The notes under the pieces: model-generated
The model's input: the letters and a program-made list of their open reading frames with translations, nothing else
What the model was told of the DNA's origin: nothing
Database searches by the model: none
Shown here: positions 1 to 64,000 of the stretch, one piece after another
Layout of the letters: every line of letters begins with the position of its first letter
Numbering within the stretch: the first letter of the stretch is position 1
Source of the DNA: Thunnus maccoyii
Taxonomy: Eukaryota > Chordata > Actinopteri > Scombriformes > Scombridae
NCBI RefSeq assembly: GCF_910596095.1
Contig: NC_056548.1
Location: 4,489,151-4,553,150, forward strand
Length of the DNA: 64,000 nucleotides
Direction: 5' to 3'
Made by a program: the position numbers and the translations under genes

Positions 1-110
1 CATCTGGTTCAATAGGAAGCTGCAGCCAGCAGCCGGTTAGCTTAGCATTAACGCTGGAAAAAAAGAGAACCAGGGCAAGTCAGCCAGCGGAGTCTTTGCT
101 CCTGGCCAAG
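1..110. repeat. Fragment of common percomorph interspersed repeat (family E)
   Basis: The stretch with CCGGTTAGCTTAGCATTA followed by a purine-rich run resembles the middle of the repeat seen better at 32930-33180, 45185-45410 and 59105-59345, which carries a GCTAAGCTAAGCTAA core and a 'pair of gene-like' GGCTAGCTG motif. It lies in the last intron of eif5. Only a fragment is visible at the window edge. From 111 to 531 I see only intron sequence and no coding exon. Confidence 0.4.
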
Positions 111-531
111 AAATAGTCTGGCACACCATGTTTTTACATTTTGGTTTTTGTACAGATTAAACAAATGAGACATGACGTGTTAAATCGGGAGCTACAGAGC
201 TGCTGGCAGGCTGCTTCTAACTGTTAGCCAGACTAGCTGGTTCTCTGTTTTCACTATTGCAGGTGATGACAGAACAAGTTCTGAGTTTTTATACACAAAG
301 AACTTTTTTTTTTTATACTGTTTGATACGAGTACCATTGAAGTGAAATTCTGGTGTTTGCAGTGAAGTTTTCACTATTAAATTAAAATGTGAGTCTTTTT
401 ATTACCAAGTTTGTTGAGCCGTGGAGCCACTTCACTACTGACGTTTAATGTTTTCTACGTACAATCATTTAAATTCAATATAAGAACTTCAGATAATCTG
501 TCAAACTAAACTCATGACGTCTGCCCGTTAC

Positions 532-3500
532 CTCTACGTTCTCATCCTCCTCCTCATCGTCTTCGTCGCTGCCCTCGCTCTCCTCCTCTGCCTCCTTCAG
601 CCATTTGACAAAAGGAGCAGCCTTGGCGTGGATCTCTTTGGCGAGCTCCTTAGAGACGTACTTCTTAGATACCTGGCGGAGAAAAGCAAAGGTCAGTCAG
701 GCAATATATTATAATAATAATAATTCAATACATATTATTAGTATTAGTGTAGGTGATTAACTGGTTTGCCTGCAATGTTTCAAGTAAAATTAGAGGTTTC
801 AAAATGTCATTTAGAGCAGAATTTTGAATATTTTAAGTAATTAAGTGCCTAAGAGGCAATTTACATCGAGTGTAAGGTTCAATCTATTAAAATGTGAAGG
901 AAGACTGAAATATATGTGTGATATAATGTGTTCAGAAGGATATTCGTAAGATTTAAAACATTTATTTTTCAAACCAGAGTCAATATGCAGCATTTTCATC
1001 ACATGCTGTGCATCTGCTAAAAGAAATATTAATTTCTGTGTAAGAAAATATACAGACCTATTCATCCTCAAGTATAATCATAGAGTAATTAATACTTTTA
1101 GTTAAAATAACACATTTTAGAGCCAAAAATCTGCAATAAAACCTTTTGAAGTTATGCTAATTATGTAATACAACTGTCACAAATGCAAGTGTTAAAAATT
1201 CAGCCAAATCAAGATCAATATGTAACATTTGACTCTTATTTTTCTCTCCTCAGGGCCTGATAGTTTGAGGAATAGTATTTGAATCCTGATGTGATTTAAT
1301 ATTTAACTCTGATAAACACCTTCTCAGCCCAGGCGAATATGACGTCTTCCTCCAGCAGGTCTGCGTCGTACAGGTCTTTGAGGATGATGGGGACGCGCGG
1401 CAGCAGCTGGACCTGGTGCAGCTTCACCACACACTCAAAGCCTCCCAGCAGATACTTCTGAGCCTTCTTGTTGTTGTGGCAGAACTGAGGATGAAACGGA
1501 AAAGCGGACGACAAGCGTTGAGACAAGAATTCCCTGACGTTCACGCTCTGACGTCCTTAAAAGACTCAGAAGAGGAGGGAAAAGGTGACAAAAAAATATA
1601 AGAGCGGATTCCGAGGCCGACTTACTCGCAGGAAGTGCCGTTTGTACTTCTTGATCTGGTCGCGGATGTTTTCGTTGAAGAGCAGCTCGCTGAGGATGAG
1701 GGGGCCCATGGCCTTCACATCCAGACGCTCTGCCTCCGCCAAGATCTCCTTATCAGCCGCGTCGATGGTTCCGCTCTCTTTCTTTTGCTGGAGATTGAAA
1801 GATGAAAACGTGGAGGATTAAAATCGAGACTTCCTTTCATGTTCCTCGTAAATACTTTCAATAACAGCGTTATAAATAAAACTAATGATCCATAATCTTC
1901 CTCACAGATGTTTCCTGTTTGAAATATTAATATTTGTTCATGTTTTCAAGTAGTGCTAAAACATCATGAATCATTAATTTTTCAAACAAAAAACAGACAT
2001 TTCAACTAATTATCAGTAACATCTTTCGTTTATAGTCGACTAATGCTGAAGAATTGCTGCTTTTCTCCTTTTGAGGTAATAAATTTGGGGTTTTTTGTTG
2101 CTTACAGTCACTTTTGATTCTCATAATGACAAATTTTGCATAAGTTACCGTATTACAGACTGAAGGACTACTCAATTACGATAACTGATAAATAAACAAT
2201 AGTAGAAATGGAGAGAAAGCAAACAAAGAGTAAACTGTCTGGTTATGAATTGACCATCCTCACTTTCACAAAGTTGTAGAACAGGTTGACCCTCTCCTCC
2301 AGGGGTTTCTCCAGGTCCTCGCTGAGCGTGAGGTTCTTGGCGTGGTCGCTGATCTCCTCCATTCGCCGCCTCTGCGCCTCCTCTGTAGTCTCCTCCGCCC
2401 AGTCTTCATCGTCGTCATCTCCATCCTGACGGATGCGGGAGGACAGACGGCAGATACGATTAAGTCAATGTTTTACTGAAGGCTCAAACATACAGTAAAT
2501 AAAAAAAAAGGAGTGACTTACTACACACAGTATGAATGGAAAAGTTTTTGGCAGGAAGACACTTCAGAATAAAGTGCATTTTTGTTTATTGGAGCCATCA
2601 GAATTTGTTTTGTTTGAGTGTTTTGGACAAACTTAACCTCAGATTGACCTCTGGAAGTAAATGTTACCAGACTAACAAACTATTTTTTTGCAGTAGTATT
2701 GCAGAGGTTTGTGTTCTGAGAGTGAGTGCCATCCTTTGAGCCGCTTATATACGCGTGATAAACGATAAATCCCTGCTTCAAAGTTGGACTGCAGTATATA
2801 GTGAAACCATCTCGAGCCTCTGAGCCTATAGCCAACGATGAAATGTGGATCAGACTTTCAAAAAAAAGCGAGTCAGTGAAGTTCATCCAGAAGGGCCGGT
2901 GCTTCAGTCTGTTCCCACAACACGTTTCAATTTGTTTTGAGCGTTTTCCACCGCCGTGCTGGTGCTCGCCCAGTAAAATAGCTGGCATGCCAGCACCTTA
3001 AAAAGTACTGGTTTTGAACCATGAAACCTGAGAAAACAAGGCGTCATTATCATGTACAGCGAACGTCTCACCGACTGAAAGCAGGAGAAAAAGAAAAAAA
3101 AACGGTCCAAAAACAACATCAAAGCCATGTTTTAGTGATTCTACTTCAGAAAGCCTCGCATATAAAAGTTGATTACATTTAATCTCTACGAGGATTAGAA
3201 GAGCACGAGTGGCGCTGGACTGTGCAGTGAGTTCAGACTTTGTGTACTTACTGCTAAAGCAAAGATCAGCACTGAGTTCACTGGGTCATTGAACCTGGCA
3301 ACCGCAGCGTCTGAGCAACTGTGTCAAGTTTTTAAAACTTCTGCAGTTTTTAAAGCCAGTGTAAGCAAATAACACCAAAGTGACCCGGCGTTATTACGAT
3401 TAAAAAAAAAAAAACTGTTTGAAACTCCCACATCTGGTCATGCGGCTATTTGACTCTCAAAGCAGCGGAAATGTAGATCAGCTCGTAAAAAGGAGAGTTT

Positions 3501-4708
3501 TTTTTTTTCTATCTGGTGCGCCCAGCTCGGCGCCGCTCCCTGCTCGGTCAGAGATAAGGAGGAGAAAACCTGGAGGGGGACGTGAACGCACCACAGCTTG
3601 AGGAGCGTCGAAGTTGTCTTGGTTGCCTGCCTCTCCGCTGCCAGAGCCGTTCTCCTTGTCCTTCTTACGGTTCTTCTTCTCTTTCTCTTTCTTTGCAGAT
3701 GCGGATCCACTGTCATTGTTCTCTGTTGTAACAGTAGCAGAGTAGTTATTATCAAATCTTTCTTGGGGTTTTACAGCTACATGAGTGCCAAAGTTTCCAT
3801 CCAAAAGGGGGGAACTGGACCGACAATCATGGTTGTATGGAGTAAAATCTCACCTGGTGGGTTTTTGAGGATGAACGTGCAGAGTTTGTGTCTGGTGTCA
3901 AGCATGCCGCGGTATCCACAGGCCTTACAGGCAGTGCCAATGGTTTGTTTCTTGGGGTTGACATTCTGTGGGGAAAAACAAATAAAAATGTTATAACAAA
4001 GTGAAGCAACTTCACTATAAAAATAAACCAATAAGAGGAAAAACGTATCTATTCTTACATAGGTAACATTGCTTTATATTGTAAAAATTAGTAGCTAACC
4101 TCTAAAGCTGAAACCTCCTCAACATTTTCTCACTTTTTTACATTTCTAAACACTTCAGAAGCCGTGTCAGATCAGTCGTCGTATCTGACGCTGTGAGATA
4201 TTTACCAGATCAGTTTCAGGGTTGTCACACTCGGGACACAGCACAAATTTTCTGATGAACCCATCAAGCATGTCCTGCAACTTGTTCGCCTCGTGGGATC
4301 CGTTGACGATGTAACGGTCGTTTTTGGAATCAAACTGGGTCTGAGCGCCGAGTTCACAACCAAAAAACTTGGTCGGGACTACAGAGAGATCACAAGAAAC
4401 ATCCAGTCAAGATAGCATCAAAAATGATCTTTTACAGTTTTCTCAAAGCTTCTATTTTAAACTTTATGGAACAAAATGATTTTTATATTAAAAACTAAGA
4501 AAACATATAATCCTTTCCTACAACTTCCACACATTAGTTGAGCTTTACTGAGCTCACTATGACACCAAACTACTTTTACACTTCTTCACACCAACATTTT
4601 GTCCCTCTAAACATCTTGATTCAGCCACAGGTGACAAATTAGAGAATTAAAATGACTTTTCCTCCTGACTTCATCTTCAGGGCAGCACTTTGGGTTTAAT
4701 ATTTTGCA

Positions 4709-4743
<35 letters not shown>

Positions 4744-5487
4744 AAGCAGGAGTATCTTGGTTCTGTGGCTTCTTTGCCTGTTATGTAAAACGAGGATTTG
4801 TTTGGTACATCTGTTAGACTGAAGTCATTTTACTTTAATCTCTTGACACTGTTCGGTGGAGTAGTACGAGTACGTTCAGTGTGAGGTGATTAAAGGAGGG
4901 AGGAAACATCAGTGGAGTGTTTGGTGGATATTCAGGTATAAATGATTTACACAAGACCTCAAATATTCAAGTGTGTCTTAAAAATAACGGTCAGGAGCAG
5001 AGATGAACACTGAAACAGCTTTTTCTCTGTCACTTTTGACGTCACAGCACATTTGAAGGATCTTTTAATATCCAGTATGAACAAGAGGAATGATTACTCT
5101 TTCACTGATCAGACGGACATCTGACTGTTGTTTTAAGACAAATGGACGATGTTTCTTCACAAGGTGCTACTTACATGTTGGAGGCCTGTTCAGTGCCTTT
5201 GCAACATCAACCATGTTGACAATGACCGTCTTGATTCCATTCCCTTTGCCTTCAACCTGGATGGGAGAAAAAGACAAAAAGATGCTTCTACATACTGAAC
5301 TTTCAAACTAAAAGTCAACTTCAAATTTGATGAAGCTAGCCTTCTCTCCCGCCTACTTAGAGCAACTTGAACATGTATAAATTATTACTGAAAACCTGCG
5401 ACGGCGAGTCGTTACCTTGGCAATCAGACGGGGCATCTTGTAGCGATAAAACTGGTCTGACACGCTGCGGTTGACGTTGACAGACAT
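532..5487 (-). CDS. eif5: Eukaryotic translation initiation factor 5 (eIF5), 3' end outside the window
   Basis: eIF5 is the GTPase-activating protein for eIF2 in the 43S/48S pre-initiation complex and helps fix start-codon choice in the cytoplasm. Nine coding exons, read on the minus strand: 5487-5416, 5256-5175, 4378-4206, 3965-3854, 3722-3592, 2425-2264, 1787-1626, 1484-1320, 672-532; all have GT-AG borders and keep one frame for 400 codons. The protein starts [20 protein letters not shown], with the family's arginine finger at Arg15. A zinc ribbon follows (CPEC at 99-102, CKAC at 122-125), then a Lys/Glu-rich linker (about 147-190), then the W2/HEAT domain (about 230-390) with the acidic EAEEE box. 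Human eIF5 has 431 residues; the last 30 or so, normally ending in an Asp/Ile-rich tail, are not in this window. The exon 5 donor could be at 3591 (used here) or three bases earlier, adding or dropping one valine. Confidence 0.97.
4711..4739. repeat. (AG)n microsatellite in eif5 intron
   Basis: About 14 uninterrupted AG units in the intron between coding exons 2 and 3 of eif5, followed by an A-run. Confidence 0.95.
4985..5152. mobile_element. Truncated copy of MITE family A in eif5 intron
   Basis: Carries the family A internal blocks 'ACATTTGAAGGATCTTTTAA', the 'ATGAACA(A/G)GAGGAATGATTAC' type segment and 'GACTGTTGTTTTAAGACA', but not the terminal TTAAAGGAC. It matches the 3' half of the complete copy at 21811-22418. 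It ends about 20 bases from the donor of coding exon 2 (5175). Confidence 0.7.
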
Positions 5488-5556
5488 TTTGGCTGAATGT
5501 TAGCACTATCAGTAAGATAAAAGGATCTTGGTTGGGGATTTTTCGGGATCTTCTGT
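5488..5556 (-). other. eif5: eif5 5' untranslated segment of the first coding exon
   Basis: Directly upstream (in gene sense) of the start codon at 5487. A pyrimidine-rich acceptor ending TTTTCCAG sits at 5557 and upward, so the exon carrying the start codon has about 69 bases of leader. The nearest GT donor with a plausible non-coding exon is at 8824, which implies a 3.3-kb intron in the 5' UTR. No upstream ATG is seen between the acceptor and the start codon except in other frames. Confidence 0.65.
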
Positions 5557-5909
5557 CTGGAAAAGAGGGGATGACATAAACGACTGCAAGCGTGCTCGGT
5601 CTCTGACATGAAAAACGTTGTGCCGCTGTGGCCGCAAGCTCCTTGCTTGAAGGCTAGATTTCCACCACACAGGTTCCAACGGCTGCGCAACAGCTCTGAA
5701 AGAGGAGAGGAGAAAAAATTAATCAATATTTAATAGCAAACATTCACTGGTTGATGATGCCAACTTGTCTGAATTTGGATTTTAATAACTATAGTGTTTT
5801 TTCTTCTTTTCTTTTTTGTCTTCCCAGTACCATCAGTGTAGGTGTGCTTTTATTTTATGTTTTTAAGCCTGTGCCAGTATTCAGAAGAAACCTCTGTACA
5901 GTTATTAAG

Positions 5910-6297
5910 CACTTTATTAGGAACAACTGTGCAATTTAAGACAACAGTTCTGCCATTAATTCTATTTTCACAAAGCTCATCTGTTCTGTTTTTAATGACA
6001 TTGTCAGAAAGGTGATAATTCTACTTTGTTTATTATAGAGGTCATAGTGAAGTTTTAATATTTTGTCCACCCCATTAACATACAGTACATGAATATATTA
6101 GGATATATGAGGAACTTGTTCAATATAATACACTCCAGTTCACCACCATCACCTGCTACGACCTCAATAATAAACATCAAGTAGAATTATCACCTTTCTG
6201 ACAATGTCAACAATAACTGAAAATGTATAAGCTTCATAAAAGTAGAATGTATGGCAGAGCTGTTGCATTAGATTGAAGAGGTGTTCCTCATAAAGTG
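5910..6297. mobile_element. Palindromic foldback MITE in the eif5 5'-UTR intron
   Basis: The two arms are inverted complements. The left arm begins CACTTTATTAGGAACA and runs through CATTGTCAGAAAGGTGATAA. The right arm contains TTATCACCTTTCTGACAATG and ends near TGTTCCTCATAAAGTG. The centre carries an A/T-rich stretch and GTTCACCACCATCACC. It has no coding capacity. The layout fits a non-autonomous DNA transposon of foldback type; similar palindromic elements are known in many teleosts (from memory). Confidence 0.85.
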
Positions 6298-6932
6298 CAT
6301 TTACTGAGTTTTGATAATAGGATTAATTGTATAAATCATTTTTAAGCAAAATTGCCAAAAACTCACTAGTTCAAGCTTGCATTCTGGCTGCAAATGTAAA
6401 TACTTCATCATGATTAAACATATTTGGTTGTTTTGGACTGATAGTGAGACACTCCCTCTGGTAAATATTGATGAACATTTTTCACTCTTGTCTTACACTT
6501 TATAAACCACTAAATTCTTTCAAAACTAACACGCAAATAGTTGCAGCCCGGTTCGTTCTTTTTGCAATTTAAAAACTTTTTTTATTTGCAAAGCTAACAA
6601 TCCACAGGAACAGAAATATAAAAAGATTCCTGTGGCCACGGTTGATCCTTGAGCCGCTCTTAAACCGAACCAGATCGAGTTATAACGCAGGTATGCCAAT
6701 CAAAACAAGAGAGAGAGGCGGTGCCAGCACGGAGGATCCAGACAGACTCGGAGACGAGCCGGCTGAGGCGGATTGCAGAGTCCGTCGAATTAAATGTCAG
6801 CATAAATTCCTTTATAGTCGGATAGATTACAGACGTGAATCAATAGGGTTGAAGCCTTTGCACTCTGGGAAATAACTGCTGACACCATCGGATCCAGGTG
6901 AATATCTCTGAGATTCAAGAGTGAGCAAGAGA
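6298..6932. other. Intron sequence without recognised features
   Basis: Part of the long eif5 leader intron. A 77-codon open frame at 6642-6875 has no recognisable protein features and I do not regard it as a gene. Confidence 0.5.
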
Positions 6933-7314
6933 TTAAAGGGCAGGTTTGCATTTTTTTTTTTTCAAATAGTCAGGTGCCCGAAGAGGTTTTCCTTTAAGTT
7001 TCCTCAGACAGTTGAGCTGCGGTGAAGGTATAGTAATAAAAAGAGGGACTTTGGCCCTAAAACACTGAAAGATATCTACTTAATTTTACTGATTTGGGCA
7101 ACTGAAGCTCCATATTAGCTTTAGATTAACTTTTAAATACATTTTTGCACAGAGAGGACTGTAGATTTCTGCCTGCATCACTTACATTGTAACTGCATTA
7201 TGAAGGAATCTTCTATGGAGGAATACAGCAAGAAAAACATATTTCTACATCCATATGGGCTCCTGACTGTTGTTATAAGACACATTCGTGACAAATTGTG
7301 AACCCGGCCTTTAA
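6933..7314. mobile_element. MITE family A copy in eif5 leader intron
   Basis: Bounded by TTAAAGGGCAGGTT on the left and AACCCGGCCTTTAA on the right, i.e. an inverted terminal repeat flanked by TTAA at both ends. Internal blocks (AGATATCTACTT, CACTTACATTGTAA, CTCCTGACTGTTGTT) match the other copies. About 380 bases against about 608 in the fullest copy, so it is internally deleted. Confidence 0.85.
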
Positions 7315-7704
7315 TCCGACAGATAAATAAAATCCAGCCACAATAACTGGATGCTTGCATCAGCTTTTGTTGCCATATACGTACATAAATGGTTTTGTAA
7401 AAGCCTTTTGTTTTACATGAGGGCCTCTCTTTAGTCACATAAGGCCTGCTCTTGTTAACAGGTCACAAACAGGAGGCCTACCTAGCAGCTGCCAAACATC
7501 TCTCCCCCTGCTGACGCTTTAATACCAGCTATGCAGCGAGTCTGTAGCAGCGGGGTTTTTTTTTTTTCTCCCCCTCAGTTATATCAGCGTGAATCGACAT
7601 GAGACGACTCACAGCTAGTTAAGATAGAGTCACATATGTGGATGGAAAAAGTCTATGTGGTGTCCGATCCTGGAGGTGCTTCAGAGGGCAGAGGTCGAAG
7701 CTAT

Positions 7705-7708
<4 letters not shown>

Positions 7709-7782
<74 letters not shown>
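7709..7782. repeat. (GT)37 microsatellite
   Basis: An uninterrupted run of 37 GT units in the eif5 leader intron. It creates a spurious open frame of repeated Val-Cys, which is not a gene. Confidence 0.97.
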
Positions 7783-7784
<2 letters not shown>

Positions 7785-8305
7785 AGGGGAGGGGGGGTTA
7801 GTTAGCTTAGCTGGCCGCTTGGTGCATAGTGCGTCATACAGTCACTGCACACGAGTGACGGGACTGGGAGACGCCATTTTAACACAGTGGCGCAGGAAAA
7901 ACATGTCATATTGCACAATAATCACTTTAATAACTCTATGGTAATATCAGCACACATTTTACACGAAGCAAAGCGTGTCAAAATACATCATTCATCGTGG
8001 CTGGGACTTACCGTTTTCGCAAAACAAAGACATAAACACAACGCTGATCGTCCAAGAGCCGCAGTGAACGGTTGTCGATGGCTGGTGCGGGTGTTGTATT
8101 GACTGCAGCAGGGTCTCTGAGGGGGGGTTTCTCGGCACAGTTAAACACCCTGAAGCGTGCAGACGGTGCAGGTGCCAGGCTCACAGACAGAGGGGAGGAA
8201 TCCGGAACGTCCGCGGGGTTTGGGGACCTTTTTTTGGGGAGGGAGGGGGGGGCAGAGAGAAAGAGAAAGAAGCGTATTGTTCATATCCATACAAACGCTA
8301 ACGTT

Positions 8306-8331
8306 AGCATCATCATCATCATCATTATTAT
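8306..8331. repeat. (ATC)n/(ATT)n short tandem repeat
   Basis: A run of CAT/ATT triplets between the microsatellite at 7.7 kb and the eif5 promoter. It follows a G-rich stretch at 8218-8250. Confidence 0.8.
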
Positions 8332-8823
8332 CAGGTGTGACAGTAGTTTGATTGGCTGTAAAGCTAAATTCGTTACACAACTGTCACCAGAAAAGTCGCG
8401 ACAATTCTCCAACCTTCCATTATGTTCGGTAAGTTAGCTTCGACGTTAACGAGAAGAAACGGCTGTTACACGTGTTTCCTCGCCAAATACCCCCTTAAAT
8501 AAAGACATAATCGACTTTACAGTTGATAAAAAACAACAAAGTTATCCACAAGCTGACAAAAGTTAAATATATAAGTAATGTAAACACAGCATCCTATGTT
8601 AAAGCTCATAAACGTTAAGCTCCAGGAAATAGTCATAGCCCATATTGCTAACGCGAAGCCAACAGGCAGCTAACGACGCGATCGGACGAAGATAATGTGA
8701 TTAAGTTGTATATTTAACGCTACCTAGCTAGTTTTATATTATCTGTGAAGCTACGGCCGTCGATGTGTAATCCACGTCAGGATGAAGCCGAGGAAAATGT
8801 GTTGAAATTATTTCGCAGCTTAC

Positions 8824-8960
8824 CTCTCGAATGTTCTGCGAAATAAACGGCTCCTCACGTCGCTTTTACTCACGAGTGTGAAGCTAGCGCGTAAACGAAG
8901 CGTGCGACTTCCGGCGGTAGCATTGATTTCAAATTAAACGTCCTCCACCTGCGTTGATTT
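8824..8960 (-). promoter_or_regulatory. eif5: eif5 non-coding first exon and core promoter with ETS-type site
   Basis: On the minus strand a leader sequence ends GAGAG followed by a strong donor GTAAG at 8823. Just upstream in gene sense is CCGGAAGT (plus-strand 8907-8914), the ETS/GABP core typical of housekeeping promoters, inside a locally CpG-rich, TATA-less stretch (8640-8930). The transcription start is inferred near 8880-8915. Promoter identity rests on position and motif only. Confidence 0.6.
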
Positions 8961-8995
8961 TTTTATGTGGTTCCTGTTTCCACAAGACTTTTTAC

Positions 8996-9610
8996 TTAAA
9001 GGACGAGTTCACAGTTTTTCAAATTTGTCTTAAAACAACAGTCAGGTGTCCATATTAACACTGAAAAAGGTTTTTCTTGCTGTAATCATCCCCCCTGTTC
9101 ATATTGGCCATTAAAATCCCCTTGAAATGTGCTTTCAATGTAAGTGATGGGGGACAAAATCTACAGTGTGTCTACCCAGTCATTTTATGCAAAAATGCAT
9201 TTAAAAGTTGATCTGAAAGCTTATAGGAGGCTTCAGCAGTCTGAGCTAGTCATATCAAGTGGATATCACATTTACAGTCTTTTCCTCAGACAGTGTTTCC
9301 CTGTTGAGCTGCAGATAAACTTTTAGATAATTTTTTGCACAGAAGGACTGTGGATTTTGGCACAGGAGGACTGTGGATTTTGGCTCCCATCACTTATATT
9401 GTAAATGCATAATGTGCATTATGTGATAATACTGATACAGATTAATGGGAAAAGAAAGAAGAAAAAACAAAGTTCTGATAAACAAATCTGTTTTCAGTTT
9501 TTTGACTTTTTCTCTAGTCTTTGATTTTTGGTGAAATATTCCATCATTTTAACATTTATTGAAATGAAACCACGTGAGAAGTTTAGAGGGAAAATCACTA
9601 TTTGGTGGAG
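8996..9610. mobile_element. Truncated MITE A joined to a piece of repeat family B
   Basis: Begins TTAAAGGACGAGTTCACA, the family A terminus, and carries its CTTGCTGTAATCATC and GATATCACATTTACAGTC blocks. From about 9430 it changes to the GGGAAAAGAAAGAAG...CAAATCTGTTTTCAG block seen in family B copies (10790-10980, 16270-16400). It lies in the roughly 1-kb gap between the divergent eif5 and vps29 promoters. Confidence 0.75.
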
Positions 9611-9810
9611 CTGTTAACAATGTATGTAGCCTTCTTGTGAAGCCATTCGCAGTCGTAAAATACTGTCAAACATGTAATCTATCAGATTACAGTTGTTAAT
9701 TAGATTTTTTTTTCTTAATTGCTTTAGATGTATCAATTTAATCTGTTTTATGTTGAAAGGATAACAGGAACTATTGTATCGAGCTTGACGTATGCTCTAA
9801 TATTCTCCTT

Positions 9811-9888
9811 TCTGATTGGCTGAGAGCTTGACGCCGTACGTGCGTAGGCGCTTCCTCAACTTGACTCGCAGAAACAGCAAAATAGAAG
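9811..9888 (+). promoter_or_regulatory. vps29: vps29 proximal promoter and short 5' UTR
   Basis: An inverted CCAAT box (ATTGG at 9815-9819) lies about 70 bases upstream of the vps29 start codon, followed by a CpG-containing stretch. There is no TATA box. The leader before the ATG at 9889 must be short. Inference from position and motif. Confidence 0.5.
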
Positions 9889-12800
9889 ATGGTGAGTATG
9901 AAATGGCGAAATAGCTGCAATTTCCCGACATTTACAGGTCGAGTTTCGATCAAGATGTTTTCTTAGACTTGTTGTCGACTTAAGGAAACCGATAATTTGG
10001 TTTCAGCTCGTCCACAAAGTCTCAGTTTTAAGGGTTTTTTTTTAGTGAAGCTTCATTCCGAGATGGATCAACGATCACATGACAGCTGAGCAGTTTAGTC
10101 CCCAAAAATTCAATGCAACAAGCTGCAAGCAGCCCTAAAGTCACTCTTTTCATTTGCACGGTGGCCTTTCATTTATCCATCAGCTATTCTTTGTGTCTGT
10201 TTGATTGAAAGCACGACAATTTGTTCACTTTTTCACCAGTTAGCTCGCTGCGCTAACAGGCTAACAGCTACCTTCCTGACAAGAGGCTCTCTTCCTGTGC
10301 AGGAGTAACGTTATTCATGTTTATCACGCAGTTGTTGAGCTGATCTGTAACTGTAAACGATTTCTGAATTTAATCAACTAGTTAGGACTACAACTACACG
10401 TTATACATTCATGCATTCACTCATTCATTCATCCTCTCACTGTCTTTCTAGCTCCTACTCATAAGCTGTTCAGTAGTCTGAAGCAATATATTTGTAAAGA
10501 CAACAAGTTAAAGTGCATTTTAAGTCCATTTACTCAAGTTCAATACTTAAGTACAATTTGAGGTACTGAGTATTTCCATTTGCTGCTACTTTATTCTTCC
10601 ATTCCACTACATTTCAGAGGGAAATATTGTACTTTCTACTCCACTACATTTATTTGACAGCTTTAGTCACTTTTCATATGAAGATTAGACGCAATGGATA
10701 ATATAACAAGCTTTTAAGATACAACACATTGTTAAAGATGAAACCAGTGGTTTCCAACCTTTTTGGCTTTTAATGTTTTACAAAAAGCAGTGCGTAGTCG
10801 GGGTCATATTTCACCAAATAGTGATTTTTCTCTCTAAACTTCTCACATGCTTTCATTTCAATAAATGTTCAAATGATCCAATATTTCACCAAGAATCAAA
10901 GATCTGAAAACAGATTTGTGTATGAGAACTTTCTTTTTCTTCTTTCCTCTCCCATTAATCATCTCACAACTCCTCAGATTTATCTGCTGACTCTTTGGAG
11001 GGGCCCCGACCCCCTAGGTTGGGAACCACTGGGCTAAACTAGCTAACTGTATATAAAGTAGTTGAAACTAGCTCCACCTCCAGCAGCTACAACAGTAACA
11101 TGCTGCTCTAACACTGATGCTTCACTATTAATAATCTAATGATGTCATATATAATCACTCTAGTAAAGGATCTAAATACTTTTTCCACCGCTGTGCTTCA
11201 TCACATTGTTTTGTTCGCACTCAGTCAGACAAATATTACATATTTCTTTTATTGTAATCACTAACCATCATCAGCCATTAACAAGTGATTCAACCACATT
11301 GTCGTTCAACTTTTCTTATTTGTTTTGGAATGATTAATATCTGTCAACTTAATCCATTCACTTTTTAATTTCTAATTTCAGTTTTCCCCTCTTGTCCCAA
11401 CTGTTTCTTCTTGTCTCTTCTTTTTATATTTTTCCTCCCCAATCTTTGATCATGCCTTGTGTCATTCTCTCCACGCACATCCTGCCTTACTTCCTATCTC
11501 ACCCGCTCCTCTCATCCTACCACCCCTACTTGCCTGTCTCCAATCCACCAGGCTGGTCACCGGGTAAGTGCCCTCGCTCTGTGTTGGGTCCCTGTTTTCT
11601 GCTCGCTCTTCTGCCTGGTACACTAACACAGGATTGGGATTGAACAGCCCTGGAGGTCTGCTGTTTCTGTGTCTCACAGCACAACTAGCTGCTGCTAATT
11701 CAGCTACTGCAGTGAAGCGACCTGCACCTTGCAGCCTATGATGCTTCAGTTACACGTGCGCTCAGCTGTTGCCCTAAACAAAAACTACTCATCTACCCAA
11801 AACAAGCCTAAGGAGGAAATTTGACGCTCCAATATCAATTTTCTAGAGTTTGTTTAGATATCTCTGACTTGAAGGGTTAAGGTTTAATGACAAGATTCTA
11901 TTTTGGGGGGGGATCCTTACTAGTGACACCTTTGAGAAGACAATCAGGACCAAGTTCACCAGGAAAAAAGGACAAAACCTTTGATGCAGTAACTTTAAAT
12001 TTAGTAGAGCTGCAACTAACGATTACTTTCATTATCGATTCATCTGTCGATTATTTTCTCGGATTAATCGATTAGTCGTTTGATCTAATAAATGTCAGAA
12101 AATGGTGAAAAATGTCAATCATTGTTTCACAAAGTCCAAGATGCAACCTAAAATGTCTTCTTTTATCCCGACAAATAGTCCACAACCCAAAGATATTTAG
12201 TTTACTGTCATGCCAGACTTAAAAAAAACTGAAAATATTCACATTTAAGAGGATGGATCAAGAGAATTTTGGCGTTTTTTTCTTTAAAAAATGACTAAAT
12301 AGTGGGCAGTTAATCGATTAATCATTGCAGCTCTTAAATTTAGTCACTCAAACAAATCTTTCAGCAATGTCTTGATAATGTATATCTGTATGAAGCAAGA
12401 CAATGTTGTTCTTATAAGAGCACACATTAATCCATCAATCATAGTTCCTGGTGTATCTCTAAATTCACTGTTAGTTGTTCGCTATTTGCACCATTTTATC
12501 AGCCACACAGATATATGGCATCGGATAGGAGGATCTTGAAATGTTGGTGTCTGCTAGCCAGTGGAGTGATATAATTCATGGGTTTCATGTTTAGTATGAA
12601 CCATCAGGTTTGTTGGTGTTTGTTTCTTATTGACTTATTGTGTTTGTGTGCAAACATAATTATCTCTCTCTAATGTCCGACATCTGTTCTTGAGTGTCTG
12701 ATATTCAGCTGTGCTCCCATCAAATATGATCATTATTTTGCCACCATGGGCTGTTCTCACATATTTATTCAGTGTCATTTATAACCCAGTTTGAATTCAG

Positions 12801-13188
12801 ACACTCAATATACACAGCTTTGTACTCACTAAATTTCAACATTGCTTATTTACAAGTCTGAGCTTTAAGAAGCCCTTGATGAGCCTGTTATTACATTTAT
12901 CCACTGTACTGACTTAATCTGGATTAGGCTGTTGTTTGGGTGCCATAACACAAAGTATTTTGATTGTTTTTTAAAAAAACAATTCAAACAATTTAAAAAA
13001 TAACTAACTGAGGAGTACAGTGGTTCTGGTGGTACTGGCATCATTCTCTGCTGCAGAAAGGACCTGTGGCGTCCCACAAGGCTCTATCCTCGGCCCACTT
13101 CCTTTTTCAAGGTTCAGATGTTCCAACATACAGTCTGAACTCTCTCAGGGCTCATTGGTGGGTGTCTAACGTGTGTGTGTGTGTGTGT

Positions 13189-13259
<71 letters not shown>

Positions 13260-15424
13260 TGTCTGTATCTGTATGATGCTCTCAGTTGGTCCTGGTGTTA
13301 GGTGATCTGCACATCCCCCACCGGTGCAACACCCTACCAGCCAAGTTCAAGAAGCTGTTGGTCCCGGGGAAGATCCAGCACATTCTCTGCACAGGCAACC
13401 TCTGCACCAAGGAGAGCTATGACTACCTGAAAACCCTCGCTGGAGACGTCCACATAGTCCGAGGAGACTTCGACGAGGTCTGTGTGTGTTTGGAGAAGAC
13501 AGTAAAAGAGTCTAAAGTCCAGCTAACATTCACTACACCCCACAGTACAACAAGAAACTCTGCTTCCTCTATCAGTGCAAAGGGTTAATAGGACTTCTAT
13601 TGCTTAGATGCATAACCATTAAAGGCAAATGAGGCTCACAACAGCAAAAACAATGTATCGTATGAAGCAGCTTATTTTCCAGACTAGCCTATGAAATTGT
13701 AGAAGACATGACAAAGGTCAGAAAAGCAGAATGTTATTTGACAGAATTTCTGATCTGGGGTTCTGAAATAAGGCTGCAGACAGGCAAAAAAGCCATAACT
13801 AATGTAGCTGAATATTTAATTGCATTGAGGGAGAAAATGGATCTCTTGCTAGTGCTAAACGCTAATTGCAAGGTAATTAAGTGGTAATTGCTCCCTCCTC
13901 ACTGATTTCATGGTTGCTGTGTCTGGTTCAAGCTCACATTACAGTTTTCAGTGGTGCAAGAAAAAAAGTGTAATATTACAAAAATAGCACTGTCAAATGA
14001 AAATACCAGTACATAAACATCATTGTGCCTCATTGTTGCCCTCTTGTCCCCCCCCTCTCAGAACCTGAACTACCCGGAGCAGAAGGTGGTGACAGTGGGC
14101 CAGTTTAAGATCGGTCTCATCCACGGCCACCAGGTCATCCCCTGGGGCGACATGGCCAGCCTGGCGCTGCTCCAGAGGCAGCTGGACGTCGACATCCTTA
14201 TCTCCGGGCACACGCATAAGTTTGAGGCGTTTGAAAACGAGAACAAGTTCTACATCAACCCTGGTTCAGCCACGGGGGCCTACAGTGCACTGGAAAGGTA
14301 AAAATTACATTTACACTGGTGAAGCCCTGAATTGGGTCAAATCAAGTGGTCTTTTTAGTAAAAATTTCCCTCTTTGTGGCTCAATGGACAGTGTTTTCCT
14401 GTTCAGCCACAGTGGAAGGATCATAACAAAACGAGGGACTTTGGCACTTAAAAGACTGTAACGTTGAAAGATATCTACTTGATTTGACTCATTTGGATGT
14501 TGAAGCTTCATATTAGCTTCAGATAAACTTTTAAATACATTTTTGCACAGAAGGAGGACTGTGGATTTTGTCCCCGTCACTTACATTGTAAGTGCATTAT
14601 GAAGGGATCTTCTAATGGTCAGTATGAACAGGAGGAATGAAAAATTAAAAAAAACATGTGTCAATGTTCATTTGGGCTCCTGACTGTTGTTTTAAGACAA
14701 ACTTGAAAAATTGTGAACCCGTCCTTTAATGTTGCCCACAGCATTAAAAAATAAAAAAAATAAACAGTGTGTGTCCACATTAGGGCTGCAACTAATGATT
14801 ATTTTTATCATCAATTAATCTGTTGATTATTTTCTACGTTAATATATTAGTTGTTTGGTATATAAAATGTCAGAAAATGGGGAAAAATGTCAATAACTGT
14901 TCCCCAAAGCCCAAGATGACGTCCTCAAATGTCTTGTTTTGTCCCGATCAACAGTCCACAACCCAAAAATATTCAGTTTATTATTACAGAAGACTAAAGA
15001 AAACAGAAAATATTAATTGTTGACAACTAATCAATTAATCAACTAATGGTTTCAGCTATAGTCCACATTACACTGGTTAATCTACAGAACTGGAGCTGGA
15101 AGTGGAACTACTTTCTATCAAAGAAATAGATTTTATGGAAATATTGCTGTTGAATTTCTGTACACTGAGACGTTGACAGTAGCTGATGCTCTGCTCCAGT
15201 GTGACATACAACACAACCGCCGTGACACTGGAACCAGACTGACTGTAATTTCAAGCAGCGCTGGAAAAGTCTTGACCTAAAACGCATCTGTCCTCTCTCC
15301 TTACAGCAACATCATCCCCTCTTTTGTATTAATGGACATCCAGGCGTCTACAGTGGTGACGTACGTTTATCAGCTGATCGGCGACGACGTGAAGGTGGAG
15401 AGAATCGAGTACAAGAAATCTTAA
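9889..15424 (+). CDS. vps29: VPS29, retromer/Commander scaffold subunit
   Basis: VPS29 is the metallophosphoesterase-fold subunit of retromer (with VPS26 and VPS35) and of the related retriever complex; it acts on endosomes in cargo recycling. Coding exons: 9889-9891 (only the ATG), 11552-11563 (a 12-base microexon, Ala-Gly-His-Arg), 13286-13477, 14062-14297, 15307-15424. They join to 186 codons plus TAA with GT-AG borders throughout, the length of the longer human isoform. Fold motifs are present: GDLH (11-14), GDFD (65-68), GHQ (91-93) and SGHTH (117-121). The family is thought to lack strong phosphatase activity and to serve as a scaffold. Skipping the microexon keeps the frame and gives [10 protein letters not shown]. 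The exon 3 donor (GTCTGT) is weak. A long (GT)n tract precedes exon 3. The 3' end faces fam216a. Confidence 0.98.
10495..11200. mobile_element. Repeat family B (hAT-type MITE) copy in vps29 intron 1
   Basis: Runs from the TACTCAAGTTCAATACTTAAG block through 'TACTTTCTACTCCACTACAT', a central 'GGGAACCACTGGGCTAAACT' piece, to CTAAATACTTTTTCCACCGCTG. The outer TTTCCACCGCTG is the inverse of the CAGTGGTGGA end seen at 50627. The family recurs at 15908-16530, 40480-40985 and 50625-50870. No transposase frame is present. Confidence 0.75.
11552..11563 (+). other. vps29: 12-nt in-frame microexon of vps29
   Basis: GCTGGTCACCGG flanked by AATCCACCAG on the left and GTAAGTG on the right: a strong donor and a fair acceptor. 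It encodes Ala-Gly-His-Arg between the initiator Met and Leu-Val-Leu-Val-Leu. Human VPS29 isoforms differ by exactly these four residues (established knowledge), so this microexon is conserved from fish to mammals. Confidence 0.92.
12003..12336. mobile_element. Repeat family C (TIR MITE) copy, vps29 intron 2
   Basis: Left end TAGAGCTGCAACTAACGATT and right end AATCATTGCAGCTCTT are inverted complements. The internal AATCGATTAGTCGTTTG and GTCAGAAAATGGTGAAAAAT blocks are shared with the copies at 14783-15062 and 16866-17150. No open frame; non-autonomous DNA transposon. Confidence 0.85.
13171..13260 (+). repeat. vps29: (GT)n tract immediately upstream of vps29 exon 3
   Basis: About 43 GT units with one GTAT and one GTTT interruption, ending about 25 bases before the acceptor CTCTCAG at 13279-13285. 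In the transcript this is a UG repeat occupying the place of the branch point and polypyrimidine region. Confidence 0.97.
14303..14730. mobile_element. MITE family A copy, vps29 intron 4
   Basis: The right end AACCCGTCCTTTAA and internal blocks GAAAGATATCTACTTGATTT and CACTTACATTGTAAGTGCAT match the complete copy. The left terminus is missing: the element seems to begin right after the exon 4 donor at 14298. Confidence 0.8.
14783..15062. mobile_element. Repeat family C copy, vps29 intron 4
   Basis: Left end AGGGCTGCAACTAATGATT, right end AACTAATGGTTTCAGCTATA (degraded inverse). The GTCAGAAAATGGGGAAAAAT core is shared with the other two family C copies. It lies 50 bases beyond the family A element. 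Confidence 0.8.
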
Positions 15425-15802
15425 AGGGAGTTTGTGAGGAGGAGAGGCGGGGGTCAGTTTGGCTCAATGTAATGTTTCATTCCTTTCCACCAGGGGGCAG
15501 CAGCTCACCCCCCACAGTCACCACAATATTAATGCTGTAACGAACTGTTAAGTAACTTAACTCTAAAAGACCTATGTATTATATTGTTTATATGTCATCA
15601 GCATTTGCTTGTATCCAGGCTGTCATGTGGTAACCGTAGAGAATGCAATAATGTCACATGTATTTGTTATCAAAAGAAATATTTGGTGCCATTTTCTTTT
15701 CCTGTTTCTTTTTTAATTTTCCCCCTCGTCATGTCCTGTACGCGTAACAAACAGGCCTTTAGCTTCCTGTAGTTGGCCTTCTTTCTTTAATTTCTTTCTC
15801 AC

Positions 15803-15808
15803 AATAAA
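15803..15808 (+). terminator. vps29: vps29 polyadenylation signal AATAAA
   Basis: A canonical AATAAA 380 bases after the vps29 stop, followed within 30 bases by a T-rich stretch. The stretch 15425-15830 is therefore taken as the 3' UTR. Confidence 0.75.
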
Positions 15809-15907
15809 GATCTAATTTCACTCCATCAGTTATTCTGTCTTCACTTGTAATACCAGTGCTCATTTGATGGTGCAAACCACTGATGTAGCACAATGTATTC
15901 ATGTAAT

Positions 15908-16530
15908 CAACGGTGGAGGAAGAACTCAAATCCTTTATTTAAGTAAAAGCAGCCATAATGTAAAAGTACTCTATTGCAAGTAAAAATCCTGAATTTGAAA
16001 TCCTTCTAAAGTAAAAGTACAGAAGTATTATCTTCTCAATTTACTTAAAGTATTAGAAGTAAAAGTCCTGCTGCTGTGACTTTATTACATTAGATTATTA
16101 ATAGTGAAGCATCAGTGTTAGAGCAGCATGTTACTGTTGTAGCTGCTGGAGGTGGAGCTAGTTTCAACTACTTTATATACAATTAGCTAGTTTAGTCCAA
16201 TGGTTCCCAACCTAGGGGTCGGGCCCCTCCAAAGGGTCAGCAGAGAAATCTGAGGGGTTGTGAGATGATTAATGGGAGAGGAAAGAAGAAAAAACAAAGT
16301 TCTGATACACAAATCTGTTTATAGCTTTTGAATTTTTTCCCTAATCTTTGATTTTTGGTGAAATATTGGATCATTTGAACATTTATTGAAATGAAACCGA
16401 GGAATGAAAGGAGACACAACTTAATGATTTTATATAAGACTCCAAGACAAAAAAAAGTTGGAAACAGCTGGTTTAATCTTTTAAAATGAAAAGTAAAGAA
16501 GAAAATAAAGCTGTCAAGTAAATGCAGTGC
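15908..16530. mobile_element. Repeat family B copy between vps29 and fam216a
   Basis: Starts GTGGAGGAAGAACTCAAATCC, carries TAAGTAAAAGCAGCCATAATG, the GCAGCATGTTACTGTTGTAG block, GGTTCCCAACCTAGGGGTC and the AAAGAAGAAAAAACAAAGTTC block. It is in the opposite orientation to the copy at 10495-11200. Confidence 0.75.
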
Positions 16531-16865
16531 ATTGTGCATGTGTTGAACAGTGAGTCACTGGAAATAAATACACGTAAATATTAAAGAAGCACAACAATTT
16601 TAAAACGTTAGAAAACAAAATGATTTAAAAGGGACACACACAAGTCAAAGTGATACCAACAAAGTTTGACAGTTTACATATAGAATTCAAAACTACAGTA
16701 ATGCAATATAACATTTTCACAATAACAACCATGGATGATCATGATTATACAGTGAAGTCTAACACTACTATTGATCAAAAATGTGTATGGTCAGCAACTA
16801 AATCAATAACACAAAACGACAGACACTTAAAGAAGAAAACTTCACTTTCAGGAGCAAAATTGAGC
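16531..16865. other. Spacer with no recognised feature
   Basis: AT-rich and non-coding as far as I can see; a 75-codon frame here is not protein-like. Confidence 0.5.
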
Positions 16866-17150
16866 CAAGTTGATTGATTGATTAGTTGATTAATTGTTGT
16901 GAGCAGTTTTCTCTGATTCCAGCTTATATGTGAATATTTTCTGGTTTCCTTAGTCTTTTATGACAGTAAACTGAATGTCTCTCGGTTGTGGACAAAACAA
17001 GACATTTTAGGACGTAACTTGACCTTTGGGAAACAGTGATCTACATTTTTTTTTTTACAATTTTCTGACATTTTAAAGACCAATGACTGATTGATTAATC
17101 GGGAAAATAAACAACAGATAATGAAAATAATCATTAGTTGCAGCTCTACA
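16866..17150. mobile_element. Repeat family C copy between vps29 and fam216a
   Basis: The right end AATCATTAGTTGCAGCTCTA is the inverse of the family's left end. The ACAATTTTCTGACATTTTAAA core is the inverted form of the other copies. Confidence 0.8.
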
Positions 17151-18120
17151 CATAAACTAATATATTAGAGGGCTCTTAATGACCTCTAAAATAAATTGTC
17201 AAAGCTAATGTAGGGATAAAGATTTAATTCTCATATCAAGTTCATCAGCAGGGCCTCGTTTCTCTTGATAAATGATGAAGAATGTGTGGAGAATTTGATA
17301 TTTACAGCTTTAAAGGTTATTTTTATATCAAAACAAGACACAAGAGTCCCAGCAGTCACTGATGGGACATCTCTTCAATGGACTTAAAAAAAACAAAAAA
17401 AAAAAACATCCAAAAATAGGACACTTGGTTCTAAATGACAACTGCTGAATGCCTGAACCTCACCTCTGCATCCCCAGATGACACTGCAAAGACAGAAATG
17501 TGGTCTGAAGACTGCTGCCTTCATTTAACTTTGTATTAACCACATGTAAGACTGTGTAAAATGTTCTAATTAGATCCTTAGTGGTTTAAATAATGAATCA
17601 TATAAGGCTCAGATTTACCCATGTCAACAAAAACAGCAGTTTAAAGTATTTAGATATCAAAATATTCAGTTGTTTTCAAAAAAATACAATAAACTCTACT
17701 TTTTATCATCTGCTGCTGTTTGTTTTTAGTTGATCCTGAAGTTGCTGATAAAAAAATGTATGTGGTTGTGGCCACTCCAGAGAGCCAATCATGCGAGCAC
17801 ATCCAATTTTAGTCAATGAGATGTCATCCCATTATTTCTCCTCTCAAATCCAACCAGCAAGCACGTGACTGCTGGGAAAATGATCATGTGACTTCTGGGA
17901 AATTAAATCTTCAGAGAGATTCCTCTTTCTGCCACTGGGGAGCATCAATACACAACATGACCTAGTACATGTTTTTCCACTAATGATCAGGCATGTGTCA
18001 TCTGCAAACTGAGCTGTTACAATCTTTACAATAAAAATCCCCATTCACTATTGTTTTCAGGTTATTTTCAAATACAAAATGTTATTGTGATAAACATGAC
18101 ATGAATCTGAAAATGTGTCA
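17151..18120. other. Spacer, probably including the fam216a 3' UTR
   Basis: No coding signal. By position, part of it should be the fam216a 3' UTR, but I see no decisive polyadenylation signal on the minus strand. Confidence 0.4.
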
Positions 18121-21100
18121 TCATCCCATAGAGAGTGAACTCATACATTCACTCATATAATCATCCAGACCATTCTCTTCTTCCTCCTCCTCCTCCTCCT
18201 CCTCCTCCTCCTCTTCCTCCAGCTCGATTCTGGCTCCTGGAAACAAAAATGAAAATATTAACTCAACTAAAGTATCATTTAGATGTAGGCTTGATATAGT
18301 GTTTTTTTAATGGCCCTAATTTTGCCTAAACTGGGGAAGATACTGTAAAAAATCAGTCAATAACCCTCAGTGAGGGTGTTGTTGTTGTATGCTTCCTATC
18401 TTTCTATGTTTTGATGCAGAAATGTTGGAAAGGCTGCAATCTTAATGAAAGACTGGGGTGTTTGAAATGTTCAAAACTTCTGTATAATGAAAAATGACTG
18501 TATTCAATAGAGTTAAAGCATATTCTGCAATTTTTTTTTAGCATTTCTATTCAGCCACTGGATGACATAAAGAAGCAATTTTTGAATAGTGATTACATTT
18601 TTTGCTCCAAATGGAAGTGTAATAATCTCCTTGAAAACATGTTTTTGTATATAAATATCTGTTGGAATTGTGTGTCCCACCTGGCTTGTCTGCTTGGAAT
18701 TTTGGGGAGAAGGGATTTCCCAGGATTCCTTGCACCAGTGTTTAACTTCCCCTTGTGTTTCACCCTGGAAGGAACATCTGATTGATGTTTTGCACTCGCA
18801 TCATTTGCCGCTGAGGTCGCAACAAGGTTATTGTCTCTCTCAGGATTGTTGCCTACAAACACAGCCACGTTCAAGATAGAGTTAAAAACATTTAAATGTT
18901 TTATTTATGAAAATGTTCCTTTTTTACAACACAAAACCCAAAAACGAACAAATAGACACGACAAGGTAGAATAAAATAAACCAAACAAACTGCCAGCTCA
19001 CAGAGGAAAGTACACATATGCATGTCAATCCATACAATGACTGAAATGTCCACAAGTGTATTGAGGGTCAGAAATAGAGTCGATGGAACCAAAACCAGTA
19101 CAGTCTGATACAATTAGTTCCCAGGTTGACACCTCTCCCTCCTAATATGTTCAATAAAAGGTCCCCAGATCTTAAGAAACTTGAGGTGGGTATTGGACAG
19201 AGTATACCGAATTTCTTTAAGGTTTTTCACTCCTCTAACATTGTCAGACTCATGATGGACAGAGAAGAAGAATCAAAATTTATGCAGCAGAGCCAGAGAT
19301 GTTGTGCATTTTTATGTCAAAACTTGGTGCCTACATTACCCACAATACAACTTGACCAGGTGATCAGTTAGTTGGAGATTTGGGTGTGTTATGCTAGTAG
19401 CAGCTAGTCTAGCCTGGAGCTGCTCCTTCTGGAGACATGAATGGCTCTGTAGGACTTTTTTCACATATGCAGTAGTACTCCTCAACACCTAACAGACTTT
19501 GATATGTCAAATTTGTTGAGCGAAATCTGTTGAGTTCCCCTTTAAGACTCAAGCTGAGGGCAATTAGCTATTTGTTTTTTTCTCACCTGCTCGTATACAC
19601 CTGTGCAGCACATTCATGTAGTGTTGGGTGATGAGGTCACGCACGTGTGTTGTACTGTAGGAAGCTGCAACAGTATACAGATACTCCTTCTGAGCTGGTG
19701 TTAGTGCCGTGTGCTGAGGGACAGACAGAGGTCACGTCATCAAACACTGATCTGGCTTCTCGATATTACTGTTTTTTGTATTGTATTGCATTGTATTTCA
19801 GTTTTTCAGTATTTTAGAACACAGGATTACTAAAAATTGGGTTACTTCAGTTGTAGAAATTCCAACATAAGCCAACCTTGGCCTTGTGGTTTTTTTGTTT
19901 TTTGACTACTTCTCCAATGACCTTGTAGGAATCACCTGATCACAGAGAATAGCAGAAGTGAATGAAAATGTTCTAGATCCAAAATAGATCACAATGACAT
20001 GATAGTGTACCGTCAAGAATGGGGCTGTGGTCATGGTTTTGGGGATTGGTATGGTCGTTGTGTGTTGGAGTTGTGGTTCACATCTTGCAGCTGGTTGTCT
20101 GTAGATTTTCAGACCATTTTTGAAGTTTACAGCGGCTGTTACTAGAGAGAAAACAGAAAGGAAATTTTTACAAAATTGTACCTCAGAGCCATGACAGCTA
20201 AAGATGAAAATAGTATGCACTTGAATTCAGTTTGTTAGCCACCATGACAAAAAATTTTCTTTAACTGTATCCCTCATCATCCCATTTATCTTTTCTCAAA
20301 TTCACAAACAAAAACAAACACATCTTTGTTTAGACTCACATTTTCATACAGTATATTTGATCCTTTATCACAGGCTACAGTCTCATTAGTGTAACTAGGT
20401 TAGCTGGCAGCTAATGTAGCTAGCTAGCTAAATTCAAGCAGTTGCCATAATTCCTGTGAATGCAATAACTTTTTAACTGTTTATTTATTTTTAAAGTTTA
20501 TTATTTATCAAATAAACAAACATATCTCTGTTTAGGTCCACATTTTTATACAGTATATTTGACCCTTATCGCTATAGCCTACATTTGGTAGCTAGCATTT
20601 GGGAACTAACTTGCTGGTAACTAACACAGCTAGCTTGTTAAATTCAAGCACTTCCCATAGTTGCTATGCAGATTACTAGCTAACTTGTGAACTGTTTAGT
20701 CAACTTAAAGTCCTGTACTGAAGTTTAGTTTTAGTTTTACATATTTGTGGGGATGTATGTTATGAGAGCTATTATACTGATTGGTGTACATACAGATTAT
20801 ACTTTGCCACCAAGGGATTCCTGATGTATTATTAACGGCAATTAAGAAAAGTAGCCTATATTTTGGTACACGTGAGACAAAACCAGAGGCTTGTATGTGG
20901 GCTTAGTTAAACTGTCAAACCAAAGAGCTCCTAATTAGAAAACAGCACAAGTGAGCTTTCCTCCTGTAACAGATCAGGCGTGACCCATGCAGGTCAGGTT
21001 CAGGTGTAGGATTTCTCCTGGTTTCCACTTCTGTGTCCTCAATAAAAAAAAGGCTCTCAGGTTTCAAAGCAGACAGGATACTAGACATGTTTTGTTTCAT

Positions 21101-21296
21101 TTAACAAGGAGATAATGCATTGACCTGCACTGACAAGAAAAGACAGTGAAATAGACAGAATACAGTGGATTAAATAAATTGAATAAAGAGCAGGCCCAGT
21201 AGAGTCCTTAGCTTTTTCCTGCATACTTTTCTTTAGTGCTGACGTGTTTAATTTTCATGAAAACATCTTGAACTTACCCATTTTTGACTCATTCAT
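18121..21296 (-). CDS. fam216a: FAM216A-like protein
   Basis: Function unknown. Identification rests on the segment HTALTPAQKEYLYTVAAS... (residues 51-92), which matches the core of the FAM216 family, and on its tail-to-tail position next to vps29, as on human 12q24. Exons on the minus strand: 21296-21278 (19 nt), 20141-20011, 19713-19587, 18852-18681, 18229-18121. The joined frame gives about 185 residues and ends NGLDDYMSECMSSLSMG, comparable to the acidic-then-Ser/Met tail of the mammalian protein. Residues near the end form a run of 15 Glu coded by a GAG/GAA microsatellite. The last acceptor is uncertain: the nearest AG (18237) would shift the frame, and only the CAG at 18232-18230 keeps the acidic tail. 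Exon 4 shows little similarity I can recognise and is called from splice sites and frame. Confidence 0.82.
18175..18219 (-). repeat. fam216a: Coding (GAG/GAA)15 microsatellite, poly-Glu in fam216a
   Basis: Fifteen consecutive Glu codons, mostly pure GAG repeats, in the last exon; likely length-variable between individuals. Confidence 0.9.
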
Positions 21297-21750
21297 CCCG
21301 CTATACCTGCAACATAAATTTAATCTCAGTGGCATCATTACAAACTCACTGATTATAAAATATAAAAAGGTGAATTAACTGAATTTTAATACATACACAC
21401 ACAAAATCAAACAAGCATGAAATCATTACTTTACCTGTGTACCATCTGATTTTCTGCAAATGTCACTTGTTTTTTCATGTCAGGAAGAAGTGTGATGACT
21501 CAGCTAAGCCTCCTCTATACAAGCAACAGCAGCAGCAGCTAGAAAAAGCTGCAGTTTAGCACATATCCGTCCTCCCTGAGGTCAGTCCAGGTGATTAAAG
21601 TAAGAGGTTGTCTGATCTTACTGAGGACCTTAAAGGCCAGTGGGTGTGGCTTTTTACATGAAGCTCCTACTGAAACAAGCAGGGAAGACAGACTGTTGAA
21701 GTTATACTGAGCCTTGCAGTAAAAACAGCCTTGATTCAACCTTCAAAAAG
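21297..21750. other. Upstream flank of fam216a
   Basis: Contains a short AGC triplet run near 21523-21540. I see no TATA box or clear promoter motif close to the inferred start at 21296; the first exon may have more leader than shown. Confidence 0.35.
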
Positions 21751-24600
21751 ACTTTAGCTGCATTTCCACTGCAGGGACTTTCCCCAGGGACTAAGAACCT
21801 TTTGAGGAACTTAAAGGACAAGTTCACAATTTTTCAAGTCTGTCTAAAAAAGTCAGGAGCCCAAATGAATATTGAAACATGTTTTTCTTGCTGTAATCAT
21901 TCCTCCTGTTCATACTGACCATTAGAGGATCCCTTCATAATGCACTTACAATGTAAGTGATGGAGGACAAAATCCACAGTCCTTCTGTGCAAAAATGTAT
22001 TGAAAAGTTTATCTGAAGCTAATATGAAGCTTCAGTCGTCCAAATGAGTCAAATCAAGTAGATATCTTTCAACTTTACAGTCTTTTAAGTCCCTCTTTTT
22101 GTTACTATACTTCTACCGCAGCTCAACAGGGAAACACTGTCCGAGGAAACACAAAGAGGGAATTTGATGCTAAAAAGACTGTAAATGTGTCAGATATCCA
22201 CTTGATATGACTAGCTCAGACTGCTGAAGCCTCATATAAGCTTCAGATAAATGCATTTTTGCACAAATCACTTACATTGAAAGCACATTTGGAAATGGAT
22301 CTTTTAATAGCCAATATAAACATGCTGATTACAGCAAGAAAAAAATATTTCAATGTTCATTTTAGCACCTGACTGTTGTTTTAAGATGGACTTGAAAAAT
22401 TGTGAACCTGCCCTTTAATTCCCTTACCTGGTTTTCCACTGGAGGAACCAGGATCTAAGACCATGTCTACATTAAACCATCTAAATTCTAAAATGCTGTT
22501 TTCATGCCAAAATGACATGTGTCCACATCAGGAGTTTCAGATCCTCTCTGCAAATACCTCTATCCACATTAAAACTCCATAACAGGTAATTCTCCACCCA
22601 CTGGGCATGTGCAGAGGACAGACGAGCAAGTCAACCACAGAAAACCAGCAAAGAAGAAATGTTACATTGCGTCAGTTTCTACAGCAGTTCCTTCACATTT
22701 CGTTTATTGTGAGCAGATGACAACTGTGTCATAAACAGATGGTAGAGAGCTATGTTAACTCTAAACAAGCTGTCACAGTAGACAATAAAGAGAACAGCAC
22801 TCGAATGAAGCTGCTGGCATTGTTGTTATTGTTGTTGTGTTTCTTCTTCTTACTCTTCCTATGAAATCCTGCGCTACTGCCACCATCTGTTTTGTTAGTG
22901 ATATGACAACATTTCTACAAAGCTCTGTTTTCCCCGTACACACCACAACGCACATTTACACACTCTGGAGGCCGAAGATGTGTTTATGAATTTTAGTGTG
23001 GACACAGTCTAAATTAAGTTCCAGGGAAATTATTTTACCCTCCAAAAAGTCCCTGCTCAGGTGGCAGTATTTTCCAAAAGTTCAGGAACTTTGGCAGCGG
23101 GGTGTCTTGGGCTGACCATCTCTGATTGGTCAAACACCAACACTGCTGCTGCTTCAACTTGTGCACTATTTAATTCATAGGACAGGGAAGTGCTCTAGTG
23201 GTGACATTAGCATGAGGGACCTATATTTCTCATCCGACAAGTCCTCCAAGTTAAACGATCAGATACGTCGTTTGACCATGTGACTCCAGAACGACACATA
23301 GGAGCGTTTTCTAATCTGGCGCCACTAACGGCAGTAATCGGCAGGACAACATCATTTGTCTGTGCTATCCAAAAATTTTACAAATCACTGTTAAAAAATA
23401 ATGCTATTTTATCATGTGGCAACGCTGAGGTTAAGGTCTGGTTAGGTTTACGCATGGCTACAATAATAACCACAAGGTTAAAGAGTTAATATCCTCCCAC
23501 CATCCCTCACCTTCCAAATGTGGAAAATTGTCAACTTTTACATACATCATCTGAGCTGCACCACTGCTCTGGGTCATAATTACTACAGCCGCTAGATGGC
23601 ATCTGTCACTCAAACATAAATTTATATCTTTTTTTTGTGCGACTGACATTATGACCTATTATGTTGTTTTTGTTGGAAGGATAGTCTCTTCTCATCATTT
23701 GTTAAAGTCAAAGGCAAAGTGTGTTCTTGGTGATAGAGAGAACAAAGCCAGTGAATGATAGAAATAAAATGTTATTTTCTGTTTGTTTTTTTTTTATGAT
23801 GGTTACATTCTAAAGCAGAAATAAATTCAAATCAAACACTCAACAGACGATTTACTGTGGAGACAAGAGCTCAGCCCTTGACAACACAAGAGCTGAGTTT
23901 TACTTTCATTTTCCTCTTCTGGATTTCATTTCCTATTCATTCCTTCATTTCAACTGACTCATGCAGCAGCAAATACAAAGAACAATAGAACAAATCTGTG
24001 TTGTTTTTTCCTCATGTGTTTAAGTCAAGATGAAATGAAAAATGCCTTATTAACCCTTTTAGATCACATCCCCGGTCATATTGTGCACCTTAACCTTTAA
24101 CAATATATGCCAAAAAACCCCCCCCAAAAATCAATTTCTTTGTATTCTTATATCATAATCCAATCATGTATTCTTCCTATGTCGTGTGTTTACGTCAGCT
24201 TGAACCAACCAGTTTCAACCAATAATATCATGACATCCACCCATCAATCAATCTTCAACCTTTAGTAGCACAGAGCTAAGATTCATTAAGACGCGCCTAC
24301 TTTTCAACGTTCAAATCAAATTCCTCCCAACGTTACGTCCCGTCTGTCTGTCCTGTTTCACTCGGAAATACGTCACGATACAGAAGTTAGATACTGCCGT
24401 TTCATCTGGCCTTTAATACTATGTTTCATCACTTTTTAATTCATCTTGGGTCTAATTTGCATGATCTATCTGGTTCCTCAGATGCGGTGGAAATGCAAAC
24501 AGGACTGTACAACAGAGACTTTTAGTTCCAAGTTTAGCTCCTGACATTAGTTCCTCTGGAGCCAAAGTACCTGGAACTTTTGGTTGAAAAGGTGTTTTTG
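21750..24600. mobile_element. Larger degraded element hosting a nested MITE A
   Basis: The outer left block CTGCATTTCCACTGCAGGGA and the right block near 24485 (GCGGTGGAAATGCA) are near inverse copies, and both are followed inward by 'GGAACTTT'-type motifs. The left part is interrupted by the MITE at 21811-22418 and resumes with TTCCCTTACCTGG. No conserved transposase is seen between 22420 and 24480, so this may be a non-autonomous or decayed DNA transposon. Exact borders are uncertain. Confidence 0.45.
21811..22418. mobile_element. Complete MITE family A, TTAA-flanked, with long inverted arms
   Basis: The fullest copy in the window, 608 bases including both flanking TTAA. It begins TTAAAGGACAAGTTCACAAT and ends GTGAACCTGCCCTTTAA, so the inverted terminal repeat is about 25 bases. 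The inverted similarity goes deep: TGCACTTACAATGTAAGTGA, AAGCTAATATGAAGCTTCAG and GTCAAATCAAGTAGATATC on the left have inverted counterparts on the right half. TTAA at both ends fits target duplication as in piggyBac-type transposons. It interrupts a separate older repeat. Confidence 0.9.
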
Positions 24601-25249
24601 TAACTTTTGTGCAGACTTTGCATGGCCTCATTTGGAGATTTTACCCCAGACACCTGCAATTCAGGTGAACTGAGTCTGAAAGCTTTAATTTACGCGTTAA
24701 TATTATTAGAATAGAGTGAATGTGTGTCTTTGCTTCTTATGTAAATCCCCTTATCCCTAAACAGGATAAAGTGAAAGCATTTGTGTTTCTTTTCTTTTTG
24801 TAATCTGATAATGTGGATGGACTATGTTTGTTTCATGAAATTCACTTCTAACTATTGTTTGTGTTTATGCATGCACAAATGTGGTTTTGGCACACTTATA
24901 AACAGACAGAGGAGTAGGAGATAGTGGAAATTATTCAAAACTAAAAATAAACACATCACATGGTGGAAAATGTCTGATGAAGGTTGCTTGACTGAAATGT
25001 TGCCACTGAATAAATTTACCATAAGTGTTGACAGTGTGCAGGAGCTGATTTTTTCTTTCTATGTTTATGAAAAACTCACTGGCTAAGGTTCAGACTGCAC
25101 TGATGATACAATCCAGAATAATATTGATCTTAGATAGTGTGGAGGAATGCTGGACAATGGTCAACTCACCGGTGAAGAAAGTGTACAGGAAACTTCTTCT
25201 TCTTCTTCTTCGTCTTAATGTTGAGAATATTTATTGAACACTGTTCTGC
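24601..25249. other. Intergenic spacer without recognised feature
   Basis: AT-rich; I recognise no gene or repeat family here apart from a short TTC run at 25196-25213. Confidence 0.5.
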
Positions 25250-25254
25250 ACTGA

Positions 25255-25520
25255 GATTCAATGCAATTCAATTCAATTTTATTTATGTAGCACCAAATCT
25301 CAACAAAAGTTATCTCAGGGCACTTTTCACATAGAGCAGATCTAGACTGTAGAGACCCAACAATTCCCCTATTAGCAAGTACTTGGCAACAGCTGTAAGG
25401 AAAAAACCCCCTTTAACGGGAAGAAACCTCAAGCGGAGCCGGGCTCTAAGTGGGTGGCCATCTGCTTTGACCAACTGAGTTGAGGGCTAAAGAAAGAGAA
25501 GAAGGGGGGGGGGGGGGGGC
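25255..25520. mobile_element. 3' end of a common teleost retroelement (LINE/SINE tail)
   Basis: Starts GATTCAATGCAATTCAATTC, then TTTATTTATGTAGCACCAAA, TTATCTCAGGGCACTTTTCAC, 'GGGAAGAAACCTCAAGC', 'GTGGCCATCTGC', and ends in a G homopolymer at 25506-25519. This modular sequence is a widely recurring teleost repeat (recognised from memory). No coding part is retained. Confidence 0.7.
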
Positions 25521-25539
25521 AACTTAGATGTTGTCTCTT

Positions 25540-25925
25540 AGTTTTCATTGAAGGGCCCCGTGGAGTTTTCTTGTAAACAAACAAAAGTTATATTTACACT
25601 TTTGCTCACCTTCAGGTCTAACAAACTTGCATTTTCTTCCTCATATACCAAACCGATTTCCAAATCTTTGCATTGTTTACATGTTTACTAGCTTGCAGTC
25701 TTCTTGCTGGTGCACTGCACTTTTTTTTGGGTGGGGGCGGGGCATTACAATCACCTGTAGAGCGACAACCACCAATGAAAAAACTGCTCCATAGCGCTGC
25801 GAGTGATCAAAACCTCCGCAGGGTATTTTTTAAGTTTATTGCAGGTTATCAACATGCTGTAATGTCATTTGTCTATGAACCAATACATTTTTACAGCTCT
25901 TCATCATAAAAAGACTCTTTAAATG
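25540..25925. repeat. First copy of a ~370-bp direct repeat (family H)
   Basis: Shares GTTTTCATTGAAGGGCCCC, GTGGAGTTTTCTTGTAAACA, CATTGTTTACATGTTTAC, CACCTGTAGAG and CTCCATAG with 26495-26860, about 950 bases away in the same orientation. The GTGGAGTTT core also occurs at 37510-37560. Confidence 0.75.
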
Positions 25926-26039
25926 TCTGTACTGTCATCTAACTATTAAACTATCAAGACAACTTAGATGTTGTTGTTCTGAAGATGAAGGTCTGACTTT
26001 TGGTCTTTAACCCCAACAGATCGTCCCACAATATGAAAA

Positions 26040-26494
26040 ATTTGGTTCATTAGTTTCTAAACAAGGAACTGCACTTTACCCGTGTTAGTCTGGTTATGCC
26101 GATGTAAATCTGCGCAATCACCTATCTGTGGTGTCCAGGGAGTCTCGGGCCATCTCCCTGACCTTGGTTACCGGGACAACGCCAGTTCACTCTTTACCAG
26201 AGTGGCTCCTGCATTCCCCAAACATCCAGACAGCCGTGCACCCGAGGAGAGAAACAGTGTCTATCTCTGTAAAAACCGATATTGTTTACTCTGTGACCTC
26301 AAGACCCACGCTTGACTTAATGTAACCCAATTTGTAACCCCTAAAGTTAGAATTTTCCATAACATTAGATACAGGAAAAGTCATTAATTATAATGTAATG
26401 TAACGTAACTCAAATATGAAAGTTATAATAAACAAATAGTAAAGAAAACGTTTTGTCATATCCAATGCATTATGCATATTCTGTTAGATTTCAT
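26040..26494. other. Unidentified segment between two repeat copies
   Basis: Two overlapping open frames (26082-26315 and 26128-26325) cover a less AT-rich stretch, 26100-26310. I recognise no protein family; a decayed element is as likely as anything else. Confidence 0.3.
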
Positions 26495-26860
26495 TAAGTT
26501 TTCATTGAAGGGCCCCTGTGGAGTTTTCTTGTAAACAAACGAGAAGTTATGTTTACATTGTTGTTCACCTTGAGATCTAGCATTTTCTTTCTCATTTGTA
26601 AAGCTGATTTCTTACATATTTTAAATCCTTGCATTGTTTACATGTTTACAACCACCTGTAGAGCAGCACCCACTAATAATAATAAAAAAACCCCAAACTG
26701 CTCCATAGTGCTGCTAGAGATCAGAAACTTCCCAGGATATTTTTTAGTTTATTGCCGGTCATCAACACGCTGTAACGTAATTTATCCAACATGACAAAAC
26801 AAATCATGTACCAATAAATTTTTACAGCTCCTCATCATAAAAAGTCTCTTTAACCTCCTG
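26495..26860. repeat. Second copy of the ~370-bp direct repeat (family H)
   Basis: Direct counterpart of 25540-25925 with small indels (for example, the G/C-rich insert at 25727-25742 is absent). Probably two insertions of one MITE, or a local duplication. Confidence 0.75.
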
Positions 26861-27617
26861 TACTGTTATCTAACTGTTATCTATCAATCACAACACAGAC
26901 TGCATGCAAAACAAGCCACATTTGCATCAGTACAATAAGCTACATGATAATGTTAAGTTTTTGCTTGATGTTCGCTCTCGATGTCAAACAGAATGTGTAT
27001 TATATATTATATGATAAGCTGTACATTCAGTCTGCACCTTTAACTCTTTATGTTGTGTTACTATGTATTGTTTTCAACTGTGGTATTTCAGTAATTTTCT
27101 TTTCTGACATGTCGACATGAAGTGCAACAAGTTTACAATATTCTATAACTATTTTATAACCACATTTTAAATTTCTATCTTATATCTATATTTATATATT
27201 TAAGTTCATATCCTGATGATCTTTTTATCGCACAATAATCTTGTATTCGTATTTTTGATACTTTTGCATTGGTAGTTCAACAGAAACTAAGAGATGCAGC
27301 TGGTTTTTATTACCAAAACAAAATTCTCTTGAAACCGGACTTTAGTCTGAATTTCATTCAAAGCCGTTGTTAGACACCTAAAAAAACAAACACACATACA
27401 CAGCAGCTCAGTTGAATGCACCAGGCGGTTGCTAAATGGCATTTTTGGCTCATCCCTCTGATGTTTAAACAAACCAATCAGATTTATTCTTCCTCTTCTG
27501 GCATCAAAACAAAATGTGCATTCCGTACTGTAGTTGGGAAATGCGGGTCTGTTTGTTGGGATTTAAGGGATTTTTCCTATCCAGCTCCGGCTACACTTAC
27601 GGAAGGATAAAAGACCG

Positions 27618-27648
<31 letters not shown>

Positions 27649-28379
27649 GGAGACAATGGGGAATAACCCTATTAATTTTCAAATGGCTGTTTCTCTGGAA
27701 GGGAAATTTAGTCACACCCCACACCCACACAGATGTGCAACTGTACTCTAAGATTACTCCACGGAAAACAACATTATATATTTAACATTATATCACATTG
27801 AGTTTAAGCTAGAATAATGTAAATGATCACATTTGGATAAAATACCAAGTTGTCAATATAATATCCTAAACAAATCAAATAGTTTCACATTTGAGTTCGC
27901 TTCGGATTTCATTTTCAGGAATGGTTTTCCATTTGCAAACACACCTTTCTAACCATGACTTGAGTATAATGGAATGCCTATTAGATAGTGAATACCTGCC
28001 TGCTGAAGTAAACACTCCCACATACATGCTGCTGTTTCCGCCTTTCAGGTTACCAACAGAAGAGAGAAAGTGATGTACAGTGTGTGTGTGTAACTCACTA
28101 AAAACACATAACCTTAAGCTTTGAAGCTGCAGCCATTTGTGATTTATGATTAACAACTGCATTGATCTTGTGTCGGTTTTGTGCAAAAGGTAAAATGGGG
28201 TTGCTGGTATGACCTTTATGTAACCAGGAAGTGTCTTTAATGGGTCACCTACATGCTTTTGTTGCTTTTATTTGTTTTTTTGTTAACGTCACATCACAGT
28301 GGACTAAAGTGTCCTTCGAGTGGCAGTCTGACTTTGACTTTTTGCATGTAATCTCACATCTTGATACAGGCCCCAGGTA
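26861..28379. other. Intergenic spacer; (CT)n at 27619-27643
   Basis: Only a CT dinucleotide run at 27619-27643 stands out. I recognise no gene. Confidence 0.5.
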
Positions 28380-28830
28380 TAATGTTCACCATGTTCACCA
28401 GTTAACCAGTTAGCAGGCTAACATTAGCAATAAACTCAATTAGTTTTGCAGGTATTCAGTCGTAAACCAAAGTACTGGTTTAGTTCAAGTTAAAATTTTG
28501 ACCTGATGATGGCGCTACATGAAAAATCAGAGGATCCCCAAAGTTGTTAGAATTTATCTTGTGGGGGGGGTATGAATGTGAGCACATAATTTCAAGGTAT
28601 CTATCTAATTACCATGAATGTCAACCTCATGGTGGCACTCGAGGAAAAGTCAGAGGATCCTGAAAGTCATTAGGGTTAATTTTCTCTGGAATATCCATGT
28701 CTGAGGCAAAGTTCATGGCAAATAATCTCATAGATGTTGCAATATTTCAGTCTTTTTGTTGTCAGTTTTGTCAAACCACTATTATCAAGGTCAAGAATGA
28801 ACTTTCACACTCAAATTTTCAAACATAAAT
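28380..28830. mobile_element. Repeat family D copy
   Basis: Contains AACATTAGCAATAAACTCAA, TTTTGCAGGTATTCAGTCGTAA, 'TGATGGCGCTACATGAAAA', then a second 'CTCATGGTGGCACTCGAGG' half. The same two-half design recurs at 31390-32030 and in part at 40975-41190. A common percomorph interspersed repeat. Confidence 0.7.
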
Positions 28831-29815
28831 GTTACATCACAGCTAATTATATGTATTATGTGTAATGAGATGTAACAATAAAGAATCTCGAATCTAGAAT
28901 ATTGTTTTGGGCCTTTCTACTTAAGCAGTGCTCATATCCTAATATACAATCACTGCAGTTGTAAAAGGAAGAAAAAGGAGGAAAATTGATTTGAAACCTA
29001 AATAGATGCTTTGGGTCACAGTAACAAATGTAATGTGCAAATGAGAAGCGAATCTGTTCTGTCTAACAACAGACCAGCCATTGGTTTCCATTCATTTCCA
29101 TAGAGAATATAAAGCATGGACTTAATTTATGTCAGTTACATTATCAACCAATCAATCTGCATTTAACAGTTACCACGCCAACATAATGTAAAAGTGATAC
29201 ACATTTCTGGTGATTGTTCCGCAAAATATGAACTACATATGATTTGTAGTTAAGGACCTTTCAAAAACACGGTTCAGTTCAGAACATATCCTTCAACGTA
29301 TAGTGCAAAACATGGTGGACAACATGAAGTGCAAAAGGACAAAAAGACAACATAAGGTGCCAAGACAAAAGCCAAACAGTGCAAAGATGATGCAAACCAG
29401 CCTAAAACATGATAAAACAGTGTAAATAGTTGTTGTAAGGATGTAGACTGTGAACATTGTAGATATTTGCCTTTAGGCTGTTGAGGTAGAGTGGTTGCAG
29501 AAAAGTGAATGTGTATTTAAGTTAGTAAAAAAAAAGCAAATGACAAAAAAAATATCTTACCACAGGATTCATTTAGTAGCTCTTTTGTAGCTTTCGATTG
29601 TATCACACATTCTCCCCCGTGAGCCTCGTGAGTTTGCCCAGTTGTTATGGAATTTCAAATTTTCATTTCCTGTAAAAAGATGCTGCTCAGAAAAAATGCT
29701 GCATCAACACATCCCTAAAGTGCTCAGATAAGTGACCACAAGCTACAGGAGAGTTACTAAATGAATCTTATGGAAAGATTTCTGTTGTCAAACACTGAAC
29801 TTTCAATTACTATGA
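28831..29815. other. Intergenic spacer upstream of gene A
   Basis: Includes GTAACAATAAAGAATCTCGAA near 28871, a LINE-tail-like ending, and a short tandem-like AGTGCAAA(A/G)GAC stretch at 29320-29390. No gene is seen. Confidence 0.45.
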
Positions 29816-29816
29816 C

Positions 29817-29895
29817 TATTATTATCATTATTATTGTTATTATTATTATTATTAGTAGTAGTAGTATCATCATTAGCAGTAGTAATAGTAATGTT
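29817..29895. repeat. Interrupted (ATT)/(AGT)n trinucleotide repeat
   Basis: TTATTATTATTATTAG passes into AGTAGTAGTAGTATC and similar triplets, about 50-130 bases upstream of the gene A regulatory motifs. Confidence 0.85.
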
Positions 29896-29929
29896 TATAT
29901 TATTACTGGGGCTCTTCACAACATGATGT

Positions 29930-30167
29930 AACAACTTTCACTTCAGGAAAGTGCCCAGGCCCAGACGAACGAAAATGAAAGTACAGTAATGCTGATGTAA
30001 TGGGAACCCCCCTCACCCTCCCACCCCTCCCTTCCCCGTGTGTCTTTATAAGTGATCTGAGAGCTGCCGACTCACAGATTCACACATTAGCTCTGTGCAG
30101 AAACGTGCCACATTAATCCACTGGGACTCATTCAGACATCGGCAGAACCATTCAAACTTCATTAAAA
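29930..30167 (+). promoter_or_regulatory. Compact immune-type promoter of gene A (ISRE-like, kappa-B-like, TATA)
   Basis: Three motifs in correct order within 80 bases: GAAAATGAAA at 29971-29980 (fits GAAANNGAAA of IRF/ISRE sites), GGGAACCCCC at 30002-30011 (fits GGGRNNYYCC of NF-kB sites) and TATAA at 30047-30051. A weaker inverted ISRE-like TTTCACTTC lies at 29936-29944. The start of transcription would be near 30078, leaving about 90 bases of leader before the ATG at 30168. Mammalian TNFAIP2 is known as a TNF/NF-kB-induced gene, so the motifs suit the gene; occupancy is inferred. Confidence 0.65.
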
Positions 30168-33100
30168 ATGGTGAAAAGGTGGAAATTGGGAAGAAGGAGC
30201 AATGATAGCAGGAGACCTTTAATAGAGAACAACAACAATGACATACAGGAAGGTAAGAGTCTGTTTTATGATTATAATAATGCTATTTGTTTTCTGCACA
30301 GTACAGAGCCTCTGAAAACAGGTTGTAACATCAGAGACAAACACATAACTTATCTTTAGTCCAATTTCCGCACACAAGATGTGTTGGAGTGATAAATACT
30401 GCATGGGGAAAAAGTGAAATCAAAGATCTTTAATGAGTCATTTGTACTATCATAAATACTGTAAATGTGAGTGCAATATCTTGATGCAACTAACGTAGGT
30501 AAGATAAATGAAAGTAAATATGACCTCTAAACAGTTTTGCTGTTTTGCTCACCTGCATGCGTCTGTTAATTCATTTGTCTGCACCTTTCTGGTCATATTT
30601 TAGCTTTAATACTTTTATTAAAGTAAAGGTTTATTGACGGTTTGATTCACAGAGGTAGTTCCTCACTTTCCTCTCTTTCAGTTCATTATTAACTGTCTAA
30701 AATCTTGACAACAGTGTTATTATGCTACTACTGGTATCTGCATGGTTGATATAGATACATCATCAGTCATTTTTGCCTGATAGACATTTATTAATTCACA
30801 TACTTGATAATACACAGAGCCATCGTCTTCAAAACAGACTAATGAAATGCTTCACATGAGCAAATCAAGAGGAGACAGATGACACAGGATCACATTAGAG
30901 CAGTAGCAACAATTTTAAGAAAAAGTAGAAATGCAGAAAAACTACTCTCTTACTTGGACGTCTCCTCTGTTTTCAGTCATATTCGGAAAACTGTGATATT
31001 GTGGTTCAAATGAGACCAGATCAAACTGTCACCTATGGTGCTGTTTGTCCGAAATGTAGGGGATTCCCAAATGCACGAACATTTAGAGGAACACTTTCTA
31101 ATAAATGTTCCTTAGGTACGTGCTAGGCCCTTGTATGTGTGCACTTCTCATTGCCTCATACTTGATTACATTCCTTCCTTCTTAGCAAACAAACCTGTTA
31201 TTGTGCTTGGCTATGAGTGTATGAAGTGTAAAAGCTGCTATTATTAGAATAGAACTAAGACTCCACCCCCATGTGGGCGGCACAGCTGTGCTTTGAGCTA
31301 AATCCTTCATCAGCACACTGGCAAGCTGTGAGTGGCAATTATATATTATTATATATATTATACGTTTAGGCGGTGTAAAGCTTATCATGTTAGTTTAGTG
31401 TGTTTGCATGCTAACATGCGCTAATTAGCAGTAAACACAAAGTGCAGCTGAGGCTGATGGAAATGCTGTTAATTTTGCAGATATTTGGTCATAAACCACA
31501 AACCTTCATCTACAATCTTGTAGATGTGGAGATATTTCACACAATAAGTGTAAACTTTGACCTTGTGGTGGCGCTACATTAAGAGTCAGGAGATCACCAA
31601 AGTTATTACAGTTCATCATCTGAGGAACATGAATGTCTGCACCAAATTTCATAGCGATCTATCCGATAGTTTTTGATACATTTCACACAAAACCATGAAT
31701 TTCAACCTCATGGTGGCGCTACAACAAAAGTGAGGGGATTGATTGTTTGCACAGTTTTAAAAGCCTAATCAGGGACAAGGGCTGCAAATTAGCTTCAGAT
31801 AGACACTTTGTATATATGACATCTGATGCGTTGCTTATCTGTATGTAACAATGTTTATCGGCATGGTCCCTGTTAAATAAACTAATAAACTAAAAGATCA
31901 CCAAGGTCATTAGGATCGATCATCTGAGAATCCATGAATGTCTGAACCAAAATTCTGCACAAATTCATCTATTAAATGTTGAGGATGAGATATTTCAATG
32001 TGAACAAAAGTGATGGACCAAGCAATAGAACGACATTGCCAAATATGTTTCTGTCATATATGTCATTATAACTCGTTGGTGATGCAGACAAGACCAATGT
32101 AGAAATTAATTATTATCTGTTGGGTTTAAAACTCATAGGGATTGAATCTGCATAACTGTGACATGCATGTATAGTTCCTTTGTATTTTCATGTTATATTT
32201 GCAATGATCTAAGCAGCTTCAAATATATTTCTGTCATAGGAGGTGACCAGGCAGGTGAGGGGTACGACAACCCTTCAGCTCAGAACACCTTCAACACCAT
32301 CGAGGAACAGCGTTTGCAGTTTGAGAGAGATCTCACGTTTCAGGAACTAGCTGAGCTTCTTAAGGTGGCCCCTGACACCATCTCTGTGGGGTCTGACACC
32401 TCTGAGAATGGATCTTGTTGTGCGATCCGTAACTCGGGACAGGAGAAGCAGCAGAGTGTCGTTCAACTGATACAAAGATCCGTGTACCAGCACTTTCCGA
32501 CGCCACCAGCAGAGCTGGACAAGAACCTTCAGCGGCACCTGTTGGAAGTGGAGACGGCTGTCCACACTGAGCTTGCCAGGCTGGCTCCCCTGTTTAAATC
32601 TAAAGGGTTGATTGGATATCTGCTCGACTGCTACCATCGTCAGATATCTGATCACTTGCATGGTCTACTCCAGCACATCAGCACCTCCAAGAACTCCTTC
32701 ATGCTGTTGAAGTGGGTCCTACACACATATCTGAGGTATTTATCTACCACCTCCTGTAACTTCCCTTACTCGTTTTCATTTATACAGAGCATGTTTACAT
32801 GCATACTAATCCACTTAGAGGTGGGAGTAACTGTCATAAAGGCTAATTTTGCTTCAAACACTGACATATTTCAAAACTGTTTTGTGCATCCAATGACCTT
32901 TTATATTTGGATACGGTAAAGCTCAAAGCAATAGTTTGACATTTTGGGAAATATGCTTATTCGCTTTCTGGCATAGGTTAGATGAGAGGACCGTTCTCAC
33001 CTGATTTATAATCTACCGTCAACTGTGAATTGTCATTTTTACACTTTGGTTCTTCGTATTAAACCAACAGGATATAACATGTTAATTTTGTGACCTTTGG

Positions 33101-36100
33101 ACTGAGCCAGGCTAGCTGTTTCCTCCTGTTTCCAGTCTTTGTGCTAAGCTAAGCTAATCGGCTACTTGACTTATATTTGACGGACAGATATGAGAGTCAA
33201 TCTTGTCATCTAACTCTTTACCTGTACAGCAATATGATGCAATCAAATAAATCAAAAGTTTAAGCATCATTTTTGAGATTTTTTTTCCAAATTCCTTTAG
33301 CTTCTGAGTGAGAACCGTGAGTGAGAACCACGACTGAGTCATGTCACACAATATCCCAAACTTTTGCCAAAGGCTTACTGAGGCCAAAGGTCACCTAGAC
33401 AACGTAACCTTGAGAGAAACCTTTCCCGAACTGTCTTTGCATCTTAATTTCAGCACAGTGCACACTTGAAAAGCAGGTCATTGACATTTTTTCATGGCTG
33501 GTATCTCCCTAATATGTCCCAACAGCACAAGAGGGAAATTAACCTGGGATCATGCCAACATTCACTATTCTCTTAAAGACCCTGCTGCACATCAGCTGTG
33601 GGGATTTTCCAAATTCTTCTGGGATACATCTGTCTTTAGAAGTCAGCCAATGACTCAACATCAAGCAATGATTAATAATGATTTGCACAGTCTAATGTGT
33701 CCCGGACAAGGTCAAGACTTAGAAAAGTTGACTGGGCTGATAGTCAAGTGGGTACTAGTTAATTAGCCCAAGCATAAGAAAAACATGTTGTAGTTACTCC
33801 TCTTATGACTATACCCTGGTACTTAGGTTAACGTTACAATTTCAGTAGGCAGTTACGTGAATTAGGTTGTTAAATGAGTGTGCATGTAAACATTCTCAGA
33901 CATGCCTCTCTTTTGTATTCTGAATTACTCTTCCACTGTTCCTAGATAGAATATGAGATACAGCAGTGAAACAGGCTGCGGCTCGCTTCTGACATTGGTA
34001 TTTGTGGTACTTTCCCAGTCAGGACCTGCTGGGCGCTGCTTCCCCACAAGAAGTGGATCACATCAAAGATGTCGACCTCATGCTGTTCACAGAGTTGGCA
34101 GCAAAAGCAAAGGACAAACTGCTTGAAATTGTGCAGGTAAGAAACCAGCAATGTTCTAATCTTATAGATATTTAAAGACTTTAAAGTCCCTGAAAACCTG
34201 TTTTGAGATTTAACATGATCACACCATTTTCCGTATTTGTTCTTTTTTTTTTTTGTCTTTGAAATGGGCGGGGCTCAGTTGAAAAAAAGGGGATGTCACA
34301 TATTTCCACACACCAATTAGCAGATTTGGAAATATGTGAATCAAAATCTGGTGACAGTTGGTGGGTGGTTTCCTTATGTTGCCTGGCTGCTGTCAATCAA
34401 ATCTGATGAAAACCCAAAACCCAAACAGTGCTGAAGAAGCAAATTATCAGAATTTATTTACACTTAATAAATATCTAAGCATGTTTCTTTCTGAACTTTA
34501 ACATATTTAGTCATGACTATTTATTGTTATAAAAATTTAAGATTTGAAACCACGTTTTTAGAGGCCTTAAGGGGCGTCATACCTCACAAAACAAATGACC
34601 GACATTAATAACTGTAATAATTTTTCTACTTTTCTTAAAATCAATCTGTATTAAACTTCTTGTGCTCTAAATGTGTCTGTTTATAAATTGTAAAATTCAA
34701 ACCCCTAATCAACTTCTTCAACTATTAATCATGTGTATAAGTGTAATGGGAGTAGGTTAACTCCCAAAAGCACAACGCTTCATAGTATCGCCATGGTGAC
34801 AATGGACTGCATTTATATAGCGCCTTTCTAGTCTTCTGACCACTCAAAGCACTTTTTCACTACAAGCCACATTCACCTGTTAACACACAAACACTCATAC
34901 ACTGATGGCTACCAACCTGCTCATCAGGAGGATCTAATCATTTACACACAAATTCACAATTTTAGGTTCAGTATCTTGCCTCAGGACACTTTGACATGTG
35001 GCCCGCAGGAACCGGGAATTGAACTGCCATTCCTCAGATCAGTGTATGACCCGCTCTACTTCCTGAACCACAGCTGCCCACGCTTAGTTACAGGGATGGG
35101 TGTGAATCAACTTTTAAGCAGGAAGGAAATTTCTCTCAGTCCAGAAGACAGATAAAAGAAAGTAGTGGTGACATTAAAAAAAAAAGCCCCAAATCTCAGT
35201 ATGTGGCCAAGTTAATGCTGAGTCACTGCTAAGAGAGAAATTGTGGCCACCTACTCAGCCGCTTGTGGCCTGTGCAAAATGACATGAATGTGATATAACC
35301 GGTCCTGAATTCCCCAAGTGACGTTTTCTATCTGTCCATGCATGCAAAACATAAGCTGTGAATAAAACAGCTTGGTTTATTTTAAGCCACCTGTCTGGAA
35401 TGGACACACAAAGATAAACAGAGAAACATGATATCTGATTGTTGCTTTGATACAATTATTCCTACATCATGTACAAGTAGTTTGGAAAACTGTATATGCT
35501 TATTAGGACTTGCTGTGTCTCCTTTTGTTCACAGAAAGAGGTCAGCGCGTCTCTGGAGAAAATCCTGCAGAACGAGAGAAGCCAAGAAGGCTGCGATAGT
35601 GACGAAGCTTTCATTCAAATGAATGTGGACACAATCCAGGTATTCAGTAACATAAAGCTTATTTTAACTGTTACTTTAAGAGAACATGGAAAAGGAGTCT
35701 AGTTTATATCTATTGTGTGATTTAACTTTGATTATTGTTTTATCAGTTAAATGTATCTCTGTATGTTTGTTCAGTTATTTGTTGGCTTTTCTGTTCCTAA
35801 TTTATTTTAGTCTTATGTTTATCTGTCCTGTAATGATATTAGATCTGAATTAACAGACATCTGTTCTTCTATCTGTCTTTAAGTGCATCGATGCCATGTA
35901 CAAAGGTGCACAAACAATCAACAAAACAGTGTCCGACCGTGTGCAGGACGTTTGTTTCCAGGAACTGCTGGTGTTTGTGAGGAGGTGAGAGTCTGTTTCT
36001 ACATAAAAACATATGATGAAATGAACATAAATATCACATATTAAACTCAACATTTTGTCTTGTTTAGACTACGTCTGACAGCATTCTCTTTGATTTGTAG

Positions 36101-38440
36101 GTACAACACAGAGCAGACTGAGATCCTTAGAAAACAAACAGATAAGGCCGAGCCAGACATCATACACTTCCTGAAGACTTTGCAAACCTGTGGAGCACTC
36201 AAGTGAGTACTCGAGCACCTTTGTAGTGTGCAGATTTGAATGTGATGATGATAAATAACGATTATGAGTCGTTTTGTGCTGATGATATGCACTCTCTTTT
36301 CAGGCAGCACGTCCAGACCAAAAGTAAAGACATCAAAACGTCCCTTGTTAAGGACACTGTGGAAACGCTTCAAGAGATGGAGGATTTGACTTTGAAGCTC
36401 CTGTTGGAGATTGTTGCTGACTTCACAGAGGTAGCTGTTCAACTTATTGACATAAATATACCATTTTCATCAATTTGAAGGTCATTTGAGGTCATTTTTT
36501 TTACATTGGAAATAACAGTTTGACAAGAAATCACAATTTCTGTCACACAGAGCCACCTTAAGAAGTACTTCAAAAAGGAGAACAAGCAATTCTTCTTGTT
36601 GACGGAAGAAGTAAAGACGCGTTTCCCCAAACTGTTGTGTTGTCAGGATGTACTAGAGGTACGTGTAAGATCTGAGCTTCATCATTTGCACTCGAATCTT
36701 AAGTCAAGATGTTTGACCTAAGGCCGTATTCAGACCAAATCAGGCGGTGTGGCGTTCAGCCGCAGATTTATGTATTTGCTGATTGGAAGCGTAGAAAAGT
36801 AACACTAAAGGCAACTATTTTACCTGTAGAAAAATGTACATCTGTCTATCTGGTAGCAGAGGAAAATTTATAAAATATATTGAGTATGATACATGAATAA
36901 CTAAACTTTGCATCTGTGTTTTTCTTTGTCAGAGAGTGATGGATGAGACTTATGAGCTCATCATTCACCTTTACTTCAAAAATCTTGTCCAAAGCAACCA
37001 GAGCAAGCTGAGGAGGTGCTGGGGCTCTAACGTTGGGCAACAAGTGACTCAAGATGCTGAGCTGCTTCACCACATCATCTCAGACATGGTGAGATTTGGT
37101 GTTAATTGTTGGAAACAGTGAACTGAAACTGACATTTACCCATTAGAAACTGGATAAGCTCTTTATCGGTTACAACATGAATTAATTACCTGTGTGTGTT
37201 GTGTTGTATCAGGCCCCTGGTGTCAAACAGTGGAACCTCATTCTGCTGAAAATCACAGAAACGTTGGAGTGCGAGGACAACGATGCACTGAAGATCGTAG
37301 TTGCGAGCATGCAGCAGAAATGTATCACAAAGAGGTAAATCATGCTGATGGCAGATGTTTCTTATCCAATTTCCCCCCCCCAAAACATTGCTATGGCCCT
37401 CTGTGTTGATGTTTAAAGGAACCATATTGTAACCAGAAACAGGCAAAGCTTAAAAACTGTTGTTATAAAAGGGACAATCCACCAATTTTACATGTGAGGA
37501 TCAGTTAAAGGTACCCTGTGGAGTTTCTGACTTTTTGTAGTGCTGCGGAGTTTTCAGCAAAAAAAAAACCAAACTGATTTGAAGGGTAAAAATATGCTTT
37601 AGGTTGAAGCGTATCTCTTCCATTTGACATTTGGCGCACTTGAGATTGGGATGACTGAAAAAAGTGTCTGAAATGTCTCCTGTATAGACAAGCCTTTGGT
37701 GTTTGTGTTCACTGGTAGTTGTCATATGTGTCAGTTGCTGGAACAAGAAAATCTGAATTTTGGAGGAGCTTAGGTGGGTCGAGGAAGTGACCAAGACAAT
37801 CATACCTTAAAACAAGGCCTTCCTTAGACCTTAAAGGAAAACTATGGCGAGGCAGCATCAATAGCTTCTTATTGAACCTCTTTTACCATCTTCTTTTCTG
37901 AAAAACAGAAACGTACTCCTGGGGTTTACTATCAATATACGAGTATCTACTACAGCACTCCGTTGATTATAAGTGTTGGTTGATTGAGAGTGCTGTAATT
38001 TCCATGTTGTTATGGATGAATAAATTGAACCTTGCCATTAAAATTTTACCCTTTTGTGATATTACCAAAGTGAAATAACAATTTGTTAATGTCTACAAGT
38101 TGTAGTAAATTTTTCATGTGACAAAGGACAAGATTCAAGCGAAAAAGTTTGGTACATCTCTCCATCTTTTTAGCTGTAATTTCTTCTGCCTAAAAACATC
38201 TATCCTGTATGTCTACGCTTGTATTGGACTTAAATCTTAAATCCTAGTGGGCATTAAAGGAACTGCATCCCGCTAACTCTTGCTGCTTTTTTTGCCCTCA
38301 GCTGCAGAAAGGACCTGGAGCTCCTACTGCGATGGAAAGGTCTCTCTAAACGAGAGGTCAGAGAGGTGCTGGAGGCCCTTCCTGACCACCAACCCAAACA
38401 TGGATCTGTATCCTGGTATAGATGTTTTATCTGCTGTTGA
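30168..38440 (+). CDS. Gene A: TNFAIP2/EXOC3L4-like Sec6-superfamily protein
   Basis: A protein of the Sec6/EXOC3 superfamily: all-helical rods related to exocyst tethering subunits. TNFAIP2 (M-Sec) is linked to membrane protrusions and nanotubes; EXOC3L4 has no firm role. Eleven coding exons: 30168-30252, 32240-32735, 34019-34136, 35535-35639, 35884-35984, 36101-36202, 36304-36430, 36551-36658, 36933-37088, 37213-37334, 38302-38440, all GT-AG and in frame, 552 residues. Residues 1-28 are basic then Asn-rich; no signal peptide or membrane helix is visible; the remainder is a helical Sec6-type repeat. The last exons match gene B in size and phase (127, 108/120, 156, 122), which proves common descent. 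Relative to B it lacks about 70 residues, mainly N-terminal. It ends RCFICC; a one-base frameshift in the last exon may have replaced the family's usual end. The neighbour eif5 supports TNFAIP2/EXOC3L4 over EXOC3 itself. Confidence 0.9.
31390..32030. mobile_element. Repeat family D copy in gene A intron 1
   Basis: Carries GCTAACATGCGCTAATTAGC, AAAGTGCAGCTGAGGCTGATG, TTTTGCAGATATTTGGTCATAA, 'GTGGTGGCGCTAC' and a second half with 'CTCATGGTGGCGCTAC'. An insertion interrupts the second half at about 31745-31895. Confidence 0.75.
32930..33180. mobile_element. Repeat family E copy in gene A intron 2
   Basis: AATAGTTTGACATTTTGGGA, ATATGCTTATTCGCTTTCT, TTTGGACTGAGCCAGGCTAG and TGCTAAGCTAAGCTAATC in order: the hallmark blocks of a very common percomorph short element. 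Another copy in inverse order lies in gene B. Confidence 0.8.
34795..35090 (-). mobile_element. tRNA-derived SINE in gene A intron 3
   Basis: Read on the minus strand, the head (35085 down) has GTGGTTCAGGAAGTAGAGC, like a tRNA A box, followed about 30 bases on by AGTTCAATTCC, like a B box. The body then carries the 'AAAGTGTCCTGAGGCAAGAT' block, and the tail is the TATATAAATGCAGTCCATTG end. The boxes have decayed, so it is an old, probably silent copy. Confidence 0.75.
37505..37840. mobile_element. Repeat family H-related element in gene A intron 10
   Basis: Starts TTAAAGGTACCCTGTGGAGTT and ends near GGCCTTCCTTAGACCTTAAAGG; the shared GTGGAGTTT core links it to 25540 and 26495. Non-coding. 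Confidence 0.6.
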
Positions 38441-39950
38441 AAGCCGACATGCTCTACAGAGGATCAACTTCAACAAACAAAAAAGACATTTGGGAGATTT
38501 CACATTTCATGAACTTTTCTGATCATGTGAATTCCGTTAAAACCAAGTCTGTTATTTACTGATTTCAGTTCCTCAATCTAATCCTTTGACAGAGATGTAG
38601 ATAAAAGAGGAGCAGACAGGATGGACAGAGGTTTTTTTTTATAAGCTTTGACACAACTGTGATTAGGATTGTGCATAAAAGGCTGCTAATGAGTTAGCCT
38701 ATATGTGATTTCCTTTTAAATGTTATTGTCATTTCAGGAAAGGTAAACTTGATTTTTTTTTTAAATCTTGCTTGCCAAAATTTCTTATTCATCTTTTTAC
38801 ATTTTATGTAAAAAGAAATTATATAAAACACATGCTGTATTTCAATGCTTGTGTCTTATCCTCATATCGCAATGCAGCGGAATTGCTAAGATGCTAAGCT
38901 CTGCATAGATAGTTGAATGGCTCAACAAAAATGTCAAAAACCAAACTATACGTTGGTTTTGTACGTTGTTAAAGTTTCATGTACGTTTCTAAATATTTAG
39001 GTTCTTTTTTTAAGTCTTTAGGTGGTTTATGGTTGAGGGAAATATGACATGATGCTTCAGGATTTTTTTTTAAGTTTTTAAGTATTTAACAGTAAAATTT
39101 TGTGCAAAAGACCAAAGTGATATTTTAGCTGAACTTTAGCTGTATTATATTTATAAAAAGATTTGTATGTTTCGCCCTATCTAATGCTAAAAAGAACATA
39201 AACAAGCACAAACGAATTAACTGGGTTGAATTAAAGAAGCTTAGCTTTGTTTTGCACTCTTGCTCAGTTTTTTGTTTACTTTTGTACTTAATTTCTTTTG
39301 CTTTGTGTACTGTTGGTACTGAAAGTAAAAAAATAACTGCACTGATGAAGATGCACTCTTTATCCATTGTTACAATTTGTTAGATGGAAATTTTTTATAT
39401 TATTATAATTATTTTTATACTATTTATTAAGTTATAATTAATTTAGTGATATAAATGTACAACATACATCTTGCAAAAACGTCCCAGTTTTTACTATGTT
39501 ACGATTAATCACACAATATCAAACTTTACTGTTAAAAACAACGATTTCTCTGTTTCCGCTACTTCAGGAGATATTTATGGGTATTTTGTTAACTTGTTTA
39601 AGTTGAGTGTTTCGGAGTTTAATCTGTGTTACATTAGGGTTTACTTTTTGACATTTGACTTTATATTGTGGTGGTTTACTTATTTTAATTCTATTTTTTA
39701 AATGTTATATGCTGTATTCTTCTTTGGTGATTTGTTTTTGTTCAGAAACTTACAGTTTGGGTTGCAAGAAGACGGTTTCTTCTTTTTCAGTCAGCAATAT
39801 AATTAATAAACTTCGGTACAATTCAGTAAAAAGTCTTTTTTTGGCTGTTTGTTCATCCTGCCACCACAAGATGGAGACTAACACCCACTTACTAAAATAA
39901 GACTGGATGGGAAATGCTCCACACCACTGACACTGACACTGACACATCCT
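38441..39950 (+). other. Gene A 3' flank, presumed 3' UTR with AATAAA at 39805
   Basis: A canonical AATAAA at 39805-39810 follows the stop by about 1.37 kb. Segments 38503-39100 and 39700-39735 reappear at 57.37-58.54 kb in the same orientation. A second in-frame-looking stop for the alternative frame of the last exon is at 38520-38522. UTR extent is inferred. Confidence 0.5.
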
Positions 39951-40258
39951 ACTTTGTGACTTGGACAGAAAAGATCTTGAAATTTTATTGATTTATTGAT
40001 ATTTCATTGCACAGGTTAGGTAAAGACCATCATATTTAATATTCAGCTAAAACTCCACAACCTCACCTTTGATCAGAAAGGTCAGAGTGAAAGCTTCAAC
40101 TATGTTAAAAGCAGAAGTTTTTAGGCTGATTTTTAAAATCTATTCTCCTGTTCAATTTATCTGTTTTAGTTTATTTTAATATGTATTTTATTTTACTCTT
40201 TTTAAATCCCATTGATATGCATCTTTTTATATGATCTTGTGTTTCTTTTATACCATGT

Positions 40259-40480
40259 TTAAAGGACAGGTTCACATTTTTCTTGCTGTAATCATTCCTC
40301 CTGTTCATACTGACCATCAGAAGATCCCTTCATAATGCACTTACAATGTAAGTGATGGGGGACAAAAATCCACAGTTCTCCTTCTTTCCAAAAATGTTTT
40401 TAAAAGTTTATCTGAAGCTAATATGAAGCTTCAACTTCAAATGAGTCAAATCAAGTAGATGTCTTTCAATGTTACAGTCT
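40259..40480. mobile_element. Truncated MITE family A copy
   Basis: Left end TTAAAGGACAGGTTCACATT, then CTTGCTGTAATCATTCCTCC and TGCACTTACAATGTAAGTGA; broken where family B sequence starts near 40480. Confidence 0.85.
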
Positions 40481-40985
40481 TTTCAGAGAAAAAGTCCAAA
40501 AACTGAAAACAGATTTGTGTCTCAGAACTTTGTTTTTTCTTCTTTCCTCTCCCATTAATCATCTCACGACCCCTCAGATTTATCTGCTGACCCTTTGGAG
40601 GGGCCCGATCCCTAGGCTGGGAACCACTGGACTAAACTGGAAAGCAGTTGAAACTAGCTCCACCTCCGGCAGCTATAACAGTAACAGTCAGTCAGTCACA
40701 GCGGCAGGACTTTTATTTCTAATGCTTACAGTAAATTTAGCAGATAATACTTCTGTACTTTTACTTAAGAAGGATTTGAAATGCAGGATTTGCATTTGCT
40801 GCTTACTTTAATACTTTAACTACATCAAGCTCATAATACTTACGTACTTTTACTGTAGTAGGATTTTTCAGGCAAGACTTGTACTTATAATGGAGTATTT
40901 TTACATTGTTGTATTGTTGTATTGTTGGTTACTTTTTCTGAAGTAAAGGATCTGAGTTCTTCTTCCTCCACTGTCTAATTAGCAC
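40480..40985. mobile_element. Repeat family B copy
   Basis: CAAATCTGTGTCTCAGAACTTTG-type block, GGCTGGGAACCACTGGAC, 'TTTTATTTCTAATGCTTACAG', then AAAGGATCTGAGTTCTTCTTC and CCTCCACTG at the end. Orientation as in 10495-11200. Confidence 0.75.
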
Positions 40986-41190
40986 AAAACACAAAGTACA
41001 GCTGAGGATGATGAGGATATCATTAGTTTTACAGGTATTTAATCATAAACAAAAGTATTTAGCTAATTAAAACCTGATGGTGCTGGAAGAAAAGTTAGGA
41101 ATCGCCAAAGGTCATAATAATTCATCCAACAGTTGTTGAGATATTTCAGTCTGGACCAGTCTGGTCATAGAGCCTCCACTAGCATGGCTA
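40975..41190. mobile_element. Partial repeat family D copy
   Basis: ACACAAAGTACAGCTGAGG, 'AGTTTTACAGGTATTTAATC', CATCCAACAGTTGTTGAGA, then CCTCCACTAGCATGGCTA: one half of the family D design. Confidence 0.65.
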
Positions 41191-41339
41191 ATAATTTCTT
41201 TGAATTTCTTTTTCATTTAATTTCAGCTCAGTCAATAAATATGAATAATTAAAAACTGATAATAAAACTAAAAATATTTAATTAATGGCCTATGTCAGGC
41301 TGATAAACCTCAAACTTCTCTTTGGCTGTGGTCCTGGTT

Positions 41340-41870
41340 ACTGAAAACCATAGACTGTATAAAAATATGGATGTAGTTACCGTGACGTCACCCGTTGGTT
41401 TCTGAAGGGCGGTTTTGAAGCTTAAAGTGAGCCGCTCCGGCTGTTGCCATCTTGGCAATGCGTGAAGCTGCCTAACTCCCAGCCAATCAAAAATGGGCAG
41501 AGAGGCGGGCCGAATGGCTGAAACAAGCCACCTAGCGGCTGGCAGACCTGTCACTCAAAGCAGCCATGTCCTTTACTATGCATAACTTTATGTTAAATTG
41601 TTACTTAATAAAATTTAAACGGGTGAGTTATAAAAAAAATTCACCCCCCGTACAGTTGGCATGAAAGGGGAAATTAGCTATAGAGAACCAGGCTGTAAAC
41701 ATGTTTATTTCTGCTGTAAAGTTGGGCATTTTAACATGGGGGTCTATGGGGAATGACTCGCTTTTGGAGCCTTCAAGGAACCGCAGTTTTTGGCACTTTC
41801 GCATTGGCTTCATTTTACAGCTGCAGAGGTTCTTGCTTGCTGAAAACATAACAGTAGCCATCTCTGGGTT
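41340..41870. mobile_element. Repeat family F copy, source of a spurious 147-codon ORF
   Basis: Blocks ACCATAGACTGTATAAAAAT, 'ACCGTGACGTCACCCGTTGG', GAGCCGCTCCGGCTGTTGCC, TCACCCCCCGTACAGTTGG, 'GGGGGTCTATGGGGAATGAC'. The same family appears in inverse orientation at 44325-44545. A widespread percomorph repeat (from memory). Confidence 0.7.
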
Positions 41871-43079
41871 GGTGGCTCACAGCAGGAAAGCACCGTGGAT
41901 TTCCACCAACCAGCTTCCAGTCATTTATCAGCCTGGTCATTCCCAGTACAGTTTACCATCCACAGCTTTCAATAGTTTATCTTCCCTCCCTCTCCAATGG
42001 GAATTTGTAGCTATGACCCCCATCTTCCTGAGCACATTCTTTTCTTTCAATGATATACAAACACTGACAGACTTTCAGGGAAAAAAGCCGCCAGTAATGT
42101 GCGCCGGACTCATGTACTTCCCTGCTTTGAGCAACAGCCATTAACTGCAGTTACAACTGAATAATAATTAACTAGGAAACACCTTGATCCAGTGTGCAAA
42201 GCTTCTGTTCCTGCAAACAAGGGTCAATAATTTCCTGCTATTGTACAAGACTGGCTTGGCTGTTTATGATGTTGGTGAGTCACTTAATGGAAAACTTCAC
42301 AGTAACTGGATGATCGGTGGTGGTTTACACTTCCTGCAGAACCTCTGATGAAGAATCTGAAGAATTTCAATTACAAGCCCTGACCACTGACGCCAATTTA
42401 GGAACATTTCTTCAAAAGGATTCTTCAACCACCATGTTGTTGTTTTTCACTCATAACTCACCCTGATAGGTTTTGTCTGTTAACTCCCAAAATACTGTTT
42501 ATATCATTTAGTGTCAAAATGCAGGTCTACGTTGTCGTTTCCTGCACTAAATGTTCATATATTTTGTGCTCTAACTCATGAATTTTAATGAGTAAGAACA
42601 TGTTTTCATGAACCTGCAAAAAAGCTCATCTACTCAAAGACTTTGTGTGTGAATTTTATTTAGATTGAATTTGTTGTTTATTTATTAAGTTTTAATTAAT
42701 TTATTTATACAAATGTACAAATCAGATGAAAATGTGGTATAGTTTTCACTCGGCTACAATCAATTAGACAATATTAAACTGTTGAAAGCAGATATTTCTG
42801 TGTTAATTACATTACAAACTTACAATACTTAATTAATACTTAATTAATAATCTAATTTTACTTGAACTACAGATTGCTTTTTAACTTGAACTGTTTCAGC
42901 TACTTCAGGAGATATGTTGTGTACTTTTTAACTGATTTAATCTGGATTTAATGTGGGTATATGTCAAAGTTTATTTTTGACAGTATGTACTATCTGTGTG
43001 AAGTATACTGGTTTACTTGTTTACTTGTTCCTATTTATTTTCTATTTTTTTAAATTTTATTTCTGCCTCTATGCAGCAT
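41871..43079. other. Spacer without recognised feature
   Basis: AT-rich, especially from 42540 on. Part of a 147-codon frame runs to 42144 but looks non-coding. Confidence 0.45.
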
Positions 43080-43089
43080 ATAATGGTTC

Positions 43090-44800
43090 CCTTTCATAAC
43101 GCGTTTCGTGTCTAACCGTGGCAACACCTCCTCCGTGACCTCATCAGAAGCTCAAATAACATTATACCAGCCCTAATTGGCTGGCACCCTTGACGTCTAT
43201 GTCAGCCCAGAGCTTTGCCCCTGCAGCAATAAAACCTCTAACTGGGACACTCACCCCCTGTGTGCAGCCCCTAGGCTTATCCCATGCTCAGGCATGCTTT
43301 TTATCATGCCTTTCACCTCTGAGGAGCATCGGCGTCTGCATATTCTGTGTCCAGCTCGTGCCCTGAAAATTTATGTGGACAGGACTCAGGGTTTTGGAAA
43401 GGGCGACCAGTTATTTGTGTCTTAGACATAACCACACGTTGGTAAGCCTGTGTCCATGCAACCTCTGTCCCACTGGATGGTGGAGGCTACTGACCTGGCT
43501 TATACTAGCAAGGGTCTCCAGCCTCCCACTGGCCTACGTGCACACTCCACCAGAGGTTTAGCAACCTTGTGGTCTCTCTTCAAGGGAGTTTCTATTCAAG
43601 AGGTGTGTGCGGCTGCATGCTGGGCCTCTGCCCACACGTTTGCTAGATTTTATAGACTGGATGTCTATACCAACCCAACCCTGGCACGTTCACTCCTCAG
43701 TATGCAATGAATGCTATGAAAGAGAACTCAAGGTAATGGATATAACCCTGGTTCTCTGATTAGCATGAATGAGTGTCTCACCCAAGTTGGTAGCTCCTGG
43801 TTTGAAAAGTGAAGTGCCTTAAACCTGCAGTCTTTCTAATGGCCAGCAGGGGGCGACTCCACTGGCTGCAAAAATAAGTCTGATTGTATAGAAGTCTATG
43901 AGAAAATGACGCTACTTCTCACTTGATTTATGATCCGAGTAAACACTTTCCTAATGAATTTATGGTCTGAATCGCTAGTATCAAGTCTTCTTCAATGCAT
44001 CATGATGTTCATTTTGTAAATGTTGGCCCCATTTACAGTAAAATTGATGATAAAACAGTGTATGCCTTAGGGCGTGGCTATGTTGTGATTGACAAGTCAG
44101 TACCACAACGACAACGTTGATTAATGTAACCATGGCGTAACCCATGGATTTGCAGAGTATAGGCGTAGCTGCTGCTATTTCACAGTGTGTTTGCAGTTCA
44201 TGAAAGTTAATTGTAACATTTTGGTCACCCAAAAAAGTCTAAGGAGTCAGTTTTTTTGGTGAGTACATGTTGTTTTAATGGTTTTAGGCCTGTTTTGCAC
44301 TGGCAGATATTAGCGTTAGCATTAGCGTTGTCACTGTTAACCATAGATTGTATGGTCACTATGGTCAGCTCCACCCTCTTGTAAATATGGTCACTTCTGG
44401 CTGCAAAAATCAAACATGGCGACAGTCAAATCCAAGATGGCGATGGTCAAATCACTACACTCGAGGCTTCAAAAATGGCGGTTCACAAACCAATGGGTGA
44501 CGTCACGGTGACAACGTCCATTTTTTTTTACAGTCTTTGGTCTCACCAGACTACCCTCCTTGTTATGGAAATGAGGAAGAGGTGAACTTGTTTTAAATGA
44601 CAACTGAGGCTATGTCAGTCTAATATTAAGGAGGAGGGTCACATCCACTCCTGACATAGGCGTCACGGGTGCCAGCCAATTAGGGCTGGTGTAATGTTAT
44701 TTGAGCTTCTGATGAGGTCACACGGGAGTTGTTCCCATCGTGAGACACTGACTCACGCTAATCAGAGAACCAGGGTTATATCCATAACCTTAAGTTTTAT
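43090..44800 (+). mobile_element. Degraded DIRS-type retroelement with tyrosine-recombinase remnant
   Basis: Two plus-strand frames, 43300-43422 and 43450-43707, resemble the tyrosine recombinase of DIRS1-like retrotransposons: a CPARALKIYVDRT segment, then LSHWMVEA, then RAHSTRG (the H-x-x-R catalytic pair) and FARFYRLDV (likely the nucleophilic tyrosine). A stop and frame change separate them. Flanks carry inverted repeats: 43125-43185 is inverted at 44660-44720, and GGATATAACCCTGGTTCTCTG at about 43739 is inverted at about 44763. DIRS elements use a recombinase in place of an integrase. Unrelated repeats have landed inside (43840-43980, 44325-44545), and no reverse transcriptase survives, so the copy is dead. 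Confidence 0.75.
44325..44545. mobile_element. Repeat family F copy nested in the DIRS remnant
   Basis: AACCATAGATTGTATGGTC, then 'GGTGACGTCACGGTGAC' and TTACAGTCTTTGGT; inverse orientation to 41340-41870. Confidence 0.6.
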
Positions 44801-44969
44801 ATTCCTTTAATCACCCAGATAAGGTGATCAACACATGAGCAGCATCACTTACATAATACATAATACTTAATGTGTTCATCATACTAATGCAACACAAACA
44901 CGATACATTATATTGGACAACCCAACTTTAAAACTGAAATGAGGAGAACATATCACTGGAGTGAACGTC

Positions 44970-47900
44970 TCATTTGACCGGAATGCTGGAGAAAAAAGGG
45001 CGAGCGTTGACAACGTTGGCTGGTTTCAAAGTGTCTGACAGAATTGCTTTGACGGTTTTCCTGTTGGCCTTGGTGAGGTTAGTCTTGAGCTTGAGCAGAG
45101 CCGAAACATGTTTTTCACTGTGGATGAAGGAAGGGAAACATTAGAAATGAACTTTTTAAATCCAGGACAACCACTCATTAAACAAAAGAGATATGACATG
45201 TTAATTTATTAGTTTTAGAGGTGCTGGTACAGGTGGATTATGTTACTTTTGGACTGAGCCAGGCTAGCTGTTTTCCCCTGTTTCCAGGCTTTGTGCTAAG
45301 CTAAGCTAACCAGCTGCCAGCTCTAGCGTCATATTCAGAGCACAGTGAAAGCGGTATCAATCTTCTTATCAAACCACAAAAAAGCCAAAAAATATATTTC
45401 CCAATGTCAAACTATTTTATTCTTTGGTTTGCATGTGAAAGTCTTACAACACTAGCCGTGTTTCCATTAACCTATTTTTATGCGCATTTTGAAGTATCGC
45501 ATTAAAAAAAGCTTAATGAAAACGGCAAAATTGGAAAAAACTTCCTCAATTTCGCAAAAAAAGCTTCACTGACTACGTCCACAGACTGTCATAACAAGCT
45601 TTCATTTAAAAGAAGCACTTTTCTTTGTTTCACTTTTGTTTTTTCTTGATAACTCCTCCAGAAAATTGAGCCTCAGCCTTTCATAATAATATCATAATAT
45701 CATCCTGCTGCCAGGAAACATCTGAACTCATGTGAGAAGTTTTAGCTCAGTTCACTTCCTGCTTCCCTTAGGTTTTACTGAAAAATATGTTTGTCAACGT
45801 TCAATGTTTACTGATTATGTTCTGTCTTTATTAGGTCAATCACAGCTAAATAAGGACAGTGCACATTCGCTTTTGATAATAATAATAATAATGATGTGAA
45901 TCCAACATGCAGATTGTAAAGGTTACCTGAGGTCAGGATAATCAGTTCCCAGTGATACTATTTGTAACTTTATGGCAGGGAGGTCTTGGAGTTTCAGCAC
46001 TTCGGCAATATTGTTCAGGATTTCCTTCAACCAGTCCTCCTTTGATCCCTGTGAAGTAGTTTAGTTTAGTATTTAAGTTTACTTCAACAGTAATATACAA
46101 GCCAATTGCGGAGGATTTTATCTTTAGTGTTTATTGTTTTTAAAGTGAATTTTCCCAGGAACATGTTAATCACACTCTGCGGTCAGTTCAGTGATACATT
46201 TTTTTCCTTGGAGTTTCTGATGTTGAACGTAAGATGATGCAACCAAAAATTAATGTTTTGTTAGATTTTGTGCTTCAGTCTCACCATTTTCACAAATAAA
46301 TTGTGCAAACTCTCCGCGTTGTCTTTCACAGTCATGAAGGCTTTCTCCTGACGCTCCTTGTTCTTCAGTTTGACTTTCCTTTTCAGGAGCCTCTTCACAT
46401 ATTCTGCTGTCACTTCCTGGTGAAGCTGACCCATCAGATCCTGCAATCAAATCAGTAATTCCGACAAAAAACGTTATTTTAGCAAACAACTATTTTTTGT
46501 TTGTTCTTTGAAGAACCACTTGATTTACCAGATAATTTGCGAATCTATAAAACTATACCAGTAATTATCCATGTTTTACTCCCTTTACTACTTAAATTAT
46601 GAATATTTCATGTATTACTAACTGTTTTGCAAACCATACTGTAGTATGCATTTCATCTCCAGGCAGCCATTGGGTTCCATTAACTTCTGTACAGTTTGAA
46701 AATCATATATCATATATGTTTATGTAAAATCTCACTGTATGTAAATTAATGGAAACCAATGGCCGCCCGAAAGGTAAAATATATTTAAATATATTCTGTA
46801 GAAATGTAAAGTTAACATGAAAGTTAACATAACATGTAGTTAAAGGACCAGTGTGTAAGATTTAGTGACATCTAGCGGTGAGGTTGCAGATTGCAGCCAA
46901 CTGAAAACCCTCCGCCTCCCCTTCTAAGCACATAGGAGAACCTACGGTGGCTGTGAAACTTGTGAAAAAATGCAAATGGCCCTCTCTAGAGCTAGTGTTT
47001 AGTTTGTCCGTTTGTGGGCTACTGTAGAAACTAGGGGTGTGCCAGAATACAAATACGTTATTTGGAAAAGCACAAATAGTGGGTTTTTATGAATATTTGT
47101 TTCATACAAACATTTTTTAAAATTATTTGTTTCAGGAAGAAGAAAAAAAAAGGTTGGTTACATCACTATCTCAGTCTCTCTCCTCTGCTCCGCTGTTATG
47201 TCTATCAGCAGATCTCAATGAGGGGAGTCACATCCACCTGCTACAAGATGCACATTTCCTAATATGGACATCACTCCTGGAGTTGAGGGGTGTTCCTCAG
47301 AGATAAAGCTGATCTACTGACACAAGTGAAGTGCTCCCAAGGGACTCTCCATAACCTGTTGTTCCCACTCTCCTTTCCACAAAGTTAGGTTGTAAAAAAT
47401 AGGCAATAAATGAAAAGTGCAAAGCTTTGAAGGTCTTTCCTCCATGTTACACGGTGTGCTGTCTCTGTGTTATGGGTGTATAAATAGGTAGAGGTCTGTT
47501 TGCAATGAGGCGATGAGTAAAGTTTTAGCTCATTAGTCAGCACAGTCATCTTTGATCTGCGAGACTCCAGTTCAAGACCTGGTGTGGGGACCTCCTTTGT
47601 AAGGTAGTTTATTCATGAACACTTATTGTAACACTTTGACTTTCTAAAATTAAAAGCTTAATAAAAACAAAACAGGATTCTAAGGCAACGAAAACACGAC
47701 GATTCTTATTTTCAGGTAATTATACACTAATTAAAACATACTTATGGATATTATATTCCATTTCTGCCAAGACTGTTCTGCTAGATGCCACTAAATTCTA
47801 CACACTGGTCCTTTAAGGAGCTAAAACTTGAAAAAAACAAAACAAAAAAACAGTGGCTTGTCCTTTCATTTGAATTGAAGAGGGTGTGCCATGGTTTCTT

Positions 47901-50900
47901 CAGTTTACCTGGTGACACAATTCAGCTGAACCTTGAAGATCCTGAATCTCTCGTTCAGTGCTGACCAGCAGATTCTCAAACACTGACTTATTCAGCCAGT
48001 CACTGGTTCCCAGCTTGCGGTACTGTGGCTGTGTGAGATACAAACATGATGCATGAGACAGTGAAATATATTATCTCTAACTTTTACCAAAAACAGATAT
48101 AGGTAGGGTCCACAGTAGTGCTGAATTTGTAATAAAAATGTTCAGTTTAGGGTTAAAATTTTAATTATTATCCATCTACACAGTGACATCCATGAGCACA
48201 TTTTGTGAATTATTATGTATTATGTAAATAAACTTACCTTGAGGACCTTGTGCACAGGGCTTAGTAAATACATGTGAGCAGATTGTTTCATGTCCATTAG
48301 AACAGACAAACAGCTTTCCTGAACATCCTCTGGGAACAGATCACTCTTCTTAACGAGGAAGTCCCTGCAGACAGACCACAGGAAAACCCTCAAATTAGCT
48401 CACCGCAATATTTTATTGTGATAGTGAAGGATAGGTGCACAATATTTCTGTCTTAAAACAACAGTCAGAAGCCCAAATGAACATTGAAACAGTTTTTTTT
48501 CTTGCTGTAATCATTCCTCCTGTTCATACCGACTATTACAATGGAAGTGATGGGGGTCAAAAACCACAGTTCTTCTTCTGTGAAAAAATGTATTTAAAAG
48601 TTTATCTGAAGCTAATATGAAGCTTCAGATAAAATTCTTTTTAGTGCTAAAGTTCCTCTTTTTGTTACTATACTTCCACTGCAGCTCAACAGGGAAACAC
48701 TGTCCGAGGAAACACAAAGAGGGAATTTGATGCTAAAAAGAAAAATGTGTCAGATATCCACTTGATACGACTAACTCAGACTGCTGAAGCCTCATATAAG
48801 CTTCACATCAACTTTTAAATGACTGTGTGGACACACTGTGGATTTTGGCCTCCATCACTTACATTGAAAGCACATTTGAAGGATCTTTTAATATCCAGTA
48901 TGAACAGGAGGAATGATTACAGCGAGGAAAACCTCTTTCACTGTTCATGTGGACACCTGACTGTTGTTTTAAGACAGACTTGAAAAATTGTGAACCTGTC
49001 CTTTAAGCTGTTAGTTTGTCTAAATGTCAGAAAAGTACCTGAAATGTTCAACACAGCTGAGTATGGCCTTGATGAACGGCTTGCTGTTCGGTTTGCCTTG
49101 CTTCATGATGTCGTCTTGGAAGATCCTGAATCTGCAGGAGTTTGTATTTGAATGAAAACAGTTGATTTTCACATCTGCAGTGTTGATATCATTAAGAATA
49201 GAACTAACTGCATTTATAAATAACAGTATTAGAAGCAAATAATCAATCTTGTTACCTTTGTAGTAAATCTTTCAGTTGGTAAGTTAAATCCTGGGCCTTG
49301 CTTTGGTCTCCCACAACTTTTACAGTTGTAGTCACAATACCATTGATGAGCTAAAGACAGATAAAGGATACAAATTAATTACTGCATTTAAAAATGATAA
49401 TTATGTTTATATTGTGTTGATAATACTGTACCGGAATGAGATCATAGGCCACAGGACTGACGAAGCAGCCGTCCTCTCTTGACGGCTCCTCTCCGTCATC
49501 CCACTTTTGCTTTGCTTCCTCCAGGACGCGGTCGATGCAAGTCGTCAGCTCACTCTGGATGTACGAAAAACAACATGCAGTGGTTACTTTTAACACACAT
49601 AACACTCTACTACTCTACTCTACTTTTTTGTTTAAGGCATGAATTTCTATGATTCTATCAGGGTGGCACTAGTGAAAATGTCATCAGGACAATCATATTA
49701 AAACTGATTATTGTCTAAAGGGCAGAAAAATGTGGCCTGTTGCTGGAGCTCAAGATTAGATCAACTAAAATCCTCCAGAAAGCCACAAGTATTATAGTTT
49801 CATCTGGGCTTGTTCTAGCAAGTGAATGTTCATTGTTCATTCCTTCTGCAATCCGACTACTTAATGTTCTGTAGCATTGTCATTGTTGGTAGATGTTTTA
49901 TCTGATCTTTTTTATTGTATCTATTAAGTTTATTTATCTATCTTATTTTTGGATTCCACATACAGCTCCTTTGTGTTTTTTTACTCCTTTTGTGTTATAT
50001 ATTGCATTATTTATTTTTATGTTATTGTGTTGTGTTAACAACAAGCTGCCCCAAACAAATTGCCCCTAATGAGATTAATAAAGTTGTATGTACTGTATTG
50101 TAAAACATTGAGATTCATCTACTGGGGACCATGAATATCCACAACAAATGTAATGACAAATGTAATGACAATCTAACCCATAGTTAGATAATCTGACCCA
50201 TAGTTGCTGTGATATCTCACTCTGCACAGAAGTTTTAATCATACTCATTGACTGGCAAACATCTGGATTGTTAGACATTGCTGCTAGTGTAAAAAACACA
50301 AAAACGAGACCTGAAATTTGAGTAAAACTACCAAACCAAAACTAAAAACTGCTATACATAACTAGAAATGTAATGAATCTACCTGTTGTTTGTTCAGGTA
50401 CTGTTCCTTTAGAGGTTTCAGTAACTTTTCAGGCAGCAGCTTTCCCAACGCTTCGTGATCGATCTCACTGGCCAGCTCTGGCTCTCGAAGGATTCTGACA
50501 CAGAGAGCAGACATCACATTCACAGTCATTAACAATTCAAGAAACATGAACTGTACAGATTAGGATTTCATGGGAATTTTTTCATCCTCTGGAGATCATG
50601 AATATTGATGTTAAATTTACCAGTGGTGGATGAATTACTCAGATCTTTTACTTCAGTAAGTTTCAAGAAAAAAATCTTGCATTCAAAATTTTATTGAAAG
50701 TACACAAGTATAAGCATCAAAATATACTTTAAGTACCAAAAGTAAAAGCACTCATTATGCAATTCAGAATAAAATAAAAATAATATATTATTTTATTATT
50801 AATTATTGATGTATTATGTGTAACATATTTTAATTACTTTATGTATAGCTTTGTAGCTTAATCTATAATTGATTGATTGATTGATTGAATTGTTTATTTA

Positions 50901-53900
50901 AGTGTCCTGCACCTTTCTGGCTAAAGCGACCAGCATCCTGAGAGACTCCACTCACCCCTGCAATAGACTGTTCTCCCTCTTGCCCTCAGGCAGGAGGTAC
51001 AGCAGCCTGTGTAGCAGCACTGTCAGGTTCAGTAACAGCTTCTACCCGGCTGCTATAAGACTGCTCAACAAAATAACACACTGCTGACTGTGCTCTTGTG
51101 TTTTTAGTCTTTTTCTCTCATACCTGTGCAATGTCCAGAAATTATTTATTATTCAGTTTTTAATGTGTTTTTAATGGTACCATGCTCGTAGTTTCGTTCT
51201 ACTTTGCATCACTGATGTTTTGCTGAATGACAATAAAAGGATCTTGAATCTTGAATCAAAGTAGTGGAGTGCAAATATAAAGCTGGAGAATGCTGGAAAA
51301 TGGAAAGTAGTTGTTGAGAAATCTTGGTCTGATACGTTGGACAGAGGATGGACTGATGGACCAACACATGGACAGACATTATCATGTTTGGGCACTGCCA
51401 CCGCCAGAATAAAAATACACCAATATAGAACAGAATGGATTCAGAAATATAAGATTCTTCACCAAATGTTGATTTTGAACCCTGTTATTGTTTTATAATA
51501 ATAAGATAAATTGAATTAATGACTCACTCTGGATAATACTCGTTCACCCAGAGCAGGAGGGAAGTGCAGTCCTTGTCATCTAGACCAAACTCTGTAATCT
51601 TTTTGAGTCTGGCACTGAAGGTTTGGTGGTACCACCTGGCATAGGAATTACAGATGTTCAGCTCCAGTGGGTAGCAGCTTTTCACCACCTCCACCATCCA
51701 TAGCAGGTCCTGCTTCAGCTGCCTGCCCATGCTGCGGATGTGGAGAGACTTCTCCACCTGGTCTGCAGGGCTGGAGGAGGTGTTGTCCATGCGCTCCTCC
51801 ACCAAGCTGCAGAGCGTTGAGTCGTGGAGCTTCTTCCAGCCGCTGGGCCTCCAGGCCGGCGGTGTCCCATCCCTCTGCTTCCACTGCTGGTCCTGCTCCT
51901 CCTCCTGGCAGACGGCATTCACAGCAGAGATTAGAGCCTCAGCGTTGACTTCTGTGCTGAGAGACTGTTTCAGAATCTGCACTACGAGGTCCTTCAGGGC
52001 TCTGCGGTCTGCATCAAGCCTGTCTACTTCTTCCTCCTGATGTTCAAGTGCCTCTGCTTCTGTTATCTCCCCAAACAGACGCTCCTCTCTCTCTATCAGC
52101 AGCTGGCTGGCCTCAAACAAATGGTTTGCCTCAAGGAGTTCTTCAAATGTGGGTATCACTGAGGGAGAAAAGCAAAGAGCAGACCTTGTTTTGAGCTGTT
52201 GGAGATGGTGTTTACAATAAAATGTGGCATCTAAACTTCCTGGAATCACTTTCTATTGGACCTCATACTCCATGTGCATGAGACAAAGACAGGCCTGCAT
52301 TCAGTCACAAAGCCTGATAACAAAGAATGGTGCCCAGTCAAACAAAGAGTCCAAAATGGACTCCATCTCCCAGCATGTTTTGCTCAGTTCGCACCTTGGT
52401 GTGAACTCTGTGGGACGCATTACAGTTTTGTCTCTGAGACACACCAACACCACCGGGAGTCCTGGCAACGCAGCCGTGATATCACTGCGGCTTTAAGAAG
52501 CAGCTGCACGAACACCGCCATTCCATTGTAAATGTGCAGGAGGAAGCGTTGCTTTCTCTGTGAGCGAGCTTGCTAAAGGACTTAACCCCATGCACATCCT
52601 TTTTTCGCCACCAACTGGAAGGTTCTCCCCTCGCTGGACAGAGCGTGAGGACGGTCCCGTCAGCATCCAAGCTGAGGAACAACTGAACAACTGGCCTGCC
52701 GAGTACCTGAAAAACTGTGTGCAGGTGTACTGAGGAGAACTGCTGCTGTTTTAAACGCAAAGCTAAGTTAATTGATAAATAAAAACTATTCATGGCATTA
52801 TTTTTGAAAGCATCCTCAGTTTACTTTTAGTGCCTACTTTTCATATACTTTTGCACATGCTTTTCAGTATGTGTAAATATATAGTGTTTGTGGCCTTGAA
52901 GACATGAATTCAACCATTAACTTCATCTCTGTTCCTAAAATATTTCTGTTTCTTCCTGTTTTCTGCAGTGCAGTCCTATTCAAACATTAACAGTTAATGG
53001 TTGGCTAACAACTGGCTAATGGCTGGATGTATCTGATGTTAGCTCCATTAACTGACCATTTTGGGGTTCCTTACCGCCAGGTGAGAGGTGTCCATCAGTT
53101 ACAGAGATGGTGTTTGGACCAGCTTGAGCTCTGTTGCCTCTAAATAACTTTTGGAACTCTATCCTCAACCACCTTCCTCTTGCAGGTCTGCCGCTTGGTT
53201 CCTCTCCTGTGGAGACAAAATACCACCAAATGTTGCTAATAAAAAAAGAAAGAAAAAGAAGAATAGCTAAGTGAAAAGCTTAAAAATAGAGCATGTGCAC
53301 CAGAGACTTCTGCCGGCCGAGCAGCTAACTTCTGGTTAGCTCTCTGTTAACACCTTATGTGTGCAGCTCAGCTAGACTTTCCAAATGTTATCAGACCAAA
53401 TGGATCAAATTTTGATTGTGAAATTAGTAATTCTGCGGGTGTTGCCCAAAACAATTTATCCACCATTTTACAGTTGCAACATTAGCATTAGGAGTAGGCT
53501 ATGGTGGAGCCCATGGCGCCCGCACGTCTCACATGTGTTTTGTAATTACTCTCACCGCTTTAAGCTAGTTTTTGTTTGAATTTTGTGTAATACACTTGCT
53601 TTCCTGTTTTTTAATGTTTTAGTTAGCTATTTTTAAAATTGTGAATACAGTTTTTGCATTTTTTAAGGACCAGTGTGTAGGATTTAGTGGCATCTAGCAG
53701 TGAGGTTGCAGATTGTAACCAACTGAATACCCCTCCCCCTCCCCTTCCAAGTGTGTAGCAGAACCTACAATGGCTGCGAAAAACGGGAAAGGCCCTCTCT
53801 AGATCCAGTGTTTGGTTTCTCTGTTCTGGGCAACTGTAGAAACATGGCGGTACAACAACATGGCGGGTTCTGTGGAAGAGGACCCGCTCCTTACGTAGAT

Positions 53901-55511
53901 ATAAAGGGCTCATTCTAAGTTAACGAAAACACGATTATTCTTATTTTCAGGTGATTATACACTAATTAAAACACACTTATGAATATTATATTCCATTCGT
54001 TAAGTCCATTCACTAGTTGCCACTAAATCTTACACAATGGTCCTTTAAATGACTATAATGGTATTTTCTCATATTTTGAATAAAAAGAAAGATTCAAATT
54101 TAAGTAAACAATTCACTAACTGCTACTTACATAAGTCGTTACGTGTGCTATGTTATTCAAAATCAAACCCTAACAAACACATTTTAGTTTTTTGAGCAAA
54201 AAAGTGGAATGAAAACATATTAAAAGAGGAATCTGTAATAAAACTGTACTGTTTCTATCAAAAATTAATAAGATAAATAAATTGATTCAATCTGATTAAA
54301 TCGTAACACAAAGCATCATCTAGCATCCAGTTGTTCCACATCATCGTGATTTTTCTTATGAAAAAACAGACCATGGAAATGACAGTTAATAAGAATATTA
54401 CTTTTCAGTGACAAAATTCACCTTTCAGCTTCATTGATCAATAACTAAAAAAGCCTGTTGATGATTCATATAACAAGAAAGTACTAAAGTGTCAGCCTTT
54501 CCCTGCATATCACATTTAACAAAGCACGGGAGGAAACTTTTATGAGAGTAAACACTCTATCAACCAGTCCAGACAGGCAGACAAATATCTATTATAGTAT
54601 AGTGTTTTTGTCTAACTCCTCCAGCAGTGTTACTCACCCCAATCTCACAGTCGGATCAGACATTATGCTGATTCTACAGTGTATATTTTGTACTAGGCCA
54701 GTATATAATACAATATACGGTATTTTTTAGAAAACATAGGATAATAATTATAATGTTGTTACTAAACTCAGCTACATTGGAAACTGCTTACAGAGATCAC
54801 TTCTAACCAGGTCAAATTGATCACTATAAGCAGATGATTATTATAACCGATTTTTTTTCTTTTTCTTAATTTCTCATGCAGATTACCATTTAATTAACAA
54901 TTTTATATTTATTACATGAATATGAAGTAATGAAATGGGCAGTTTCACTATTTACTTAATTTTATTGACTGTTTCAAAATACAGAACAGCTGTTTCAAAC
55001 GCTTGTTTCACTGCTGCATCTCGTTGGCTCATTTTTGTCAGTTTGTCATAAGCTTCAAGGAGACTACATTTTTCATTAAAAGAAATTGACTTCCTTTCCT
55101 TTTCTTTCCTTTTTGTCATTTCCTGATTGTTTCATGGTGGTTCTCAAATAAACATGCCCACCCCGCACCTCCACGCAAACCTGCAGAGGTGTGCCGCAAT
55201 GCCTGATAATGGTGCAGCAGCTGCTAAATACACATCATATGTGTACTATGGGAGTAAAGTAAAAAGAAAATAGAATTATAACTAAAGTTATAATGGTCCT
55301 ATGTGGTAATGACATTTTTCAGTGTGTATGGTTCTAATATAGATTATCGTATGTTTGTCAGTTAGTTCCAGTAAAATCAGCCATGCTCATCATCACTGAC
55401 TGTGTTTTGTGGTTAGTACATGTAACCTCCATACAACCTGTTTATCACTTTAATAACCTGATTATTGTTGTGTTGTAAACAGTTTTTCTTACCTTTTGCT
55501 CTGAAACTCAT
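44970..55511 (-). CDS. Gene B: TNFAIP2-like Sec6-superfamily protein, complete
   Basis: Same superfamily as gene A. Twelve coding exons on the minus strand: 55511-55493, 53206-53075, 52158-51528 (631 nt), 50494-50383, 49554-49432, 49350-49256, 49131-49039, 48364-48238, 48028-47909, 46440-46285, 46048-45927, 45117-44970; all phases fit, giving 625 residues. The N-terminus (MSFRAKGEEPSGRPARGRW) is basic, as in M-Sec, whose N-terminal polybasic patch binds membrane lipid. An acidic, probably coiled segment follows (about 60-110), then the helical Sec6-type rod to the end, FFSSIPVK. No signal peptide or membrane segment. Gene C is a near-identical copy downstream; gene A is the divergent partner facing it tail to tail. 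No kappa-B or ISRE motif as clear as in gene A is visible just upstream of 55511. Symbol withheld because TNFAIP2 and EXOC3L4 cannot be told apart by eye. Confidence 0.92.
45185..45410. mobile_element. Repeat family E copy in gene B last intron
   Basis: TTTTGGACTGAGCCAGGCTAG and TGCTAAGCTAAGCTAACC, then AATATATTTCCCAATGTCAAAC: the family E blocks. Confidence 0.8.
46845..47822. mobile_element. Repeat family G MITE with a nested insertion, gene B intron
   Basis: Left end TTAAAGGACCAGTGTGTAAG, right end CTACACACTGGTCCTTTAA: inverted termini. The interior matches 53665-54050 and 60640-61035, except that between 47034 and about 47670 foreign DNA is inserted, starting 'TAGGGGTGTGCCAGAATAC'. The gene C copy lacks the insertion. 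Confidence 0.85.
47034..47670. mobile_element. Nested retroelement-like insertion with a tRNA-like promoter piece
   Basis: After the 'GTGCCAGAATACAAATACGT' start, the segment 47515-47600 contains AGTTTTAGCTCATTAGTCAG and, about 35 bases on, CCAGTTCAAGACCTGG, resembling tRNA A and B boxes (B box GTTCAAGACC). It sits inside the family G MITE. Confidence 0.55.
48435..49012. mobile_element. MITE family A copy in gene B intron
   Basis: Right end AACCTGTCCTTTAA at 49000-49012 or so; left TIR missing. Blocks in the order of the complete copy. The gene C intron carries a counterpart at 62243-62946 in the same place. Confidence 0.85.
49640..50100 (+). mobile_element. LINE 3' fragment in gene B intron
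   Basis: CAAGTATTATAGTTTCATCTG, then TTGTTCATTCCTTCTGCAAT, then a long T-rich tail and the AATGAGATTAATAAAGTTGT end. The better copy at 63640-64000 keeps a frame encoding LPSGRRYVLP, typical of the C-terminal end of L2/Rex-like LINE ORF2. Here the LPSGRR part is deleted. Confidence 0.65.
50625..50870. mobile_element. Repeat family B copy in gene B intron
   Basis: Starts CAGTGGTGGATGAATTACTC followed by AGATCTTTTACTTCAGTAAG and AAGTAAAAGCACTCATTATG: the intact terminus of family B. Confidence 0.75.
50870..51260 (+). mobile_element. LINE ORF2 3' end and tail (L2/Rex-like) in gene B intron
   Basis: A plus-strand frame at 50902-51087 reads FSLLPSGRRYSSL and NSFYPAAIRLLNKI, the conserved C-terminal end of L2/Rex-type LINE polyproteins. 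It is followed by a UTR ending CAATAAAAGGATCTTGAATC with a short repeated tail. 5'-truncated and inactive. Confidence 0.8.
52159..53074. other. Gene B intron 2, no other feature recognised
   Basis: Open frames on both strands at 52224-52793 have no recognisable protein features; they fall in a less AT-rich patch of intron. Confidence 0.45.
53660..54052. mobile_element. Repeat family G MITE, gene B intron 1
   Basis: Left AAGGACCAGTGTGTAGGATT, right TACACAATGGTCCTTTAA. The interior has 'TTGCAGATTGTAACCAACTG', 'ATATAAAGGGCTCATTCTAA' and AGGTGATTATACACTAATTA. Confidence 0.85.
54053..55492. other. Remainder of gene B intron 1
   Basis: AT-rich; I recognise no gene or strong repeat family. Confidence 0.5.
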
Positions 55512-57224
55512 CGCTCCTGAAGGCAGCAAGACTCACAGGTGTGAAAAGCTCGTCCGTCTCTGCAGCAGGTCGGCTGAACACTGAACTGAGAATAACTTGC
55601 AAAATACCATCTGATGTCAGGATGTTGGTTAAGTCACGCTCTGAGAAACTCTGCTATATCACGTATCCACATTTCCTCTTGGAACTTACATTTATAATGT
55701 GAAAATGAATGCATCAGCTCTTTCAAAATGACACATATGTGTGAATGTTCAATTTAAAATGTCGCCCAGTTTCTGACACTGATCAAGCTCACTGTGGGTG
55801 AGGTGTTATTATAGCGTCGAAATCTTACGATGATTACAACTTTATCTCTGCATATTTAATGAGGACATAAATAATTTCAGTTTTTCAAATCAGATTAATT
55901 TCAAACCAGAAAACAAATTTGGTTGTTTGTTACCCTCCATAAAACAAAGTCTAACTTCTAATCACATATATGAACTTTGATTTTCAAAGCATCTAAAAAA
56001 GATGAATACAGTTCACACCACAAACTACGCTCAAGTACTACAAATACATCTGGGAAAAGATTTTCACTTCCTCAGAAAAAAGAGAAGTCTAACACCAGTT
56101 TAAGTTTAAATTTATTTCCTCTGCTCTGACCACAACTTTTATCACAACAGTTTCTCACACACCTTGCTACTTTATAAATTATCAGTGTGATTTTTAGCAC
56201 CTCATATACACACAGCTGACTTCCAAGATCACTCAAATAGATACAATAATCAGATTTTGCTTCATGAAATGACCAAAATACATCTGATCTGATCATGATC
56301 TGAAACATTTCACTTTCTGTGACTTAAAGGAATAGTTCAACACATTGGAAAGTACGCTTATTTGCTTTCTATTATGGCGTTTTCAAACCTATAGTTTGTT
56401 TGCTTTGGCCTGAATCAGTGGATGAGTTTGTAAACCTTGTTCAGTTGCTTCTCACAAAGAGAAAACGCATTAAAAGCCAGGTGAGATCATTCTCTCTGCT
56501 CATTGGTCAGGTGTGTCTGGGGCGGCAGCAAGAACGTGAACACAGGAGGAAGACTTTGTTGCACTAGCCCAGAGACCTGTACTATGAAGCAGGATTTGGG
56601 CTTAGTGGAGTATTTTTTGCTATTTAGTTGGATGATGAAGAAAACATTCTGAATATATCACATTAAAAAACCTTAAAAGTAATGTCAGACTGTTTCTGCT
56701 ACCGAAGCAAAGAGTGTAAAAGTACTTAATGACTGATGGGGTTCATCTGACCCAAATGTTGCATTTATAATCATGGGAGCCAATTAACAGTGTGTGGATT
56801 ATTTTTCTAATAAAAGACAATCTTTGGTTTTTATTTCCAGTTATTATCCCACAGTTGTCTCATGTTATTCTGAGCTGCAGTGATGGAGTCAGAGTGTAAA
56901 ATCATCCAAACCGTTAGCTGTCACTCTGGGGATAAAATCAACTTAAACAATTAAAATGCAGCTAAAATCATCATTATGTGTTTAGTGTCATAAACGATCT
57001 CTCTGTTTGTTAGAAGCTCTGTTTTAAAACCAGAGTGGAAACAGAAAGCCTGGAACAATAAAATGTTTCCACTGACCTATAAAATATATATATTGTCACT
57101 TTATTGTAATTCAGGACTTTTGTCCATGTTAGGATCCTGTAGGAATGATGACTCTTTTTTCCCAGTGAATCTGATTGGTCAGTGTTCACGGCATTGACAG
57201 GTTGTAATCCGATCCTCTGAAGTT
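55512..57224. other. Gene B upstream region and spacer
   Basis: The leader and promoter of gene B should lie at 55512-55700 (minus strand). A weak TATA-like GATATAG (plus 55652-55658) is the only core motif I see. A family E fragment occurs at 56325-56380 (GGAATAGTTCAACACATTGG). Otherwise nothing recognised. Confidence 0.4.
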
Positions 57225-58560
57225 AACCTGCTCCGGAGCAGGTTAGCTGTTAGCATGGTGATGTACCCTGTTAAGAAGTGAACCACCGTTCTAGGATTGA
57301 AAACCCAGAGTTAAACCTGAAGTTAACTCGCTAACCCCAAATCCTCCTTCATAGTACAGGCCTCTGGGCTACTATTAACTTTTCTGATCACGTGAATTCT
57401 GTTAAAACCAAGTCTGTTATTTACTGGTTTCAGTTCCTAAATCTGATCTTTTGACAGACATGTAGATAAAAGAGAAGCAGACAGGGTGGACAGAGGTTTA
57501 TTTAATAAGCTTTGACACAACTGTGATTAGGATTGTGCACAAGAGGCTGCTAATGAGTTAGCCTAAATGTCAATGAATGGCGATGTACCCCGTTAAGACG
57601 TGAACCACCGTTGAAAACCTGAAAACTGAAAGTTAAACCTGAAGTTAACTCGCTAACCCCAAATCCTGCTTCGTAGTACAGGCCTCTGGACTATTCATGA
57701 ACTTTTCTGATCACATGAATTCCGTTAAAACCAAGTCTGTTATTTACTGATTTCAGTTCCTCAATCTGATCTTTTGACAGAAATGTAGATAAAAGAGAAG
57801 CAGACGGGGTGGACAGAGGTTTTTTATGAGCTTTGACACAACTGTGATTAGGATTGTGCACAAGAGGCTGCCAATGAGTTAGCCTAAGTGTCACTGATTT
57901 CCTTTTAAGTGTTGTTGTCATTTCAGGAAAGGTAAACTAGATTTTCTTTTTTAAATCTTGCTTGCCAAAATTTTTTTCAAAGTTTCCTTTTACATTTTAT
58001 GTAAAAAGAAAAACACATGCTGTATTTCAGTGCTTCTGTCACTGTAATTTTATCTTCCGATCTCCTGATTTATCTTTTCATCACAACGCAGTGGAATTGC
58101 TACGAAGCTAAGCTATGCATGGATAGGTGATAGGTGTTTTTGTCCCTATAGCTTAAAGATCAACACAAACATCGTATACATTGGTTTTATATGTTGTTAA
58201 AGTTTTATGTACATTTCTAAACAATTAAGTTCTTTTTTAAGTCTTTATGGTTGAGGGAAATATGACATGATGCTTCAGGATGTTTTTCAGTTTTTAAGGA
58301 CTTAACAGTAAAATTTGTCATTTCAGGAGAGGTAAACTAAATTTTCTTTTTAAATCTTGCTTGCCAAAATTTTTCTCAAAGAATTCTTTTACATTTTATG
58401 TAAAAAGAAAAACACATGCTGTATTTCAGGGCTTCTGTCACTGCAGGTTTATCCTGATTTATCTTCTCATCACAATGCATATGTGTATTTTTTAAGTGTT
58501 ATATGCTGTATTTTTCTTTGGTGATTTGTTGTTGTTGTTGTTGTTACTTGTTTCTTTTTG
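57225..58560 (+). pseudogene. Relic copies of the gene A 3' flank (lost partner of gene C)
   Basis: Three pieces match the sequence after gene A in the same orientation: 57375-57577 and 57691-58313 (both begin ACTTTTCTGATCAC, as at 38510) and 58314-58540 (begins within TTTCAGGAGAGGTAAACTAA). Shared blocks include AAACCAAGTCTGTTATTTAC, GATTAGGATTGTGCA and ACATTTTATGTAAAAAGAAA. Two of the pieces are preceded by a shared segment (57255-57368 and 57588-57690, with GAAGTTAACTCGCTAACCCC). No gene A coding exon is found here. Confidence 0.75.
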
Positions 58561-58825
58561 TACTTAAATTCATGAATTACACTGATTGGCCTGATTGGCT
58601 GGCACCAGCAACGCCTGTGTCAAGAGGTGATGGGATCCTCCTCCTATATACTGGGCTGACATGGCGTCAGTTGTCATTCAAAAACCTCTTCTTGCTTCTC
58701 ACAGAAGCCTGTCGACGACTGTGCTATCAGGTGCTAACCTAAACTGTCGACGGACTCAAGTGCACAACTCGGTCACAGGGCGCTTTGTTCCCAGCTGAGG
58801 AGAACGTATCGCTGGAGTGAACGTT
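58561..58825. other. Short spacer with DIRS-flank-like fragment
   Basis: GATTGGCTGGCACCAGCAACGC resembles the DIRS inverted-repeat block at 43166-43190, and GAGGAGAACGTATCGCTGG matches 44940-44960 beside gene B. The block therefore echoes the region between genes A and B. Confidence 0.5.
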
Positions 58826-61800
58826 TCATTTCACCAGAACTCTGGAGAAAAAAGGGCGAGCATTGACAACGTTGGTTTCTTTCAAAGCGTCTGACAGAAT
58901 TACTTTGACGGTTCTCCTGTCGGCTTTGGTGAGGTTAGTCTTGAGCTTGAGCAGAGCCGAAACGTGTTTTTCACTGTGGATGAAAGAATGAAACATTAGA
59001 AATTAACTATTTTAATCCAGGACAACATTAATCTAATTATTAGAAGATTACTATAACAATAAAGTAGATTATGGTGTGGAAGTACACAACATATTCCTAC
59101 TCCTGCAAATACTTGCTGATAGTTAGATGAGAAGATTGATACTATTCTCATGTCTTCATGCTAAATATGAAACTATAGCCAGTAGACAGTTATCTTGGTT
59201 TAGCAAACAGACTGTAAACATGGGGAAACAGCCAACCTGGCTAAAGACAAGACAGTTTACTGTCACAATTTGGAAAAATTTGGAAGTAAACCTCATCATC
59301 TGTAAACTGTTGACTCTCACTGGGAACATTACTGACTACATCTACAGACTGTCGTAACAAGCTTTCATTTAACAGCAGCACTTGTCATCTGTCATCAACA
59401 TCATCCCGCTGCCAGGAAACATCTGAACTCGTGAGAAGTTTTAGCTCAATTCACTTCCTGCTTCCTGTCAGCTCTTACTGAAAATATGTTTGTTAATGTT
59501 CACCCTAATGTCAAGTAAACCATGTTTAATGATTCTGTCTTTATTAGGTCAATCACAGCTAAATAAGGACAGCTGCACATTTGCTTTTGCTAATAATAAT
59601 AATGAAATGATTACCTGAGGTCAGGATAATCAGTTCCCAGTGATACTACTTGCATCTGTATGGCAGGGAGGTCTTGGAGTTTCAGCACTTCTGCAATCTT
59701 GCTCAGGATTTCCTTCAACCAGTCCTCCTTTGATCCCTGTGAAGTAATTAAGTTTAGTTTTCAAGTTTACTTCAACAGTAATATACAAGCCACGTGTTTT
59801 AGGGAGGATTTTCTTTATTGTTAATTGTTTTTAAAGTGGATTTTCCCAGGAACTCGTTAACACTTAGTTCAGTGATGTATTTTTTCCTTGGAATTTCTGG
59901 TGTTGAACATAACATGCTGCAATAAAAAATAATGTTTTGTTAAAATCTAAAACTTTTAGATTTTGTGCTTGAGTCTCACCATTTTCACGAATAAATTGTG
60001 CAAACTCTCCGCGTTGTCTTTCACAGTCATGTAGGCCTTCTCCTGACGCTCCTTGTCCTTCAGTTTGACTTCCCCTCTCAGGAGCCTCTTCACATATTCT
60101 GCTGTCACTTCCTGGTGAAGCTGGCCCATCAGATCCTGCAATCAAATCAGTAATCAGGATAAAAAACAACATTATTTTAGCTTCAAATTAAACTATTTTG
60201 TGCTCGTTGTTTGAAGAACCGCTTGATTTGCCAGATAATTTGTGAAACTACACCAGTCATTTCCTGTGTTTTACTCCCTTTACTACATAAATTATGAATA
60301 TTTCACATATTACTAATTGTTTTGCAAACCATACTGTAATATGCATTTTTCCTAACATCCAGGCAGCCATTGGGTTTCACTAACCTCTGTACAGTTTGAA
60401 AATCTTTGGCAGACTCTTGAATCTTGTTTGAGATGTTTAATCCATCAAAGTTAACTTACATTTTTGTGTTCTTGTAATTGATTTTCATACTGTATGTAAA
60501 TGTAAAATCTCTCTGAATGTAAATTAATGGAAACCAATGGCCACCTGAAAGGTAAAATATATTCAAAACATTTAAACTGCAGTCCGCTTTGGAAAATGGT
60601 CTGTAGTAATGTAAAGTTATCATGATTTAACATGTAGTTAGAGGTGCAGTGCGTAGGATTTAGTGGCATCTAGTGGTGACGTTGCAGATTGCAACCAACT
60701 GAATACCCTTCCCCCTCCCCTTCCAAGCGTAGAACCTACGGTGGCCACAAAACTCACGAAAAATGCTAAAGGTCCTCTCTAGAGCCAGTGTTTGGTTTGT
60801 CCGTTCTGGGCTACTGTAGAAATGAAACATGGGGTTGCAACATGATGGCGTCATGATGGAGGACCCACTCCCATTTGTAGATATAAAGGGCTCATTCTAA
60901 GGTAACACAAACACAATGATTCTTATTTTCAAGTAATCATACAGTAATTAAAACATACTTATGCATATTATATTCCATTTCTGCCAAGTCTGTTCTGCTA
61001 GATGCCACTAAATTCTACACACTGCACCTTTAAGGAGCTAAAACTTGAGAAAAAAAAACAAAACTGTGGCTTGTTCTTAATTTGAATTGAAGAGTGTGTG
61101 TCATGGTTTCTTCAGTTTACCTGGTGACATGATTCAGCTGCACCTTGAAGATCCTGAATCTGTTGTTCAATGCTGACCAGCAGATTCTCAAACGTGAATG
61201 AGTTATTCAACCAGTCACTGGTTCCCAGCTTGCGGTACAGTGGCTGTGTGAGATACAAATATAATCCATGAGACAGTGAAATATTTTATCTCTAACTTTT
61301 ACCACAAACAGATCGTCCACAGTGGCTCAGAATTTGTGGTAAAAATTCATCGATGAGCACATTTTATGAATTGTTGTGTCCAAATAGTAACTAAAATTTA
61401 GCAAATCCCTGTGGATGTGGTTGTTCCGAGAGCTCAAATAAAAATTAAGGGAGACCATCTGCTGAATTAAATAAAAAAACTTAACAAGACTCACCTTTAT
61501 TTCTTATTTTCTTCTTTTGTTAATTGATGTTTTGCTTTTTTGTTTATGTTATTTCTGTTTTGTAAATTCAATTTTCTTGCCCTTTGTTACAATGAATATC
61601 TCACTGAAGCTAAAATTATGCTACCAAGACAGTTTCTTTGATAGAAAAACAAAGAAAACAAATGAAAATAATTGTTTGGTGCAAGAATACATAAAAAAAA
61701 GTTAAATGTCTAAATTGTTGTCTAAGTGTAGGTATTTATAATTGATGCCGTTCTTAGAGAAATAATATAATATCAGGGCAACAGGAGAATAAGTTTAGTT

Positions 61801-63474
61801 TGAGGAAGAAAGCAGTCAGTAAAAATATGTTTAGTTTGTCAGTTTTAGCTGATTTCCTGATTCTGTGGCTTGTTAAACACTTGTTAAACAAAAGTGTGTC
61901 AGTGTGGTTCATTGATGTGTTTTGATAGTTTTTGGACAACAATGAGGGTAAATTACACAGAGGACTAAGATATATCAGACTGTGGATACACAAATCTTTT
62001 CATGGGATTAGTGGACTATAAGAAAAATATAGAACATGACCAGCCTTTAAATCGCTTGTAAATAAACTTACCTTGAGGACCTCATGTACAGGGCTTAGTA
62101 AATACATGTGAGCAGATTGTTTCATGTCCATCAGAACAGACAAACAGCTTTCCCGAACATCCTCTGGGAACAGATCACTCTTCTTAATGAGGAAGTCCCT
62201 GCAGACAGACCACAGGAAAACCCTCAAATTAGCTGATGTTCAAGGACAGGTTCGCAATTTTTCAAGGCTGTCTGAAAACAGTCAGGAGCCCAAATGAACA
62301 TTGAAACATGTTTTTCTTGCTGTAATCATTCCTCCTGTTCATACTGACCATTAGAAGATCCCTTCATAATGCACTTACAATGTAAGTGATGGGGGACAAA
62401 ATCCAGAGTCCTCCTTCTGTGCAAAAATGTATTTAAAAGTTTATCTGAAGCTAATATTAAGCTTCAGCATCCAAATGAGTCAAATCAAGTAGATATCTTT
62501 CAACGTTACAGTCTTTTTAGTGCTAAAGTTCCTCTTTTTGTTACTATACTTCCACCGCAGCTCAACAGGGAAACACAAAGAGGGAATTTGATGCCAAAAT
62601 GACTGTGTGGACACACTGTGGATTTTGGCCTCCATCACTTACACTGAAAGCACATTTGAAGGATCTTCCTTATTTTTTTTGATATGGACAATGCAATTCT
62701 ACATAGTTCCAATACAGAGCATGAAACTGATGTGCTGCACATCAGAGAGTTTATAGCTATTGCTAATATACAGTTTTTATCATCATAAAACCACAGTACA
62801 CCACAGATATGGAAGTACAATAAATGGTTAATAGCCGGTATGAACAGGAGGAATGATTACAGCGAGGAAAACCTCTTTCACTGTTCATATGGACACCTGA
62901 CTGCAGTTTTAAGACAGACTTGAAAAAAAAGTGAACCTGTCCTTTAAACTGTGAGTTTGTATAAATGTCAGAAAAGTACCTGAAATGTTCAATACAGCTG
63001 AGTATGGCCTTGATGAACGGCTTGCTGTTCGGTTTGCTTCGCTTCATGATGTCGTCTTGGAAGATCCTGAACCTGCAGGAGTTTGTATTTGAAGTGTTGA
63101 TATCATTAAGAATAGAACTAATTGCATTTATAAATGACAATATTTAGAAACAAGTAATCAGTCTTGTTACCTTTGTAGTAAATCTTTCAGTTGGTACGTT
63201 AAATCCTGGGCCTTGCTTTGGTCTCCCACAACTTTTACAGTTGTAGTCACAATACCATTGATGGGCTAAAGACAGATAGAGGACACGAATGAATTACTGC
63301 ATTTAAAAATGATAATTGATTTAACATTATGTTGTGTTGATAATACTGTACCGGAATGAGATCGTAGGCCACAGGACTGACAAAGCAGCCGTCCTTTCTT
63401 GACGGCTCCTCTCCGTCATCCCACTTTTGCTTTGCTTCCTCCAGGACGTGGTCGATGCAAGTCGTCAGCTCACT
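58826..63474 (-). CDS. Gene C: TNFAIP2-like Sec6-superfamily protein, 5' part outside window
   Basis: A tandem copy of gene B. Nine exons on the minus strand: 63474-63352, 63265-63171, 63072-62980, 62198-62072, 61243-61121, 60135-59980, 59736-59615, 58973-58826 are the eight visible from the first to the last (123, 95, 93, 127, 123, 156, 122, 148 nt). Sizes and phases equal those of gene B except the fifth, which has one extra codon (NNSFTF against NKSVF). All borders are GT-AG and the frame is open, so this part looks functional. It covers about 330 residues of the C-terminal Sec6-type rod and ends FFSRVLVK. The N-terminal exons should lie within a few kb to the right. Function as for gene B; near identity suggests recent duplication and possible gene conversion. 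Confidence 0.9.
59105..59345. mobile_element. Repeat family E copy in gene C last intron
   Basis: GTTAGATGAGAAGATTGATAC, CATGCTAAATATGAAACTAT, 'GTAAACATGGGGAAACAGCC': family E. The gene B last intron also has a family E element, but in the other orientation and showing other blocks. Confidence 0.7.
60640..61035. mobile_element. Repeat family G MITE in gene C intron, uninterrupted
   Basis: Left GAGGTGCAGTGCGTAGGATT, right CTACACACTGCACCTTTAA. It sits in the intron equivalent to the one holding 46845-47822 of gene B but without the nested insertion. Confidence 0.85.
61268..62071. other. Gene C intron, no other feature recognised
   Basis: Longer than the matching gene B intron (48029-48237, about 210 bases), so roughly 600 bases of AT-rich DNA were inserted here or lost in B. 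Confidence 0.55.
62243..62946. mobile_element. MITE family A copy in gene C intron with a private 165-base insertion
   Basis: Left AAGGACAGGTTCGCAATTTTT, right GTGAACCTGTCCTTTAA. It occupies the same intron as the copy at 48435-49012. Between GGATCTT (62667) and TTAATAGCC (62829) it has about 165 extra bases absent from gene B. Confidence 0.85.
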
Positions 63475-63639
63475 CTGGATGTACAAAAAACAACATGCAG
63501 CTGTTACTTTTAACACACATAACACTCTACTACTCTACTCTACTTTTTTGTTTAAGGCATGAATTTCTATGATTCTACCAGGGTGGCACTAGCGAAAATG
63601 TCATCAGGTCAATCAAATTAAAATTGATTATTGTGCAAA

Positions 63640-64000
63640 GGGTATACAAATGTGGCCTGTTGCTGGAGCTCGAGATTAGATCATCTAAAATCATCCAGAA
63701 AGCAACAAGTATTATAGTTTAATCTGGGCTTGTTCTAGCAAGTGAATGTTCTCTGTTGCCATCAGGGCGTCGTTATGTTTTACCTGCTTGTAAAACTAAC
63801 CGCTATTTTAAATTGTTCATTCCTTCTGCAATTGTCATTGTTGGTAGATGATCTTTTTTATTGTGTCTGTTAAGCTTATTTATTTATTTATTTATGGATT
63901 CCACATACAGCTCCTTTGTGTTTTTTACTCCTTTTGTGTTGTATATTGCATTATTTATTTCTATGTTATTGTGTTGTGTTAACCACAAGCTGCTCCAAAC
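63640..64000 (+). mobile_element. LINE 3' fragment in gene C intron
   Basis: The frame at 63757-63835 reads LPSGRRYVLPACKTNRYF then LFIPSAI, the C-terminal signature of L2/Rex-type LINE ORF2. The fragment matches 49640-50100 of gene B, where this segment is missing. It runs off the right edge. Confidence 0.75.

Follow-up and report, generated by a model that had tools for sequence, protein, structure and literature searches.

How is an acceptor recognized when a long GT repeat occupies the place where its branch point and polypyrimidine tract should be? The question is raised by a VPS29 gene in the window (the whole 64,000-nt stretch of DNA that was analysed), located on contig C16 of a genome of 782 Mb in 54 contigs. 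A preliminary description of this DNA had pointed out a microexon and, near the next acceptor, a UG repeat; our analysis confirms this observation. We read the whole as a GT microsatellite that grew within the interval between the branch point and the AG of the exon 3 acceptor, with an upstream CTAAC motif being used as a distant branch point, and we give this reading a probability of about one in two. The microexon is known and the repeat is of a common kind; the way they are arranged probably turns exon 3 into a distant-branch-point exon.

A VPS29 gene with the AGHR microexon

The gene structure can be read directly on the + strand. The initiator ATG (9889..9891) is the final codon of exon 1, is followed by the donor GTGAGT, and stands in a frame consistent with the assembled protein. 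It is followed by a 12-nt microexon, GCTGGTCACCGG (11552..11563), which codes for AGHR and is supported by the sequence, the assembled protein and the structure match. Exon 3 (13286..13477) is 192 nt long and in frame at both ends, its donor GAG/GTCTGT being followed by GTGTGTTTG. Exon 4 (14062..14297) and the coding portion of exon 5 (15307..15424, with the stop codon TAA at 15422-15424) were placed with the assembled protein. Joining exon 1, the microexon and exons 3, 4 and 5 yields a protein of 186 aa that starts with MAGHRLVLVLGD. Its best match among solved structures is the VPS29 chain 8fud_A (E 8.8e-123), which its description gives as isoform 2; VPS29 structures align with it end to end, 20 distinct sequences passing the 0.001 threshold, and a family search also places the product in the Metallophos_2 family. 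No second VPS29 copy or paralogue was found when the genome was queried with 143 aa of the protein, both matches being exons of this same gene. Judged from its sequence, the locus is the VPS29 gene carrying the known AGHR microexon.

Donor sites were scored as the number of bases matching CAGGTAAGT. Those of exons 1, 3 and 4 reach 6/9 each and that of the microexon 8/9. The idea of a weak exon 3 donor, suggested by the lack of A at +3 and +4 in GAG/GTCTGT, was dropped because its 6/9 equals the score of exons 1 and 4. The exon 3 donor, GTCTGTGTGTGTTTG (13478-13492), is itself UG-rich, so that UG-rich RNA flanks exon 3 on both sides.

The microexon itself is known biology. The description of four codons with proper splice sites directly after the initiator Met is borne out by the flanks (...CCACCAG upstream, GTAAGT downstream) and by the assembled protein: as in VPS29B, a 12-nt in-frame exon encodes AGHR between ATG and LVLVLGD. 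Its human counterpart is exon 2, whose alternative use separates VPS29A from VPS29B, with an identical position in the gene and the same four residues (PMC12260524). The human exon 2 primer given in that paper starts with GCTGGGCACAGA, and 9/12 bases match the microexon described here. Human additionally has VPS29C, proposed there as an innovation of placental mammals, and the accessible part of the paper makes no mention of a UG tract for human VPS29 (PMC12260524). A search of a library of open-licence papers found none linking VPS29 with a UG or GT repeat.

The earlier suggestion that the choice of isoform could matter, the N-terminus lying near the surface used by retromer partners, also finds support. 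Indeed, AGHR packs onto TBC1D5, the four residues strengthening the binding (KD of ~67 µM for the long form versus >300 µM for the short form), while VARP binding is similar for both forms (PMC7539009). Inclusion of the microexon varies among human cell lines, and the paper reporting this cites work titled on microexon control by RBFOX2 and PTBP1 (PMC12559242). Control by RBFOX2 was set aside here for want of an obvious site: GCATG does not occur within 9892-13285, a span that takes in the microexon and both introns around it (1 and 2), and GCACG is found in this interval only at 10156 and 10211, both in intron 1.

A GT repeat inside the AG-free zone of exon 3

Tandem Repeats Finder places the GT (UG) repeat at 13171..13266 on the + strand (48 copies, 93%). 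Two pure GT runs, of 22 nt (13171-13192) and 63 nt (13194-13256), make up 43 units with one interruption, and the gap to exon 3 is 29 nt from the pure end of the tract and 19 nt from its ragged end; the figures given earlier, about 43 units and about 25 bases from exon 3, are thus sound. To set this in context, a background sample of 18 stretches of 10 kb (180 kb) was used. It contains 18 pure GT or AC runs of at least 20 nt, one of which reaches 60 nt. Across the 782 Mb of the genome, a 30-base GT pattern yields 193,882 forward and 193,465 reverse overlapping matches. The tract exceeds chance as a repeat, though GT runs are common in this genome. Such a long run would be unusual beside any single acceptor, but over all acceptors of the genome some would be expected by chance. 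Another GT run, 75 nt long and wholly pure, is present upstream of VPS29 at 7709-7783.

The acceptor AG of exon 3 (13284..13285, +) is preceded by an AG exclusion zone of 135 nt (13149..13283), as measured by counting AG gaps. A motif scan of this zone finds two yUnAy motifs ahead of the repeat, CTCAT (-131) and CTAAC (-116), and none in the last 29 nt after the pure repeat. CTAAC (13166..13170, +; A at 13169, 116 nt from the intron end) is the best candidate branch point of exon 3. It lies in the 22 nt between the preceding AG and the repeat, and the chance expectation for a stretch of this length is 1.5% for an exact CTAAC, 7.9% for CTRAY and 33.6% for any yUnAy. The suggestion that the tract stands in place of the branch point and polypyrimidine tract therefore holds in part: no yUnAy follows the repeat, but a CTAAC candidate remains just upstream of it.

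AG-free zones at the four internal acceptors measure 168 nt (microexon), 135 nt (exon 3), 50 nt (exon 4) and 35 nt (exon 5). Among the 8110 AG-AG gaps of the window (both strands) only three reach 135 nt, two of which end at the acceptors of the microexon and exon 3; the third begins at 34570 on the + strand. In the 180-kb sample, 16 of 23,405 gaps reach 135 nt and 6 reach 168 nt. As the exon 3 gap is a consequence of the repeat already pointed out, it is the gap of the microexon that counts as the independent datum. A fairer yardstick, since acceptor regions are pyrimidine-rich anyway, is the human figure of 165 exons out of 67,334 with an AG-free zone of at least 150 nt (PMC1431707). Zones of at least 100 nt precede 838 of these 67,334 human exons; exons with such a zone are more often alternative, and their branch points are frequently close to the 5′ end of the zone. 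The authors estimate that one-fifth to one-half of the 838 reflect distant branch points (PMC1431707). Exon 3 resembles this class in having a zone of more than 100 nt with a consensus in its 5′ part and none in the usual place. It differs in that verified cases were mapped or mutated, whereas the exon 3 zone is mostly microsatellite and its branch point is predicted (PMC1431707). Having a zone of at least 100 nt and a consensus near its 5′ end only, exon 3 is, as far as sequence criteria go, probably a distant-branch-point exon. A zone of at least 100 nt is also found at the microexon (168 nt).

Several points weigh against use of CTAAC. The same authors caution that a repeat may produce a long AG-free stretch that has nothing to do with splicing, the true branch point lying at its usual position (PMC1431707), and this could apply to exon 3 because its zone is mostly repeat. 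A non-consensus A, for example that at 13268, could serve instead; at 17 nt from the intron end it is closer to the usual human spacing (mean 29.3 ± 11.9 nt; PMC9508853), which counts against CTAAC. The chance rate of the motifs, about 8% of 22-nt stretches for CTRAY and 34% for any yUnAy, points the same way.

A strong rival of the distant-branch-point reading, one that we consider quite possible, is neutrality: the GT repeat would owe its position beside the acceptor to chance, exon 3 would be spliced constitutively through a nearer non-consensus branch point or robust exon signals, and the length of the repeat would be without effect. GT runs are indeed frequent (about 194,000 matches per strand, 18 runs of at least 20 nt per 180 kb, and the 75-nt run in the window itself), and a failing acceptor in a gene so conserved would presumably be selected against. 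This neutral account has to contend with the last 29 nt being free of yUnAy and with CTAAC standing just upstream of the repeat, an argument that bears on the branch point and not on an effect of length.

We also considered, and rejected, a role for ordinary base-paired structure in the RNA that separates the branch point from the AG: the predicted fold of this region is no better than that of shuffled sequences (z 0.95), 162 of 200 shuffles being at least as stable.

Possible consequences of the UG tract for splicing

Under the distant-branch-point reading, the simplest history would be that the acceptor was once an ordinary one, its AG some 30-40 nt beyond CTAAC, and then acquired a GT repeat in between. 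U2 snRNP would most likely assemble on CTAAC (A at 13169), where step 1 would take place, and the spliceosome would then have about 116 nt to cross, free of AG and largely made of UG repeat, before meeting the first AG at 13284-13285. In this process the UG tract would act as an AG-free spacer and as a poor pyrimidine tract. If protein-bound or folded, it would at most make recognition of exon 3 slower or weaker, depending on its length. Slower joining of exon 3 could in turn leave more time for inclusion of the microexon, as a kinetic effect, and strong repression would lead to skipping of exon 3, which is in frame (192 nt) and would remove 64 residues.

Since both N-terminal isoforms use the exon 3 acceptor, the repeat cannot select the N-terminus directly or by acceptor competition. 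The proposal that the tract tunes inclusion of exon 3 or the choice of N-terminus accordingly loses its second part in the direct form, while for the first a precedent exists in the repression of CFTR exon 9 by TDP-43 through UG repeats (PMC12171016).

The arrangement is of interest because a dinucleotide repeat, which is mutable, here probably determines how far the branch point of a conserved coding exon lies from its acceptor, and because this exon adjoins a microexon known to alter a retromer interaction. Were repeat length to matter, naturally occurring alleles would provide a ready series for testing models of UG tracts and distant branch points; if it did not, vertebrate splicing would appear tolerant of such spacers.

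A mechanism like that of CFTR exon 9 would have TDP-43 (or CELF) coat the UG tract and hinder U2AF and SF1, so that inclusion of exon 3 depends on repeat length. We consider it unlikely. CELF proteins, also named in the earlier remark on UG-binding proteins, likewise bind UG repeats, and TDP-43 has two paralogues in zebrafish. The TDP-43 part of that remark, with CFTR exon 9 as the known case, is supported by the literature: TDP-43 occupies a 12-nt site on UG repeats with picomolar affinity (PMC12697283, a preprint), and it represses CFTR exon 9 via the UG tract upstream of its acceptor (PMC12171016). By simple arithmetic, the 63-nt pure run offers room for about five such sites. On the other hand, skipping of exon 3 would keep the frame but take 64 residues out of the metallophosphoesterase fold, to harmful effect, and strong repression is therefore unlikely to be tolerated. 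The (TG)m(T)n element of CFTR intron 8, ahead of exon 9, offers a comparison. Both loci have a UG repeat just upstream of an acceptor, but the CFTR repeats named are TG11 to TG13 against 43 units at VPS29, and the T run that follows TG in CFTR is absent here (PMC12171016). At VPS29 the repeat precedes the acceptor and the candidate branch point is predicted upstream of the repeat. A further difference from CFTR exon 9 is that the 64 residues contributed by VPS29 exon 3 belong to a conserved domain.

Alternatively, the tract could act as a folded spacer, in which left-handed pUG quadruplexes bring the branch point closer to the AG and binding of TDP-43 opens the fold, producing a two-state acceptor. 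A pUG fold needs at least 23 nt (PMC12962679), which the 63-nt pure run exceeds, and fold and TDP-43 binding are mutually exclusive (PMC12697283, a preprint). Flanking sequence is known to influence such folds (PMC12962679), and the one considered here is hypothetical. Structure prediction for the tract region gives ordinary base pairs only. We deem this alternative very improbable.

In a class of fish introns, dinucleotide repeats at opposite ends of the intron pair with each other and replace U2AF2 (Lin 2016, via PMC12962679 and PMC9198270). Applied to VPS29, this would mean that the GT repeat finds its pairing partner in an AC repeat close to the 5′ end of its own intron, bypassing U2AF2. 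A GT repeat does stand at the 3′ end of the intron, as in the fish (AC)m-(GT)n class (PMC12962679, PMC9198270). Contrary to that class, introns 1 and 2 lack any AC run of four units or more, and within 8600-16500 CA runs of at least three units are limited to CACACA at 12421 and 12504. With no long AC partner in the sequence of introns 1 and 2, this pairing was rejected and retains scarcely any probability.

The microexon acceptor and neighbouring sequences

The zone upstream of the microexon acceptor (11382..11549, +; 168 nt by AG-gap count) is 80% pyrimidine. It holds candidate yUnAy motifs at -125, -102, -62, -50 and -37, and a CTAAT lies at -176 from the microexon, just above the AG at 11380-11381. 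A distant branch point for the microexon is not indicated, given several candidates at the usual distance (-62, -50 and -37). Pyrimidine tetramers of PTB type, a set of our own choice, number 20 in this zone; of 7092 overlapping windows in the sample, 45 contain at least as many. We infer that the choice of the microexon would depend mainly on the long, pyrimidine-rich region ahead of its own acceptor, the 168-nt zone being a more direct candidate for this role than the GT tract.

A far bolder scheme would join the two zones. Two successive distant-branch-point acceptors, that of the microexon (pyrimidine-rich) and that of exon 3 (UG repeat), would run the N-terminal switch of VPS29, with the number of UG units setting the distance from branch point to AG and the tract toggling between two states, folded compactly as a pUG quadruplex or extended under a coat of TDP-43. 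If true, repeat length would be a heritable dial on the speed of exon 3 joining, and hence on the share of AGHR-VPS29 that binds TBC1D5. We hold this two-acceptor switch to be most improbable.

Other features of the window were recorded. Intron 2 may hold retroelement debris, as suggested by the translation of 13065-13121, 50-106 nt before the GT tract, a reading that we take to resemble a LINE reverse-transcriptase motif. Among ten open reading frames of the window searched against Pfam, the only match was to Sec6 (exocyst), in an open frame at 51527-52252 on the - strand (E 1.7e-20). Repeats are also common to the introns of the gene and its flanks: 12064-12227 with 14839-15003, and 8996-9078 with 14647-14729. 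Among these shared repeats there are direct ones, with 84% and 79% identity, and inverted ones, with 86% complementarity.
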